This document shows, one piece after another, positions 1-64,000 of a stretch of 64,000 nucleotides of DNA (the first letter of the stretch is position 1; each line of letters opens with the position of its first letter). Made by a program: the position numbers and the translations under genes. The stretch lies in the NCBI GenBank assembly GCA_022824405.1, contig JAJDZZ010000058.1, positions 1-64,000 of the forward strand, written 5' to 3'. The notes under the pieces are model-generated. The model had not been told where the DNA came from and did not search any database. It worked only from the letters and a program-made list of their open reading frames with translations. Source of the DNA: Opitutales bacterium. GTDB taxonomy: Bacteria > Verrucomicrobiota > Verrucomicrobiia > Opitutales > UBA2995.

Positions 1-11
1 GTCGGGGTCAG

Positions 12-141
12 GCCGTAGAAAAGTGATGCCTTTTGGAGAAAAAGGGTCAGGCCTGGAAAACTGTATTCCGTTGCACTTCATACACTTTTGCAAGGCAACT
101 GACCCTGAAAGGCATAACTTTTTACGTCTTGACCCCTTCCT
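12..141. repeat. Dispersed palindromic repeat family A, copy 1
   Basis: About 130 bases that recur with roughly 90% identity at 39670-39799. The centre is an inverted repeat: AGGGTCAG at 43-50 pairs with CTGACCCT at 99-106, with an inner TTGCA/TGCAA pair at 71-75 and 89-93. In the other copy the outer arms are AGGGTCGG and CCGACCCT, so one base pair changed on both sides. I see no transposase nearby. GGGTCAG ends resemble REP-type elements mobilised by REP-associated tyrosine transposases, which is inference. Confidence 0.8.
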
Positions 142-211
142 CTGTGAGCTTTCCCATTTTGGACTTGGCAAACGTCCGATTGAAAGGTGCAATTGCCCGC
201 TTCATGTGCAT

Positions 212-296
212 GCCCAGGTGGTGAAATTGGTAGACACGCATGATTCAGGTTCATGTGCTTAACGGCGTGGGGGTTCGAGTCCCCCCTTGGGCACCA
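212..296 (+). tRNA. tRNA-Leu(CAG)
   Basis: An 85-base class II tRNA. The acceptor stem GCCCAGG pairs with CTTGGGC, the anticodon stem CATGA pairs with TCATG around the loop TTCAGGT, giving anticodon CAG, and a long variable arm precedes a T arm with five G-C pairs and loop TTCGAGT. Discriminator A and an encoded CCA end at 296. It reads CUG codons. It stands alone, 38 bases before the 3' end of the convergent esterase gene. Confidence 0.97.
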
Positions 297-334
297 CTGT
301 TCATGGATGATATCCAAGACGCAGTTCTTCGCCG

Positions 335-1231
335 CTATTTCAGTTCCCGGTTGAAAAAGCTGAGCACCCGCTCAAAGAGGGCCTCTCTGCTTTCGTCCGC
401 ACCTCCAAACCCGTGGCCGCCGTTGACCACCTTGTGCAACTGGTGGGGAACTCCCGCTTTCAGCAAGGCAGCCGCCAACAACTCACTCTGATTGTAAATG
501 ACGGCGGTATCCTTATCCCCGTGCATTATGAGCATGGGGGGATCCGAGGCAGAAACGTAAGTGATCGGATTGGCCTTCCGGGCCAAGTCCCTGTTTTCCT
601 GGATGGGTCCTCCCAGGAATAGCGATTCGGGCGAATCCGGGGCATCGTGATCGATCCTTCCCGGGACATCGTTCATGCGGAGAAAATCGGTTGGCCCAAA
701 CCAATTGCAGACGGCTTGAACGGCGGGGGAGGCCTTTCCCGTAATCGGGTGGGTATTGAAATCCTCCACGTCGTTGGTCACGCCGAGCAGAGCCACGAGA
801 TGTCCACCGGCCGAGGATCCCCAAGCCCCGAACCTCTCCGGATCGAGGCCATAACGCTCCGCGTTGAACCGGAGAAAACTTACCGCCGCCTTGCAGTCCT
901 TGATGGCGGCGGGGAAAACCTGTTCCCCACTGAGACGGTATTCGACCGAGGCAAGGGCATAACCGTGTTTCAAGAGACCCACACAGTTGCCGATTCCCTT
1001 CTTGCTCCCCTTGCGCCAACCTCCTCCGTGAATCCAAATGACCAGGGGTAAGGGTTCCCCGGCGTCAGCGGGCCGGTACAAATCCAAGGGAAGTTCACGG
1101 TCGCCCACCCGTTCATAGACAATATCCCTTTCCACGACAACACCTTCGGGAAGATCGGGGCCTTTGTTCCATTGACCCGAAAGGGTCGATTGCAGGAACA
1201 GCGCCGAGAACAGGACGAGAAGTGCTTTCAT
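335..1231 (-). CDS. Exported alpha/beta-hydrolase (esterase/lipase family)
   Basis: Predicted 298-residue secreted carboxyl-ester hydrolase. I chose the inner ATG at 1231 because a signal peptide (MKALLVLFSALFLQ) begins exactly there; an upstream ATG at 1261 would bury it. The oxyanion-hole motif HGGGW lies at about residues 68-72, the nucleophile elbow WGSSAGG has its serine near 140, the acid is in MHGDKD near 241 and the histidine in GGHGFGG near 273, so the triad is complete. The arrangement matches the hormone-sensitive-lipase/BD-FAE type that acts on small esters or sugar acetyl groups. The substrate cannot be read from the sequence. It lies 39 bases downstream of the phosphatase gene on the same strand, so co-transcription is possible. 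Confidence 0.85.
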   Translation of the reverse strand: MKALLVLFSALFLQSTLSGQWNKGPDLPEGVVVERDIVYERVGDRELPLDLYRPADAGEPLPLVIWIHGGGWRKGSKKGIGNCVGLLKHGYALASVEYRLSGEQVFPAAIKDCKAAVSFLRFNAERYGLDPERFGAWGSSAGGHLVALLGVTNDVEDFNTHPITGKASPAVQAVCNWFGPTDFLRMNDVPGRIDHDAPDSPESLFLGGPIQENRDLARKANPITYVSASDPPMLIMHGDKDTAVIYNQSELLAAALLKAGVPHQLHKVVNGGHGFGGADESREALFERVLSFFNRELK

Positions 1232-1270
1232 AAGCCTATGATTTCGAAGTTCGACCCGCATTTCTCAGGC

Positions 1271-2590
1271 TCAAAACACCGTGGCATCCTCGTCCTTCTT
1301 TTTCAGGGTATTTTTCCACCGGCGTTCGGAGGATGGAGGGGCCCGATCGATCAGCTTGTTGGGGTTGCCCTTTTGTTTTACCAGATCGAAAGCATCGTAG
1401 AGTTCGCTTACAGCCGTCATGGCGCGGTAGTGCAGGGTATCCCCTGAGACCTTAATGACTTGATAGAGCTGGGAGTTTTCTGCACCGCGCGTCATCCAGC
1501 GATCTGGCCGCAGATCGTATTGTTTGGGGCCGCTCACCGATACCACGTAGACCGTGCCCTTGGTGGTGTCGCGCACCGTTACACCGCTACCCAGGTTGTT
1601 GCCTCTGGCATAGGAATGGTCGTGCCCCTGCAGCACCAGATCCACCGCGTATTTGTCGAAAAGGGGTTTCCACGCTTCGCGCTGGTCTGCATTATCGCGG
1701 CCTTCCGAGGCCGAAAAGATCGGATGATGGAAGGTGACGATGGTCCATTTATTGGGGTTATCCTGGAGCGTTCTTTCCAACCAGGCCACCTGTTCCCGGT
1801 GCCGTTCACAGGAATTGAGCGAAATGATGCGTGCCCCCTGATAGTCAATGAAGTAAGTGGTTTCCGTTAAACCCTCGGGGCCGTTTTCGGGCAGGGTGAA
1901 ATGCGGACGCCACAGAGTGGACAAGCTGCGTTGGTCCGGATCCGACATCTTCTCGTACTCGTGATTCCCCGGGGTAGGAATGCTGGGGATCTTTGCATGA
2001 ATCCAGCTTCCCGCTTCAAACCACTCCTGCCACTCGCTATCATTGTTGGCGTGATCGACGAGGTCCCCGGCATGGATAATGAAATCGGCATGAGGAGCGT
2101 CCAGCACCGCTGTTCTGATGGCTCGAGACCAAAGGGCGAGAAGATTATTTTGGGCGTCGCCAAAGTAGATAAAGGTGAATTCGTCCGGTTCGGCCGAGGC
2201 GGTGCTAAACTGGTACCAGGAACTCCAGATATCGCCGCTGCCCACCCGGTAGGCATAGAGGGTGTCCGGTTTGAGACCCGTGAAGGTGACGGAATGGAAA
2301 TGCGCTGCCTTTCCCAGGTGATTCCATTTTTCCGTGCGGGCTTTTTCTCCCCTGGCCCAAGTGACAAAGTTGGGCGAGGCATCGGCTTCTGCGATCTGAC
2401 CCTCGGCCCCTGTGATGCTGGTATCGGTGCGCCAAGTGACCGCAACCGTAGTGGCGGGATCTCCCGACCAGTTGAGGACGATCCTGTCGGGGATTTTGGT
2501 GGGAGCCCGGTCCACCGCGGCGCGGTGAAATTCGTGGGCATAAACCGGAGCGGCGATGAAAAGCAGGAGGATGAAACAGATTTTGGGCAT
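1271..2590 (-). CDS. Purple-acid-phosphatase-like metallophosphoesterase, exported
   Basis: About 439 residues. The ATG at 2590 is preferred because it starts a clean signal peptide (MPKICFILLLFIAAPVYA); the longer reading adds 28 unlikely residues. An N-terminal fibronectin-III-like domain (about 30-130) precedes a calcineurin-like domain with the metal-ligand motifs FGDAQ (143-147), GDLVDH (175-180), GNHEY (208-212), FHHP and GHDHSY. This order is that of bacterial purple acid phosphatases with a two-metal centre, which hydrolyse phosphomonoesters in the periplasm or outside the cell. It is upstream of the esterase gene on the same strand. Phosphate scavenging is likely, but no Pho box was recognised. 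Confidence 0.9.
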   Translation of the reverse strand: MPKICFILLLFIAAPVYAHEFHRAAVDRAPTKIPDRIVLNWSGDPATTVAVTWRTDTSITGAEGQIAEADASPNFVTWARGEKARTEKWNHLGKAAHFHSVTFTGLKPDTLYAYRVGSGDIWSSWYQFSTASAEPDEFTFIYFGDAQNNLLALWSRAIRTAVLDAPHADFIIHAGDLVDHANNDSEWQEWFEAGSWIHAKIPSIPTPGNHEYEKMSDPDQRSLSTLWRPHFTLPENGPEGLTETTYFIDYQGARIISLNSCERHREQVAWLERTLQDNPNKWTIVTFHHPIFSASEGRDNADQREAWKPLFDKYAVDLVLQGHDHSYARGNNLGSGVTVRDTTKGTVYVVSVSGPKQYDLRPDRWMTRGAENSQLYQVIKVSGDTLHYRAMTAVSELYDAFDLVKQKGNPNKLIDRAPPSSERRWKNTLKKKDEDATVF

Positions 2591-2894
2591 GGCAGGTTTT
2601 GGGTAAGGATTTGGAAACCTTGATTTGCCCGCCAAAGTACAACGCGCTCCAATTTGGTAAAGGGAAAAGACCACGGATTACACGGATGAGCACGGATAGG
2701 AAAAATAGCCACAAAATGCACAAAAGACGCAAAAGGGTAGGAAATCGGAAGATGACCCTCGCCAGGAACGCAAAAGGCGCAGATACATGGATGAAAGAAA
2801 ATATTGAAAGCCCCAGGTACTCCGTATTTTTTGTGCACTACACCATTGGCTTGAACTGATTTAGTTTACCCTTTGTGAACCTCAAAATGGAAGA
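2591..2894. repeat. Gene-free gap with an imperfect 9-bp triplicate (nnCACGGAT)
   Basis: This gap between the phosphatase and hicB has no gene. At about 2669-2697 it holds ACCACGGAT, TACACGGAT and GAGCACGGAT in a row, an imperfect trimer with a 9-base period. The same trimer is found interrupted at 4344-4438 and in inverse orientation at 62494-62523. Downstream lies A-rich sequence of the type CCACAAAATGCACAAAAGACGC, which also follows the copy at 4438. It probably carries the hicB promoter near its right end, but no convincing -35/-10 pair was seen. Confidence 0.7.
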
Positions 2895-3254
2895 ATGACA
2901 CCTCCCATGCTAACTACTCGCGTATTGCTGTATCGCGATGAAGGAGAATGGATAGCTCATTCCCTGGAATTGGACTTGGTTGGAACTGGTGAAAACGAGG
3001 AAGAAGCTAAAAAAGAGTTGGTGGGGGCTATCGTTACCCAGGTAGAATTCTGCCATGAAAAAGGGTGGGACCCATTTTCTCCCGCGCCTGAAAATGTTTT
3101 TAAAATTTGGGAAAAGGTTCAACTAGAAACGTGGGAAACTGTGTTGGCTCAAGCCCAAGAGAAAAATCAAGAATACCGTTTTGCCAGTTCATTGAATTTC
3201 CGTTTAAGCGAATCAGAACAAGGTAGAAGGCTTAAATTCCTACAAATGGCATGA
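2895..3254 (+). CDS. hicB: HicB-type antitoxin
   Basis: A 119-residue protein whose first 50 residues have the HicB pattern: a short beta strand (RVLLYRDEGEWIAHS), the LELDLVGTGENEEEA segment and an amphipathic helix, i.e. the partial RNase H-like fold that masks HicA. The C-terminal half has no clear helix-turn-helix or ribbon-helix-helix, so autoregulation is uncertain. It precedes the toxin gene by 3 bases. This is the reverse of the common hicA-hicB order, though hicB-first pairs are known. The pair is more AT-rich than its neighbours, which suggests recent acquisition. Confidence 0.8.
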   Translation: MTPPMLTTRVLLYRDEGEWIAHSLELDLVGTGENEEEAKKELVGAIVTQVEFCHEKGWDPFSPAPENVFKIWEKVQLETWETVLAQAQEKNQEYRFASSLNFRLSESEQGRRLKFLQMA

Positions 3255-3257
3255 GCC

Positions 3258-3482
3258 TTGGCTAAATCTCTCAAAACCCGGGAAGTTCTAAAAATTCTTA
3301 GGACATACGATAACGGTTTTACGTATTCCTCTGGCAAGGGGCCAGGATCACATGGAACCATTTACCATGAAGGGCTGAGACGCTCGTGCCAGATCCCCAA
3401 TCATAAGGGCAGAGATGTGAGTAAGCATGTGCTTGGCGTAATTAAACGCAGATTTAATTTACCAAAAGACATTTTTAATTGA
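3258..3482 (+). CDS. hicA: HicA-type mRNA interferase toxin
   Basis: A 74-residue basic protein beginning at a TTG codon. The N-terminal helix (LKTREVLKILRTY), the glycine-rich GKGPGSHGTI segment with the conserved GSH catalytic histidine, and the final NHKGRDVSKHVLGVIKR segment fit the double-stranded-RNA-binding-like fold of HicA, which cleaves mRNA until neutralised by HicB. The gene starts 3 bases after the hicB stop, so translation is coupled. The weak TTG start and second position would keep toxin output below antitoxin output. No other in-frame ATG exists upstream without crossing the hicB stop. Confidence 0.85.
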   Translation: MAKSLKTREVLKILRTYDNGFTYSSGKGPGSHGTIYHEGLRRSCQIPNHKGRDVSKHVLGVIKRRFNLPKDIFN

Positions 3483-3593
3483 GGAGGAGCAACGATCCGC
3501 ATTCCATTTCAAGGGGAGGGTTGGTCGATAAAACCAGCTAAATCTCAGCAAGTTGCTGGATTCTAAGAACCATCGCTGGTATGGAGTGGGATT

Positions 3594-4307
3594 ATGCGCG
3601 ACTATGGCAAAATCCTGGATCGTCTGAATACGGCCAATCTGGATTTTTTGACGAAAATCGGTACGGTACAGGGTTATCCCATATTCATGGTTCAATTGGG
3701 ATCCGAGACCGGTGAACGTGAAAACATCCTCATAACAGGCGGTGTTCACGGCGATGAACCGGCGGGCGTGGAGGCATCGTTAAGGTTTTTGGAACGGGAC
3801 AACGGAGCGCTTCTGGAACGATTCAGGTTTTGGGTCATTCCCTGTATCAATCCCTACGGGTACGTGCATGATACACGGGAAAATCGTGAAGGTGCGGACA
3901 TTAACCGCTCCTTTGAAACGGAAGAGGTGTTGGAGGCATCCATCGTCAAACGCGCCATTGCCCAAACCCAATTCTCCTTCGCGATAGATTTCCACGAGGA
4001 CTGCGATGCGACCGGGTTCTACCTTTACGAAGGCAAAAGGGATAAGCAGTACATCGGACCCCAAATCGCTGCCGTCGTCAAAAACATCGGCCCCATGGAT
4101 GACGACGATTCAGGCGAAAGCGAAGTGCTGATCGGCGATGGGGTTTATGAGGTGGCTCAGGAATGGGGTGTTCAGGGTTTAACGCCCTACCTCCTGCGCT
4201 TCCACACCGAGCATGCCATCATCAGCGAAACGCCGACCACATGGCCGCTCGAGCAACGTTCCGCCCTCCATTTGGCGGTGTTGGACGCGGTGTTGCAAAG
4301 AAATTGA
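3594..4307 (+). CDS. M14-family zinc carboxypeptidase-like protein
   Basis: A 237-residue protein with the zinc site of peptidase family M14 and succinylglutamate desuccinylase-like enzymes: HGDEPAG near residues 51-57 gives the His and Glu ligands, DFHED near 129 the third ligand, and ISETPT near the C terminus carries the candidate catalytic glutamate. An Asn-Pro-x-G and an INRSF segment match the substrate-binding Asn-Arg of the family. No signal peptide is visible, so a cytoplasmic role in trimming a peptide or an N-acyl amino acid is likely. It is short for a classical carboxypeptidase. The substrate is unknown. Confidence 0.8.
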   Translation: MRDYGKILDRLNTANLDFLTKIGTVQGYPIFMVQLGSETGERENILITGGVHGDEPAGVEASLRFLERDNGALLERFRFWVIPCINPYGYVHDTRENREGADINRSFETEEVLEASIVKRAIAQTQFSFAIDFHEDCDATGFYLYEGKRDKQYIGPQIAAVVKNIGPMDDDDSGESEVLIGDGVYEVAQEWGVQGLTPYLLRFHTEHAIISETPTTWPLEQRSALHLAVLDAVLQRN

Positions 4308-4312
4308 CTCTC

Positions 4313-4440
4313 GCAAAGATCGCCGAGAACGCGAAGGGAAACTAACCACGGACCCCGCTTCGCCCAAGGGCTTCGGTAGGACACGTTACACGGATCCCGC
4401 TTCGCCTGAAGGCTACGGCAGGACACGTGAGCACGGATGG
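4313..4440. repeat. Composite repeat with two 33-bp hairpin inserts
   Basis: From 4313 there is a GCnAAGnnC 9-mer trimer, followed by the CACGGAT trimer seen uninterrupted at 2669. Here it is split twice: a 33-base insert at 4353-4385 follows ACCACGGA and another at 4395-4427 follows TTACACGGA. Both inserts have the form nCCCGCTTCGCC...GGCTnCGG...AGGACACG and can fold around GCC/GGC and CCG/CGG arms. Removing both restores the simple trimer. No gene lies between 4308 and 4557. Confidence 0.85.
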
Positions 4441-4557
4441 GGAAAATATAGCCCCAAGAGCCACAAAAGATTCAAAAAGGATGAAGAAGCGCTGAAGGCC
4501 TTCAGCGAATTGGGAAGGAGGTTTTGGTTGCTGGATGCTATCTCCAATCCGGCTAAA

Positions 4558-5916
4558 TCAGGCGGGCCTACTCTTCCGAAACTTGTGGCCGATCCAGGAT
4601 ACCAAAGCGATCAGAATCAAGGTCAGACCGACCATTGGGAGGAAAACGGCCAAGGCGATGGTCACCCAGGCTATCCACCGCGGCACCGTCTTGGGGGGCG
4701 GTTTGCCGGGCGCGCCGAATTTACCGCTTGGCCGCCTTCTCCACCACATCCATACCCCGGTTGCCGACATGGCGATGATCAGCAGGCAACTGATAAAGGC
4801 CAAAACCTTGGTTGGAAATCCGAAGATGGTTCCCGTATGAATGGGGTAAAACAAAAAGGTGAGTTTTGCTCCCAGCGATAAATCCTCGTCCGTCTCGGCC
4901 AACAGCACTTCCCCTGAGTATTGATCCACAATGGCGATAATTTTCTCACCAAAGGGATCCATGATGTTGTTAAAATAACGGAAGGTTTCATCTGTTCCAT
5001 GCTTGGGGATGGACAAGCTGTGCAGGGTGGCCGGTTCGGTGGCCAAAGAAGTGACACTGTGGAAAACCTTGTCGAGGGAGGCCTGGGCCGGCGCTTCCCG
5101 ACCTTCTTCGATCACTGACTTGGGGGGGCTTAGAAAGGCCTGGGGCATGGCGCCGGTCAGGGAATGGCCGATAAACCAGGCCCGGCCCCAAAATTGGGTG
5201 AAGAGCAGACCTGTGAACATAATTGCTACGGCAAAAACAGCGAAATACATGCCGGGTACGGTATGCCAGTCGCGCAGGATCGTTTTGAAGCGGCCGGTAA
5301 TGCGAGGCAGCCATACCCCCCAGACCTTCTCTTTTTGCCGGGGCCACCATAGGTATAGTCCGGCCAAAACGGAGACAATTCCCCAGCAGGTTGCCGTCTC
5401 GGTGGCGACGCGCCCAGGGACACCTGCATAAAGCGTGCGGTGAATTTTGAGGATCACTCCAAAAAACCCCTCATCGTAAGCGAGAGCGCCCAATATCCGG
5501 CCCCTATACTGATCGTAATAGACGGTGTGAAAAACCAATTCTCCATCCGGTCCCTCCCTTTGCATTGAACTCGACCAGGAAATATCATTGCCGTAGCGCA
5601 TATTGATATTGCGCATCTGAAATTCGGGATAGGCAGATTGGATGTCCGCCTGCATCCGGTCCAGGGAGACGGTGTCTCCGCTTGGATTCACCTGGAACAA
5701 TTCCGGGTAGAATATGGGGTTCAATTCCTCCTGAAATACCCAGAGGGCGCCGGTCGTTGCCATTGCGATCAAAAAGGGCGAGGCTAACAAACCTGCCCAG
5801 AAATGCCACCTCCATACCGCCTTGTAGACGCGTGTGGAAAAGGAATTGTTTGCCTGTTTGTCGAACCGCTCGGCTGGGGTCGTCGCGGGAGCAACCGTGG
5901 GGGCTGGGCTTTCCAT
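4558..5916 (-). CDS. PepSY-associated transmembrane protein (putative ferric/siderophore reductase)
   Basis: A 452-residue inner-membrane protein of the PepSY_TM family. A hydrophobic segment near residues 37-58 (WAGLLASPFLIAMATTGALW) is followed by a periplasmic PepSY region and KIHRTLYAGVPGR with the family histidine, then further membrane segments near 180, 230 and 370, another histidine motif (FYPIHTGTIFG near 358) and a final pair of helices after 415. Such proteins usually sit beside TonB-dependent siderophore receptors and are thought to reduce iron at the membrane. Here the gene follows a TonB receptor gene by 76 bases on the same strand, consistent with an iron-uptake operon. That receptor is broken by a stop. 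Confidence 0.85.
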   Translation of the reverse strand: MESPAPTVAPATTPAERFDKQANNSFSTRVYKAVWRWHFWAGLLASPFLIAMATTGALWVFQEELNPIFYPELFQVNPSGDTVSLDRMQADIQSAYPEFQMRNINMRYGNDISWSSSMQREGPDGELVFHTVYYDQYRGRILGALAYDEGFFGVILKIHRTLYAGVPGRVATETATCWGIVSVLAGLYLWWPRQKEKVWGVWLPRITGRFKTILRDWHTVPGMYFAVFAVAIMFTGLLFTQFWGRAWFIGHSLTGAMPQAFLSPPKSVIEEGREAPAQASLDKVFHSVTSLATEPATLHSLSIPKHGTDETFRYFNNIMDPFGEKIIAIVDQYSGEVLLAETDEDLSLGAKLTFLFYPIHTGTIFGFPTKVLAFISCLLIIAMSATGVWMWWRRRPSGKFGAPGKPPPKTVPRWIAWVTIALAVFLPMVGLTLILIALVSWIGHKFRKSRPA

Positions 5917-5992
5917 TTGAGTGTCCAGGGTTCCTCGCGTTAATGAAACCGGGAATCAGGCGGTAAAACCGAGATAAAGGTAAACCAATTGG

Positions 5993-8125
5993 TTAGAAAT
6001 TTGCGTTAACGTTTATACCGACTACCCGGGAATCGCCGGCGCTTCCGAATCCATCGGCCCTTCTTCTGGCCAGATACTGCCGGTCGAAGAGATTGCGACT
6101 GTAGAGGTAAACGGACCAGAAGCTGTTGGACTGGTAACCGAATCGGGCATTTACCAGGAAAAAGGAACTGTTCAGTTCTCCGGGATCGTTGTTTACGGTG
6201 TAAAAACTTTTATCGGTGAAGCTGCCGTCCACGGCGATTTCAAATCCATTGTCAAAATCATAATCACCGCCAATGGAACCGGTCCATTGAGGCGCTTGAG
6301 AAAACTGATTTCCAGCCAGGCTGATCGGGTTTCTCATTGCGTCGGCAACCACATACTCGTCCAACTGGGTTTTGGTATAACCAACGTTAAAGAATAAGGT
6401 GAGCTGATTGGTGGCGTTGAGGTTGGTTTCAAGTTCAAAACCGTAGAGGGTGGCGGCGCCTGCATTTTCAATTCTGGAATCCAAAAATGTGCCCGATGGG
6501 CCCGGAAGGCTGAGTTGCATGTCCTTATAGTCGGTATGGAAGAAATTGGCGTTGGCCCGGAGTCGTCCTCCCAGGGAAAGGGATCGTAGAGAGTACTCAA
6601 GGTTGGTGGTGAATTCAGGATCATATTCGTATTGCTGACTACTTATGAAATCGGTTGCACTTCCACCGGCTCGATATCCACGCTGGACGGTGAAGCCATG
6701 ACTGATGTCTTCAGATACTTGGTAGACAAGGGCCAATTTGGGCAGAAAGGCTTTATAATCAGCTTCCAGATGGACCGGAGTAGGATCGGCATTGGCTCCC
6801 GGGAAAGGTTCGGGATCGAAAGCGGAAAAATTGGTGGAAACCGATTCCTGATCTTCCGAATCATATCGAATACCTGCGATGAGAGTAATCTTGTCGTTCA
6901 GGTCATATTCCGCCTCACTGAAAAAGGCGCTGTTGCCAATTTCCTCATCAAAGGTGTTTCCGAACCGGGCGGAAGTGCCCGGGGGAAATCCATACCTTGA
7001 GGCATCGGGAACAATCGCGTTGAAAAAGAGATCTTTCTCCGTGTCCCGGAAGAACAAACCACTGGTCCAGCTCAATGATGGGTTGGAATAGTTGAGCTTG
7101 AATTCCTGGCTGTAGGTTGTGTCCAAGACCGTTCTCAGCGCGGGTGTGTTTCGCGGGTTATCGGGCTCGATCGGGAAGTCCAGGATGTAATCACTTTTCA
7201 AATAGCCGGTCTCTGAAATAATCGCCCAGTTGTCGTTAATAACGTAATCCATAAGGAGGTTGGACATGTCGGTAGTCCCCTCCGAGTTGTTTACCTGATC
7301 CCCTATTCGCTTTTCGGGAAACACATCCTGGTGGATTCCTTGGGCTGCCAATCTGTTCTCCGATCGTGTCTAGGTAAAGATCACATCAAAATTTTCCCTC
7401 GGCTGATAGCGCACCTTTCCTCGAAAAGTTCTTAAACTCTCGTCTGCGATATCCTCGCCTGTGAGCCAATGCGCAATATCGCCATCCGACTGGTAGTCCT
7501 CATAGGCCAGCCTGAAAGCCAGGTTTTCACCCAAGGGTTGGTTTGCTGCCACCGCAAACCGTGTCTCATTGAAGGTTCCATAATCGGCACGCAATTTCAG
7601 TTCCTGTTCGAAGATCGGATCCCTGCCACGAAGGATGATGGCCCCTGCCAGAGCATTCTGTCCCTGTTGAGTCGATTGTGGGCCACGTAATACTTCCACT
7701 TGTTCGAGGTCCCAGGTACTGAGCGCCCCCGTATGTAGCGCTTGCCCGTTCGGCACGCTTACCCCATCCACTTGGACGTTTATGGTTTGGCCGCTACCGC
7801 CTCCTACCCCGCCATCGGGAATACCGCGAATGACAAAACCAAATCCTCCCCCTTGGGCGTTGACACCGGGTAGGCGGTCGATCACGTCGAAGAGGTCTTT
7901 GTCTGCGCTTACGTCCAGTTTTTCTCCCAATTCGACGGAAACGCTGGTGTGGGTATCCTGGAGGTCGCGTTCCTGTATCTCACCTGTGATGGTGATGCGA
8001 GGCAGGTCGAAGATATCGCCGAGTTCGTCGTTCTCGTCAAATATGTCATCATCCGCTTGGCCGAAGCAAACTAAGCAAATGAACGCAAGCGAACCTAGCC
8101 AAGCCAAAACAATGGGTCGTTTCAT
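5993..8125 (-). pseudogene. TonB-dependent receptor interrupted by an in-frame TAG
   Basis: Two same-frame pieces make one receptor of about 710 residues. The first 251 residues carry a signal peptide (MKRPIVLAWLGSLAFICLVC), a short acidic stretch with a TonB-box-like LPRITITG and the plug domain with LRGPQSTQQGQNALAG. A TAG at 7370-7372 then ends translation. The same frame continues at once with TRSENRLAAQGIHQ into the beta barrel, ending in the terminal-phenylalanine motif VNANF expected for BAM recognition. There is no frameshift and no missing sequence, so one base change (for example a Tyr codon to TAG) explains it. Other genes here, such as tsf, use TAG as a normal stop. It lies upstream of the PepSY gene. 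A recent pseudogene or a base-call error are the simplest readings. Confidence 0.85.
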
Positions 8126-8202
8126 GGAGCAAAAATGGGTTTAGGGGTGACCGGTTTTTTGACCGGGGTGTGGCGATACTAGTGGGAAGCACCGGTAAAT
8201 TC

Positions 8203-8240
8203 CACCCTGAGACGGATAAAATACACTCCGAGACGGATAA
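8203..8240. promoter_or_regulatory. 17-bp direct repeat spaced two helical turns
   Basis: CACCCTGAGACGGATAA at 8203-8219 and CACTCCGAGACGGATAA at 8224-8240 match at 15 of 17 positions, and their starts are 21 bases apart, placing them on the same face of the helix. They lie in the divergent gap between the TonB receptor (start 8125) and doxX (start 8383). Direct repeats with this spacing are typical of response-regulator sites. The protein is unknown. Confidence 0.55.
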
Positions 8241-8315
8241 TTTTTAGGAATTAGGTTCTAGATTCTGGGAGGAAAGAAACCACTTGCTAGAGGCCAAGGT
8301 ATTTGCACAACCTTC

Positions 8316-8340
8316 TATCGGTTCCGATATACGTCGGAAC
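8316..8340. promoter_or_regulatory. Two overlapping perfect palindromes upstream of doxX
   Basis: TATCGG-TT-CCGATA at 8316-8329 and GTTCCGA-N6-TCGGAAC at 8321-8340 are both perfect inverted repeats and share the bases GTTCCGATA. They lie 43-67 bases before the chosen doxX start and could be an operator for a dimeric repressor or, in RNA, two mutually exclusive hairpins. Confidence 0.5.
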
Positions 8341-8382
8341 GACGAATCCGCAATCCATCAACCCTTTGTAAAGCAGTTTGCC

Positions 8383-8805
8383 ATGAACTTAAAAAAATTG
8401 TTTTCCGTCACTAAACATAATCTATGCACAGACACCGCGCTCCTGGTGCTGAGAGTGGTGGCTGGCTTGGCCTTTGTCTTGCATGGCTGGCCCAAGATCC
8501 AGAATCCATTCGGTTGGATGGGGCCGGACGCTTTCGCCCCCGGCCCGTTGCAAGCCCTGGCCGCCCTCTCCGAATTCGGTGGCGGCCTCTGCCTGATCCT
8601 GGGTTTACTGATGCCGCTGGCCTCTTTGGGTATCGCCGCTACCATGGTTGTGGCTGTGGTAATGCACGCCTTCCTTCGGGGCGACCCTTTCGTCTCCACC
8701 GGTGGCGCTTCCTACGAACTTGCCGCCATCTATTTGTGCGTTTGCCTGGTCTTCCTTGCCATTGGACCAGGGCGTTTCTCGGCCGATAAGAAGATTTTCG
8801 GTTAA
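8383..8805 (+). CDS. DoxX-family membrane protein
   Basis: A 140-residue four-helix inner-membrane protein. The ATG at 8383 (MNLKKLFSV) is preferred; an upstream start at 8284 would add 33 residues that read through the palindromes. Helices are near residues 17-35, 53-75, 79-98 and 112-130. The family signature VLRVVAGLAFVLHGWPKI with its HGWxK segment and the SEFGGGLCLILGL segment fit DoxX/YphA-type proteins, which have been tied to quinol-linked electron transfer and thiol stress. The biochemical role here is not clear. It is divergent from the broken TonB receptor. Confidence 0.85.
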   Translation: MNLKKLFSVTKHNLCTDTALLVLRVVAGLAFVLHGWPKIQNPFGWMGPDAFAPGPLQALAALSEFGGGLCLILGLLMPLASLGIAATMVVAVVMHAFLRGDPFVSTGGASYELAAIYLCVCLVFLAIGPGRFSADKKIFG

Positions 8806-8832
8806 TCCGTTCGATGGTCCGCTCGTGGATGG

Positions 8833-8912
8833 GGCACAAAGGCACAAAGGCACAAAGGCACAAAGGCACAAAGGCACAAAGGCACAAAGGCACAAAGGCA
8901 CAAAGGCACAAA
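8833..8912. repeat. Ten perfect tandem copies of GGCACAAA
   Basis: An 8-base unit repeated exactly ten times with no mismatch, directly after doxX. The array is open in all reading frames, so spurious ORFs of HKGTKAQR or CLCAFVPL type run through it. Perfect identity suggests recent expansion by replication slippage, so the copy number probably varies between strains. Confidence 0.97.
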
Positions 8913-8924
8913 GTGAGCGGGGCC

Positions 8925-9005
8925 AGAACATATGGAGATTTGATCGTTTGGCAAAAGGGAATCGGCTTGGTGACAAAAATTAATGAGCTGAGCCGCGATT
9001 TGAGG
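8925..9005 (+). pseudogene. Relic of a four-helix-bundle (23S rRNA IVS, S23-type) protein gene
   Basis: About 27 codons reading RTYGDLIVWQKGIGLVTK and then INELSRDLR match the N terminus of the four-helix-bundle S23 family, whose genes begin with a DLxVWQKA helix and often sit in intervening sequences of 23S rRNA genes or in repeat-rich gaps. The frame then runs into a REP-like hairpin and a stop at 9056. The remaining 80-90 residues of the family are absent, and upstream the frame is only the 8-base tandem array. This is therefore a truncated remnant. Confidence 0.65.
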
Positions 9006-9019
9006 AATCAGCCTCGAAG

Positions 9020-9048
9020 CAATCGCGGCGTAAAGCCGCTCCTACAAG
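9020..9048. repeat. REP-like hairpin (GCGGC-GTAAA-GCCGC)
   Basis: CAATCGCGGCGTAAAGCCGC followed by TCCTACAAG contains a perfect 5-base-pair stem at 9025-9029 and 9035-9039. The inverse reading, GTAGGAGCGGCTTTACGCCG, has the form of REP elements found in many copies in other bacteria. It is followed at 9069-9086 by an inverted copy of the GCnAAGnnC 9-mer repeat. The rest of the gap to 9129 shows nothing else. Confidence 0.7.
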
Positions 9049-9129
9049 TTAACTAGAGCCTCAAAGATAATCTTAGCGAACTTGGCGAGAGTTAATTCAG
9101 AGGCATACTGACTCCTAGGGGATTGAGGG

Positions 9130-9798
9130 ATGTGCGGCCGCTTCATACAAAAATTGACTTGGAGGGAGATTCACGATCTTTACCGATCGAAGGAATCCGA
9201 TCCCCCGCCAACGGTGCAGCCCCGCTACAATGGGGCGCCGGGACAGGACTTTGCCGCCTGCCGGCTCGATGAGAAGGGGAACCGCGCAGTCGCTCTGCTG
9301 CGGTGGGGATTGGTTCCCTATTGGGCAAAGGATCTCAGAACGAGCTCTCGCCTCATCAATGCGAGGTCGGAGACCGTCCACCAAAAACCGTCTTTCCGCG
9401 CTGCTTTCCGTTCGCGTCGATGCCTGATACCTGCCGATGGCTGGTACGAGTGGAAGCGGGCCGGGGGCGTCAAGCAGCCTTACTTTCTCGGACTTGCCGA
9501 CCGATCACCTTTGTCCTTTGCCGCACTGTGGGAGCGTTGGGCGAAGGGTGGGGAAGTTCTGGAATCGTTCACCCTCATAACCACCAGGGCCTCGGCCGGG
9601 CTGGCCCACATTCACCATCGACAACCGGCCATTATCGATTCCAACCATTTCGATGACTGGCTCGACCCGGCGTCGCCCATCCATCGCTTGCTCGACATGG
9701 TGCGCAGGACCCATGCCGGACCCTTCCGGCAACGGCCCGTCAGCTCCAGGGTGAACAGCGTCCGCAACGACGATCCCGATCTCCTGGCCCCCCTTTGA
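9130..9798 (+). CDS. yedK: SOS response-associated (SRAP/YedK) peptidase-like protein
   Basis: A 222-residue SRAP-domain protein related to YedK and human HMCES. It starts MCGRF, so the nucleophilic cysteine becomes residue 1 after removal of Met. PRYN has the conserved Asn that follows, LINARSET the second conserved block, RCLIPADGWYEWK the third and IHHRQPAII the histidine block (usually HDRMP). These proteins form a stable thiazolidine crosslink with abasic sites in single-stranded DNA and so shield them during replication. It is flanked by repeat-rich gaps and has no operon partner. Confidence 0.95.
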   Translation: MCGRFIQKLTWREIHDLYRSKESDPPPTVQPRYNGAPGQDFAACRLDEKGNRAVALLRWGLVPYWAKDLRTSSRLINARSETVHQKPSFRAAFRSRRCLIPADGWYEWKRAGGVKQPYFLGLADRSPLSFAALWERWAKGGEVLESFTLITTRASAGLAHIHHRQPAIIDSNHFDDWLDPASPIHRLLDMVRRTHAGPFRQRPVSSRVNSVRNDDPDLLAPL

Positions 9799-9998
9799 AT
9801 TTCTCGCCACAGAGAACCCGGAGAGGGAAGCGCGCTAAGGCCCGCGAATTAAGAATGAGGAATTGGGTTCTGGATGCTGGATGCTGGATGCTGGATCTTC
9901 CTTTTCTCTGCGATCTTTGCGAAAGTCATTTTCCCGTGTGTGTTATCCACCAGACAACCAACAGGGGAGAGGCGCAGAGTTTCTTGTGGGGGATGGGG
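9799..9998. repeat. Intergenic gap with a 7-bp micro-tandem (CTGGATG)
   Basis: CTGGATG is repeated about 3.9 times at 9870-9896. Next to it an inverse GCAAAGATC-GCAGAG segment (9906-9920) belongs to the 9-mer family seen at 4313, 9069, 62450 and 63904. No gene or clear terminator was recognised between the SRAP gene and the 3' end of the TonB receptor. Confidence 0.65.
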
Positions 9999-12900
9999 CT
10001 AGAATTTGAAGGTATTGGATAGGTAGATATCCGTCGGGTTGGGGTTGCGAACCACCGCCGTTCTTCCATCGGGATTGATTACTACGGGGATGTAGTCGTC
10101 GTTTCCCAATGCGTTGCGTATATTCAACTGAACCTTCCAGTCGATTTTATTGGTGATAGCCCTGGTATAGCTGAACCATACGTCTGCATTCCATTCAGTT
10201 GGACCAAAGAAAGGCCGGTCCAGAATGGGAAGCAGGATACCGTCATCGGTCCGATCCAATTCGTAGCCTACAGCAACTTCAGACTGGTAACGATAAGCGC
10301 CGCCAACACCAAATCCCTTTAACGCTCCCTCAATGAAGTCGTAGTTGGTTGCAATGTTTACGCGCCATTCCCGTTGTTCCAGGGAAACGGTGCCATCCTT
10401 TGCCTTTTCTCTGGCCAGTGGAATGAGCGTGCTACCATTTAACCGGCCACCAAAGGTTGAGTCGGCATCATTGTCGGGTGCATCCTGCAAGCCCCAAAGG
10501 CCTGTTCTCATCAATCCCTGAACGACTTCATCCACAGCCTCGCTCAATACCGGAGCTGTGTTGGATGTCACGGTTTCCTGGCGACCCACATTGACCATAA
10601 CCCGCCAGTTTCTGGCAGGATTCCCCACCAAATCAACTTCGTGTCCGGATGAGGTAAAAGACCGGGTTGCGGTCAAACCGATAATAGGATCGATTGTGAA
10701 GTTAGCGCTCGGGTTTGGAAGCGGAGGTTCGTAGCGCGCATTGATCAAGGCTTCGATGTCGGATGGCAGGTAGGACCTGAGAGCCTGTTGCAGATCCGCA
10801 TAGGAATTGAAAGTTCCTGCTTCCGGAAAGCGCTCCGGATCCGTTGCTTGGGCGATAATTTCCTCAAAAGGGACTCCTTCCCCTTCAATTAATCCCCAGC
10901 GGACGGCGCCAAGTGGTGTCAGCATGCTTGACGCCGCTCCACTCAAACCGGCATCGGCGTTGTCACTGGACATTTCATATTTGCTTATGCGTAGGGAAAC
11001 GGCGCCATCTCCGAACTCGAAACCGATGCCGTATTCCTCAGTTGCCCCCTCTGGGGTGGGAAGGATGTTTCCTCTGATATCGCGCCGGGTGACTTCCGGA
11101 GAAAAGTTTTCCGATTCATTCCAGTGAAAACTTACATTGATGCTGCCAAGGTCTATGAGTTCATCCGGCACGTGAACCACGACGCTGTTGGTTCGCGTAT
11201 TACCTTCGATGGCGGGGTCGGATACGTCCGCTAAATCTTTTTGTTTGGGGTCTGCCTGTCCATTGGAAAGGCGAGCGATGCTGGCTTGGCCGGTATTTAC
11301 GGATTTATCCGTTCTCCATCCCATTAATCCCACAATATTGTCGTTCCAGAATTTACTCTGCCAGGCCAGCGCTCTGGAGGAAATGACCTGTTCATTCCTG
11401 CGAGCAGAGCTGAGGATACGTTTAGACTCGAAGGTATTGTAAAAGGAGGGATCTCCAGTGCCCGGCACATAGGTTTCGACGGTAGATCCCGGTGGAACTC
11501 CCGGCCCCAATTCAGGGTTGGGGTGGTCATTCCAGGAAAAGAAGAACCTTTCCCCATCTTGCGGAATATAGGCGTTGGTGTGCTGAGTGAACCTCACATC
11601 ACTGGCTTTTTGGTACTCCGGGCCGATCAATGATTCCGTTACATAAGTATACAGATACACATTGCGCCGACCGTGAGCGTCGTTACCCGTAAAAATATCC
11701 GCTCCGGTACGCGGAGCATCCACGGTCTCCCAAATGAAGCGGTGATTCAAATTGAGGTTGTCGATGGTTTGCTCGTTCCACAATCCGGTAAACACATGCT
11801 TGCCAAGCCATCCGAGCCAGCCGTCCTTGTCCGTAAAATCGAGGTCATAGAAGGCGGTGGCACGGTAAGCATCTCTATCTGTCAATCTTTCCGTTGGTTG
11901 GGTGCTTCTGGCATAGAACATCGCCCTGCCCACATTGGGGTTTGGTTGGTCGTTGGTGAGGTGGGTGCCAACATCGATCCGGATTTCCTCATCCCACGGG
12001 AAAATTTCATATGTCTTGTAAGATTGGGAATCGTAGACGAATTCTATGCCGCCTTTGCCGTTAAACAGCTCCTGTTCCAGGACATAATTAGCGGCGTCCC
12101 AATCATGGGAGGCAAACTCAGTCGTCCCTTCGATCAGGAGTTTAGTGTTATCGAGTACGTTCCTGTCCTGGATCACAGGGCGAGTAAAACCGGTTATCCA
12201 ACGTATCTGGGTGGTGGAATGCAGGGTCTCGAACCTACCTCTGGGAGAGGCGTTGTTATTCCAGAGGATACGGGCCTTGACTCCTTGAACCTCAGGTCGG
12301 CCCGGAATGCCGACAGAAGGAACACTTGAGTTTACGTCATTCCAGGTGATGGGGATGTTCACCCAGGCTGAATTATCCGTGGGAAATCCATGTCCTCTAA
12401 GGGGTGCGCCAAGAAGGGTGTTGATGATTTTTTTAGGTTCGAACAGGCCATCGCTGTCGTCCCTGTTGTCCACCCAACTGGGAAGCTCCTGCCCCGTGAT
12501 AGCTTCAATGCTTCGGTCGACTTGTACTTCGAACCAATCACTGAAACCGTCCCGTGGGGGAATGACATTGACAGGGGTTCCTTCAAATCCACCACTCTCA
12601 TAATTGCCCCTGAAGATGGTTTTCCCAAAAATATCCGAGTTTTCGTTTTCCAACACTATGGCTTCCCATGCCAAGTGAATTCTCTGGTCGTCCTCGTAAG
12701 CGGGCCTTTGATAGAACTCGAGATTCTCATTCAATGCGGCAATCCTGACCGCCAAGCGGTCTTTGATTAATACGGTATTGTAATCAAAGGTTTGCCGGTG
12801 CGATCCAGATTCCCCAATACGTATTTCGACTTCACCAAAGGTCGCGCCGGTAGTCGCCTGTTTGACGCTGTTATTGATTATTCCCCCAGGGCTTCCCACA

Positions 12901-13397
12901 CCAAAGAGCAGGGAATTCGGCCCGCGATTGATGGTTATTCGGGTGGTATTATAGGAATCGAAGGGGATATCGGTGAGGAAGAATCCTCGGGTAATCGAAG
13001 CCGCAGCAAGTCCACGAATTCGCTGTCCGGCGGTCTGTGGGTTGGCCCGTTCAACGTCCAAACTTGTGCCTCCCGCATAATTTCCCTGCTCACCGGTGAC
13101 CTCGATATTCAGACCGTAGGAGAATAAGGTTCCGGCATCCGTGGCCCCGGTATCTTCCATAAATTCGGGGGTGATGACCGAGATAGCCGCTCCTACATCG
13201 CGCAAGGGTGTTTTAATACGCGTTCCAGCGAGAGTGGAAAGAGCTTGATAACCTTGCGCCTCATCTTCCTGAACGGTAAAGGGGGAGAGTTCGAAAATGG
13301 TTTCTTCCTCCTCTTCTTCGGTTTCTTGGGCATTTGATAGGGCCAAGGGGAGAAAGAGAGTCAGGCATAGTATGCGGGTGTAGGCGCTTCGTTTCAT
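9999..13397 (-). CDS. Large TonB-dependent outer-membrane receptor
   Basis: A 1132-residue receptor. A signal peptide (about 1-23, ending NAQ) is followed by a run of glutamates and the TonB box FELSPFTV (about 34-41). The plug domain has STLAGTRIKTPLRDVG, the ITPEFMEDTGATD block and a GPNSLLFGVGSPGG block, and a very long beta barrel ends in YLSNTFKF. The acidic start and the extra barrel length are typical of the expanded receptor families of Opitutae-type bacteria, where many copies take up glycans or other large substrates. No SusD, regulator or enzyme gene is next to it, so the ligand is unknown. A strong promoter is visible upstream at 13469-13497. Confidence 0.93.
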   Translation of the reverse strand: MKRSAYTRILCLTLFLPLALSNAQETEEEEEETIFELSPFTVQEDEAQGYQALSTLAGTRIKTPLRDVGAAISVITPEFMEDTGATDAGTLFSYGLNIEVTGEQGNYAGGTSLDVERANPQTAGQRIRGLAAASITRGFFLTDIPFDSYNTTRITINRGPNSLLFGVGSPGGIINNSVKQATTGATFGEVEIRIGESGSHRQTFDYNTVLIKDRLAVRIAALNENLEFYQRPAYEDDQRIHLAWEAIVLENENSDIFGKTIFRGNYESGGFEGTPVNVIPPRDGFSDWFEVQVDRSIEAITGQELPSWVDNRDDSDGLFEPKKIINTLLGAPLRGHGFPTDNSAWVNIPITWNDVNSSVPSVGIPGRPEVQGVKARILWNNNASPRGRFETLHSTTQIRWITGFTRPVIQDRNVLDNTKLLIEGTTEFASHDWDAANYVLEQELFNGKGGIEFVYDSQSYKTYEIFPWDEEIRIDVGTHLTNDQPNPNVGRAMFYARSTQPTERLTDRDAYRATAFYDLDFTDKDGWLGWLGKHVFTGLWNEQTIDNLNLNHRFIWETVDAPRTGADIFTGNDAHGRRNVYLYTYVTESLIGPEYQKASDVRFTQHTNAYIPQDGERFFFSWNDHPNPELGPGVPPGSTVETYVPGTGDPSFYNTFESKRILSSARRNEQVISSRALAWQSKFWNDNIVGLMGWRTDKSVNTGQASIARLSNGQADPKQKDLADVSDPAIEGNTRTNSVVVHVPDELIDLGSINVSFHWNESENFSPEVTRRDIRGNILPTPEGATEEYGIGFEFGDGAVSLRISKYEMSSDNADAGLSGAASSMLTPLGAVRWGLIEGEGVPFEEIIAQATDPERFPEAGTFNSYADLQQALRSYLPSDIEALINARYEPPLPNPSANFTIDPIIGLTATRSFTSSGHEVDLVGNPARNWRVMVNVGRQETVTSNTAPVLSEAVDEVVQGLMRTGLWGLQDAPDNDADSTFGGRLNGSTLIPLAREKAKDGTVSLEQREWRVNIATNYDFIEGALKGFGVGGAYRYQSEVAVGYELDRTDDGILLPILDRPFFGPTEWNADVWFSYTRAITNKIDWKVQLNIRNALGNDDYIPVVINPDGRTAVVRNPNPTDIYLSNTFKF

Positions 13398-13468
13398 AGT
13401 TTTTGACTGGGTTAGTTTGTTGTGGATTGAGCTTTAGTCCGAAAGGCGATGGCGAATCCGTTTCATTA

Positions 13469-13497
13469 ATTATAATAGGTAGGGATACCTTTTTCAA
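13469..13497 (-). promoter_or_regulatory. Sigma-70 type promoter with an internal palindrome, for the TonB receptor
   Basis: On the minus strand TTGAAA (13497-13492) and a perfect TATAAT (13474-13469) are separated by 17 bases, the ideal spacing. Transcription would begin near 13462, giving a leader of about 65 bases before the start at 13397. The spacer contains the palindrome AGGTA-N4-TACCT (13477-13490), where a bound repressor would block polymerase. Confidence 0.7.
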
Positions 13498-13630
13498 GTC
13501 GAGACGGTGAATCTCTCTCGAATTCCAAATGGATTCTTTAGGGAAACCCATTCTCCCTTGGGCCAAATTTATTCCAAACGGGTAATATTCTTTGCAAAGG
13601 GCCGGAAACGTGTAGGTTTCTGGGCTTTTC

Positions 13631-14653
13631 ATGGAGATAGCGATCGAGGAGTTCATCGGCGGTCAGTCGACCATTGTCCTGTTCATCGTCTTGGCCGGAC
13701 TCGTTTTTGTGTTGGCCAGGGCGGCGGATCTTTTTGTGGGCAAGGCGGTTGAAATATCGCAGTCCCTGGGGATTCCCAGCATGCTGATCGGGGCGACCAT
13801 CGTCAGTTTGGGTACCACCCTGCCGGAGGCCTCCGTATCGGTCCTGGCGGCGCTGAACGGCAACCCCGGTTTGGCTCTGGGGAACGCCGTGGGTTCGATC
13901 ATTTGCGACACCGGGCTCATTCTGGGGCTGGGAGCTCTCATAGCGCCTTTGCCCCTGGACCGTAAAATTGTAAACCGGCAGGGGTGGATACAGGTCGGCG
14001 CCGGTCTTCTTCTGGTCCTGTTCTGTTTGCCCTATTCGCACCTGAATTCCATTTTTGCCCGGGGTGGAAACCTGCCCCAATGGGCCGGAGTGATCCTCGT
14101 AATTTTATTGGCGGTCTATTTCTATTGGAGTTACCGGTTCGGTATTGCGGCGGCAGAGGCGCAGAAACCGGAAGGTGGATCCAAGGCAATATTTGGGGTG
14201 GTGATCAAAGATCTCCTCCTGATGGCTTTTGCCGTTGGACTGATCTTTGTCTCCTCCAAAATATTGATCTCCTGTGCTGAGGAGTTGGCTCATCGACTTC
14301 GTGTTCCCCAGAGTGTCATTGCGGCCTCGCTGGTGGCATTCGGGACTTCGCTTCCCGAATTGGCTACGGTGCTGACCTCGATTCGCAAAGGCCAGGGCGG
14401 TCTTGCCATCGGCAACGTGATTGGGGCGGATATTCTCAATGTCCTCTTCGTGGCCGGTAGCGCCGCCGCCGTTACGCGTGGCGGTCTTGCGGTGCCCACC
14501 GATTTTTTCAAGGTCCACTTTCCGGTTATGTTGCTGGTGCTTGTGGTGTTCAGGATCGGGATATTTCTGGGCAAGGCCAGCCTGGGCCGCTGGGTGGGAG
14601 CTTTACTGCTCGGGATATACCTGGTCTTCCTGGCTATGAACTACCTGCTCTGA
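13631..14653 (+). CDS. Calcium/sodium (CaCA family) antiporter
   Basis: A 340-residue inner-membrane exchanger made of two inverted halves of about five helices. Each half has an alpha repeat: SLGTTLPEASVSVLAAL at about residues 59-75 with LALGNAVGSIICDTG after it, and AFGTSLPELATVLTSI near 236 with LAIGNVIGADILN after it. The acidic Glu in each GT(T/S)LPE block and the paired GN(A/V)xG(S/A) segment form the ion sites. The length and pattern match YrbG-like exchangers that export Ca2+ or take part in K+/Na+ balance. It starts about 235 bases from the divergent TonB receptor. Confidence 0.92.
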   Translation: MEIAIEEFIGGQSTIVLFIVLAGLVFVLARAADLFVGKAVEISQSLGIPSMLIGATIVSLGTTLPEASVSVLAALNGNPGLALGNAVGSIICDTGLILGLGALIAPLPLDRKIVNRQGWIQVGAGLLLVLFCLPYSHLNSIFARGGNLPQWAGVILVILLAVYFYWSYRFGIAAAEAQKPEGGSKAIFGVVIKDLLLMAFAVGLIFVSSKILISCAEELAHRLRVPQSVIAASLVAFGTSLPELATVLTSIRKGQGGLAIGNVIGADILNVLFVAGSAAAVTRGGLAVPTDFFKVHFPVMLLVLVVFRIGIFLGKASLGRWVGALLLGIYLVFLAMNYLL

Positions 14654-14736
14654 CCCCGCAGGCAATCCCATGGAGGAAAATTGGGTTGCAACAAAAGCAA
14701 CATTTCACTGTCATATAACCCGTTATCGGTTTAAAT

Positions 14737-15162
14737 ATGCGACACCAGTCAGTCGGTCTGTGCCTCCTTTGCTTGTTTGCCTGTAATTCCCTCTTCGGCA
14801 CGGCGGGAGCGGTAGTTCTGTGCCTGCATTCCCACGATTCCGGTCACATCCTTTCGGGTTCCGAAATCGAAGCTTGCTGCCACCATAACGATGCCGACCA
14901 CGGCTACTCGGATAGGGGAGTTTCGGGTCCCGAATGTACTCAATGCACGGACATTGTGCTACAGGGCGCTCCTGTTTTACCTCTGCAGCAACCCGATAAT
15001 GCAACGGTAAAGGCACCTGAGGTTCTAATTTCCGGAGCATGGCTGCCAAATGCCGCCTACCGGCCAAATTTCGAACGAGATGCGGTCTTCGATTCACGCG
15101 GGAGCTTCGAGATTGCTCCCTTGGGTGTGATGCTGAAGCAAGCCGTGGTTTGGCTGCTTTAA
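14737..15162 (+). CDS. Cys/His-rich exported protein upstream of the metal efflux operon
   Basis: A 141-residue protein of no named family. It has a signal peptide (about 1-25) and then three candidate metal-binding clusters in its first half: CLHSHDSGHI, CCHHNDADH and ECTQCTDI, i.e. six cysteines and seven histidines in about 45 residues. The second half is plain and proline-rich with no recognised domain. It lies 99 bases before the outer-membrane factor of an RND metal pump on the same strand. A periplasmic metal-binding or metal-delivery role for that pump is the natural inference, but nothing in the sequence proves it. Confidence 0.7.
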   Translation: MRHQSVGLCLLCLFACNSLFGTAGAVVLCLHSHDSGHILSGSEIEACCHHNDADHGYSDRGVSGPECTQCTDIVLQGAPVLPLQQPDNATVKAPEVLISGAWLPNAAYRPNFERDAVFDSRGSFEIAPLGVMLKQAVVWLL

Positions 15163-15261
15163 AATCCTGATTCCCTTCGCATTCAACCGCTGGGGTTCCA
15201 GCGGGATCCTGGGCGATCGGTTTCCGATCCCCAAAATCGAACAAATAAATCAGGATTTGTC

Positions 15262-16545
15262 ATGTACCCATGTCGTAATGTTCTTTTTTCATCCACTATT
15301 TTAGTTCTGGCTTCGGTCAAGGCGGCTTCCGCAGAAGCCGAAGACCTCAAATTCACTGAACCGGTTACGTTTCAGCGCGCCCTCGGTCTGGCAATCGAGT
15401 ACGATCCACGGCTGAGGCTCTATTACGCCGTTGCTGAAGCGTCGGCCGGTCGGATCGAGCAGGCCTCGCTCCGCCCCAATCCCGTGGTCGGGGTTGAAGT
15501 TGAGAATTTCCTCGGCACGGGTTCGCTTTCCGGTGTCAAGGGCATGGAATTCACCCTGGGGGTCAGTGAGCCGATCGAAACGGCAAGGAAAAGGGAAAAA
15601 CGCACCGAACTGGCAAGACGGGAAAGCGCCCTCATCGATTGGGATCGGGAGGCTCATCTGGCTGACCTGGAAGCCGAGGTCCGGCAGGCCTTCATTACTG
15701 TCTCGATTGCCCAGGAAGAACTGCGGCTGAGGTTGGAATTCCTTGCGCTGGCGGAGAACAGTGAATCGGAAACGGCGCGAATCGTGGAAGCGGCTCGTTC
15801 GCCCATGGTCGACCTGACTCGCGCCCGGCTGGCCGTGCAACAACAATTGTTTCTCGTCGATAGAGCCAGACGCTCCCTCAAGACGGCCAAAATCGAACTG
15901 GCATCCCTTTGGGGACTCGAACCGATGGAAGATTTCAGTGTCGCGGGCGAACTGCGGATCGAAGATGAAGTGGTGTCGGTTGAAGCGTTGATCGCCCTCT
16001 TGCCCCGAACGACTCCCCTGGCCCGGTTTGCCGCTGAATCCCGACTACGCGATGCGGCCTTGAGATTCGAAGAAGCCAGGGCTAAACCCGATTTGGAGGT
16101 ATTTGCCGGCGGTCGCTACCTTAACGAAGGGGACGGAATGGTTGGTTTGGTCGCAGGCGTTCAGATCCCCTGGCCGCTTTTCGACAGGAACCAGGGGAAT
16201 ATTCGGACCGCCCGGGCACAGCGGAGAGCCATTGAACATGAACGCCAGGCTGTCTACCGGAATCTTGTCATCGAACTCATTTCCTCACACAGAGTTCTGG
16301 GCGAAGCCCATGCGGAGACGAGATCGATACAAAGCGACCTGATTCCCGCCGCCGAGCAGACGCTTCGCGATGTCGAGGAGGGCTATCAGACGGGCCAGTT
16401 CACCCTGCTTACGGTACTGGAAACCCGTCGGACACTTTTCGAATTTCGGGAAGCCTACCTCGATGCTCTGGGCCGCTACGCCCGGGCCCAAGCCAAGATC
16501 GCAACCCTTACCCGCACCGCTTCGATCGCACCCCAAAACCATTAA
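15262..16545 (+). CDS. Outer-membrane efflux factor (TolC/CusC family)
   Basis: A 427-residue outer-membrane channel of the RND metal pump. A signal peptide (about 1-24) precedes two repeated coiled-coil halves. RALGLAIEYDPRLRL opens the first OEP repeat, PNPVVGVEVENF is the usual beta strand after its first helix, and GGRYLNEGDGMVGLVAGVQI with PLFDRNQGNI is the matching strand and turn of the second. PLFDRNQGNI is a hallmark of the CzcC/CusC group rather than TolC proper. The adaptor gene follows by 13 bases, so the three genes form one operon. No lipobox is seen. Confidence 0.93.
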   Translation: MYPCRNVLFSSTILVLASVKAASAEAEDLKFTEPVTFQRALGLAIEYDPRLRLYYAVAEASAGRIEQASLRPNPVVGVEVENFLGTGSLSGVKGMEFTLGVSEPIETARKREKRTELARRESALIDWDREAHLADLEAEVRQAFITVSIAQEELRLRLEFLALAENSESETARIVEAARSPMVDLTRARLAVQQQLFLVDRARRSLKTAKIELASLWGLEPMEDFSVAGELRIEDEVVSVEALIALLPRTTPLARFAAESRLRDAALRFEEARAKPDLEVFAGGRYLNEGDGMVGLVAGVQIPWPLFDRNQGNIRTARAQRRAIEHERQAVYRNLVIELISSHRVLGEAHAETRSIQSDLIPAAEQTLRDVEEGYQTGQFTLLTVLETRRTLFEFREAYLDALGRYARAQAKIATLTRTASIAPQNH

Positions 16546-16558
16546 AGAATACCAAGAG

Positions 16559-17629
16559 ATGACAAATCAAAGAAACACAGGGCCGTACTTAAATTCAAAC
16601 CGGATACGTGCAATTCTACTCATTGCCTCGAGTATCGGTTGGATTCCCATCCTCCCTGCCCAATCCCATGATCGCCACTACGAGGTGGATGAGGAAAATG
16701 CTCCAAAAGATGAATCCTCCGATTTGTCCGGACACGCCGCCGGGATTGCCATGGAAGAGGCCTCGGCTGCCCTTGAAGGCATGACCGATCACAGCCACGG
16801 AACCCGGATCGAGCTGGATCGGCAGGATATGCACGATTTTGGCATACGTATCGCACAAGCGGGGGGCGGCGCAATTTGGGATGAACTCACACTGCCCGGC
16901 GAAATCCGCATAAACGAAACGGCCGTGGCCCACGTCGGACCGCGTTTCGATGGCATTGTCACCTCCATCCACAGGCGCCTGGGCGAGTTTGTCCAAGCCG
17001 GGGATCTCCTGGCTGAAATGGAAAGCAATGAGACGCTGCGACCGTTCAAACTGGAAGCCTCCATAAGCGGCACCATTGTCCAATTTCACATCACCCAGGG
17101 AGAAAGCCTCGACGCCGGGGAATATGCCTACGTCATAGCCAATACCGAAACGGTATGGGCCGATTTGAAAGTCTATCAGCGCGATCTTCCGAAAGTGCGA
17201 AAGGACCAACGGGTCCGGATTTCTGCAGGCCACCAATTTCCAACCGTCGAAGGACAAATCGCCTACCTCGGACCGGTCGTAGACGAAGCGACGCGAACCG
17301 GTCTGGCTCGCGTGGTGCTGCCCAATCCCCATGGACTGTTTCGGGCCGGGCTGTTCATTACCGGCCGGATATCGCTGGAGGAGTTCCACGCGCCCGTGGT
17401 GGTACCCACTACCGCTTTGCACGAGGTAGACGGACGCCAAGTCGTTTACGCGGAGGTTGGAAAAGGTGAGGAATTTGAGGCTAGAACCGTAGACCTCGGT
17501 CGTCGCGACACCTTGCGCGCAGAAATCAGGCACGGCCTCGATCCGGGTGAGAATTACATTGTGGAAGGCGGATTTTTCCTCAAGGCGGATTCCCAGAAAC
17601 AGGAGTTCGGACAGGGCCACGCCCATTAA
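16559..17629 (+). CDS. RND efflux periplasmic adaptor (CusB/CzcB family)
   Basis: A 356-residue membrane-fusion protein. The ATG at 16559 is preferred because it lies 13 bases after the previous gene and starts an exported N terminus. A His/Asp/Glu-rich stretch (SHDRHYEVDEENAPKDESS and MTDHSHG) precedes the lipoyl/barrel-sandwich domain (HVGPRFDGIVTSIHRRLGEF, LEASISGTIVQFHITQGESL), a beta barrel and the membrane-proximal domain (PTTALHEVDGRQVVY). The hairpin is short, as in CzcB-type adaptors. The C terminus ends GQGHAH, and such histidine-rich ends may help hand metal to the pump. It overlaps nothing and precedes the pump gene by 19 bases. Confidence 0.93.
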   Translation: MTNQRNTGPYLNSNRIRAILLIASSIGWIPILPAQSHDRHYEVDEENAPKDESSDLSGHAAGIAMEEASAALEGMTDHSHGTRIELDRQDMHDFGIRIAQAGGGAIWDELTLPGEIRINETAVAHVGPRFDGIVTSIHRRLGEFVQAGDLLAEMESNETLRPFKLEASISGTIVQFHITQGESLDAGEYAYVIANTETVWADLKVYQRDLPKVRKDQRVRISAGHQFPTVEGQIAYLGPVVDEATRTGLARVVLPNPHGLFRAGLFITGRISLEEFHAPVVVPTTALHEVDGRQVVYAEVGKGEEFEARTVDLGRRDTLRAEIRHGLDPGENYIVEGGFFLKADSQKQEFGQGHAH

Positions 17630-17648
17630 GACAGTAAAGCTGGGCCAT

Positions 17649-20600
17649 ATGCATGCCATCATCGAATTTTCCCTTCGTTCGCGTTTGCTCGTAGCGACCC
17701 TGTCCTTCCTCCTGATGGGGGCCGGATACTGGGCCTACAAACAACTTCCCATCGACGCATTCCCCGACGTATCGCCAAATTTGGTGCAGGTCTTCACGGT
17801 TACCGAGGGCCTCGCGCCCGAAGAAATCGAGAAATTCGTCACTTACCCCGTGGAAACCGCTATGAACGGACTTCCCGGGGTTGAGAATATTCGATCGGTA
17901 TCGAACTTCGGACTCTCCGTCGTGAATGTCTATTTCGAGGATGGGATGGACATTTACTTGTGCCGCCAATTGGTAAGCGAACGACTCAATGAGGCGCGGG
18001 AAGCGATACCCGGAGGATTCGGCCAGCCGGAAATGGGCCCCATTTCGACCGGAATGGGGCTCATTCTATTCTACTACCTGGAAGATACCACGGGACGACA
18101 TTCCCTGATGGAGCTTCGTTCCATTCAGGATTGGCTAATCAAGTTTCACCTTCAAAACGTTCCCGGCGTTACCGAGGTACTGGGAATCGGCGGATTCGAG
18201 AAACAGTTCCTGGTAGAAGTCGATCCTCTTTCTCTCGAACGATACGGATTCACCGTGGGGGAAATCATCGAACGGATCGAAGCCAACAACCTCAACGTCG
18301 GGGCTCAGTTCATAGAGCGCAACAATGAGGAGTACGTGGTCCGTTCAGTAGGGCTGGCTACTTCCCTCCAGGATATCGGCTCCATTCTCCTCGGCAGCGA
18401 TGACGGCACCCCGCTGACCCTGGAGGACGTAGCGGAGATCAGGGAAGGCGCGGCCATTCGCCGCGGCCTTCAGTCGATGAACGGCGCCTCGGAAGTCGTC
18501 TCCGGCCAAGTCATAAAACTGTTCGGAACCAACGCATCGACAGTGATCGAGGCGGTGGAGGAGAAAATAGAACAGATTAACAAGAGTCTTCCCCAAGGGG
18601 TCAGGATCGTGCCCTATTACGAACAGAAGACCCTGGTGCAGGCGGCCATAAGAACGGTAACCTCGGCATTGGCGCAGGGGGTCGGGCTCGTCGCTTTGGT
18701 ACTTGTCGTGTTCATGGGTGGAATCCGTCCCACCCTCGTGGTGGCTTGCGCCCTTCCTTTCTCCGTCCTCTTCGCCACTCTCAGCATGCACTGGTTGGGC
18801 CTCTCCGCCAATCTGATGTCCCTCGGAGGGTTGGCCATCGCCATCGGAATGCTGGTGGATGGCTCCATCGTCATCGTGGAAAATATCGACCGCAAACTAA
18901 GGGTCGCGGATACGAATGCGGCTGAGCCCGAAATCATAGCCAAGGCCTGCCGGGAAGTGGCGCGACCCGTCGGGTTTGCCGTCGCCATCGTCATTCTCGT
19001 CTTTCTGCCAATTTTCACTTTGACTGGCGTCGAAGGCAAGACCTTCCGGCCTCTCGGCTACTCCATCGCGTTGGCCATGAGCGGAGCTTTGATCTTCGCT
19101 CTCGTGGTGGCGCCTGCCCTGTCCGGTTTCCTCATCGGGTCTCCCAGGAGAAGGCTTTCTCAGAAAGGGCAAAATCCCATCGTAGGTATCTTGCAAAAAC
19201 CCTATCGTCCCTTAGTGACGGGGCTCGTCAAAAACCGTTGGATCTCCGTGTCCATAGCGGTGGCTCTACTGGCCACAGGCGGTTGGGCCTTCCAAAGGCT
19301 CGGCACCGAGTTTGCCCCAAAACTGAATGAAGGCACCATTGTGGTGAAGCTGAGGATGGCTCCCTCGATTTCGTTAAATACCTCCAAACTGATGACCCAG
19401 GCGATCGAACGGAGGGTCCTCGAGGTGCCCGAGGTGACGAAGATCGTCACCCGTATCGGTCGCGGTGAAGTCGGAGCCCATGTCGATCCCATAAACGTGG
19501 CTGAACTCTACCTCAACATGACTCCGGCGGCGGACTGGCGGTGGCCCTATGATGGAGAAGCCATGGAGGATGTCATTCGCACCGCCATCGGCCATCCGCC
19601 GGGCATCGTTTTCAACTATACGCAGCCGATCGAGATGGCCGTCGACGAACTCCTCGAAGGCGTTCAAGCGGAATTGGCCGTCAAACTGTTCGGGGAAGAT
19701 CTGGATATCCTGGTGACTAAAGCAAACGAAATCGCATCCGTCCTCGCTACTGTGGACGGCGCTCGCGACGTGCAAGTCGACCAAGTGACGGGAACCCCTC
19801 AGTTGCTCATCCGAATCGACCGGGGAGCAGCGGCCCGCTACAACCTCAACGTGGCCGATGTTCAGCGCGTCATCGAAGTGGGAATAGGGGGCGCGGAAGC
19901 TGGAGAAATTTTTGAAGGCATACGGCGTTTCGAAATTCTGGTACGCTATCCGGCGCCGTATCGGTCAACCGCGAAAGCGATACGGGAGACACTCATCAGA
20001 ACGCCGGACGGAGCTCTTGTTCCCTTGGACGAAGTGGCTACGGTTGAAGAAATCGTGGGTCCGCGACAGATTACCCGTGAAGGCAGTCAACGCTTTTTAG
20101 CCATTCAATGCAATGTTTCGGGAAGGGACATTGGGAGCTTCGTGGGCGAAGCCGAAACCGTCCTTGCCGAGAAGGTGGAACTGCCGCCGGGTTACCTCAC
20201 GGTTTGGGGCGGTTCCTACAAACTACAGCAGGAGGCGAACAAGCGTTTCGCGGTGGTGATTCCACTGACGTTGCTGCTCGTTTTTCTGATGATCTACGCG
20301 GCGCTGGACTCCTTGCGCAACACGCTCCTGATTGTCCTGAATATTCCCTTGGCGCTCGTTGGCGGGGCGATCGCACTGTGGATCGGCGGGGAGAACCTCT
20401 CCGTCCCGGCTACCATAGGCTTTATTGCGCTCTTCGGGGTTGCAATGGGTAACGGGCTCGTGCTCATCACCTACATAAACCAATTGCTGCGTGAGGGGAT
20501 GGACCTCGATAGCGCCTCGATCGAGGCTGCCTGCCGTCGTTTACGCCCCGTCTTCATGACCGCGATAACAACCGGCCTCGGCCTGCTTCCCCTTCTCCTG

Positions 20601-20729
20601 GCATCGGGCACCGGAAGCGAGGTGCAGCGGCCGTTGGCAACCGTGGTTGTCGGCGGACTGGCGTCTTCAACCACCCTGACCCTCCTGGTTACTCCAGCGC
20701 TCTATAAATGGTTTTCCTCCAAAAAGTAG
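17649..20729 (+). CDS. Heavy-metal RND efflux pump (CusA/CzcA family)
   Basis: A 1026-residue inner-membrane proton/metal antiporter. The ATG at 17649 starts MHAIIEFSLRSRLLVA, the usual first helix of the heavy-metal RND group, followed by PIDAFPDVSPNLVQVFT and LAPEEIEKFVTYPVE, both family hallmarks. The fourth helix reads AIAIGMLVDGSIVIVENID; its acidic residue belongs to the proton relay. The central loop has EFAPKLNEGTIVVKLRMAPS. This helix is closer to divalent-cation pumps than to the DAAIVMIEN form of Cu/Ag pumps, but the metal cannot be fixed. A regulator such as a two-component pair is absent from the flanks. Confidence 0.95.
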   Translation: MHAIIEFSLRSRLLVATLSFLLMGAGYWAYKQLPIDAFPDVSPNLVQVFTVTEGLAPEEIEKFVTYPVETAMNGLPGVENIRSVSNFGLSVVNVYFEDGMDIYLCRQLVSERLNEAREAIPGGFGQPEMGPISTGMGLILFYYLEDTTGRHSLMELRSIQDWLIKFHLQNVPGVTEVLGIGGFEKQFLVEVDPLSLERYGFTVGEIIERIEANNLNVGAQFIERNNEEYVVRSVGLATSLQDIGSILLGSDDGTPLTLEDVAEIREGAAIRRGLQSMNGASEVVSGQVIKLFGTNASTVIEAVEEKIEQINKSLPQGVRIVPYYEQKTLVQAAIRTVTSALAQGVGLVALVLVVFMGGIRPTLVVACALPFSVLFATLSMHWLGLSANLMSLGGLAIAIGMLVDGSIVIVENIDRKLRVADTNAAEPEIIAKACREVARPVGFAVAIVILVFLPIFTLTGVEGKTFRPLGYSIALAMSGALIFALVVAPALSGFLIGSPRRRLSQKGQNPIVGILQKPYRPLVTGLVKNRWISVSIAVALLATGGWAFQRLGTEFAPKLNEGTIVVKLRMAPSISLNTSKLMTQAIERRVLEVPEVTKIVTRIGRGEVGAHVDPINVAELYLNMTPAADWRWPYDGEAMEDVIRTAIGHPPGIVFNYTQPIEMAVDELLEGVQAELAVKLFGEDLDILVTKANEIASVLATVDGARDVQVDQVTGTPQLLIRIDRGAAARYNLNVADVQRVIEVGIGGAEAGEIFEGIRRFEILVRYPAPYRSTAKAIRETLIRTPDGALVPLDEVATVEEIVGPRQITREGSQRFLAIQCNVSGRDIGSFVGEAETVLAEKVELPPGYLTVWGGSYKLQQEANKRFAVVIPLTLLLVFLMIYAALDSLRNTLLIVLNIPLALVGGAIALWIGGENLSVPATIGFIALFGVAMGNGLVLITYINQLLREGMDLDSASIEAACRRLRPVFMTAITTGLGLLPLLLASGTGSEVQRPLATVVVGGLASSTTLTLLVTPALYKWFSSKK

Positions 20730-20818
20730 TTGAAACCGAGCCGTCTCATTAACCTTGCCGTGGGCTCCCGCATATTCCGGCACGGAAGAAATCCAACGAA
20801 TTTCACACAATGGGTGGG

Positions 20819-22084
20819 CTATGGCTTTTTCAGGAGGACGATGCGATTGGTGTTGGTTCCTTTTTTCAGATTGGATACCCCCCAGCAATTTGAGGTTTTG
20901 GTAAAGGCCTGATCGTTTATGAGCACCAAAATCGGGATCAATCCCGCCCGCTCCGCCGCCGGGATTACGTGGTCCTCGAGTTTGACTTTTCCATTGCGCA
21001 CCTCTCCCACTTCGAAGGCGACGTATCCCCCCTTTTTCAGCAATACGAACATCCGCCTGAATGCCTGAGTCATGGCCTTGCTCCAAGCTTCGATATTTCT
21101 CAATATCCAAATAGGAATTGTGCCGGGATCGATGTGGTTGAACCAGCACCTCAGCCAATTGTCTCTGGCATAATCGACCACGTCCAGAAATGGAGGAGAC
21201 GTTACCACCAGTGAAACGGACCCCCGCCTGACTCCCTTTATTTCCGGGGCGGACCCAATGATTATCCTGCTCTTTTCGCCATAGGTTTCAAACCGGGTCA
21301 AATCCTCAAGAGAAACGTGCCGGAGGAGCGATTTGCTTTTTCTCAGGATGAGTTCCTCGACGTTCCGGTAGTCCGGAACCTGGCCCCGCTTGGCGTTGAT
21401 TTCCCTTTGCCTGTCTACGGACACGGCTTGATTGGGAGGGAGGGTGTAAACGGAAAGAAAACCTGTCGAATGGCCCGTCAGGCGATTGGTGGCGACCATC
21501 CGAATCCAATTGTCCGTAGCATCGGCCCCGTTTCCCTTCTTATGAAAATAACTGCGAAGGGCGCACAGTTCCCGCAGCGTTTTCTCATGGTAGAAGACGC
21601 TTAATTCCTCGGGAACCTCGCCCTTGAATTCCCCGATCAATTTATTCAGGCGGGCGGCAATTCGGGGCAGTCCGGGCGGGTTCAGCCTCGGACCGCAAAT
21701 TACCTTGCTGAGGGGATTGACGTCGCAGCCTATGGCAAATCGATTTCTTAGAACCGATTCGATCAGGGTGGTGCCCCGGCCCATGAACGGGTCCAGGACC
21801 GTATCTCCTTCGGTCGTCAACCGGTCTATGAAAAACCGGGGCAATTGCGGTTTGAAACAGGCCCGGTAGGAAACTTCGTGCAGGCTGTGGGCCGCGCGTT
21901 GCTTTGAAGTCCAGAATTCGTTGACGTAGACGGGGACCGGTTGTTTCCCCACGTGAATGCGGTAGGTTTGGGTGGAAGTTCCAAACGCATTGAAATTTTC
22001 AATCCACGATACGAAATCATGGGTGGTTCGGTCCTTTTCCCGGACCTCGATAGCAGGAAATAATTCCAGGTTTACGGATTTCAT
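20819..22084 (-). CDS. Orphan DNA methyltransferase (N6-adenine or N4-cytosine)
   Basis: A 421-residue amino-methyltransferase. The SAM-binding motif DPFMGRGTTLIES is at about residues 98-110 and the catalytic motif TSPPFLDVVDY at about 295-305, followed by FEVGEVRNGKV. Motif I comes first with nearly 190 residues, probably the target-recognition part, between it and the catalytic motif, which resembles the alpha-type order. SPPF rather than DPPY favours N4-cytosine or an unusual adenine enzyme. No restriction endonuclease or specificity subunit lies beside it, so it may be a solitary regulatory or phage-derived enzyme. It converges on the RND pump gene. Confidence 0.88.
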   Translation of the reverse strand: MKSVNLELFPAIEVREKDRTTHDFVSWIENFNAFGTSTQTYRIHVGKQPVPVYVNEFWTSKQRAAHSLHEVSYRACFKPQLPRFFIDRLTTEGDTVLDPFMGRGTTLIESVLRNRFAIGCDVNPLSKVICGPRLNPPGLPRIAARLNKLIGEFKGEVPEELSVFYHEKTLRELCALRSYFHKKGNGADATDNWIRMVATNRLTGHSTGFLSVYTLPPNQAVSVDRQREINAKRGQVPDYRNVEELILRKSKSLLRHVSLEDLTRFETYGEKSRIIIGSAPEIKGVRRGSVSLVVTSPPFLDVVDYARDNWLRCWFNHIDPGTIPIWILRNIEAWSKAMTQAFRRMFVLLKKGGYVAFEVGEVRNGKVKLEDHVIPAAERAGLIPILVLINDQAFTKTSNCWGVSNLKKGTNTNRIVLLKKP

Positions 22085-22348
22085 CGGGGTATGGCTGGTA
22101 GCATCATGCCAAGTTTTTATCTACCACGGAATACCCCGATGGTCACGGATGGAATTCGATCTGCAACGGAGGGCGGGTTTTCCAACCTGCCTGATTGTCC
22201 TGGTCCCGTCAGGATCGCGGCGTGAAACGCGGATCTCTGCCGTGTGAAGACCCATTCCTGAGAGCGATGGATATGAAGCGAAAGCATGACCCAATATTTT
22301 GGTTTCCCGGTCATTGAACACACGACCCATTTTCCCATACTGAGGCGC

Positions 22349-23809
22349 ATGTTGAATAATAATGGCAGGCAGGGCGTGAACTTCTTCGCTTGGTATCTTT
22401 GGATTGCATTCCTCCCGCTGCCGATCCTCGGTTTCCGGGGCGCCGAGGCGAATGAGGGAGAGAAACCGAACGTTTTGTTCATCATCGCGGATGACTTGAG
22501 GCCCGATCTCGGCGCTTATGGCGATCCCATAGCCCATACTCCCAACCTCGATCGGTTGGCCGTCCGGTCCCTGGTTTTCGAGCGCGCCTATTGTCAAAAG
22601 GCGGTGTGCTGGCCATCGAGAAACAGTTTCTTCTCCGGGTTGATGCCGGGCAGCCTGGGTCCAAATACCAATGCTCGAAACACCTTTCGCCTGGACCGTC
22701 CCGACATTGTCGCCTTGCCCCAGTTGTTTAAGAAACACGGGTGGCACACCCGAGGATTTGGCAAGATTCTGCACAATGGCCAGGATGATCCGGCATCCTG
22801 GTCGGAACCGCATTTCGAGCCCGAGCCCTTGCACTACGCGGCTCCGGAGAATTTCGGCAAACATCCCGTCATCAATCGGGTGCTTGGGGAAAACCGGGTC
22901 AATCCGCTCTTTGAGGCGGCCGACGTGGAAGACGAAGCTTACGAGGATGGATTGACGGCACGGGCGGTTCGGAAGGCGATTCGGGAATCTGCCCACCGCA
23001 AGAAGCCCTTTTTCATGATGGTCGGATTCCACAAACCGCATACGCCCTTCAACGCGCCCAAAAAATATTGGGATCTTTACGATCGGGGAAAAATCCCCTT
23101 GGCGGAATACCCGAATCCTCCAATCGATGCCGTAGAAATGTATTCCGTGCATCCCTGGCTCTATGTCCGGAGCTTCAAGGATATCCCGCGGGAGGGTCCC
23201 ATGCCGGATGAAATGGCCCGGGAAATCAAGCATGCCTACTATGCCTGTATCAGTTACATCGATGCCTTGGTGGGGGATATTCTGGAGGAGTTGGAAGCAT
23301 CCGGTCAGAGCGACAATACGTTGGTCCTATTTACTTCCGACCACGGTTATCAACTCGGAGACCATGGGCTTTGGTCGAAGCACACCAACTTCGAATTGGC
23401 CACCCGTGTCCCTCTCATGATATCTTTTCCGGGATCAGGTGTCGGCGGTGAGTCGACCGCCGCCTTGGTCGAACTGGTCGACCTCTATCCCACCCTGGCC
23501 GAATGGTGCGGTTTGCCGCAACCGGACCACCTGGAAGGCCGGAGCTTCGTGTCCGTATTGAAACAACCATCCGAGAAGGGCAGGGCCAGCGCATACAGCG
23601 AGTATTCCCGGAATGGCGCGCGCGGTCGATCCATCCGGACTGAAATTTACCGCTACGTCGAATGGCTGGACCAAGAGAATGGAGAGGTTGTAGGGAGGGA
23701 ACTCTACGACCATGAGAACGATCCCGGGGAAAATGTGAACGTGGCCGGGAGAGAAGGGTATGGAGAGACGGTGGTGAAATTGTCGGGGTGGCTGGAGGAA
23801 ATAAGGTAG
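22349..23809 (+). CDS. Sulfatase (iduronate-2-sulfatase-like)
   Basis: About 486 residues from the ATG at 22349; a start at 22286 would add 21 residues. An N-terminal signal segment (about 8-32) is followed by PNVLFIIADDLRPD with the metal-binding aspartates (about 48-49), the formylglycine signature CWPSR with its cysteine near 87, GKILHNG, GFHKPHTPF and TSDHGYQLGDHGLWSKHT. This set matches family S1 sulfatases of the iduronate-2-sulfatase type that remove sulfate from sulfated glycans outside the cytoplasm. The cysteine form needs a formylglycine-generating or anaerobic maturase, not encoded here. It fits a marine polysaccharide degrader. Confidence 0.93.
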   Translation: MLNNNGRQGVNFFAWYLWIAFLPLPILGFRGAEANEGEKPNVLFIIADDLRPDLGAYGDPIAHTPNLDRLAVRSLVFERAYCQKAVCWPSRNSFFSGLMPGSLGPNTNARNTFRLDRPDIVALPQLFKKHGWHTRGFGKILHNGQDDPASWSEPHFEPEPLHYAAPENFGKHPVINRVLGENRVNPLFEAADVEDEAYEDGLTARAVRKAIRESAHRKKPFFMMVGFHKPHTPFNAPKKYWDLYDRGKIPLAEYPNPPIDAVEMYSVHPWLYVRSFKDIPREGPMPDEMAREIKHAYYACISYIDALVGDILEELEASGQSDNTLVLFTSDHGYQLGDHGLWSKHTNFELATRVPLMISFPGSGVGGESTAALVELVDLYPTLAEWCGLPQPDHLEGRSFVSVLKQPSEKGRASAYSEYSRNGARGRSIRTEIYRYVEWLDQENGEVVGRELYDHENDPGENVNVAGREGYGETVVKLSGWLEEIR

Positions 23810-23911
23810 CCCAGGACGTGTTTTCACAGTGGAAAATTTCTGGCAAATTTCCAGGACCCTACACCCGTACCGTCAATCGGGTCGGAACCAAAAAATCACA
23901 AAATTTGCAAA

Positions 23912-25093
23912 TCATACCAAAATCTCGGCCGGAAAGGAGTCGGGTTGCCGGCATTTCGGTGAGGTTTCGGTAGCGTAACGGAATAATTTTCCCTCAAAAT
24001 TCTTCAGGACGATTTCATCCTTTGAGACGCGCTCCACGTAATTGGGATTGATGGGAATTTTGCCACCGCCCTTGGGCGCATCGATCACGTACTGGGGAAT
24101 CGCGTAGCCGGAAGTGTGGCCCTGGAGACCCCGGATTATTTCTATCCCCTTTTCGATATCCACCTTGAAGTGGCTGCTACCGGTGATGGCATCGAGTTGG
24201 TAGAGGTAGTAAGGCCTGACCCGCATTTGCAGTAGGCGGTGGACCAAGTCCTTCATGGTCTCGATATCGTCGTTCACCCCTTTCAATAAAACCGATTGGT
24301 TTCCCAGGGGGACACCGGCCCTGGCCAATCTGTCGCATGCCGCTTTCAGTTCCCAGGTGCATTCGCGCGGATGATTGACGTGTATGCTCATCCATACGGG
24401 TTCATGCCTGGTCAGGATTTGGCAAAGCGCCGGGGTTATTCTTTGTGGAAGAAAAACGGGAATGCGCGACCCGATGCGGATAAATTGAATGTGCTCAATT
24501 TGTTGAAGCCGTCCCAGGAGGCGATCGATTTTGTTATCGGAGAGCAGGAGGGGATCGCCGCCGCTGATCAGGACGTCGCGGATATTCTTATTGGATTCCA
24601 GGTACGCGAAAGCCTCCTCGATCCGGGGATGGAAATCGTATCCCTGGCTATTGCTGACCATTCTGCTGCGGGTGCAATAGCGGCAGTAGGCGGCGCAGCG
24701 GTCGGTAACCAGGAAGAGCACCCTGTCGGGATAGCGGTGAACCAAGCCCGGCACGACCAGGTGGCTGTCTTCCCCCAGGGGATCCGGGGACTCCCAGGGA
24801 GCCACCGTCATCTCGTCGCCCCGGGGAATCACCTGCTTGCGTATGGGGCAGTCCTTGTCTTCCCGGTCGATGAGATTGAAAAAGTAGGGCGTGATGGCCA
24901 GAGCGAGTTTTTGATTGGCGAAACGGCATCCCTTCCTCTCCTGTTCGGTGAGGGTCATATGGGACTCCAATTGTGGCAGGGTGGTGATCCGATTGCGCAA
25001 CTGCCACCCCCAGTTTTTCCAATTGTCTTCCGGCAGGTCGGACCAGATTCCCTGACCCTGAAACCAATAGGGAGCATTTTTCTTTGAGGCCAT
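23912..25093 (-). CDS. KamA-family radical SAM aminomutase
   Basis: 393 residues from the ATG at 25093 (MASKKNAPYWFQ); a longer reading adds 22 residues with no support. CAAYCRYC at about 133-140 holds the three cysteines of the 4Fe-4S cluster that cleaves SAM, ISGGDPLLL the SAM-binding loop, and HVNHPRECT and the lysine of YVIDAPKGGGK are PLP/substrate features of lysine 2,3-aminomutase. The protein could make beta-lysine as a compatible solute or, like EpmB, act on elongation factor P. It is longer than EpmB and no epmA is seen, which favours a free-lysine enzyme. It is convergent with the sulfatase. Confidence 0.88.
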   Translation of the reverse strand: MASKKNAPYWFQGQGIWSDLPEDNWKNWGWQLRNRITTLPQLESHMTLTEQERKGCRFANQKLALAITPYFFNLIDREDKDCPIRKQVIPRGDEMTVAPWESPDPLGEDSHLVVPGLVHRYPDRVLFLVTDRCAAYCRYCTRSRMVSNSQGYDFHPRIEEAFAYLESNKNIRDVLISGGDPLLLSDNKIDRLLGRLQQIEHIQFIRIGSRIPVFLPQRITPALCQILTRHEPVWMSIHVNHPRECTWELKAACDRLARAGVPLGNQSVLLKGVNDDIETMKDLVHRLLQMRVRPYYLYQLDAITGSSHFKVDIEKGIEIIRGLQGHTSGYAIPQYVIDAPKGGGKIPINPNYVERVSKDEIVLKNFEGKLFRYATETSPKCRQPDSFPAEILV

Positions 25094-25264
25094 GTGTTCG
25101 AGTTTTATGGGTTTTGAGAGAGGCTGCCCATGAGGATGGAAAAGGCAAATCGAAACCAATTGTTTCGGTTAAGCGATGCCCGTCGGGGCCATGCCTTGTA
25201 ATCTTGACACAGCTTGCCCAGTCAACCGATTCAAGGCTCAACTTCTTATTCCAGGAGCTTTTCC

Positions 25265-25350
25265 ACATCCGCCATGGGGTCGGTCCTGGAATTTCAAGAT
25301 GGGGACATGTCAAAAATCCAGGAGCTGACCCGACGGAAATGCACGGTTAC
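25265..25350. repeat. Dispersed palindromic repeat family B, copy 1
   Basis: An 86-base element in the divergent gap between the aminomutase gene and carA. Arms built on GGTCGGTCCTGGAATTT and AAAATCCAGGAGCTGACC enclose the loop AAGATGGGGACATGTC. The element recurs at 39813-39900, where the arm core CCTGGA/TCCAGG has become CCTTGA/TCAAGG, i.e. pairing was kept. The rest of the 326-base gap (25094-25419) shows nothing else. Confidence 0.8.
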
Positions 25351-25419
25351 ATGAAATGAATGCGGCGCGGGCGAGAATTAGATTGCAGGCCTTGCTCCGG
25401 CCCTTTTCCTAGTCCGCTA

Positions 25420-26586
25420 ATGTCGGTCTCAGGTTCCGGAGTTTTAGCGTTCGAGGACGGAAGCGTGTTTCGTGGGATGGCTTTCGGAGCCACCCGGACC
25501 GTTTCCGGAGAGGGCGTCTTCAATACCAGTATGACCGGGTACCAGGAAATTCTGACCGATCCATCGTATTTTGGCCAGATCGTCACCATGACGGCCCCTC
25601 AAATTGGCAATTACGGGATCAACCCCGAGGATGAGGAATCGGATGGAGCCAAGGTTTTGGGCTTTGTGGTAAGGGATCTGAGCCCTAACACCAGCAATTG
25701 GAGGAGTCGTGAGGATTTGGCCAACTATTTGTCCCGGCAGGGCATTCCGGGATTGTCCGGGGTAGATACCCGCACCATTACCAAGCGGTTGCGTGTTCGA
25801 GGCGCCCTGAAGGCTTGTCTATCAACCGAGGGTATCGGTGACGAGGAAGCGATTGAAAAAGCCAGGAACTGGCCGGGCCTGGTCGGGGTGGATTACGTGA
25901 AGGAGGTTTCCTGCAAGGAGCCCTTCCGATGGGACGCATCGGGGAAAGAAACCATTCCCTTCACCGTAAAGGGGACACAATTGCAGCCGCCCCATCTGGA
26001 CCGACCTCTCTATCGGGTAGTGGCTTTCGATTTGGGAGCCAAATTCAATATTTTCCGCAAACTGCGTCATCATGGTTTCGAGGTGGAGGTGGTGCCGGCC
26101 GGGACCCCGGCTGAAGCGGTGCTGGAACGTCGGCCTCACGGGGTGTTTTTATCGAATGGACCGGGCGATCCCGCCGCCGTCACCTATGTGCATGGAACCG
26201 TCTCCCGACTTATCGAACAATTGCCCACTTTTGGAATCTGCCTGGGACATCAGATGATTACCCACGCCTTGGGCGCCCGAACCTTCAAGTTGAAGTTCGG
26301 CCACCGAGGCGGCAACCAACCGGTCAAGAATCTCGAAACGGGCAAAGTATCGATTACCTCCCAGAACCACGGATTCGCCTCCACTCCGGCCGAATTGGAA
26401 AACCGGGGCGCCATTGTGACCGAGATCAATTTGAACGATGAAACGGTGGAGGGTCTCCGGCACAAGGAATTGCCCGTGTTTTCGGTGCAGTATCACCCGG
26501 AAGCGTCACCCGGCCCCCATGATTCCGACCCGCTATTCGATGACTTTTACCAAATGGTGGCGAAATATGCCGGTCAGGGCAGTTGA
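25420..26586 (+). CDS. carA: Carbamoyl-phosphate synthase small (glutaminase) subunit
   Basis: 388 residues from the ATG at 25420. The N-terminal CPSase domain has [18 protein letters not shown] and [16 protein letters not shown], and the class I glutamine amidotransferase domain has [17 protein letters not shown] with the nucleophilic cysteine near residue 274 and [14 protein letters not shown] with the His and Glu. It releases ammonia from glutamine for CarB, feeding arginine and pyrimidine synthesis. carB is not in the window. The 3' end overlaps the end of kdsB by 13 bases on the opposite strand. Confidence 0.97.
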
Positions 26587-27326
26587 CGCTCAAACCGGGC
26601 CGCATCGGCGGGCGTATCGATGCCGATGGATGGTTCGGAAGTAATGCCCACCGCTATTTTGTATCCGTTTTCCAAAGCCCGTAGTTGTTCCAGCCGTTCC
26701 AGTTGCTCCAATCGGGTGGGGGGAAGATTGGAAAATTTTTCAAGAAAAGTTGCTTTGTAGGCGTACATGCCGAGATGGCGGTAGCAGACACCTTGGGGCA
26801 GGCCGTTGGGCGAGGAATTCCCCCTCTCGGCGCGGAAATAGGGGATGGGCGACCTGGAGAAGTAGAGGGCGTGGCCGGATCGATTCAGGACTACTTTGAC
26901 TTGGTTCGGATCGGCGAAGTCCTCTCTTTTGTCAAACACGCTGGCCAAGGTCGCCATTTCCTCCCCTCCCTCGACCAGGTTTCCCAACTTCATTATCTGC
27001 TCCCGGCTCACCAGGGGTTCATCGCCTTGGATATTAATGACGTAATCGGCCTTCAAGGTGCGATTGGCTTCGGCCAACCGGTCGGTGCCACTGGGGTGGT
27101 CCTTCGAAGTCATGAGATACTGGAACCCCCCCGATTCGATTTCGCGGGCCAGGCGGTCGTCATCCACAGCAAAAACCAGCGGGTATTCGGGAGTTTGTCG
27201 GCGGATGCGTTCCGCCACGCGAAGGATGAGGCTTTTGCCCTTTATGGGATGGAGAAGTTTTTCCGGAAACCGCGTGCTGGCCAGTCGCGCGGGCACCAGT
27301 ATTGCAGTCTGGCTGGGGCCTTTCAT
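26574..27326 (-). CDS. kdsB: CMP-KDO synthetase (3-deoxy-manno-octulosonate cytidylyltransferase)
   Basis: A 250-residue cytoplasmic enzyme that activates KDO with CTP for lipopolysaccharide synthesis. It shows the nucleotidyltransferase signature [17 protein letters not shown], the [12 protein letters not shown] block and the [11 protein letters not shown] metal/nucleotide site, all at family positions. Its presence shows that the organism builds a KDO-containing outer membrane. A second KDO gene, kdsD, lies 26 kb away at 52587. Gene ends are convergent with carA and overlap by 13 bases. Confidence 0.96.
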
Positions 27327-27551
27327 GGAGGTAATTGGTCGGGGTCAAGCCAGTCCTGGTCAAGGGGAAAAGGGTTTGGCCGAAATCCTATTGAAATCGG
27401 TTGGGTCCACGTCGCGTTTCAATTTTGTTTCAATTATTTCCTTGTAAAATCGGTCGGAAAAAACAATTAACCCACCTCCGCCCCCTAAATTTTAAAAAAG
27501 TCTATACACGGATTTAGTTTTTTCTTAGCTTCGAGCCTTTTGACTCTTCTC

Positions 27552-28316
27552 ATGATCAGGACCCTATTCACCTTACTCACCCTGTCCCTATGCCCGGTTC
27601 CGCTAAGTTGGGGGCAATCACAGCTCGAGGAAACCCGTAAAGTATTTCAGGAACTGGTAGCGGCCCGCCAGGATATTGCCGATAATCAGGCCTCCTGGAT
27701 GGTCAGAAAGCAGTCGCTGCTGGATGCCATTGATTTGGCAAAATTGGAAATCGATCTTCTACAAGAGCGAATCAAAGCCACTGAAAACCAGTCTACCCAA
27801 GCGGAAAGGGATCGGATTCGCCTCAATGGGGAGATCGAGGAATTAAAGGAGGCCTCGGCCGTTGTGGCTGGAACCATTCGGAGTTTGGAACAACGGGTTT
27901 TGGCCCTGGTCAACGCGCTTCCCTCCGATACCAAGGAGAATCTGAGTCGCCTGACCAAACGCATACCGGACCGGAATGTTCCGGAAAACAGGGTTAAGGC
28001 CAGTTTGGGAGAACGGATGCAAAACATCGTGGGGCTACTCAACCAGATTGAAGTTTTCAACAACGGGATTCAGGTCCTGACCGAAGTGCGTGAAATTGGG
28101 GGTCAAAACGTGTCGCTCGAGGTATTTTACATCGGTTTGGCCAAGGCTTACTATGTGAACCGGGACAAAGGTGTAGCCGGATACGGGGAGGTCACCAAGG
28201 AGTCCGGTTGGGTTTGGAAGGAAGATCCGGCCTTGATCGATCCCATCAGCAGAATGATCCGGGTTTACAAAAATGAAATTCCGGCGGAGTTTGTCGTTTT
28301 GCCCGCGGAAATCTAA
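27552..28316 (+). CDS. DUF3450 (TtpB-like) periplasmic coiled-coil protein, module 1
   Basis: 254 residues from the ATG at 27552; a TTG 12 bases earlier is less likely. A signal peptide (about 1-22, ending SWG) is followed by a long coiled coil (about 25-125) and a globular end with GLAKAYYVNRD and GWVWKEDP. This is the DUF3450 family, which in Vibrio is part of the TonB2 energising cluster beside TtpC. It opens a run of ten same-strand genes. The second copy at 31613 has the same layout but low identity, so the duplication is old. No clear promoter was recognised in the 225-base gap upstream. Confidence 0.88.
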   Translation: MIRTLFTLLTLSLCPVPLSWGQSQLEETRKVFQELVAARQDIADNQASWMVRKQSLLDAIDLAKLEIDLLQERIKATENQSTQAERDRIRLNGEIEELKEASAVVAGTIRSLEQRVLALVNALPSDTKENLSRLTKRIPDRNVPENRVKASLGERMQNIVGLLNQIEVFNNGIQVLTEVREIGGQNVSLEVFYIGLAKAYYVNRDKGVAGYGEVTKESGWVWKEDPALIDPISRMIRVYKNEIPAEFVVLPAEI

Positions 28317-28348
28317 CACCCCTTCTGAAAGGTCTGAAAAATTTTGCC

Positions 28349-29728
28349 ATGAAAAGCATCCTTATTGTCCTGTCAGGGCTTTTTGCCGCCTTAATCTGCA
28401 ATGCCCAATCCTTTGAACAGGTTGCCGCCAGCGCGAAAACCGATCTTGAAGAGGCCGGTGATCGGTTGGAGGCTCTGGAAGAGCAAATTGTCAGGGAACG
28501 CCAACCTCTGGAGGCGGAGGAACGCCGGCTCAAGGACCGCGCCTTTGAACTGCGTGCCGAACTGGGCCGTATCCTGCGACGCCGCGACAATACGGACCGT
28601 GACCTGAGGTCTCTTGAAAACGATGTCGAGGGGCGCAAGGACGAGAATGCTTATTTGACCAGTCTCATGGGGGAATACATCCGGGCCTTCGACAACCGGC
28701 TACACGTAAGTGAGCAGCAAAACTATTCCGAACAGGTCGAAGATGCCAAACTAGCCATAGAGGATATCAATCTTTCCGCGGCCGATCGTTTCAACACCCA
28801 ATTGAAGGTCATTGAATCGGCCATCAGCCGCCTGGAGAATATTGTTGGCGGACATCAGTTTTCCGGAAAGGGTGTCTTGCCAGGAGGCTTATTGGAGGAG
28901 GGCACCTATTCCGTAATGGGTCCGATTTATTTCTTTTCCAGCCCCGAGCAAAACGCTTCCGGTATCGCCACGCGGGAGTTTGGCTCCTCCCAACCTACCA
29001 CCGTCAGCCTGGGAGAAGAATACGACGGGATGATTTCAGCGTTTTCCCGGGAAGGGGCCGGAAACATCCCCATCGATGTCACCTTGGGTTCGGCCATTCA
29101 GGTGGAAGCCGCCAAAGACACCGTTCTGGAAGTTATTCAGAAGGGCGGAAAAGTCATCTACTTCATTTTGGGATTGGCCGGCATCGCCCTGCTTATCGCC
29201 ATCTTCAAATTCATAGAAATCTCCGGGGTTCGCCGGGCGCGTCCCAAGGACCTCAGCTATATTATCAAGAGTCTGAATGAGGGCGACCGGAAGGGAGCCC
29301 TGGATTACGCCCAAAAAATTGGGGGACCGGTGGGCCGGTTGCTGACCGCCGCGGTGGAAAATGCCGACCGGGACAAAGCCCAGGTAGAGGAAATTCTCTA
29401 CCAGCAATTGATTACCACCCAGCCGAAACTGGAACGCTTCCTCCCTTTTATTGCCGTGACCGCTGGAACCGCCCCCCTGCTCGGTTTGTTGGGAACGGTT
29501 ACCGGAATGATTACCACCTTTAAATTGATCACCATCTTTGGGACCGGTGACGCAAAATCCCTCTCCACTGGAATTTCCGAGGCATTGATTACCACAGAAT
29601 TTGGATTGATTGTGGCCATTCCTTCCTTGATTTGCCACGCCCTTCTCTCCCGGAAGGCCAAGGGTGTGATCGGAAGCATGGAACGAACCGCCATCGGATT
29701 CATCAACGGATTACCCGGAAAAACCTGA
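28349..29728 (+). CDS. TtpC-like long MotA/TolQ/ExbB proton-channel protein, module 1
   Basis: A 459-residue inner-membrane protein. A signal peptide (about 1-22) and a large periplasmic coiled-coil region (about 25-250) precede the ExbB core: a helix near 268-290 (FILGLAGIALLIAIFKFIEI), a cytoplasmic loop, FLPFIAVTAGTAPLLGLLGT (about 365-384) and ALITTEFGLIVAIPSL (about 410-425). TAPLLGLLGTVTGMI is the ExbB/TolQ pore signature. The periplasmic extension is the mark of TtpC, needed with ExbB2-ExbD2-TonB2 in Vibrio. Gene spacing is 32 bases before and 15 after. Confidence 0.9.
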   Translation: MKSILIVLSGLFAALICNAQSFEQVAASAKTDLEEAGDRLEALEEQIVRERQPLEAEERRLKDRAFELRAELGRILRRRDNTDRDLRSLENDVEGRKDENAYLTSLMGEYIRAFDNRLHVSEQQNYSEQVEDAKLAIEDINLSAADRFNTQLKVIESAISRLENIVGGHQFSGKGVLPGGLLEEGTYSVMGPIYFFSSPEQNASGIATREFGSSQPTTVSLGEEYDGMISAFSREGAGNIPIDVTLGSAIQVEAAKDTVLEVIQKGGKVIYFILGLAGIALLIAIFKFIEISGVRRARPKDLSYIIKSLNEGDRKGALDYAQKIGGPVGRLLTAAVENADRDKAQVEEILYQQLITTQPKLERFLPFIAVTAGTAPLLGLLGTVTGMITTFKLITIFGTGDAKSLSTGISEALITTEFGLIVAIPSLICHALLSRKAKGVIGSMERTAIGFINGLPGKT

Positions 29729-29743
29729 TTTCACCTCCATCTC

Positions 29744-30169
29744 ATGAAAAACAGAAAGTCGCTCGGCGCCGGTGACGATCAAAACAATATCAACATCTCA
29801 CCGATGATTGATATGGTTTTCATTCTGCTCATCTTCTTTATCGTCACCACGGTTTTCGTCGAAGAATCGGGTTTCAGAGTAGAGAAGCCGGATGTAACCG
29901 ATATTCAGGAAGAGCGCGATGAGGATAAGGAATCGGTTACCATATTGGTGGATAAGAACAACCAGATCTTTTACAAGGAAGCAGGAGCAACCGAATCCAT
30001 AAGCATTGAATCGGTCCGTCCCAGGGTCGGCCAGGTCTTACAAAAAGACAGGAATGCCCCGGTATTGGTAGAAGCCGAAGATGCTGCCAACGCCGGGCTG
30101 GTTGTCAGAATAATGGATGAAGCCCGCCTCGGCGGGGCAGATATCATCAGCCTCTCCGGCTCCAATTAG
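29744..30169 (+). CDS. exbD: ExbD/TolR-type biopolymer transport protein, module 1
   Basis: A 141-residue protein with one membrane helix, NISPMIDMVFILLIFFIVTT, containing the proton-carrying aspartate (D23, as D25 in E. coli ExbD), then a periplasmic domain ending VVRIMDEARLGGADIISLS. It partners ExbB-type proteins to turn proton flow into motion. It follows the TtpC-like gene directly, and no short ExbB gene lies between them, unlike in module 2. It is 7 residues longer than the module 2 copy, with an acidic insert (QEERDEDKE). Confidence 0.93.
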   Translation: MKNRKSLGAGDDQNNINISPMIDMVFILLIFFIVTTVFVEESGFRVEKPDVTDIQEERDEDKESVTILVDKNNQIFYKEAGATESISIESVRPRVGQVLQKDRNAPVLVEAEDAANAGLVVRIMDEARLGGADIISLSGSN

Positions 30170-30182
30170 AAACGCAAATATC

Positions 30183-31571
30183 ATGTTACGCCTCTTCAAA
30201 ATATTACCACAGGCCCTTTTGATTCTCAGCATTGTGAGCGTTCTGGCAACGAGCCTGGACGCTCAGAGACAGAGCCGACAAACGGATTTCTGGTCCGACC
30301 CTGATTTTGTCGAACGGTTTATCGGAACCTATTCCCCTCGTATAACGGTGGAACCGCGTCTATCCCCGACCGATAAGACCTACATGGAAGAATTCACCAC
30401 CCTGATGCAGACCAATCGGCAGGAAGCGCGGGCTTCTCTAACCGCCAAGGCCGCGGAAGAGGGATCCAACGCCACCTTCCATTTGATCCTGGGCAATTTT
30501 GCCTATCAGGAGAGAAATTTGCCGGAAGCGGTTCGGCATTACCAGGCGGCCATAAGGAAACACAAGGATTTCCTCAGAGCACATGAAAACATCGCCTTCC
30601 TTTACTTCCAACTCGGAAACGAGGAAAAAGCGCGAGAGCATTTTACCACCGCGGTTAAACTCGGAGCCGTGGACAAGAATATATTCGGAATTCTCGGATA
30701 CCTCTTTTTTGAGAACGAGCAGTTTATCGCCTCGGAGACCTCCTATCGGTCTGCCCTTATCTACGAGGTGCAAAACGAGGACTGGGAGTTTGGGCTGGCC
30801 AAGAGTATTTTATTCCAACGCAAATACAAGGATGCCGCGGGTTTGTTTGAAAATCTGATCGAAAAAAATCCCCAAGTGACCGAGTATTGGGAACTGCAAG
30901 CGGATGCCTATCTTGGGCTGGGAGAAAAGCTCAGCGCCGCCTCCAATTACGAAGCGCTCAGGCGAATGGGAGCCATTTCACCGGAGGACTTGATCACATT
31001 GGGCGATATCTACGTGGAGAACGGTTTCATAGAGGCTGCTCTGGGTGTGTACAAGGAAGCAATTCTGGCCCGCGGTCGGTTGAACGTGGAGAAACCCATC
31101 GAAGCGGCCGCCAACCTTATCGAAGCCGGATTTTACGATGCCGCATCCGAGGTGTTGACCGAAATCAATCGCGGTTATGGAAACAGCCTGGACAGCAAAT
31201 TGGCCTTTGTCGTTCGCAAGTTGAATGCGAAGATCCAGGCCGCTTCCGGCAACATGCCCGATTCCATCGTGCCCCTTCTGGAATCGATGGTGTTGGAAAA
31301 TCCTCTGGACGGGGATGTGCTGATCATGTTGGCGGACTATTACGCGCAAGGCGGGAATTTCGAAAAGGCGGAATTCCTCTATGAGCGGGCCCAAAATCTC
31401 CGCAATTTTGAAGCCAAGGCCTACTTCCACCACGGCAAGGCGCTCGTCGCGGAGGAGCAGTACCGGGAAGCGGTGCGCGCTTTGGAGCGGGCCCAGGATG
31501 TGAAACCGCAGGACCATGTGGAGGATTACCTCGTGGGAGTCAGAAACGTCTACCGGGCCGTGCGGAACTAG
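30183..31571 (+). CDS. Exported TPR-repeat protein, module 1
   Basis: 462 residues from the ATG at 30183, which begins a signal peptide (MLRLFKILPQALLILSIVS). At least seven TPR-like helical pairs follow, for example AHENIAFLYFQLGNEEKAREHF and EFLYERAQNLRNFEAKAYFHHG. TPR proteins of this kind close TonB2-type clusters (as VC1543 in Vibrio cholerae) and are thought to scaffold the periplasmic complex. The C terminus ends in a full TPR pair and VRNVYRAVRN. Its partner at 35573 has the same role in module 2. Confidence 0.87.
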   Translation: MLRLFKILPQALLILSIVSVLATSLDAQRQSRQTDFWSDPDFVERFIGTYSPRITVEPRLSPTDKTYMEEFTTLMQTNRQEARASLTAKAAEEGSNATFHLILGNFAYQERNLPEAVRHYQAAIRKHKDFLRAHENIAFLYFQLGNEEKAREHFTTAVKLGAVDKNIFGILGYLFFENEQFIASETSYRSALIYEVQNEDWEFGLAKSILFQRKYKDAAGLFENLIEKNPQVTEYWELQADAYLGLGEKLSAASNYEALRRMGAISPEDLITLGDIYVENGFIEAALGVYKEAILARGRLNVEKPIEAAANLIEAGFYDAASEVLTEINRGYGNSLDSKLAFVVRKLNAKIQAASGNMPDSIVPLLESMVLENPLDGDVLIMLADYYAQGGNFEKAEFLYERAQNLRNFEAKAYFHHGKALVAEEQYREAVRALERAQDVKPQDHVEDYLVGVRNVYRAVRN

Positions 31572-31612
31572 TCCCGAAACCATTTGAATATGCCATCAAT
31601 AAAAATCCTGAC

Positions 31613-32392
31613 ATGAAGATAGGAAAGGTAACCCTGATATTGGCTTTAACCGCCAGTGGATTCTCCTCCCTGATGGGAGCCGAGGTTTTGACCGCTGCTC
31701 GATCGACCCTGGAAAAATGGGTGGAGGCGCGCCGGGTTCTGGCCGAGGAAAGAACCCAGTGGCTGGCGGAAGAAAAAACACTGAACGAAGACATAGACTT
31801 CCTGAAGAGCGAAATTGAAAGTCTTCGCACTGCCGTGGCCGATTCCATGAACGAAATGTCCACTGCCGACAGTGAACAAAATGAGCTCAGCCAAAGTATT
31901 GAAGTCCAGGAACAGGCCATCGAAGTCATCGGGCGGGCGGTGCCAGCGTTTGAAAAGCGAATACTTGCTCTTTCCACGGTTTTCCCTGCCGTGTTCCGGG
32001 AAAAAGTGGCCACCCAATTGCGGCGCATTCCCGATCCCGATTCCGGGCGCGATTTGGATGTAGCTCTGGGAGACCGCATCCAGAATATCATTTCTCTGCT
32101 CAATAATATCGAATATTTCAACAAAGTGATAACCCCCAGCAGCGAGTTGAGGGAGAAGGACAATGGCGAAATCTTCGAAGTGAAAACCTTGTACATCGGC
32201 TTCGGCCAAGCCTATTTTGTCGATGAAAACCAAGTTAACGCCGGATTTGGTTATCCGGTCATAGGAAAGGGATGGGTGTGGCAGGACCGGCCTGAAATTG
32301 CGGAAGCGGTCGGCCTGGCCGTTTTGGCGGCCGATAACCGGCATCCGGCCGAATTCGTCAATGTCCCTGTGGAAATCAAGGAAGCTGACTAA
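31613..32392 (+). CDS. DUF3450 (TtpB-like) periplasmic coiled-coil protein, module 2
   Basis: A 259-residue paralogue of the protein at 27552. It has a signal peptide (about 1-22, ending LMG), a coiled coil (about 28-125), the shared block VALGDRIQNIISLLNNIEYF (compare ASLGERMQNIVGLLNQIEVF in module 1), then YIGFGQAYFVDEN and GWVWQDRPEI. These shared blocks mark it as a true paralogue. It restarts the gene series after the module 1 TPR gene, 41 bases downstream. Confidence 0.88.
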   Translation: MKIGKVTLILALTASGFSSLMGAEVLTAARSTLEKWVEARRVLAEERTQWLAEEKTLNEDIDFLKSEIESLRTAVADSMNEMSTADSEQNELSQSIEVQEQAIEVIGRAVPAFEKRILALSTVFPAVFREKVATQLRRIPDPDSGRDLDVALGDRIQNIISLLNNIEYFNKVITPSSELREKDNGEIFEVKTLYIGFGQAYFVDENQVNAGFGYPVIGKGWVWQDRPEIAEAVGLAVLAADNRHPAEFVNVPVEIKEAD

Positions 32393-32405
32393 CTGACTGT
32401 TACCC

Positions 32406-33803
32406 ATGATCCTGAAAAAGATATTGTTCACAAAATCGTTTATCACCCTGGTTCTGTTGCTTTCGGTTGTTCATGCCGGCGCCCAAAATTATGACGTGGC
32501 CGCCCGAACCACCGAGGGCGATCTGGAGCGCGTCTTGGCCGAACTGGCTCAGCTTCGCAACGACATCGCCGAGAAAAAGATTCCATTGGCTCAGGAAATC
32601 AATCGGCTGGAAGACCTGAAGATTGAGCTGACCCAAAGGCGCGATGAAGCGGTAGAGCAAGCCACCGGAGTAAGTCGCATCAAGGCGGAGTTGGAGCAAA
32701 GGGATTCGGACCTGGCCCGGCAAAACGACTACCTGCACACCGCCTTGGGTAATTATATCGAGGAATTCCTCGGTGGCGCCCTGCACGTGGGTGAGATTCA
32801 ACTTTACTCCGAGGTGGTGGACCGAGCCCGAGATGCCAAAAACAATGCCGAAATCCCCTTACAGGAACGCTATGAGTTACAGGTTGGGGTTTTGCAGGCC
32901 TCCCTCGGTCGCCTTGAGAAAATGGTCGGTGGCTATACCTTCGAAGGAGAATGCGAAGTTGAAGGTGGAGATCTGGTTCAAGGTGATTTTGTTATTGTAG
33001 GACCCATTGGAATGTTTTCCCACGGTGGAACGGCGGGGTTGGTCGATGTGAATCCTCTGGTGCTGCGACCCCTTCAGGTTCGCGTGGAAGGAGCTCCGGA
33101 AGAGGCCATGTCCGCCGCCACAACATCGGGTTCAGGCACCTTGTTCCTGGATTCAAAGCTCGATGAGGCCCTCGACATCCTGAACTTGGATGAGACCATT
33201 TTGGAACACATCGACAAGGGTGGGGTGGTGATGTATCCCATTCTAACCCTCGCCTTTGTGGCCCTATTGATATCCCTCTTTAAAGTTATCGAACTCCTCT
33301 CGGTAAAAAAGGCCAGCCCGCGGGATCTGGATACGATTTTGGATCACCTCAGAAACGGTCGTAAGGAAGACGCCCTCAATTTTGCCCGTGGGGTTAAGGG
33401 GCCCAGCGGCAGAATGCTGACCGCGGCCATGGAGAATATTGAGGCTGATGAAGACCTTATCGAGGAAATCCTCTACGAACAGATGCTGGGAACCCAACCC
33501 AAGCTGGAGCGTTTCTTGCCTTTCATTGCCGTTACCGCCGCTACCGCTCCCCTCCTGGGTCTGCTGGGAACGGTGACCGGAATGATCAACACCTTCAAAC
33601 TCATCACCATTTTCGGCACCGGTGACGCCCGGCAATTGTCTTCGGGGATTTCAGAGGCGCTTATAACCACCGAATTCGGATTGATCATCGCCATCCCAAC
33701 CCTCATCATCCATGCTCTTCTCTCCCGCATGTCCAAGAGCGTTTTGGGAAGCATGGAGCGAACGGCGGTTGGTTTTATTAACGGATTGCCCCAACGAACC
33801 TGA
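32406..33803 (+). CDS. TtpC-like long MotA/TolQ/ExbB protein, module 2
   Basis: A 465-residue paralogue of the protein at 28349. The signal peptide (about 1-26) and periplasmic coiled coil (about 30-250) are followed by the ExbB core with GGVVMYPILTLAFVALLISL (about 278-297), FLPFIAVTAATAPLLGLLGT and ALITTEFGLIIAIPTLIIHA. The ExbB core is close to identical to module 1, whereas the periplasmic part has diverged, so the two likely contact different periplasmic partners. The GLLGTVTGMIxTFKLITIFG block is shared exactly but for one residue. Confidence 0.9.
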   Translation: MILKKILFTKSFITLVLLLSVVHAGAQNYDVAARTTEGDLERVLAELAQLRNDIAEKKIPLAQEINRLEDLKIELTQRRDEAVEQATGVSRIKAELEQRDSDLARQNDYLHTALGNYIEEFLGGALHVGEIQLYSEVVDRARDAKNNAEIPLQERYELQVGVLQASLGRLEKMVGGYTFEGECEVEGGDLVQGDFVIVGPIGMFSHGGTAGLVDVNPLVLRPLQVRVEGAPEEAMSAATTSGSGTLFLDSKLDEALDILNLDETILEHIDKGGVVMYPILTLAFVALLISLFKVIELLSVKKASPRDLDTILDHLRNGRKEDALNFARGVKGPSGRMLTAAMENIEADEDLIEEILYEQMLGTQPKLERFLPFIAVTAATAPLLGLLGTVTGMINTFKLITIFGTGDARQLSSGISEALITTEFGLIIAIPTLIIHALLSRMSKSVLGSMERTAVGFINGLPQRT

Positions 33804-33816
33804 TTCGATTACCGGT

Positions 33817-34458
33817 ATGGTTTTTGCCCAGTCACTTAATTTTGAGACTTTCGTCGAGGTTTGGCTTAGCGGTGGCTGGGTCATGGTTCCCCTCGTCTTC
33901 CTGGCCTTCATCATTTATTTCACCGCTATGGAAATGATGCTTTTTTTCCGGCGGGGCAACCATGACAGAGTGCCCGAAGCCCAATACGAGAAGTGGATCG
34001 ACGATCCCGCCATGGGCGAAGGCCACGTGGGCGAAATCATCTCTTACGTGAGAGATGAGACGGCGAATTCCAACGATGAGGTGCGGAATCGTTTTATGGA
34101 AATTGCAACCGCCGCCCTTCCGGTGGTCGACTCCCGGTTGATGTTCCTCAATATTCTGGTAACGGTGGCTCCTTTGCTGGGATTACTCGGAACCGTCATC
34201 GGAATGCTCAGTACTTTCAAAGCCCTGTCCAGTGGTTCGGGAAAGACGATCGACCTGGTGGCCGAGGGAATCTCCGAGGCGTTGATTACCACCCAAACCG
34301 GGCTGGTAATTGCCATTCCGGGATACCTCCTCGTGGCCATGATTCAAAAGAAACGCAACCAATATGCGGCTTTTCTTGTCAGACTGGAGAGTCTCGTGTT
34401 ACAAAGATTTCAGAATTCCCCCGATGGCGCCTCCCCGGCCGCTCCTCCATCCGGTTAG
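33817..34458 (+). CDS. exbB: ExbB-type proton channel, short form
   Basis: 213 residues from the ATG at 33817, 13 bases after the previous stop; a longer reading into the previous gene is not credible. A first helix near 20-42 (WVMVPLVFLAFIIYFTAMEM) and the pore pair (NILVTVAPLLGLLGTVIGML and ALITTQTGLVIAIPGYLL) fit ExbB. Its N terminus is periplasmic and short, in contrast to the two TtpC-like proteins. It is present only in module 2, directly before exbD and tonB, so it is likely the pentameric channel for that TonB. Confidence 0.93.
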   Translation: MVFAQSLNFETFVEVWLSGGWVMVPLVFLAFIIYFTAMEMMLFFRRGNHDRVPEAQYEKWIDDPAMGEGHVGEIISYVRDETANSNDEVRNRFMEIATAALPVVDSRLMFLNILVTVAPLLGLLGTVIGMLSTFKALSSGSGKTIDLVAEGISEALITTQTGLVIAIPGYLLVAMIQKKRNQYAAFLVRLESLVLQRFQNSPDGASPAAPPSG

Positions 34459-34468
34459 CCCATAAAGC

Positions 34469-34873
34469 ATGAAAGGACGAAGACCATTATCAGAAGGCGG
34501 AAAGCTGAGCGATATCAACATATCGCCCATGATCGACATGGTCTTCATTTTGTTGATTTTCTTTATCGTCACCACCGTTTTTGTGGAAGAGCCCGGGGTG
34601 GATATCGAGAAACCCATTACTCAGACCCTCCTCCCTCTGGAAAAGAACAGTATCCTGATCGCCATAACCGGGAACAACCGGGTGGTTTACGGCGGGCAGG
34701 AAGTCGGGGTGGAAGGGGTTCGACCCATTGTCCGCCGATTAAATGCCAGGGATCCCATGCCGGTGATTCTGCAAGTCGACCGAAATTCCAGCGCCGGGGT
34801 GGTCATCCGGGTTATCGGGGAAGCCAAACTGGGCCGGACCAATAAAATCAGCATATCCTCCGAAATGCGGTGA
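34469..34873 (+). CDS. exbD: ExbD-type biopolymer transport protein, module 2
   Basis: A 134-residue protein with the membrane helix NISPMIDMVFILLIFFIVTT (identical to the module 1 copy over 20 residues), including the proton-carrying aspartate, and a periplasmic domain ending VIRVIGEAKLGRTNKISIS. It lies 10 bases after exbB and 37 before tonB. Outside the helix the two ExbD proteins differ strongly, so they probably engage different periplasmic partners. Confidence 0.94.
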   Translation: MKGRRPLSEGGKLSDINISPMIDMVFILLIFFIVTTVFVEEPGVDIEKPITQTLLPLEKNSILIAITGNNRVVYGGQEVGVEGVRPIVRRLNARDPMPVILQVDRNSSAGVVIRVIGEAKLGRTNKISISSEMR

Positions 34874-34910
34874 CCATCCACATTGGAAAATTTCCACATC
34901 CAGTATCCCC

Positions 34911-35567
34911 ATGAAAAAAGTCTTCGCTTCAAATTATCAGGGCAATTCCCTCTCCTTTTCATTGCCCTTGGGTGGGTTCATAACCCTGGCCCTTTTCATT
35001 GCCCTGCCCCTCACCCAGATCTTCTCCTCCCTGGACGATATGAATAGGGATGAGGAGAATAACCGCATTCAAATCGAGCCTCCGCCCCCGCCTCCACCCG
35101 AACCTCCCAAACCGGAAGAAGAGGAAGAGAAAGAGGAGGATATCGAAATGCAAAAGCAGGAACAGCAATTGACCCTGGATCAGATCAACATGGCCCTCAC
35201 CGCTGGAGACGGCGGAATGAGTTCTTCCGGCGTTTCGGTCCAGGTATTCGATATTGCCGATAATTTCGATGAGATGGTGTTTGAAATATCCGATCTCGAT
35301 AAACCGCCTATTCCGTTGGTCAAGATCAGCCCTCAATACCCTCCCGAACTGAAACGTAACCGCGTCCAGGGAGAAGTCCATTTGATCTTTATCGTGGACG
35401 AACTCGGGAATGTTAAACGACCCAGAGTATCGAAATCCTCCAATCGTGAATTTAATGAAAATGCCATCAAAGCCGTTCGCCAATGGAAGTTCGAACCGGG
35501 TGAAAAGGATGGCAGAAAAGTGAAGACCCGCGTTCGCCTCCCTCTTTCCTTTTCACTGCGTCGTTGA
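34911..35567 (+). CDS. tonB: TonB energy-transducing protein
   Basis: A 218-residue protein with an N-terminal anchor helix (about 18-38), a periplasmic spacer starting with a run of prolines and then a Pro/Glu-rich stretch (about 56-78), and a C-terminal TonB domain with PQYPPELKRNRVQGEVHLIF, VSKSSNREFNENAIKAVRQW and KFEPG. The spacer is short and lacks the Lys-Pro repeats of E. coli TonB, as in TonB2-type proteins that rely on TtpC. The helix has Ser and His-free polarity unlike SxxxH of TonB1. It is the only TonB in the window and could serve both receptors here. Confidence 0.94.
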   Translation: MKKVFASNYQGNSLSFSLPLGGFITLALFIALPLTQIFSSLDDMNRDEENNRIQIEPPPPPPPEPPKPEEEEEKEEDIEMQKQEQQLTLDQINMALTAGDGGMSSSGVSVQVFDIADNFDEMVFEISDLDKPPIPLVKISPQYPPELKRNRVQGEVHLIFIVDELGNVKRPRVSKSSNREFNENAIKAVRQWKFEPGEKDGRKVKTRVRLPLSFSLRR

Positions 35568-35572
35568 TTTAA

Positions 35573-37018
35573 ATGAACCCTTTCGGTTATTCGCTATTTC
35601 GCTTGGCCTTGTGCGGTTTTACCGCGTTGGGCTTTTGTATCCAGGTTTCCGGAAAAGTCGACATGCGGTTCTGGCGAAAACCCGGATATTTCGACGAATA
35701 TTACCGGGATTTGATGGCCCAGGGCGCCAAATTGCCCACGGTGAAGTCGGAGGAGCAGGAGATTCTCAAAACCTATAATGACTTCACATCAAAAAACCAG
35801 GATGCCAGAGCCCTGGCTTATCTTCAGTCTTCCATCGGACGAGATGCCAGCGCGGCCCTCGATTTTACCCTGGGCTTGCATTATTACCGGGTGGATAAGC
35901 TGGACGATTCCCTCAGGTATTTTAGTCGAGCCGTCCAAAAATGGCCCACTTTTCAAGCTGCGCACAAATTGGTCGGCTATTGCCATTTGCAGAAAGATGA
36001 GTGGGAAAAAGCGGCCGCAGCTTTCAACCAGGCCACCCAACTGGGGGAGGACGATGCCCGGACCTTCGGCCTCCTGGGCATGATTTACCTCAATCAGGAA
36101 AAAATCCTCGAATCCGAAAGCGCCTATAAGAAAGCCATCGTGGCCGATCCCGATACCCTGGACTGGTATAAGGGGCTGGCCTCCACCTTGCTCAAACAGG
36201 AAAAGCATTTGGAATCCATTTCCCTCTTCGAGGAAATGATAGCCCGGGCTGAAGAAACCAAGGACCAGTCGGACTTCCTCATCTTACAAGCCAACTCTTT
36301 CATCGCCTTGAATCAGCCCCTGGCCGCCGCGGCCAACTACGAAATCGTTAAACGAATGGGGCAGGCGACCTACGAAACCATGAGCCGTCTCGGGGACATC
36401 TACCTGAACGAGAGTCAATTGGAGTTGGCTACGGAAGCTCATGTGGATGCCATAGAACTCGATCCGGCTCAGGATCAGGAACGACCGGTCAGGACCGCTG
36501 AGATTGTCATCGCCCGCGGGTATTGGGATCACGGGGAAACCATTATAAAAACCATACGACGGGTATTTGCCGATACCCTCAGTCCGGAGCATAACCTGAC
36601 CCTCCTCCGCCTTGAAGCCAGGGTGGCGATTGCTCTGCAACGCGGTTCGGAAATAGCCATCAAGTTGTTGGAAGAAATTTTGGAAATTGACCCCGAGGAT
36701 AAGGAAACCGTCCTTTTGCTGGCGAGATACCACCATTCCCAAAGCAGGAAATCGAGAGCCGCCGATAATGAGGAAGAAGCCCGGGACAGCTTTGAACAAG
36801 CCCGCATATACTTCGAGCAGGCCACTGAAATGGGCGACGACGAGTTCAAGCGTCAGGTGCTCATCGATTACGCCCAGATCCTGGTCGATGAAACACTCTA
36901 TTGCGACGCCATATCGCTATTGAGGGACGCTTTGGATCTGGAATATACCATTCCGGTGGAGAATTACCTCGAGCGGGTTGAACGCGCATGTCGTAACCAG
37001 CGCCTCCGGACCCGATAG
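35573..37018 (+). CDS. Exported TPR-repeat protein, module 2
   Basis: A 481-residue paralogue of the TPR protein at 30183, 5 bases after tonB. A signal peptide (about 1-24) is followed by a segment with FWRKPGYFDEYYRDL (compare FWSDPDFVERFIGTY in module 1), then eight or more TPR-like pairs, e.g. AHKLVGYCHLQKDEWEKAAA. It closes the cluster. The shared aromatic segment after the signal peptide marks the two as a family and may be a docking site. Confidence 0.87.
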   Translation: MNPFGYSLFRLALCGFTALGFCIQVSGKVDMRFWRKPGYFDEYYRDLMAQGAKLPTVKSEEQEILKTYNDFTSKNQDARALAYLQSSIGRDASAALDFTLGLHYYRVDKLDDSLRYFSRAVQKWPTFQAAHKLVGYCHLQKDEWEKAAAAFNQATQLGEDDARTFGLLGMIYLNQEKILESESAYKKAIVADPDTLDWYKGLASTLLKQEKHLESISLFEEMIARAEETKDQSDFLILQANSFIALNQPLAAAANYEIVKRMGQATYETMSRLGDIYLNESQLELATEAHVDAIELDPAQDQERPVRTAEIVIARGYWDHGETIIKTIRRVFADTLSPEHNLTLLRLEARVAIALQRGSEIAIKLLEEILEIDPEDKETVLLLARYHHSQSRKSRAADNEEEARDSFEQARIYFEQATEMGDDEFKRQVLIDYAQILVDETLYCDAISLLRDALDLEYTIPVENYLERVERACRNQRLRTR

Positions 37019-37048
37019 TTATTCCATCGGTCCCGATCCCCGGGATTG

Positions 37049-37642
37049 CTATTGCCCGAGCTGAAAACGGGCAAAACGGCTAATGACGATGTTTTCGCCC
37101 AACTGAGCAATCTTTTCGGTTACCAAATCCTTTATGGTTTTATCCGGGTCTTTGACAAAGGGTTGGTCCGACATGCAGACCTGGGAGAAATACTTGTCCA
37201 GTTTCCCTTCGACGATCTTTTGAATGACCTGGGGAGGCTTTCCACCTGCCTGAGAAGCGGCAATATCGCGCTCTTTGGCCACCTGTTCCGTTGGAACATC
37301 CTCCCGAGTCAGGTAAGCGGGACTCGCCGCTGCGACATGCAGACAGAGATCCCGGGCCAAGGACTTGAAGTCATCCGTTTTGGCTACAAAGTCGGTTTCA
37401 CAATTCAGTTCGACTAAAACCCCCACTTTTCCACCCATGTGGATGTATTGTTCGATAATGCCCTCGCGGGCAACCCGGCCGGCTTTCTTGGCCGCCGTGG
37501 CCGCGCCTTTTTTGCGCAAGTAGGTTACGGCCTTTTCCATATCCCCCTGATTTTTCACCAAGGCTTTCTTACAGTCCATTAAACCGACACCGGTCATTTG
37601 GCGTAACTCGCCTACCTGTTTGGCTGATATTTGTACACTCAT
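37049..37642 (-). CDS. tsf: Elongation factor Ts (short form)
   Basis: A 197-residue nucleotide-exchange factor for EF-Tu. The N-terminal UBA-like domain has VGELRQMTGVGLMDCKKAL, followed by LRKKGAATAAKKAGRVAREG and the core VGVLVELNCETDFVAKTDDF. It is shorter than the E. coli form (about 280) because one core subdomain is missing, as in Thermus and several other phyla. It follows rpsB by 40 bases, the usual rpsB-tsf operon, and ends with TAG. Confidence 0.97.
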   Translation of the reverse strand: MSVQISAKQVGELRQMTGVGLMDCKKALVKNQGDMEKAVTYLRKKGAATAAKKAGRVAREGIIEQYIHMGGKVGVLVELNCETDFVAKTDDFKSLARDLCLHVAAASPAYLTREDVPTEQVAKERDIAASQAGGKPPQVIQKIVEGKLDKYFSQVCMSDQPFVKDPDKTIKDLVTEKIAQLGENIVISRFARFQLGQ

Positions 37643-37682
37643 TGGGTATTGTCGATTAAGGTATTTTAAAGGTTCCTCCGGC

Positions 37683-38528
37683 TCAGGAGTTTTCCCGCGG
37701 GGCCATGTCCTCCTGGTCCATCATCAGTTCGGGATCGATGGTAACGGTTATTTCTTCCATATTCGCGGCTGCTTCCGCCGCGAGTTGTTCGGAGTATGTT
37801 TCGGCTACCGGTTCAGCCAGGAAGGTCAGTGGGGTGCGGGTGGTTTCACGCCTTACCGCTCCGTTCTGGATGGCTTCCATTACGGTTTCCACAATAATGC
37901 GGATGGACTTTACCGCATCGTCATTACCCGGTATGGGGTATTCGACCGTGGACGGGTCGGAATTGGTATCCACCAGGGCGATTACCGGTATGCCCAGCCT
38001 GTTGGCTTCGGCCAGGGCAATAGCCTCCTTTTTTATGTCTACGATGAAGATGGCATCGGGCAGTTCGGGCATTTCCATCAAACCTTCGAAATTGCGATGC
38101 ATCCGGCTCATTTGACGACGTATGAAGGAAGCTTCCTTCTTGGGAAGTTTATCCAAAGAACCCTCTGATTCCATCCCCAGGTATTCGCTGTATTTGGAAA
38201 TACTGTTCAGAATGGTGGTGAAATTGGTCAGGGTTCCCCCGAGCCAGCGGTTTACGGAATAGGGCATTTCGGTGGCAATAGCCGCTTCGCGGACTACTTC
38301 CTGGGCCTGTTTTTTGGTGCCGACCAGCAGGATTTTACCACCCTGGGCCACCGTTTCCTCCATAAACCCGGCCGCGCTTTCCAGACAGTTGAAGGTTTTC
38401 TCCAAATCGATGATGGAAATGCCATGGCGGTGATCGAAAACAAAGGGTTTCGATTTTGGATTCCAACGTTTGGTTTGGTGGCCGAAATGGACTCCGGCGT
38501 CCAGCAAGTCCCTAACAGTTAAATTCAT
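37683..38528 (-). CDS. rpsB: 30S ribosomal protein S2
   Basis: A 281-residue ribosomal protein. It opens with LTVRDLLDAGVHFGHQTKRW and has RWLGGTLTNFTTILNSI, ELPDAIFIVDIKKEAIALAE and IPVIALVDTNSDPSTVEYPI, all S2 hallmarks. A 40-residue acidic tail (from about 240) extends past the family core. It heads the rpsB-tsf pair. The 233 bases between it and the divergent tRNA gene must hold the promoter, but I could not identify it with confidence. Confidence 0.98.
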   Translation of the reverse strand: MNLTVRDLLDAGVHFGHQTKRWNPKSKPFVFDHRHGISIIDLEKTFNCLESAAGFMEETVAQGGKILLVGTKKQAQEVVREAAIATEMPYSVNRWLGGTLTNFTTILNSISKYSEYLGMESEGSLDKLPKKEASFIRRQMSRMHRNFEGLMEMPELPDAIFIVDIKKEAIALAEANRLGIPVIALVDTNSDPSTVEYPIPGNDDAVKSIRIIVETVMEAIQNGAVRRETTRTPLTFLAEPVAETYSEQLAAEAAANMEEITVTIDPELMMDQEDMAPRENS

Positions 38529-38761
38529 TACAAATGCGGGAATCCGAATGAGGCAGATGCCCGGAAGAATAAAGTGAGTGGTTGATGCTTATAAAATGGG
38601 TGGGTTTCCAAAAAGGAGGTCAAGCTACTGTTTGAGAATAGAAAAGCAAGGGGTATTTTCAAATGACCTCAATTATTGGGCAGAGAAGGCGCAAAAATGA
38701 AATACTGAAAAAAAGCCTTGCCCAGACTTGGAATCTGAAAATTATTCATCCTCTTTCTTGT

Positions 38762-38838
<77 letters not shown>

Positions 38839-38982
38839 AATTACGGACCCGGAACAGGTGTGCGGTTCCACATCGGCTATCTCCCTTTCTCCTGGCATAT
38901 TTTGCGGGATCTCCGTGCAAATGGCGTCGCTCATACTTCATTTCCGTTGAACCCCCTTTGGATAGGCTTTTGGGTGGTCTGA

Positions 38983-39684
38983 ATGAAAGCGGAGGACTTG
39001 TTTGCCCTTCCGGATAATTTTCCCTTTCGGTCGTATTTTAAGTTGGGCCATACCCCTTGGTCGTGGGTCCCGCAAATTGGGCAGGCCCTGGAAAGTCCGG
39101 ATTTTATTTCCCATGTTTCCACTCCGGTTGATTTACCTTCCGGAACCGTTGTCCGGGGCCAGGTATTCCTGCATCCCACCGTTAAACTGTTTCCCAACGT
39201 CGTTATTTATGGGCCCGCATTCATTGGGGCTGGCGCCGAATTGCGCCCCGGCGTTTTCATTCGCGGCAACGTCATAGTGGGAGAGGGATGCATTCTGGGG
39301 AATTCCTGCGAATTCAAGGATTCTCTCCTGCTCGACCGGGTAGAGACCCCTCATTTCAACTACGTGGGAAACTCCGTGCTGGGCAACGGCGCACATCTGG
39401 CGGCGGGGGTGATCTGTTCCAATCTCCGGCTGGACCGGCAGGAGGTGTGGGTCAGTCTTCCGGGCGGTAAGGTGAACTCGGGGTTGAGGAAATTGGGGGC
39501 ACTGGTCGGCGACGAAGCAGAAGTGGGGTGCAACACCGTTTTGAACCCGGGAACGATTCTGGGTAGGCGTTCGCTGGTTTACCCCGGTATGGCCTTTGGA
39601 GGTTTTCTGGAGCCCGACACCGTGGTCGGGACAAAAACCGAAATCCTGCGTGTCAATCGTCGGTGGCAAGCCGCAGAAAAGTGA
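38983..39684 (+). CDS. Left-handed beta-helix (hexapeptide repeat) acyltransferase-like protein
   Basis: A 233-residue protein. An alpha-helical N terminus with FKLGHTPWSWVPQIG is followed from about residue 50 by hexapeptide repeats (VFLHPTVKLFPNVVIYGPA, VFIRGNVIVGEGCILGNSCE) of a left-handed beta-helix, then HFNYVGNSVLGNGAHLAAGV and VGCNTVLNPGTILG. HFNYVGNSVLG resembles the acetyl-CoA/sugar segment of the GlmU C-terminal domain. It has no nucleotidyltransferase domain, so it may act on a sugar nucleotide made elsewhere. Its last codons (about 39670 on) lie inside repeat A, which supplies the stop. Confidence 0.82.
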   Translation: MKAEDLFALPDNFPFRSYFKLGHTPWSWVPQIGQALESPDFISHVSTPVDLPSGTVVRGQVFLHPTVKLFPNVVIYGPAFIGAGAELRPGVFIRGNVIVGEGCILGNSCEFKDSLLLDRVETPHFNYVGNSVLGNGAHLAAGVICSNLRLDRQEVWVSLPGGKVNSGLRKLGALVGDEAEVGCNTVLNPGTILGRRSLVYPGMAFGGFLEPDTVVGTKTEILRVNRRWQAAEK

Positions 39685-39799
39685 TGCCTTTTGGAGAAAA
39701 GGGTCGGGCCTTGAAAACTGTGTTCCTTTGCACTCCATACACTTTTGCAAGGCAACCGACCCTGTAAGGTATAACTTTTTACGTCCTGACTCCTTCCTG
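39670..39799. repeat. Dispersed palindromic repeat family A, copy 2
   Basis: The partner of the element at 12-141. Arms AGGGTCGG (39700-39707) and CCGACCCT (39756-39763) pair perfectly. Compared with the other copy both arms have changed at the matching position, so the stem is conserved rather than the sequence. It begins within the last codons of the beta-helix gene, 14 bases before family B copy 2. Confidence 0.8.
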
Positions 39800-39812
39800 C
39801 GCAATTTGACCT

Positions 39813-39900
39813 ACATCCGCCATGGTGTCAGTTCCTTGATTTTCAACATGGGGACCTGTCAAAAATCAAGGAACTGACCCCGACGGGCATGCACCGTTAC
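39813..39900. repeat. Dispersed palindromic repeat family B, copy 2
   Basis: The partner of the element at 25265-25350. TGTCAGTTCCTTGATTTT (39826-39843) pairs with AAAATCAAGGAACTGACC (39862-39879) at 17 of 18 positions around a loop with ATGGGGACCTGTC. It ends in the stop codon of the convergent phosphatase gene. With family A copy 2 it fills the gap between two converging genes and may act as a transcription stop for both. Confidence 0.8.
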
Positions 39901-40676
39901 ACCGCATGATCCCGATCCGAATTGAGCGCATGGATGACCTGATCGAACAAACCGGGATTGGCCGCCACCCCTGATTTCCAGTTATCGGTGTTGCCCTGCC
40001 AGTTGGAGATGCGGGCGCCGGCGCCGCGCACGACTGGAATAACGGGAAAAATATCCCAGGGGTTCATGATCGGGTCGACGGCAACATCTACGTTTCCTGA
40101 GGCCAACAAAAGATAGCCATAGCCATCTCCCCAGGTTCGGAAGAAGTTGACCCGGCGAGTGAGCGCTCGGAAACGGGCGCCATTTTGATATTGCTCCGGC
40201 GTCAGGACACTGGAGCTCACCATGGTTGCTTCCTTCAAATTCGAAGTGGACTTGCAGCGGGTCGGTTTCCCGTTGAGAAGACAAGTCCTGTTGTCGCCTA
40301 TGCACTGTATTTTCAGCAAAGGCTGATGGATGGCCCCCAAAACCGGCTCGCCCCGGTGGAGAAGGCCGATCAGGGTGGTGAAAAGGGGGACTCCCGAAAT
40401 AAAGGCTTTGGTTCCATCGATGGGATCGATTACCCAGGTGTATTCCGCCTTTTCGTTTTCCGTTCCAAATTCTTCTCCCACTATGCCATGGTGTGGGAAC
40501 TCCCTTTGTATGAGGGTGCGAATACAGGTTTCGGCCTCCCGGTCCGCCCGGGTGACCGGAGATTCGTCTTCCTTTTTCTCGATGGAAAAGTCTTGGTTGA
40601 AAAAATACGGCACAATTACCGATCCGCTTCGATCGAGAAGGGTTTCCACAAAGGGGATGAGGGTTTTCGTATCCAT
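39897..40676 (-). CDS. Inositol-monophosphatase-family phosphatase (possibly histidinol-phosphatase)
   Basis: A 259-residue Mg2+-dependent, Li+-type phosphatase. It has GEEFGTE (first metal ligand), WVIDPIDGTKAFI (the family signature with the second and third ligands) and MNPWDIFPVIPVVRGAGA (the C-terminal ligand). TKAFI and the short length fit histidinol-phosphatases (HisN) better than inositol phosphatases (usually TTNF), but the substrate is inferred only. It starts 48 bases from the divergent exonuclease gene, so they share a promoter region. Confidence 0.88.
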   Translation of the reverse strand: MDTKTLIPFVETLLDRSGSVIVPYFFNQDFSIEKKEDESPVTRADREAETCIRTLIQREFPHHGIVGEEFGTENEKAEYTWVIDPIDGTKAFISGVPLFTTLIGLLHRGEPVLGAIHQPLLKIQCIGDNRTCLLNGKPTRCKSTSNLKEATMVSSSVLTPEQYQNGARFRALTRRVNFFRTWGDGYGYLLLASGNVDVAVDPIMNPWDIFPVIPVVRGAGARISNWQGNTDNWKSGVAANPGLFDQVIHALNSDRDHAV

Positions 40677-40724
40677 CTTGGGGTTGGCTTTGAGGCGCTG
40701 GGCTTGTTAATAGGGGAGTGTAGA

Positions 40725-41411
40725 ATGTTAGAGGAAAGTAGAAACATTGCATCTTCCTGGACTCAATCCCCGATTTATTGTCTGGATTTCGAAGGCAGTC
40801 GCCAAAGTGGAATCGTGGAGTACGGGTTGGTGAGGCTTGCGGGCGGCGAGGTCACCGAACTGTCCACCCGTTTATGCCGATCTACCTCGGCCATATCCCA
40901 TTGGGAAACCGCCACTCACAATATTCGCGACGAAGATGTCGCAGATGCGGATTTCTTTGAGGCGGATTGGGAGTTGTTTCGGGATAAACGGGCCCAAGGT
41001 CCCTTTGCCGCGCATAATGCCAGCTTCGAAAATGGGCTTATCAAGAGCGTTTGGCCCTTCACCAACCTGTGCCCCAATTTCATGACTCATTCCATGGATA
41101 TCGATTGGGGTCCCTGGTTGGATACCTGCTCTCTCTACCGTTCCCTTTTTCCGGGGCTGGAATCCTATCGGCTGTCCGAATTGGTGAAATCGTTTCATTT
41201 GGAAAGCATTTTAAGCCGGTGGGCCGAGCAATGGTGTCCCTCCAGCCGCAGGACGTACCATTGCGCCCCATACGACGCCTTGGCCTCGGCTGCTTTGCTC
41301 AGGAATCTGAACCGGTTCGAGGGCGTAAAATCGCTTACCCTGTCCCAGATTCTCCAGTGGAGCCAGCCGGGTGGGACCGACCGTGCCCGGGATCAACTGG
41401 AGTTGTTATGA
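40725..41411 (+). CDS. DEDD-family 3'-5' exonuclease (DnaQ-like)
   Basis: 228 residues from the ATG at 40725, which follows GGGGAG at a good distance. Motif I is IYCLDFEGS (Asp and Glu), motif II AAHNASFENGLI, motif III YHCAPYDALASAALL with the last Asp and, four residues earlier, a possible general-base His. It is a stand-alone proofreading-type nuclease of RNase T/Orn scale, with a tryptophan-rich middle. Its 3' end overlaps the end of gyrA by 19 bases on the other strand. Confidence 0.85.
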   Translation: MLEESRNIASSWTQSPIYCLDFEGSRQSGIVEYGLVRLAGGEVTELSTRLCRSTSAISHWETATHNIRDEDVADADFFEADWELFRDKRAQGPFAAHNASFENGLIKSVWPFTNLCPNFMTHSMDIDWGPWLDTCSLYRSLFPGLESYRLSELVKSFHLESILSRWAEQWCPSSRRTYHCAPYDALASAALLRNLNRFEGVKSLTLSQILQWSQPGGTDRARDQLELL

Positions 41412-43873
41412 TTATTTTCGGCGCTATCCGTCGCTGACTCGTCTTCCTCCGGTTCGAGGATATCCTCGGTATCGACCACTTTGGCCGTAGCCACGATTTT
41501 GTCGTCCGTGGCGAGGTTCATCAGGCGAACTCCCTGCGTTGCGCGACCGATCACGCGAACATCCTTTACCGGGGATCGGATGGCCTGTCCGCTGAGGGTG
41601 AGGATCATTATTTCATCCTCCTCCTTTACGGCCAGGGCCCCCGCTACCCCGGAGGTCTTAATGGCTATGACACCGATTCCACCGCGGTTCTGCAGTCGGT
41701 AGTCTTCAAAATAGCTTCGTTTTCCCAACCCGTTTTCACCAACGATAAGCAGGGTGGCGCCGGGATCTTCCACCACGGCGGAGTTCACGTAATCTCCTTC
41801 CTTTAGTGTGATGCCTTTGACCCCCCGAGTGGCCCGGCCCTGATCACGCAAATCCGTTTCCCTGAAGCGTATCGACATCCCGTTTTGCGTGATGACAAAA
41901 ATTTTGTTTTCCCCGTCGGTGAGCAACACGTCGATCAATCGATCTCCCGGATAGATATTGATGCCAATTATTCCGTCCCGCCGGTAATTTGCGTATGCTT
42001 TCAGGTTGGTTTTCTTTACTACACCCTTGCGTGTGATCTGGACCAGGTGCAGATCTTCCGAAAATTCCGGAACGCAAATCATGGAGGCTATTTTTTCTTC
42101 CTCCCGCAATTCGAGAAGGTTGGCTATGGACCGGCCCTTGGCGATACGGGATCCCTCCGGAATCTCGTACACCTTCTGCCCGTAAACCCTGCCGTTGTTC
42201 ATGAAAAACATGATGTTGTCGTGCGTGTTTGCGGTAAAAACGTGTTCGATGAAGTCTTCCTCGTAGGATCCCGAGCCGATGACGCCCTTTCCCCCTCTTC
42301 TCTGGGAGCGATAGGCCCGGACACTCGTTCGTTTGATTAAACCCTTGTGCGACACCGAAATGACACAGCCTTCGTTGGCAATGATATCTTCCATTCTGAA
42401 CTCGCGTTCCTCCTCGAGGATTTTTGTCTTCCGTTGGGAGGGGTATCTCTTCTTCAGCGCCATGAGTTCCTCCTTGATGACGGACAACAGTTTCGCCTCG
42501 CTATCCAATATCTGTTTCAATTCCCCGATGAGTTGGATTAGGTTGATGTATTCGGCCTCGATCATTTCTCTTTCCAATCCGGTCAATTGGTAAAGGCGAA
42601 GGTCGAGGATGGCATTGGTCTGCCTTTCCGTGATGGGGTATTTGGCCATGAGGCTCCCTCTTGCCGCATCGCGGTTGCTGGATGCCCGGATGATTTTTAC
42701 GATATCATCCAAGTTGTTCAGAGCGATTTTGTACCCTTCCAGGACGTGGGCCCTGTCTTCCGCCTTATTCAGGCGGTATTGAGTTCTCCGCGCCACCACT
42801 TCCCGCCGATGCTCGATGAAACACTCGATCATCTCCTTGATATTCATCTGCTTGGGACGGCGTTTGACCAGGGCCAGCAAAATCGCTCCAAAGGTAGATT
42901 CGAGTTGGGTATGTTTATAGAGTTTGTTGATGACCACCCGGGGAGAATCGCCCCGTTTTACTTCGACCACGATACGGGTGTTCTCGTCCGACTCATCCCT
43001 TAGATCGCTGATTTCGGACAACACCTTATTGTTGATCAAATCGGCTATTTTGGTGACCAGGGAACTGCGGTTTACGTAGTAGGGAATTTCGGAAATTATG
43101 ATTTGTTGTTTCCCGTTACTCAGTTCCTCCAATCCGACCGTTCCCTTCACCCTGACGATACCGCGGCCCGTGCGCATGTAGCTTTCGATGCCTTCACTCC
43201 CTGCAATGGCGCCACCGGTGGGAAAATCGGGCCCGGGAATATAGGTCATTATGTCGTCGATGGATAGGGTGGCATTGTCGATTATGGCACACGCGGCATC
43301 GATCAGTTCCCCCAGGTTGTGGGGAGGAATGTTGGTGGTCATACCCACTGCAATTCCCGTAGAACCGTTCATGAGCAGGTTGGGCAAGGCGGCCGGCAAT
43401 ACGGATGGTTCGGTGGAACTCTCCTTGTAGTTGGGAACAAAATCCACCGTATCCTCGCCAATTTCCCGAAGGAGATCTTCCGCCATGGCTTGAAGTTTGG
43501 CCTCGGTGTATCGGTAGGCGGCCGGAGGGTCCCCATCGATGGAACCGAAATTTCCCTGCGGGATAATCAAAGGGTAACGCATCACCCAATGCTGAGCCAT
43601 CCGCACCAGGGTATGGTAAACCGATATGTCCCCGTGCGGATGGTAGTTTTTCAGGACCTCTCCCACTACGCCGGCACACTTGTCGAAGGGTCGATTGTGG
43701 AGTAGCCTCTCGCGAAACATGGCGTAGAGCACTCGCCTTTGCACGGGCTTCAATCCGTCACGGGCATCGGGTAGAGCGCGGCTAATGATGACCGACATCG
43801 AGTAATCGATGTAGGCCGATTGCATGATTTCGGTTATACTGGTCGGCGTAAGCCGTTCTTTGTCCAAAGTCAT
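41393..43873 (-). CDS. gyrA: DNA gyrase subunit A
   Basis: An 826-residue type IIA topoisomerase subunit. The catalytic tyrosine is Y122 (AAYRYTE) and the seven-residue GyrA box QRRGGKG, which wraps DNA and separates gyrase from Topo IV, follows the breakage domain. The quinolone region reads HPHGDISVYH, i.e. Ile at E. coli position 83 and His at 87, in place of Ser/Thr and Asp/Glu. An acidic tail (EPEEDESATDSAE) ends the protein. It follows gyrB by 27 bases, so they form an operon. Confidence 0.98.
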   Translation of the reverse strand: MTLDKERLTPTSITEIMQSAYIDYSMSVIISRALPDARDGLKPVQRRVLYAMFRERLLHNRPFDKCAGVVGEVLKNYHPHGDISVYHTLVRMAQHWVMRYPLIIPQGNFGSIDGDPPAAYRYTEAKLQAMAEDLLREIGEDTVDFVPNYKESSTEPSVLPAALPNLLMNGSTGIAVGMTTNIPPHNLGELIDAACAIIDNATLSIDDIMTYIPGPDFPTGGAIAGSEGIESYMRTGRGIVRVKGTVGLEELSNGKQQIIISEIPYYVNRSSLVTKIADLINNKVLSEISDLRDESDENTRIVVEVKRGDSPRVVINKLYKHTQLESTFGAILLALVKRRPKQMNIKEMIECFIEHRREVVARRTQYRLNKAEDRAHVLEGYKIALNNLDDIVKIIRASSNRDAARGSLMAKYPITERQTNAILDLRLYQLTGLEREMIEAEYINLIQLIGELKQILDSEAKLLSVIKEELMALKKRYPSQRKTKILEEEREFRMEDIIANEGCVISVSHKGLIKRTSVRAYRSQRRGGKGVIGSGSYEEDFIEHVFTANTHDNIMFFMNNGRVYGQKVYEIPEGSRIAKGRSIANLLELREEEKIASMICVPEFSEDLHLVQITRKGVVKKTNLKAYANYRRDGIIGINIYPGDRLIDVLLTDGENKIFVITQNGMSIRFRETDLRDQGRATRGVKGITLKEGDYVNSAVVEDPGATLLIVGENGLGKRSYFEDYRLQNRGGIGVIAIKTSGVAGALAVKEEDEIMILTLSGQAIRSPVKDVRVIGRATQGVRLMNLATDDKIVATAKVVDTEDILEPEEDESATDSAENNHNNSS

Positions 43874-43900
43874 TGGAGAAGGATAGGGTGATGCTCGGTA

Positions 43901-46459
<2,559 letters not shown>

Positions 46460-46543
46460 CTACCTTATTTTTCCATCCTCATTTCCATACCGAATCCCTA
46501 TTTATGTTTACAAGGGCGCCTATCTCAAGATTTTGTCTTTCCG

Positions 46544-46957
46544 GTGAAACTCTCCTTGAAAATCGAGTACGCCTGCCGAGTTTTAGCCCAGTTGAGCCGG
46601 TCCTACGGCAGCAGGCCGTTTTCCCGAATCGAAGAGCTGGCCGAGTTGGAGGAAATTCCGGCCAATTACCTGGTTCAGATCCTCAACGACCTCCGCAACG
46701 GGGGGCTGATCGTCAGTCGGCGGGGCAAGCAGGGAGGTTACCGCTTGGCCAAACCCCCGGCCGAAATAACCCTGTTCGATATCGTCTCGGTCATGGAGGG
46801 AGAATTATTGGGAATCAACCTCGGGCCGAACGGTTGGTCGGGGCGAGGCGTTACTAAAGTTTGGTCCGAAGTGGTGGAAACCCTTTCGGAAAAAACAAAG
46901 AGTTATACCCTGGAATCCTTCTTGCCCGAGGAAAGCGAGGATATGTATTACATTTAG
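46544..46957 (+). CDS. Rrf2-family transcriptional regulator
   Basis: 137 residues from a GTG at 46544, which gives the classical start VKLSLKIEYACRVLAQLS. The longer frame upstream has no family support. The winged helix contains FSRIEELAELEEIPANYLVQ and GLIVSRRGKQGGYRLAKPP. The usual three cluster cysteines after this point are absent, so it does not hold a 2Fe-2S cluster like IscR or NsrR and is closer to CymR-type sensors. A cysteine desulfurase is in the window (54499) but far away. The target is unknown. Confidence 0.85.
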   Translation: MKLSLKIEYACRVLAQLSRSYGSRPFSRIEELAELEEIPANYLVQILNDLRNGGLIVSRRGKQGGYRLAKPPAEITLFDIVSVMEGELLGINLGPNGWSGRGVTKVWSEVVETLSEKTKSYTLESFLPEESEDMYYI

Positions 46958-47148
46958 GGTGGAGTCCCGGAAATTCCTTATGAAAATGCCTTGGCTGCCC
47001 GTAGGGCGGGGTGGCATGGATACCCTGGGGAGGTTCGCCTTTCGCACGGGGGTCTTCAGGCCCGAGCCGGGAAATGCAGCCTTGCCAGGACATTCATGTC
47101 ACGCTCGTATTTGCCGGGTATCTCCAGGATGACACACTAACACAAGCC

Positions 47149-47862
47149 ATGGCTAACCTGAATCCGCAAATCGAAAAACTGCTTGTCCTGCAGGCTCGCG
47201 AGCAAAAGGTCCGCCATCTGGAGCAACTCCTTCAAACCATCCCGATGGACATAAAACGGTTACAGGCCGAAATTGTGGGGGAAGAAAAAACCTTGGCCGG
47301 TTTCAAAGCGAGGCTACGGAAGATGGAAGTCCTGCGCAATGATCTCGATAACCGGGTCGGAATGGCTCAGGAGCAGATTCTTCGCTACAAAAACCAGCAA
47401 TTGCAGGTAAAGAAAAATGAGGAATATCAAGCCTTGATCCACGAAATCGAAGGCCTGGAAAAAAAGATCCTCGATTGGGAAGAAGAGGAGATCGGCCTGA
47501 TGCTGGAAATCGACAGCGAAACCGAAACCTACCGGGAACAAGAGGCCGCCTTGGCCTCCACCACCGAGCTGATTCGGGGAAAGATTGCCGTGCTGGAAAA
47601 CCGCGGGGCCGATTTGAAAAACCGGTTGGCGGATGCTTCCCTTCGCTTGCAATCGGCCGACCGGGGCATCGACCCAGCTTACCTCAAAGCTTACCGGCTC
47701 TTGGCGGCCCGGATGAAATTACCCGTGGTGGTGGGATTGGAGATGCAGAAGTGCCTGGGGTGCCATTTGCGGGTTTCCAATGAAACTAAGGAAAAAGCCC
47801 GCAAAGGTGAGGCGTTGACGACCTGCCATAATTGTGGAAGATTAGTCTACTTTGCGAGTTAG
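47149..47862 (+). CDS. Coiled-coil protein with a C4 zinc ribbon (DUF164/CT398-like)
   Basis: 237 residues from the ATG at 47149. A long antiparallel coiled coil (about 5-170) ends in a zinc ribbon with CLGCHLRVS and TTCHNCGRLVYF, i.e. two CxxC pairs near 203 and 227. This is the family of Chlamydia CT398, which binds sigma-54 or a type III secretion regulator in that genus; its role elsewhere is unclear. The gene is directly followed by rnpB: its TAG stop (47860-47862) lies in the first helix of RNase P RNA. Confidence 0.9.
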   Translation: MANLNPQIEKLLVLQAREQKVRHLEQLLQTIPMDIKRLQAEIVGEEKTLAGFKARLRKMEVLRNDLDNRVGMAQEQILRYKNQQLQVKKNEEYQALIHEIEGLEKKILDWEEEEIGLMLEIDSETETYREQEAALASTTELIRGKIAVLENRGADLKNRLADASLRLQSADRGIDPAYLKAYRLLAARMKLPVVVGLEMQKCLGCHLRVSNETKEKARKGEALTTCHNCGRLVYFAS

Positions 47863-48237
47863 CTTTGGATTTCAGGCATTCGCTCGGTTCTTTGGAAATT
47901 GAGAGGAAAGTCCGGACACCACAGGACGGAATTCCCCGTGAAAATGGGGGCGCCCTGCCTTCAAGCAGGGTGACGGCCAGTGTCACAGAAAACAAACCGC
48001 CCGGCGCAACGCGAAGGGTAAGGGTGAAAAGGTGAGGTAAGAGCTCACCGCGCTCCCGGGTAACCGGGGCGGCACGATAAACCCAATTCGGTGCAAGACA
48101 AAGTAGGGGACGGGGTGGTCCGCCCAATCGTCCCGGGTATGTCGCATCCCGCCTGTCGGGAAACAAGTTTGCTTGTTAGATGAATGAATGCCCATCCTCT
48201 TCGGGATGACAGAATCCGGCTTACGAGGTCCAAAGCT
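47861..48237 (+). ncRNA. rnpB: RNase P RNA (type A)
   Basis: About 377 bases with the conserved core GAGGAAAGTCCGGAC, CACAGAAAACA, GGTAAGGGTGAAAAGGTG, GTAAGAGCTCACCG, ATAAACCCAATTCGGTGCAA, GATGAATG and ACAGAATCCGGCTTA. The ends are fixed by a perfect 9-base-pair P1 helix: AGCTTTGGA at 47861-47869 with TCCAAAGCT at 48229-48237. It is the catalytic RNA that trims tRNA 5' leaders. Its 5' end overlaps the stop codon of the zinc-ribbon gene by two bases. Confidence 0.96.
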
Positions 48238-48305
48238 GACTCCAAATTACCCTTGACAGATGAACCCGACCCTTCATCTTCACCCATTTATCTTAAATTT
48301 TCCCT

Positions 48306-48563
48306 ATGGCCAACACCCTTTCGGCAAAAAAAAATATCCGCAAGACAGTGCGGCAGACCATCCGCAATCGCACCGTTAAATCGCGCCTGAAAACCTTGCG
48401 CAGAAGGGTGGTACAAGCCGCTTCCTCCGGGGATGCCGAGGCCGCCAAACAAGCCGCTATTAACTTTGTCTCAGCCGTGGACAAAGCGGCTAAGACCAAA
48501 GTCATCCACCGAAATGCTGCCAGGAGGATGAAATCCGCCTTTGCCAAGCATATCTTTATCTGA
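48306..48563 (+). CDS. rpsT: 30S ribosomal protein S20
   Basis: An 85-residue basic helical protein with ANTLSAKKNIRKTVRQTIRN at the start, LRRRVVQAASSGDAEAA in the middle and KVIHRNAARRMKSAFAKHI at the end, all typical of S20. It assembles early with 16S rRNA helices 9 and 44. It lies 68 bases after rnpB, so both RNA-related genes could be read from one promoter. Confidence 0.97.
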   Translation: MANTLSAKKNIRKTVRQTIRNRTVKSRLKTLRRRVVQAASSGDAEAAKQAAINFVSAVDKAAKTKVIHRNAARRMKSAFAKHIFI

Positions 48564-48615
48564 GTTCCAGCGGCAAACCTGGCCGCCCAGCGAGTGAGAC
48601 TACCGGGGGATTTTT

Positions 48616-49407
48616 ATGGCGAGATCCGGCGAGTTCATTGGGTTTCCCCCGGGTTTGTTGGGGCCGGAATCCTACCGATTGCCTCTATTGCGTAACCGGA
48701 AAAACTGGTTTGCCCTATACAAGCCACCCTATCTCCCGGCCCGCGCCCATCCCTGGCACCGGAAATGTCCCGATCTCACTTGGGGAATCAAATCGCAACT
48801 GACCCGGGGCAAGCCGGAGCTTCAGCGCTTGGGAATAGAGGCTGCCTACTTCATCTCCGGTCCGGAATACGAGGTGGGAGGTCCTACCATCTTCGCCAAG
48901 AACAAGGCGGCCTCGGACTTTTGGCGCAACGCCTTGGGCTCCGATCGGTTAACCTTTTCCTTTTGGGGTTTGTCCACCGGAACCTGGGACCGGGTTAAGC
49001 GCCAATGCCATTTGCCCGTGGCACGGCATCACCGGGAAAACCGAGTTGTTATTTCCCGAAAAACAGGAAAGAAATCCTCCACTTTTTTTGACGAATTGGG
49101 GAATCTTCCCCCCTTTATGCTCTGGCGGGCCAAGGCGAGCAATCCCCGCCTGCACCAGGTGCGCATACACGCGGCGGAGTCGGGATTGCCCATCCTGGGG
49201 GACGAACTCTATGGGTCGGGAAGGGTAGACCCGGCTACCTTTGAACCTACCTGGGCCAAGCGCGCTTTGTCCCGGCTGAGAGGATTAGGCCTGTTCCTTC
49301 GGGAAGTGCATCTCCCAGCCGAAATGAAAGAAAAAAACCCCGTGGCAGCCGATTTGCCCCGAGGATTTGCCGGTTTTATGCGTAAAACCGGCTTGGCTAT
49401 CGGGTAA
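48616..49407 (+). CDS. RluA-like protein without the catalytic aspartate
   Basis: A 263-residue protein with the RluA pseudouridine-synthase fold. NWFALYKPPYLPARAHP matches the start (VLYKPAGL type), and PRLHQVRIHAAESGLPILGD with ELYGSG matches the end. The active-site block, HRLDxxTSG in the family, is SGPEYEVGG here: the His, Arg and Asp are all gone and Glu stands at the Asp position. It is thus likely inactive as a pseudouridine synthase and may bind RNA only. It lies 52 bases after rpsT and may be co-transcribed with it. Confidence 0.8.
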   Translation: MARSGEFIGFPPGLLGPESYRLPLLRNRKNWFALYKPPYLPARAHPWHRKCPDLTWGIKSQLTRGKPELQRLGIEAAYFISGPEYEVGGPTIFAKNKAASDFWRNALGSDRLTFSFWGLSTGTWDRVKRQCHLPVARHHRENRVVISRKTGKKSSTFFDELGNLPPFMLWRAKASNPRLHQVRIHAAESGLPILGDELYGSGRVDPATFEPTWAKRALSRLRGLGLFLREVHLPAEMKEKNPVAADLPRGFAGFMRKTGLAIG

Positions 49408-49479
49408 TTTCTCCATAATGTACTTTACTCCACCCGGCAAATTAGGCACCTTCCACCCCTTGTTTTTGTACTGAATTAC

Positions 49480-49578
49480 ATGGGAAATCTTAAGAAAAAA
49501 CGCCGTAAGAAGATCGCCAAGCACAAGCGTCGTAAGCGTTCGAGGGCAAATCGCCATAAGAAGCGTACATGGGGTTGA
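49480..49578 (+). CDS. COX24/AURKAIP1-type small basic protein (ribosome-associated)
   Basis: A 32-residue protein, [20 protein letters not shown] followed by [12 protein letters not shown]. More than half of the residues are Lys or Arg. The [12 protein letters not shown]...NRHKK pattern is that of the COX24 domain, found in mitochondrial ribosomal protein mS38 and in tiny bacterial proteins of Bacteroidota and relatives, where it binds the small subunit near the decoding centre. It is too short for most gene finders. A position near rpsT and rnpB is in keeping with a ribosomal role. The gap from 49579 to 49787 shows nothing else. Confidence 0.78.
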
Positions 49579-49787
49579 TTTAACCCTTCCGCCTCGGCTT
49601 GGCTCAAAGCACACCGCCACCTGTCCGGCCGATGGAAGGATCACTCCACCTGGCAGGTTTCCCAGGGAGGTCTCCCCCGTTGATGGATCCCATTTCCCGG
49701 GAAAAATTTGCATCGGGCTTCCCAAGGTTCCTGCCACGCTACTTTTTGGGTTGATTTTCCAGTCTTTCGGGCAAAGCATTGTTCTCA

Positions 49788-50417
49788 ATGGCGCCCGCTC
49801 GGACAATTGGTCGTACCCTTGTCGGCTCTCCTGAAGTTCAAACTGAGAGAGATGTCGACCTCTTGCTGGTCAGGCGGGTTCAATCCGGGGATGTAGCCGC
49901 ATTCGACGATTTGGTCCTCAAATATCGGGAACGCATGTTCTCCGTCATCTACAACCTCACCTCCAATAAGGAGGATACCTACGACCTCTCTCAGGAAACC
50001 TTTATCAAGGCCTTTCAATCCATCGGAAGGTTCAAAGCCAAATCCTCCTTCTTCACTTGGCTCTACCGGATCGCCGTCAATACCACCTTGACCCACCTGA
50101 AAAAGAACCGGTTCAGGAGTTTCCTCAGTTTCGAAACCCTCCACGAGGAAGCCAGCCCCACCGATGTCCTCGAAGCCCTATCCTCCAAGTCCAGCACGGA
50201 AAAGCCGGCCCTGCTCAAGGAATTACAATATAATTTGAACGAAGCCCTGCAAACTTTGTCAGTTAAACATAGAACGGTAATCGTGCTTTTTGAAATAGAT
50301 GATCTTTCCCACCAGGAAATTGCCGAAATCATGAATTGCTCCGTCGGCACGGTTCGTTCTCGCTTACACTACGCCAAGAAACAACTTCAGGCTAAGTTGC
50401 AGGATTGGTTGGATTAA
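49788..50417 (+). CDS. ECF-type RNA polymerase sigma factor
   Basis: 209 residues from the ATG at 49788; a TTG 9 bases earlier is less likely. Region 2 runs over about 32-95 with VLKYRERMFSVIYNLTSNKE, DLSQETFIKAFQSIGRFK and FFTWLYRIAVNTTLTHLKK. Region 4 (about 145-205) has LQTLSVKHRTVIVLFEIDDL, SHQEIAEIMNCSVGTVRSRL and HYAKKQLQ. It directs polymerase to stress or envelope promoters. The next gene, 6 bases on, encodes a one-pass membrane protein likely to be its anti-sigma. Confidence 0.95.
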   Translation: MAPARTIGRTLVGSPEVQTERDVDLLLVRRVQSGDVAAFDDLVLKYRERMFSVIYNLTSNKEDTYDLSQETFIKAFQSIGRFKAKSSFFTWLYRIAVNTTLTHLKKNRFRSFLSFETLHEEASPTDVLEALSSKSSTEKPALLKELQYNLNEALQTLSVKHRTVIVLFEIDDLSHQEIAEIMNCSVGTVRSRLHYAKKQLQAKLQDWLD

Positions 50418-50423
50418 TAGTCG

Positions 50424-51002
50424 ATGCCGCAAAAATCGCCCAGGATCAGTTTGGAACGCCTGCTCAAGCTCAAAAAAGCGGAGCGGCCCGATCCCGCTTT
50501 CTGGGACCATTTTCAAACGGAATTCCGACAACGCCAACTGCAGACCCTGATGGTCAGGGAAACTTTTTGGAGCCGTCTGCCCCAACTCCTTTTGGCTCGC
50601 ATCCGCTTGCTGGCCCCTCTTTCCGGATTGGCCGTAGTCCTTTTTGTCTTTTTGCTGAATTATCGGGACAATCCACCTGCCCAAGTCGATTTGCTCGAAC
50701 CGGTTGCGCTGGCTCAGCCCACCCCGGAGATCGCAATAGAACACTCCGTGAGTGAACCTGCCATTCCCCCTCAACCCCGTCGGGAAGCCGTGCTTAATCC
50801 GGCCTTATCCAGCGCCCCAGCCAGTTTTGTGGTGGACGTTATCCCCGCCAAACTGCCTGAAACGCCGACCTATACCCAGGAATTTCCCACTCCCACCATC
50901 CGGTCCAATAGCGACTCCCTGGCCACCTACGTCTCCTACACCATAAGCCGGGATACTCCGATCTACGCATCGGCCGGCCTCAGTCAGAGGATCGGGTTCT
51001 AG
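50424..51002 (+). CDS. One-pass membrane protein, candidate anti-sigma factor
   Basis: A 192-residue protein of no named family. The cytoplasmic N terminus (about 1-58, with RPDPAFWDHFQTEFRQRQL) is helical and basic, one membrane helix spans about 62-79 (LLAPLSGLAVVLFVFLLN), and the rest is periplasmic and proline-rich. This is the layout of RseA-type anti-sigma factors, without a zinc (ZAS) motif. It lies 6 bases after the sigma gene and 20 before an HtrA-like gene, so the three form an operon. Anti-sigma activity is inferred from position and layout only. Confidence 0.65.
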   Translation: MPQKSPRISLERLLKLKKAERPDPAFWDHFQTEFRQRQLQTLMVRETFWSRLPQLLLARIRLLAPLSGLAVVLFVFLLNYRDNPPAQVDLLEPVALAQPTPEIAIEHSVSEPAIPPQPRREAVLNPALSSAPASFVVDVIPAKLPETPTYTQEFPTPTIRSNSDSLATYVSYTISRDTPIYASAGLSQRIGF

Positions 51003-51022
51003 AATGGGAAAGGGTTCGTAAT

Positions 51023-52102
51023 ATGATCAGGGGTCTTGTCCGGTTGAGCAGCGTGCTCTTCCTCCTCGCTCCCTACCCCTTATTCCCCCAGGGCGATGCC
51101 GAATTCGGCGCTATCCAACGGCGCATAACGGAGATTTTTGCCGATAACTCCAAGGGAGTCTTCCGCGTGCTGGCTGCGCATCGCACCTATGATGAAAAGG
51201 GAGATCTCCAAAATGCCCTGAAATCGGGAACGGGGTGTTTTATCAGCCGTGAAGGCCATATCCTGGCCAACGCTTCCGTAGTCATGAACAGCAACCGCAG
51301 TTGGATTGATTACCGCGGGGTCAATTATGCCGCCGAATTGGTCGGGGTCGAGCCCTCCACCAATCTGGCTCTCCTCAAGGCCAGCACCCTTCCCGGTGAT
51401 TTTTCATTTTTCATTCCCGAAGCCAACCATCAATTACCCCAAATCGGTTCCCTGGTGGTAGTCATTTCCTGTCCTTTGAATTTCGATCCCTCCCCGTCTC
51501 TCACCATGGTGGCCGGGAAAGAAACCAGTTTTGCCCAGCGCGAATTTGCCACCACTTACATCCGGATCAATAAACCGGTCAATTTAGGGGAAGGGGGAGC
51601 CCCTGTCATCGACCTGAACGGACGTTTTTTGGGCATTCTGGTGGCTTCGGCTCCCGATGTGGGGTCCGGATATGTTTTGCCCGCGCGCGCGGCTCTGCGG
51701 GTTCGCGACGATCTCCTTTTTGCGGGGAAATTCATCAAGGGATGGATCGGCATTGAAATCGGGGTCCGATCCACCATTCAGGAAGGGCGGCAGATCTACC
51801 TCACCGAAATCGTTCCGAACTCTCCTGCCCACATAGTGGATATGAGGACGGGCGATGTGCTGGTGAGGATGGGAGACTTTCCCATCCACTCCATATCCGA
51901 TGTGCGCAATGCCATGTTCTTTGCCCGGGCCGGACAGTTTCTCGATATTCAGATTTTCCGCAATGGTGTCTTGCAGGATGTCACTGTAAAGGTAACCGAG
52001 CGGCCCGAGGAGGCTCCTCCCACCCTTGAAGCCCAGACCCCCGTCGACCAGGTCGATCCGGATAGCCAGGAAACTTCCGCTCCCAAGGAAGCTCCTTCTT
52101 GA
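51023..52102 (+). CDS. HtrA/DegS-like protein with PDZ domain and lost catalytic triad
   Basis: 359 residues. A signal segment (about 1-20) leads into a trypsin-like HtrA domain (about 65-230) and one PDZ domain (about 235-325), with IVPNSPAHIVDMRTGDVLVR. All three catalytic residues are changed: the NNHVV block is NASVV (His to Ser), SDIAL is TNLAL (Asp to Asn), and GNSGG is GEGGA (Ser to Gly). It cannot be a serine protease. Its place behind an ECF sigma and a membrane protein suggests a sensor of misfolded envelope proteins that binds through its PDZ domain. Confidence 0.85.
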   Translation: MIRGLVRLSSVLFLLAPYPLFPQGDAEFGAIQRRITEIFADNSKGVFRVLAAHRTYDEKGDLQNALKSGTGCFISREGHILANASVVMNSNRSWIDYRGVNYAAELVGVEPSTNLALLKASTLPGDFSFFIPEANHQLPQIGSLVVVISCPLNFDPSPSLTMVAGKETSFAQREFATTYIRINKPVNLGEGGAPVIDLNGRFLGILVASAPDVGSGYVLPARAALRVRDDLLFAGKFIKGWIGIEIGVRSTIQEGRQIYLTEIVPNSPAHIVDMRTGDVLVRMGDFPIHSISDVRNAMFFARAGQFLDIQIFRNGVLQDVTVKVTERPEEAPPTLEAQTPVDQVDPDSQETSAPKEAPS

Positions 52103-52139
52103 GTTGCGCGGCGGGGTTTTCTGCCCTTGACTGGGCTGC

Positions 52140-52559
52140 GTGAAGGTCCACCAAGAATCCTTTGCCCTGAGAACTGCGGGCAAGGGCACTTACGAAATAA
52201 CCCATTTTGTCCGGAATGCCCTGAGGGCATCCCGCCTGAAAACCGGCCAGATTACCGCTTACTGTCGTCACACCAGTTGCAGCCTGGTCCTGATGGAAAA
52301 TGCGGACCCTTCGGCCCGGAGGGATTTGGAAAATTTCATGGATCGACTGGTGCCGGATGACGATCCCCATTTTACCCATACCTATGAAGGCCCGGACGAC
52401 ATGCCCAGTCACATAAAAATGGCCCTGACCCGGTCTTCGGAATCCATACCTGTTTTGCAGGGCCGGTTGCTCCTGGGCACTTGGCAGGGCCTCTTTCTTT
52501 GGGAGCACCGCGTCGCCCCTCACCATCGGCAAATCACCATTACCTGCCTGGGGGAATGA
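52140..52559 (+). CDS. yjbQ: YjbQ (UPF0047) family protein
   Basis: A 139-residue protein beginning at GTG. It has all the family blocks: HTSCSLVLMENADPSARRDL, HTYEGPDDMPSHIKMAL with conserved His and Asp residues, and LLLGTWQGLFLWEHR near the end. YjbQ proteins form trimers that bind a metal and show weak thiamine-phosphate synthase activity in E. coli; their true role is uncertain. It follows the HtrA-like gene by 37 bases, but there is no evident link. Confidence 0.93.
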   Translation: MKVHQESFALRTAGKGTYEITHFVRNALRASRLKTGQITAYCRHTSCSLVLMENADPSARRDLENFMDRLVPDDDPHFTHTYEGPDDMPSHIKMALTRSSESIPVLQGRLLLGTWQGLFLWEHRVAPHHRQITITCLGE

Positions 52560-52586
52560 GGGCCCATGATCCCGCCTCGGATGAAT

Positions 52587-53567
52587 TCAGACGAGGCGCA
52601 GTTTGGGAAGGTCCTGACCGTCTATAATCCCTATCGGACGGTTTTCCTCATCCACCACCAGTATGTCGTCAATCTGATTGTCCTCGAACATCTTCAAGGC
52701 CTCCGCTGCCAGGGAATGGGACGGCACTATTTTGGGATCCCGCGTCATGAAGGCATTGATGGGTTTGGCAAAGACATCCGGGTCTTTCAATATCGCTCTC
52801 CGCAAATCCGCATCCGTAAAAATCCCGCACAAGCGGTTGTCCTCGTCCACAATGGCAATGCTGCCTGCTTTGGCCCGGGTCATTTCCACAATGGCCGTTT
52901 CCACTGATTTGCCGGATCCGATTTTGGCCAGACGACTGCCCGTTCGCATGATATCCTCGACCCCAAGGATCAAGGCGGCTCCCAGAGTGCCGGATGGATG
53001 ATATCTGGCAAAATCCTCTTTTCCGAAATGACGCATTTCGAGGGAGACGAGGGCCAGGGCGTCCCCCAAAGCCAGGGCTGCCGTCGTGCTTGCCGTTGGA
53101 GTCAGGTTTAGCGGACAGGCTTCCTTCCGGACACGATAAATCAGCCTGAAATCGCAACTTTTTGCCAAGGTGCTGCCCTTGTTTCCGGTAAATGCAACCG
53201 TTTGCAAGCCCATGCGTTTCAGAAGGGATATCAGTTGGAGGATTTCCACGGTTTCCCCGCTGTTACTCACCATCAGTGCCAAATCTCCACTCCGGCACAT
53301 TCCCAAATCGCCGTGCATGGCCTGGACGGGATCCAAAAATGCCGAGCTTACCCCCGTGCTGTTGAATGTCCCCACCAGCTTGTGGCAGATCCCCGCGTTT
53401 TTCCCCAACCCGATCAAAACCAGTTTTCGTTGCCGGTCCAGGGCCCCCTGAATCTCCAACACAACCTGGGCGAAGGATTCATCCAGCCCTTCGGCCGTGT
53501 CGAGAATGGCTTGGGACTCCAAACTCAGAAAATTCCTGGCGCGCTTTAATACCGATTGAATATCCAC
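52587..53567 (-). CDS. kdsD: Arabinose-5-phosphate isomerase (KpsF/GutQ family)
   Basis: A 326-residue enzyme with an N-terminal SIS domain (about 25-185; GLGKNAGICHKLVGTFNSTG, MVSNSGETVEIL, LTPTASTTAALALGDALA) and two C-terminal CBS domains (about 205-325). It converts ribulose-5-phosphate to arabinose-5-phosphate, the first step toward KDO for lipopolysaccharide. FARYHPSGTLGAAL is the usual link between the domains. Together with kdsB (26574) it accounts for two of the four KDO steps. It is divergent from the LysM lipoprotein gene. Confidence 0.96.
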   Translation of the reverse strand: MDIQSVLKRARNFLSLESQAILDTAEGLDESFAQVVLEIQGALDRQRKLVLIGLGKNAGICHKLVGTFNSTGVSSAFLDPVQAMHGDLGMCRSGDLALMVSNSGETVEILQLISLLKRMGLQTVAFTGNKGSTLAKSCDFRLIYRVRKEACPLNLTPTASTTAALALGDALALVSLEMRHFGKEDFARYHPSGTLGAALILGVEDIMRTGSRLAKIGSGKSVETAIVEMTRAKAGSIAIVDEDNRLCGIFTDADLRRAILKDPDVFAKPINAFMTRDPKIVPSHSLAAEALKMFEDNQIDDILVVDEENRPIGIIDGQDLPKLRLV

Positions 53568-53644
53568 TTGAAAAACGAAATTTTACAGGTCCTGCAGATG
53601 GATTAGATTGCATCATTCCATCTCCTCTGCAATACCTTCCAACA

Positions 53645-54463
53645 ATGATCGCTGCGGTCCAAAACAAGGTGTTGAGGAGAATCGGTTGGGGGGCCATGGT
53701 TGCCATGGTTTTGACCGTGGCCGGGTGCAGCCCTCTCAATGAGGAAGTGGTGCGAGAGGTCGATTTGCCCACTTACAAGCGTGGGCAGGATTACCTCCGG
53801 CAAGGTCGGCACGATCAGGCCCTCACCGCATTTTTGAAAGTGGTCGAGACCCATTCCCTCGCGCCCGAATCCCACCTCTATCTGGGGCAGCTCTACCTGG
53901 AACACATTAAAGACCCAATTTTAGCGATTTACCACTTTCGCCAATTCCTGAAATTCAAACCGGGCTCCCAGCAGGCCCCTCTGGTCCGAGACCTCATCAA
54001 TACCGCCAAGAAGGAATTCGCCCGCACTTTTCCATCCAACCTCCTCGATGCCGAATTCGATCGCATCGACCTGTTGGATGTGATCGAGCAAAAGGACAGA
54101 GAAATCCTGCTTATGAAGAAGGACCTGGCCCGTCTCCACGGGGAGAACAACTCCTTGAGAACCAGGCTGCGGGCCGAGATTGCGGAAAAGCCCTCCGCCT
54201 CCCCTGCCCAAACCCCGACGGATTCCCCTAAGCCGCGGGTTTCTCCTCTTCCCCGAAGCGACCTGCCCGGACGTGGAGGGTTATCCTCCATCCAGCGAAC
54301 GACTTCCGCATATTACACTGTCGCCCCCGGAGACAACCTCCTGAAAATAAGTACTAAAGTTTATGGTTCCCGCGAACGCTGGGTTTCGATCTTTGAGGCC
54401 AATCGCGACCTGCTGGCCAATCCGAATGCCCTCCAAGTCGGAATGAAACTGAGAATTCCCTGA
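53645..54463 (+). CDS. TPR and LysM-domain lipoprotein
   Basis: 272 residues from the ATG at 53645. The lipobox LTVAGC at about 23-28 predicts a lipid anchor. TPR-like helices (YKRGQDYLRQGRHDQALTAF, ESHLYLGQLYLEH) are followed by a coiled coil near 140-180, a proline-rich linker and a C-terminal LysM domain (about 222-272; YYTVAPGDNLLKISTKVYGS, NPNALQVGMKLRIP) that binds peptidoglycan. It is a likely periplasmic envelope protein anchoring something to the wall. It lies 35 bases before the desulfurase gene. Confidence 0.85.
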   Translation: MIAAVQNKVLRRIGWGAMVAMVLTVAGCSPLNEEVVREVDLPTYKRGQDYLRQGRHDQALTAFLKVVETHSLAPESHLYLGQLYLEHIKDPILAIYHFRQFLKFKPGSQQAPLVRDLINTAKKEFARTFPSNLLDAEFDRIDLLDVIEQKDREILLMKKDLARLHGENNSLRTRLRAEIAEKPSASPAQTPTDSPKPRVSPLPRSDLPGRGGLSSIQRTTSAYYTVAPGDNLLKISTKVYGSRERWVSIFEANRDLLANPNALQVGMKLRIP

Positions 54464-54498
54464 AATGGGTTGACCCACGATTTCCCGGGAGGGAGGGG

Positions 54499-55659
54499 AT
54501 GACCTACTTTGATTATAATTCGACCACCCCTCTGAACAGGGCGGCAAAAGATGCCCTGTTCGATGCCGTCCATGGCCAATGGGCCAACCCCTCCAGTCCT
54601 TACAAGGTGTCTGCCCGGGCGCGCCTTGCCCTGGAAAAAGCCCGGGAAAATCTGGCTGCCCGGCTGCATGGAAAAGGGACGGGAATCGTGTTCACCAGCG
54701 GGGCTACCGAAGCCAATAATTCGGTTATCCGTTACCTCGCCGAAATCCTTCCCAGGGAGAAGGGGCTGGCTATTTCCGCCATCGAACACCCTTCCGTCAT
54801 GGAACCGGCCCACCACTTTTTCAAGGGGCGGCTGGAATTGTTACCCGTTTCCCAGGAGGGAGTCCTGGATCTGAATCATTTCAGGGCCGTTATGGCTACC
54901 GGTCGTCTTGGCGCGGTCTCGGTCATGGCCGCCAACAACGAAACCGGGATCATCCAGCCCTGGCACAGAGTTGCCGGGTTATGTAGGGAAGGTGGCGTTG
55001 CCTACCACTGCGACGCTTCCCAGTGGTTCGGAAAATCCCTGGATTACCGATTTGAAAATTGTGATTTCCTGGTCGGATGCAGCCACAAGTTTGGAGGACC
55101 GAAAGGGGTGGGTTTTCTGGTTCTATCTGAAAACTGGTATGGATTTCGGGCTCTTTTCGGAGGCCCCCAGGAAGGGGGGCGCCGGGGAGGCACCGAGAAC
55201 ATCCCGGGAATTTTATCCATGGTATCGGCCCTGGGTTGGGCCGACCGACACCGGGAGGGGATATTGGCCCAAAAGGATCATCGGGACGTCTTCGAAGAAC
55301 GCCTTCTCAAGGGGATTCCAGGCATGAAATGCGTCGGAAAATCGGTTCCGCGTCTTCCCAATACTTCCTTCATCGTATTGCCGAATTACGAAAACCTCCG
55401 CTGGGTCACCAAATTGGATGTAAGGGGGTTTCAGGTATCGACGGGATCCGCTTGCGCCACCGGCAAAACCGGTCGCTCTCCCACCCTGCGAGCCATGAAC
55501 TTCGCCAGAGGGGCATCCCGTCGAACCATACGGGTAAGTTCAGGTCCGCAGACCGACCGGGAATCCTGGGCCGATCTGGCCGAGGCTTTTCTCGAAATCT
55601 GGCAATCCCTGAAACCAGACGGCTCATGCGACGGTTTAACGGAGGTAATTTCAGTCTGA
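54499..55659 (+). CDS. Cysteine desulfurase (NifS/IscS family)
   Basis: A 386-residue PLP enzyme. YFDYNSTTPLNRAAKDAL starts the fold, FTSGATEANNSVI is the PLP phosphate site, GCSHKFGGPKGVGFLVL has the Schiff-base lysine, and STGSACATGKTGRSP carries the catalytic cysteine in a short loop. It takes sulfur from cysteine for Fe-S or thio-modification. No IscU, SufU or tRNA-thiolation gene is adjacent. Its end is 5 bases before the recF start, so the two overlap in control. Confidence 0.94.
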   Translation: MTYFDYNSTTPLNRAAKDALFDAVHGQWANPSSPYKVSARARLALEKARENLAARLHGKGTGIVFTSGATEANNSVIRYLAEILPREKGLAISAIEHPSVMEPAHHFFKGRLELLPVSQEGVLDLNHFRAVMATGRLGAVSVMAANNETGIIQPWHRVAGLCREGGVAYHCDASQWFGKSLDYRFENCDFLVGCSHKFGGPKGVGFLVLSENWYGFRALFGGPQEGGRRGGTENIPGILSMVSALGWADRHREGILAQKDHRDVFEERLLKGIPGMKCVGKSVPRLPNTSFIVLPNYENLRWVTKLDVRGFQVSTGSACATGKTGRSPTLRAMNFARGASRRTIRVSSGPQTDRESWADLAEAFLEIWQSLKPDGSCDGLTEVISV

Positions 55660-55664
55660 AATCG

Positions 55665-56744
55665 ATGCGGGTCACACGAATCAAGCTCCAGAATTACCGC
55701 AATATAAAGTTTGCCGATCTCAAGCTGGATGGTTGTACCCAGTTTTTGGCCGGCGCCAATGCCCAGGGTAAGACAAACCTGTTGGAATCCGTTGGCTTGT
55801 TAACCGCCTTGCGGTCATTTCGCACCCGGGATTGGAAGACCCTGATCAGGCACGATTGCAGAGAAGCAAAACTGGCCTTCCATCTGGCCGATGAACGCTT
55901 CGACCTGACCGAGGTCTGGATTACCCTGAAAAGACGGGGAAAGGAAGTTTTGGTGGACGGCAAAAAGGTGGTCCGGTTTCGCGATTTCATCGGCCGATTC
56001 CCGGTGGTGGTTATCAGTGGACGGGACATCCAGCTATTACGTGGTTCCCCCGGAATCCGGCGGCAATGGCTCAACCTGCTCCTGGCTTCCGGAAACGCGG
56101 GATATTACGACGATCTGCGGGATTTCCATCGACTGCTGCATCAACGAAATTCCCTTCTGAAAAACGACGGGAAACCCGCCGAGTTGGATGTTTTTGAAAA
56201 GATGCTGGCGAAAAAGGCGGCTCGACTACACGCGCACCGAGCCTCTGAAACGGCCAAGCTGGCCGCTGAAATGAAACGGATCTATCAGATTGTCTCTCCC
56301 GTCCGGGAGGATCCGGAACTCCATTATAAGCCCGACCTGAAGGCGTCCTCTCCGGAGGACTACCTGGCATCGTTTCAAGCAAACCGGGAGAGAGACCATC
56401 TCTTGAAATCTACCCAGCACGGACCTCATCGCGATGATATCTCTTTTCACCTGGAGTCCAGGATGGCTAGGGATTATGCTTCCGAAGGCCAACAGCGAAG
56501 CATGATTATCAGCTTGAAATTAGCTCAATTACAATACCTTCGCCGTGTCTCGGGCGCAGTTCCAGTGCTATTAGCCGATGATATCCTGGAAGAACTGGAC
56601 AACCGGCGCAAAGCGAATTTCTGGAAAGCGGTTGGAGATTCGGTCCAGGTAATGGCCGCTGCTACCGCAATTCCCTCCGTGGAATCGCCTGTATCATGGC
56701 AGGTGTTTCGTGTAACCGATGGCAAATTCGAGGAAAGGGATTGA
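55665..56744 (+). CDS. recF: DNA replication and repair protein RecF
   Basis: 359 residues from the ATG at 55665. It has FLAGANAQGKTNLLESVGLL (Walker A), SEGQQRSMIISLKLAQL (ABC signature) and VPVLLADDILEELDNRRKAN (Walker B and D-loop). It loads RecA at gaps with RecO and RecR. In many bacteria it is next to dnaA, dnaN and gyrB; here it is next to a desulfurase and 11 kb from gyrB, so the oriC block is rearranged. The start is only 5 bases after the previous stop. Confidence 0.96.
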   Translation: MRVTRIKLQNYRNIKFADLKLDGCTQFLAGANAQGKTNLLESVGLLTALRSFRTRDWKTLIRHDCREAKLAFHLADERFDLTEVWITLKRRGKEVLVDGKKVVRFRDFIGRFPVVVISGRDIQLLRGSPGIRRQWLNLLLASGNAGYYDDLRDFHRLLHQRNSLLKNDGKPAELDVFEKMLAKKAARLHAHRASETAKLAAEMKRIYQIVSPVREDPELHYKPDLKASSPEDYLASFQANRERDHLLKSTQHGPHRDDISFHLESRMARDYASEGQQRSMIISLKLAQLQYLRRVSGAVPVLLADDILEELDNRRKANFWKAVGDSVQVMAAATAIPSVESPVSWQVFRVTDGKFEERD

Positions 56745-56791
56745 GACCCGTTCGGCCTGTTTAATCGGATACTCATTATTTCCCAGACGAC

Positions 56792-57541
56792 ATGGAACCA
56801 TATGATTTGACCACCCTTTTCTGGATCGTAGCCGGATCTTTTTTGGTGGGACTTTCCAAAGGGGGAGTACTAGGGGCCTCGAACATTACCGTGGCCGTAT
56901 TCGCCCTGATTTTCCCACCCAAGTTGTCCGTCGGTATTGTTCTGATGCTCCTCATGATTGGGGATTGGGCCGCGTTTTATTTCTTTCGTCGCCACGCCGT
57001 TTGGAAATACCTTCTGCCCATCATTCCCTGGACGATTGTGGGGGTCCTGTCAGGCTGGTTGCTGCTCGACCGGCTCGATGGGGAGATTGTGGGCAGGCTT
57101 ATCGGGTATTGCCTGTTGGTCCTCGTCAGTTTACACATTGCCCGCAGCTACCTCCTCAGGATTAGCGGCATCACGGATCTCATGCCCCACACTTGGTGGT
57201 TTATTGGTATTATCGGGCTGCTGGCCGGGTTTACGTCCACCGTAGCCAATTCGGCCGCTCCCGTCATGATGTTGTTCTTTTTGGCCGTGGCTCTGCCCAA
57301 GATGGAATTTATGGGTACCGGAGCCTGGTTTTTTCTCTTCCTGAACCTGTTCAAGTTTCCCTTTTTATGGTCCATTGAGGCGGTTACTCCGGATGTCCTT
57401 TGGCTTGGTCTGAAGATCATACCGGTCGTTTTGGCCGGCGCCGTATTGGGTCGCCTCATCCTGGCTCATATTCCGCAAAAGGGGTTTGAGCTGTTTGCCT
57501 TGACCGTCACGGTTCTGGCCAGCCTCCAACTCGTCCTCTGA
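56792..57541 (+). CDS. TauE/SafE-family membrane transporter
   Basis: A 249-residue inner-membrane protein with seven or eight helices. ALSKGG-type GLSKGGVLGASNITVAVF and GFTSTVANSAAPVMMLFFLA are the two family repeats that line the path for sulfite, sulfoacetate or similar small anions. It follows recF by 47 bases on the same strand. The sulfatase at 22349 would release sulfate, but the two are far apart and a link is only a guess. Confidence 0.9.
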   Translation: MEPYDLTTLFWIVAGSFLVGLSKGGVLGASNITVAVFALIFPPKLSVGIVLMLLMIGDWAAFYFFRRHAVWKYLLPIIPWTIVGVLSGWLLLDRLDGEIVGRLIGYCLLVLVSLHIARSYLLRISGITDLMPHTWWFIGIIGLLAGFTSTVANSAAPVMMLFFLAVALPKMEFMGTGAWFFLFLNLFKFPFLWSIEAVTPDVLWLGLKIIPVVLAGAVLGRLILAHIPQKGFELFALTVTVLASLQLVL

Positions 57542-57678
57542 CCCCGACTGGCCTCCATGCCATGAACCTCTGTAAAACCGCTTAACCAAGTGCCGTCCAT
57601 GTCCGTCTGAATTTCCTCTCGCCAGGTTCTCCAAATTCGCTAAGATCGGGGTCGATTCCTTTATCCGTCCCCCCTCAA

Positions 57679-58251
57679 ATGCCAAAGCCTTCCGCTCGCA
57701 AATTATGGGCCATGAAATTGGCTGGGAAATTGCCCCCGTCAAAAGCCCAAGCACCCCATGTCGGTCGGGTCGGTCGCCGAGCTTCCGGAATCGTTTTGGG
57801 TATCGACCCGAGCCTGAGAGCTACCGGCTTGGCCGTGATAAACGTGGAGGTGTCTCCACCTAAACTGCTTGCCAGCGCCACCTTGAAAATGAAGGCAACC
57901 GCTTCAATGCCGGAATGCCTGGCCTTTATTTACAAGTCCACCAGCGAAATGATTGAGCAATTTTCCGTGACCTCAGTCGCCCTGGAACAGACCATTTTCG
58001 TGCAAAATATCAAGACCGCCCTGATCCTGGGAGCCGCCCGGGGCGCAGCTATCGCCGCCGCCGCCACTCTGGAAAAGCCTGTATTCGAGTACCCCCCATT
58101 ACGCATCAAGCAGGCCGTAGTCGGATACGGCCGGGCCAGCAAGCATCAGGTCGCTCACACGGTTAAACAAATGCTCGACCTCGGCGAGGCGCTGGCTTTT
58201 GACGAGGCCGACGCGGCCGGTGTGGCCCTGTGTCACGCCTACGCCCGTTAG
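57679..58251 (+). CDS. ruvC: Crossover junction endodeoxyribonuclease RuvC
   Basis: A 190-residue Holliday junction resolvase. GIVLGIDPSLRATGLAVI (first Asp), VALEQTIFVQNIKTAL (Glu) and AFDEADAAGVALCHAYAR (last two Asp) give the full active site. It carries about 35 extra basic and Pro-rich residues in front of the usual start. No in-frame ATG lies closer to the core, except at residue 12. ruvA and ruvB are not in the window. It converges on dnaE. Confidence 0.94.
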   Translation: MPKPSARKLWAMKLAGKLPPSKAQAPHVGRVGRRASGIVLGIDPSLRATGLAVINVEVSPPKLLASATLKMKATASMPECLAFIYKSTSEMIEQFSVTSVALEQTIFVQNIKTALILGAARGAAIAAAATLEKPVFEYPPLRIKQAVVGYGRASKHQVAHTVKQMLDLGEALAFDEADAAGVALCHAYAR

Positions 58252-58414
58252 CCCGCATATCCCACAAATTCCGTAGCGAGCGTTTGAAGATCGAGTGCTG
58301 GGGCGGGCTTCGTGCCGATTCGCGGGTGAAGCTGGGTCGACACCCTGCAAAACCGCTAATTCAGGACGAAATTTCTTTCCTCCAAATTCCCGATACGCGC
58401 CTTTGGTTTGCTAA

Positions 58415-61400
58415 TCAGGAGTTGTTCCAATCGAAATTCCTCACCGGAGCCGTTGAGGTGGATACCAGAACCACCGAAGGATGATTTTTCAGTTCGGTGA
58501 AGGTCCTCGGTTCAACCAGCCAGGTCAGTGCGGGGGCGATATCGCTCCAAAGCACCTGATTTTCGGAAATAAGGAAGCCGATGTTCAATCGCGTGTTACC
58601 CCCTCGCCTGGAATCCAGGTCGCGGCGCAGGGTTTGTAGAAAATCAACGGTGTTTTTTTTCGCATGCAGGATCCAGCGCACTTCCCGAATGAGGCTGGGA
58701 ATGGCGCTTCGAAGAGGAGAAACCTCCCGTACATTAAACCTCAAATCATCCGCTTCCCGGTTTATTATGGTTCCGCTTGCTACCAGAGTTTTCCCTTCCA
58801 CCAACAGGTCACCGTAACTTGCGAAGGCCTCGGAAAACATGTTCATCCTGAAATTGTGCGACTCGGTGGAAATGTTGAAGATGGCCCAGGGCCGATCGTC
58901 CCGACGTGAGAGTTTTTTGACCACGTTGGAAATAACCCCGCAGTAGCGGAAAGTCTTCCGGTCCGGTAATTCCTTCGCCTTGTCCGCATCAAAACTGATT
59001 ATGTCCCGGGCCAGTTCGTCAAACTCTCTCATTGGGTGCCCCGAGACGTAGAAACCCAGCAATTCCTTTTCGAATTGGAGCTTTTGCCCCAGGGGCATTT
59101 GAGGGGTGTTCCTTTCACCCTCGGTCTCACTCACAACGATACCCTTTCCGTTGCCGCTGAGAGTGGCGGGGTCCCCCAGAATATCCAGGAAGGATTCCTG
59201 GCCGCGTTCCCGGTCGCGCTGGCGCTGGGCCGCGACGCCGATAGCCACGTCCAACCCCTCCATCAGGGCTTGCCTGCCCTCCCCGAAAGCGTCGAACGCG
59301 CCCGATTTGATCAGGCATTCCAAAACCCTCCGATTCACCGTCTTGAGGTCGACCCGGTCCATGAAGGAATGGAAATCGTCAAACGGGCCCTGTTCCTCCC
59401 GATTGGCAATGATCATTTGTGAAGCGGCGTCGCCTACGCCTTTGATGGCCGCCAAACCGAAGCGAATGCTCCCGTTCACGGACTCGGTTTCGATTACCGG
59501 GGTAAACTTGTCCCGCGATAAATTGATGTCCGGCCCGAACACCGGTACTTTCATGGCAGCGCATTCATCGATGTAATGGGCCACCTTGTCGGCGTTGCCC
59601 AGTTCGTTGGAAAGAATCGCCGCCATGAATTCCACCGGGTAATTGGCCTTAAGGTAGGCGGTGCGATAACTCAAAATCGCGTAGGCGGCCGAGTGCGACT
59701 TGTTGAATCCGTATTGGGCGAATTTTTCCAGGATTCCAAAAATTTCCAGAGCCGTTCTCTCATCGATACCGTTGTGCTTCCGGGCGCCCTCGACGAAAAT
59801 CTCCTTTTGCGCCTCCATCACCGATTTGATCTTCTTACCCATGGCCCGGCGCAGTATATCGGCCCCCTCCAGGGTGTAGCCGGAAATGATCCGGGCCGCT
59901 TCCATTACCTGTTCCTGGTAGACCAGCACCCCATAGGTTTCCCCTACCAGATCCTGCAAAAGAGGGTGGGGAACCCGCAGGCTGGAGGGATCCTTCTTTC
60001 CCTCGACGAACTGGGGAATGAACTGCATCGGCCCGGGCCGGTAGAGGGCGATGAGGGCGATGATCTCCTCGAAGGAACTCAGGCTGATTTGCCGACAAAG
60101 CGATTGCATGCCTTCACTCTCCAGTTGGAACACCCCCGTAGTCTGGCCGCTGTTGAGCAGATCGAAGGTTTTGGCATCGTCCAGGGATACGGTTTCGATA
60201 TCGAAATCCGGCAGGTTCCTGGTTTGGCGGACATTCTCCTGCGCGTCTGATATGACGGTCAGGGTTTTCAAGCCCAGAAAATCCATTTTCAGCAAACCGA
60301 GGTCCTCCACCGGACCCTTGGGAAACTGAGTGGTCAAATCTCCTTCCTGAAGGGTCACCGGAACCAGATTGCGAATGGATTGATCGGCAATTATGATGCC
60401 ACAGGCGTGTTTGCCCGTATTGCGCACCATCCCTTCGATGACTTGACCTTGCTCCACAATGGAATGGGCCAGCGGATTGCCGTCCAATTCCGCCCGCAGC
60501 TCTCCCGATTTTACCACAGATTCCTTCAGGGAAATATTGAGTTCGTCCGGAATCATTCGCGCCATGCGGTCGGCCTCCGCGTAGGGAACATCGTTCACCC
60601 GGGCCAGATCGCGAACCACCATCTTGGCCCCGAATTTGCCAAAGGTAATGATATTGGCCACGGCCTCCTCCCCGTATTTGTCGCGCACGTATTGGACCAC
60701 TTCATCCCGCCGCCGCATGCAAAAATCCACGTCGAAATCCGGTGGAGACACGCGCGCCAAATTCAGCATACGCTCGAACAACAAGCCGAAACGCAGCGGT
60801 TCGATATCCGTGATCCTCAACACGAAGGACACCAGACTTCCGGCGCCGGAACCCCTTCCAGGACCGATTGGAATGCCCTGGGACCGCGCCCAGTCGATGA
60901 AATCCCACACGATGAGAAAGTAGTCGGTGAATCCCGTGCCCACGATGATGGCCAACTCGTATTCCAGCTTCGAACACAGAAATGCGGCGAATTCCGGAGA
61001 TTCGGTCGGGGGCGCTTCCCCTTTTCCTTCCTTTGCCGAGGTCGGAGCTTCCGTCTCGAGTCCCCGCACTTGGTCGTAATCGACGCCGTAACGCTCCTTG
61101 AGCCCCTCTTTGCACAGATCGAAAAGAAAGAGGCCGTTCTCGCGGCATGCCTCGAACGTGGACCGGTCGATCTCGGTCGCTTCCCCCGTCCCGCCTTGCC
61201 GGTCGAGCTTTTCCTTTTCCGAGACGTAGATTTCCAGCATGCGGTCAAAATTGTCCGGATCCTCCCGATACGTTGCGTCCGCCGGTTTTTCAAATACCGG
61301 ATAGTGATTCCCTCCAAAAGGGATCTTCAGATCGCTCATTTCCGCCACCAGCAGGGTATTGTCCAGCGATTCCGGCACCTCCCTGAAAACCTCCAGCATT

Positions 61401-62230
61401 TCCTCCTGGCTCTTCAGGTAAAACTCCCGGGAAGGGTATTTCATGCGATTGTCATCGGCCAGCTTCCGACCGGTTTGAATACACAGAAGCGCGTCATGGG
61501 GCTGCCAGTCCTCTTTTTTGACGTAGTGCACGTCATTTGCGCAAACCACCTTCAGATCGAATTCCCGAGCCAGCTTCAACAAGCCCGGGATGATTTTCTT
61601 TTGGAATCGCAGACCGTGATCGTGGAGTTCGATAAAATAATTTTCCTTCCCGAAAATATCTATGAACTCCGCCGTTACCTCCCTGGCCTTGGCATAATTA
61701 CCGTAGAGCAGGTACTGGGGAGCCACCCCGTTGATGCACCCGCTCAACCCGATCAAACCCTTGCTGTGGGCGGCCAGATGTTCCATGTCCGTGCGGGGCT
61801 TGTAATATTGCCCCTTGGTATGGGCTTCGGAAACCAGTTTTGACAGGTTCCGATAACCCTCGAAATCGCGACAAAGCACGGTTTTGTGGTGTATCTGGTT
61901 CTTGGGGAATTCCTCCGGTTGCAAATCCCGATAATCCGGCAAATCCCCTATATCCTCAGTCCGCTTCCTCCTTCGACGGGGTTTCTCATGCATCTTGTGA
62001 TCGTGCACGAGGTAGATTTCACAGCCGATTATCGGCTTCAAACCGGCGCCTTTGAGGGTCTTATAAAATTCAATGGCGCCAAAAAGATTGCCGTGGTCCG
62101 TCATGGCCACCGCCGGCATACCCAATTCCTTCGCCCTTTCTGCCAATCGATCTATCCGACAGGCTCCATCCAGCAGACTGTAATCAGTATGCAAATGCAA
62201 GTGGACGAATTCGTTTTTGGTAGCGGGCAT
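58415..62230 (-). CDS. dnaE: DNA polymerase III alpha subunit
   Basis: A 1271-residue replicative polymerase. The PHP domain starts with [19 protein letters not shown] (about 9-27); [18 protein letters not shown] and [11 protein letters not shown] (about 493-503) form the palm with the catalytic aspartates; [20 protein letters not shown] is in the fingers, and an OB fold is near 1050-1130. Two low-complexity inserts are seen: a basic run (KPRRRRKR, about 83-90) in the PHP domain and an Ala/Glu/Pro stretch near 392-412. It is a DnaE1-type enzyme without an exonuclease domain. Confidence 0.98.
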
Positions 62231-62409
62231 TGGACTGAAACGGGAGCAGTGGATCCCCCACGGGGCACTCGGACCGAAATTGCTCCTACGCGCCTTGGCG
62301 ACCCTTACTTTTTACCGTCTCACCACATCCGCAAGTCCCATTTGTCCACAAACTATAAGCATCTTATTCACACCCTCCGCCTTCTGCCCCCTCCATCCGT
62401 GTAATTATA

Positions 62410-62560
62410 TTCGTGATCGTGATCATGATCGATTTAAGAAAAGCCTCCCGCAAAGCTCGCCAAGACCGCTAAGAGGCGCTGGGGGCGCCTTTAATCCGCG
62501 CTCATCCGTGTAAACCGTGGTTAATCTTCTTCCTATTCTATCGATCATGATCACGATTAT
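62410..62560. repeat. Repeat-filled gap: 6-bp and 9-bp micro-tandems inside a 16-bp inverted repeat
   Basis: The 367 bases between dnaE and the beta-propeller gene hold, in order, a GTGATC tandem (about 62413-62430), a GCnAAGnnC 9-mer trimer (62450-62479), an inverse CACGGAT trimer (about 62494-62523) and another GATC-rich part. CGTGATCATGATCGAT at 62418-62433 and ATCGATCATGATCACG at 62540-62555 are perfect inverted repeats that enclose the rest. The stretch 62231-62409 shows nothing recognised. Confidence 0.8.
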
Positions 62561-62597
62561 CCGTTGTTCATCTTTCTCCCCAATTCCTCACCCACCT

Positions 62598-63833
62598 ATG
62601 AAAACGGTTTTCCCTACCTTTCTTGTCACCCTCGTCTCATTTACATCCTCCCTCGCCTCTGACGTCCTTTGGCCCGGGTGGCGGGGCCCGGATCGGGACG
62701 GGCGGGTAACCTACTTCGAACCTCCCGCCCAGTGGCCCGCCAAGTTGCAAAAAGAATGGAGTCTGGAAGTCGGCCAGGGCGCGGCCATGCCCATCGTTGC
62801 CGACAGCCGCGTCTATCAACACGCCCGCCAAAATGGCCTCGAAGTTGTTTGGTGCCTGGACTTGAAAACCGGTGATGTTCTATGGCGAAAGAGTTACAGG
62901 GTGCCCTACGCCATTCCAGGTCCCGGCCGAAGGCACGGCAATGGCCCGAACTCCAATCCGGCCTTGGCCGACGGCCGACTCTTCACCCTGAGTGTCACGG
63001 GTATACTTTCCACTTGGGCCACCGACTCGGGCGAACTCCTGTGGCGCCGCGACTACGCCGACCGCTTCCCCAAATCCCATCCCGAATGGGGGCATTCCAC
63101 CTCTCCCCTCATCGACGGTGACCGGGTCGTAGTGCATTTCGGCGGCGCGGAGGCAGGTCTTCTCGCCGCCCTCGATGTGGTCACGGGAGAAGAAGTGTGG
63201 ACCGAGGGAAAGGACGGCGTCAGCCATGCCTCACCCATCGTCGCGGACATCCAGGGAGTCCGACAAATCGTGGAATGGAACCACGAAGCCGTCGTCGGAG
63301 TGGAGAGCGAAACGGGGAAACGCCTTTGGTCTTATGCCCTGCCTCACCGGGGTTCCAATCAAAATTCTCCCACCCCGGCCTTTCATCGGGGTCGGCTCCT
63401 GGTGGGCGCCGAAGGCCGGGGGATCCGCAGCCTTCAACCGCAACTGGACCAAGGGAAGTGGACCGTTAAAGAGAATTGGCACCGGCGGGACGTATCGCTC
63501 AACATGGCTTCGGCCGTGGTAAGCGGCGACAGCCTATATGGTAAATCGCAGTTCAAGCGCGGACAATTTTTCCGCCTCGACATCGTTTCGGGAAACACAA
63601 TTTGGCTCGGACCTCCCAGAATGGGCGAATACGCCGCTTTCCTTACCTTTCCCGGCCACATTCTGGTTCTCAGGGACAGTGGCATCCTGGAAGTCTTTGC
63701 CGCGGAGGAACCGGCCTACCGTCCCATTGCCTCCTACCAAGTGGCCGACAGCCCCACCTGGGCCGCCCCGGTACTCCTGTCGGACGGTGTCCTCATAAAA
63801 GACCGCACCAAACTCTTCCTCTGGTCCTTATAA
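62598..63833 (+). CDS. Exported PQQ-like beta-propeller protein
   Basis: 411 residues from the ATG at 62598; the longer reading begins inside the repeat and is rejected. A signal peptide (about 1-20) precedes WPGWRGPDRDG, the usual start of these proteins in Verrucomicrobiota and Planctomycetota, and blades such as LDLKTGDVLWRKSY, TDSGELLWRRDY and LDVVTGEEVWTEG. The fold is that of BamB and PQQ dehydrogenases, but no PQQ ligands were identified. Its role is unknown. It sits between two direct copies of an intergenic repeat (62410 and 63863). Confidence 0.87.
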   Translation: MKTVFPTFLVTLVSFTSSLASDVLWPGWRGPDRDGRVTYFEPPAQWPAKLQKEWSLEVGQGAAMPIVADSRVYQHARQNGLEVVWCLDLKTGDVLWRKSYRVPYAIPGPGRRHGNGPNSNPALADGRLFTLSVTGILSTWATDSGELLWRRDYADRFPKSHPEWGHSTSPLIDGDRVVVHFGGAEAGLLAALDVVTGEEVWTEGKDGVSHASPIVADIQGVRQIVEWNHEAVVGVESETGKRLWSYALPHRGSNQNSPTPAFHRGRLLVGAEGRGIRSLQPQLDQGKWTVKENWHRRDVSLNMASAVVSGDSLYGKSQFKRGQFFRLDIVSGNTIWLGPPRMGEYAAFLTFPGHILVLRDSGILEVFAAEEPAYRPIASYQVADSPTWAAPVLLSDGVLIKDRTKLFLWSL

Positions 63834-63862
63834 AAAGGATCTCTCCGCCCTTCTATCCATCT

Positions 63863-63940
63863 AATCGTGATCGTGATCGTGATAGAAAAAGGGAAAGACT
63901 CTCGCAAAGCTCGCTAAGACCGCTAAGAGGCGCCGATGGC
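63863..63940. repeat. Second copy of the GTGATC plus 9-mer repeat
   Basis: TCGTGATCGTGATCGTGAT is followed, as at 62410, by a purine-rich spacer and GCAAAGCTC-GCTAAGACC-GCTAAGAGG-CGC at 63904-63933. This matches the copy at 62450-62479 in 29 of 30 bases. The two copies lie in the same direction on either side of the beta-propeller gene. Nothing else is seen up to 64000. Confidence 0.8.
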
Positions 63941-64000
63941 CCCAATTAGGAATTTTGCGCCCCCCTGGCGCAATCTCCCCCTCCTCTGTGCCCTCTGAGT

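Follow-up and report, generated by a model that had tools for sequence, protein, structure and literature searches.

In the window (the whole stretch of 64,000 nucleotides analysed here, from an Opitutales bacterium), the trimer ACCACGGA-TTACACGGA-TGAGCACGGAT is unbroken at one place and broken twice at another, which raises the question of what the intervening sequences are and how they came to lie there. The uninterrupted, or empty, copy ACCACGGATTACACGGATGAGCACGGAT occupies positions 2670-2697 of the plus strand; the first-pass annotation had reported it correctly, though one base too early, at 2669. In the filled copy (4345-4438, same strand), the first unit, which forms the left host sequence (4345-4352), is followed by insert 1, CCCCGCTTCGCCCAAGGGCTTCGGTAGGACACG (4353-4385), the second unit (4386-4394) by insert 2, TCCCGCTTCGCCTGAAGGCTACGGCAGGACACG (4395-4427), and the third unit closes the array (4428-4438). 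Both inserts stand after CACGGA and before T and, as described earlier, each is exactly 33 bp long; they match at 27 of 33 positions and differ at six, which agrees with the 82% likeness first given. Each ends in a CANG tail, CACG in insert 1 (4382-4385) and at 4424-4427 in insert 2. The pair lies between two gene ends, about 45-120 bp beyond the end of a gene for an M14/AstE-AspA-type desuccinylase-like protein (3594-4307, plus strand), the convergent neighbour being a gene for a PepSY-associated membrane protein (4558-5916, minus strand). The trimer was absent from 100 shuffles of the window, and reversed-pattern controls for trimer and insert gave zero matches in the whole genome; a chance origin of the pattern is excluded.

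The trimer does host the inserts, as the first-pass annotation proposed, but it is a dispersed repeat and not a unique site. Pattern searches, on which all whole-genome counts for the window genome are based, found 131 copies at ≤3 mismatches in both orientations (3.39 Mb, 92 contigs), nearly all of them empty and only a handful filled. The intergenic gaps are mosaics of such dispersed phrases of 25-35 bp (CACGGAT, ACAGGAT, CACAGAG, GCAAAG, AATTAGG, GATCGTGATC). A further hairpin-in-phrase pattern is seen at loci L037, L042, L061 and similar ones of the same genome, where short hairpins such as TGGAGCTACGCTCCA stand between AACAGGA units. Since the CACGGAT trimer was also recovered in 56 stretches of the IMG/VR viral contig collection (L269-L324), the phrase may extend far beyond the genus. 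The 29 IMG/VR matches of CACGGATCCnnCTTCGCC included no convincing insert copy, and most resemble coding sequence. A literature search for the letters of the trimer and related phrases found no paper.

Searches with the element alone identified 9 copies in the window genome; a sister species of the same genus, represented by the MAG Opitutia bacterium isolate 287ce (G001/G132, about 91% complete), has at least 49. Among 132 relatives, only these two genomes contain the element, and in a scan of bacteria and archaea covering 84,980 species with one genome per species, MAG 287ce was the only match. Outside the window locus, the window-genome copies are C33 (AACCACGGA^TTTCACTGAT, the caret marking the insertion point), C19 (AACATGGA^TGCACAGGAT, with the empty form AACATGGATGCACAGGATGGACAGGAT at L011), C61 in a GCTTGA host, C67 in an ATTGGA host, C2, the degenerate C54 and a 36-bp copy on C19. 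At the window locus itself, the sister lacks the 5.6 kb that hold the inserts (2662-8272), so that the two species do not allow a comparison there. The missing segment comprises a HicA-like small ORF (below the Pfam cut-off) with its upstream neighbour and the desuccinylase-like, PepSY and TonB-type genes, and the empty trimer at 2670 lies at its left edge.

Dissection of 50 copies from both genomes revealed a unit of constant length, since 41 are exactly 33 bp. Seven others measure 63 bp because a 30-bp hairpin occupies the loop of the 33-mer. This hairpin, ACCGTGCTTCGCAACGCTTCGCAGGTCAAG, also ends in CAAG and is nested in this way in seven G132 copies (L139, L140, L151, L080 and others); one copy holds a shorter, 20-bp form. 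A second 33-mer type (type B), TCCGCCTTCGCCGAAGGTCTACGGCGTGACAGG, has the same outline and follows (G)CACA in another phrase. In the copy table, for which the right arm of the element was the sole selection criterion, the left flank ends in GGA in 36 of 50 cases (CACGGA in 20, CATGGA in 14), so that the insert does not always follow CACGGA, as had been suggested for a site-specific element. The remaining 14 copies lie in a small number of other repeats, and the insert is thus not strictly site-specific. Wherever it follows CA(C/T)GGA, its orientation is fixed, and no reversed copy was found in the trimer. Beyond phrase and element, the identity between flanks drops to chance (about 0.25) within 10-40 bp, indicating that the loci are unrelated.

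Further filled and empty sites concur with the original proposal that such a pair within one genome defines the ends of the insert. These are CATGGA^TGCACAGG (L034 vs L011), GATGCCT^ACGGC (L103 vs L042) and GCTTGA^TCCGGC (L100 vs L017); the empty forms of the latter two hosts, which do not end in GGA, are thus present in the genus. No target duplication was detected at the filled/empty pairs. Some filled sites are one base off the empty phrase, for instance TTGCACAGG compared with TGCACAGG, which implies that not every event was letter-exact.

To look beyond the genus, 388 genomes of the phylum were scanned without regard to the ends, accepting any insert of 13-43 bp between the first two trimer units. 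Outside the genus, the scan returned one hairpin insert, TCCTCCTTCGCCAAGGCTTCGGAGGACAAG in G376, which belongs to another class; it lies at the same point of the trimer and has the same ends (TCC...GGACANG) as the window family. Extending the search to its class brought in G685, with 12 matches, and G687, and a broader pattern, CACGGATCC...GGACAnGT, yielded mostly single, chance-like matches outside these three genomes. The 33-mer of G685, TCCTCCGTCGC(C/T)CTG(T/C)G(G/A)GCTATGGAGGACAAG, is found in three hosts: GGCT^TCG (within a 30-bp copy), GGGACT^ACGGCG and CGCAAA^GTGCG. Since the neighbouring bases differ among these hosts, the ends of the unit are fixed. Near-identical empty phrases, CGCAAAGGCGCCAAG, exist for the CGCAAA^GTGCG host, and the first host provides a filled/empty pair of a hairpin inside a hairpin, with the outer 30-bp hairpin interrupted at L204 and intact at L206 and L211. 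Collectively, these sites describe a discrete unit with constant ends, present in several unrelated hosts with empty forms, without target duplication and with nesting, which has undergone separate expansions in several genomes of the Verrucomicrobiota.

The unit can be written as TCCnnn-...-nnnGGA, a stem of six pairs, followed by the unpaired 4-nt CANG tail, with a total length of 30-33 bp. On the complementary strand, this corresponds to a CNTG tag immediately 5' of the six-pair hairpin, and the terminal variants CGTG, CTTG, CCTG and CATG are represented across both classes. On this strand, 97.6% of cells pair, against at most 55% when the partners are slid. The first-pass annotation ascribed a common hairpin plan to the two window inserts; the plan is shared, but the hairpin is weak in both. 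On the plus strand, they fold no better than shuffled sequences (z +1.45 and +0.61), and their full six-pair stem closes solely on the complementary strand, where the C-A mismatch becomes a T-G wobble. The G685 33-mer, on the other hand, folds far better than its shuffles (z -2.8 to -3.6). Paired changes are found in the stem, from T-A to G-C and from C-G to A-T in the class-2 set, and families differ at the fifth pair, C-G in some and G-C in others, with 100% paired. Sliding the stem partners abolishes the two-sided changes; shuffled controls attain the covariation score in 11-28 of 500 cases, a margin that is only moderate because distinct sequences are few. Type A and type B copies also carry an internal GTAG on the complement, which in the other class is ATAG or GAAG (G685/G376).

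On balance, these features lead us to regard the 33-mers as an insertion module akin to REPs, built of a single stem-loop and the unpaired CANG tail (a CNTG tag on the complement); its mode of movement is inferred. In the founding insertions, a single-stranded hairpin with its tag would have been joined to an exposed strand at a favoured position; the hairpin, the 4-nt tag, the fixed strand and the lack of duplication would be consistent with HUH/IS200-like chemistry. Gene conversion or template switching may then have produced many of the later copies, by transferring an already filled host phrase into other phrases, and would also yield chimeric flanks. That conversion between phrase copies takes part as well is suggested because the tail letter follows the host and some copies have chimeric flanks. 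In the sister, CATGGA goes with CAAG (11:3) and CACGGA with CAGG (15:3; Fisher p = 0.0009, a figure that serves as a guide since the copies are not independent). This association implies that many copies are not independent insertions. Likewise, the copy at L113 combines a GATGCCT left side with a trimer right side, and L144 and L099 are similar.

The same observations could be taken further, by assuming that the hairpin is not mobile at all and is an inherited part of the phrase, spread solely through gene conversion or template switching between shared CACGGAT words. Fixed site and orientation would then be automatic, and the tail letter and the chimeric copies would be accounted for. Furthermore, at four orthologous gaps (L017/L072, L031/L113, L033/L136 and L043/L079), the phrase arrays of the two sister species have almost nothing in common, whereas the flanking genes are 84-90% identical. 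However, a 33-mer with the same ends occurs in hosts that have no words in common (GCT^TCG, ACT^ACGGCG and CGCAAA^GTGCG in G685; GATGCCT^ACGGC), and identical ends in another class are left unexplained. We therefore consider exchange between phrases rather unlikely as the sole cause.

Another candidate is an ordinary REP element that owes its mobility to a RAYT (TnpA-REP) transposase encoded in the same genome. The layout is shared, with a 4-nt tag, a stem-loop, an intergenic position and strand specificity; Y1 genes are present in the window genome (G000), G685, G376 and G687, and the internal GTAG of type A and B copies recalls a known REP tag. The first-pass annotation advised a search for such a gene, and the search did not connect one with the inserts. 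The window genome has seven Y1_Tnp matches, including a small RAYT-like gene at L070 (G000:C76 near 8.8 kb), which is flanked on both sides by a different, GTAG-tagged hairpin, GTAGGGCAAGAGCATCCTTGCTCTGCC; this gene and its hairpins are a classical RAYT/REP pair. Among 35 Y1 loci, no type A copy was found beside any Y1 gene, and the only type B copy lay some 400 bp beyond L070, a gene directly flanked by the GTAG hairpins. The sister, the richest in copies, gave no match to PF01797 (Y1_Tnp) in its MAG of about 91% completeness. G685 has eleven matches and so does G684, with fourteen in G323, and these last two relatives have no match for the insert. Across G000, G001, G685, G323 and G684, the counts of Y1 genes thus do not seem to track the element. 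In addition, the 5' tag is CNTG, the internal GTAG is not kept in the other class, and the copies are single, whereas in Pseudomonas it is doublets that move, single REPs appearing inert (PMC3116915). Movement by a resident RAYT is accordingly improbable in our view. Elsewhere in the window genome, a Y1 (IS200-like) transposase domain is encoded in frame within a type I restriction HsdR protein (L064:379-3228, G000:C47 near 14.1 kb), between HSDR_N and the helicase; it is flanked by peptide repeats (GGLESPPSV), which are seemingly repeat-encoded.

Comparison with described systems helps to place the module. It resembles GTAG- and CGTC-tagged REPs in that a stem-loop of 20-40 bp carries an unpaired 4-nt tag on one side, in its high copy number in intergenic regions (9 copies in one species and at least 49 in the other, the loci being unrelated) and in its paired stem changes; many REP families are restricted to a species or genus, and some lie inside other dispersed repeats (PMC3733652). 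GTAG repeats abound in Opitutus terrae, which belongs to the same phylum, and the GTAG-23 REP of T. roseum lies within a repeated palindrome, many of whose copies are empty (PMC3733652). The idea of a hairpin within a repeat is therefore not new. Unlike these REPs, the 33-mers carry CNTG in both classes in place of a terminal GTAG or CGTC, form single units of fixed orientation in non-palindromic direct-repeat phrases, nest in each other and have no RAYT beside their copies; their hairpin also differs from that of the L070 pair. Because tag and RAYT linkage depart from the REP definition, we do not file them as GTAG/CGTC REPs. IS200/IS605 elements insert without target duplication, and the 33-mers likewise show none and keep a fixed orientation to the target. 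The targets of the 33-mers, GGA^T, CT^A and others, are not one fixed tetranucleotide, in contrast to those of IS200/IS605, and the role of a transposase is putative. IS200/IS605 enzymes select cut sites by means of a hairpin and tetranucleotide guides, and TnpA-REP enzymes require a tetranucleotide 5' of the hairpin and cut single strands (PMC8266576); the 33-mers share with both the strand-specific arrangement of a hairpin and a 5' tetranucleotide. Like the Pseudomonas REPINs with their RAYT, they are very small non-autonomous hairpin elements with excised or empty sites, but the REPIN unit is an inverted REP doublet and here it is a single hairpin, in a single orientation in its hosts (PMC3116915). 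As far as the literature was searched, novelty lies in the CNTG tag, in the use of one hairpin as the unit, in a host made of direct repeats and in nesting. A MITE, with terminal inverted repeats, target duplication and a DDE transposase, was rejected, given the lack of duplication at the filled/empty pairs and a unit that consists wholly of one hairpin with a one-sided tail.

It is very improbable that the inserts are kept for an RNA or DNA hairpin function (transcript ends, mRNA stability or protein binding), the site being incidental. The position between two converging genes and the stems kept by paired changes would suit such a role, but the stems of the window copies are weak, the distribution is patchy (2 of 132 relatives), an Rfam search of the insert gave no match, and no T run follows the inserts, which also rules out an intrinsic terminator. 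The converse history, raised at first as a refuting case, of an ancestral filled trimer from which the 2670 copy lost its inserts is a logical possibility only and is refuted by the 131 mostly empty trimers.

Although REP hairpins are ancient and abundant, little is understood of how a single one is inserted, because few sites are known in the empty state. For the 33-mers, the host is a repeat with over 100 copies, so that empty controls accompany every filled copy; the ends are defined almost to the base, and an order of events can be read from the nested copies. The insertion reaction and the target rule are thus directly testable in this system, a case in which the tag is unlike the two known ones and the usual enzyme is not evident. 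More speculatively, and with considerable doubt on our part, the 33-mers could belong to a phylum-wide group of single-hairpin elements of 30-33 nt with a CNTG tag, which land in direct-repeat phrases and in each other and owe their movement to an agent other than a RAYT. If so, this class of hairpins would be among the smallest insertion units known.
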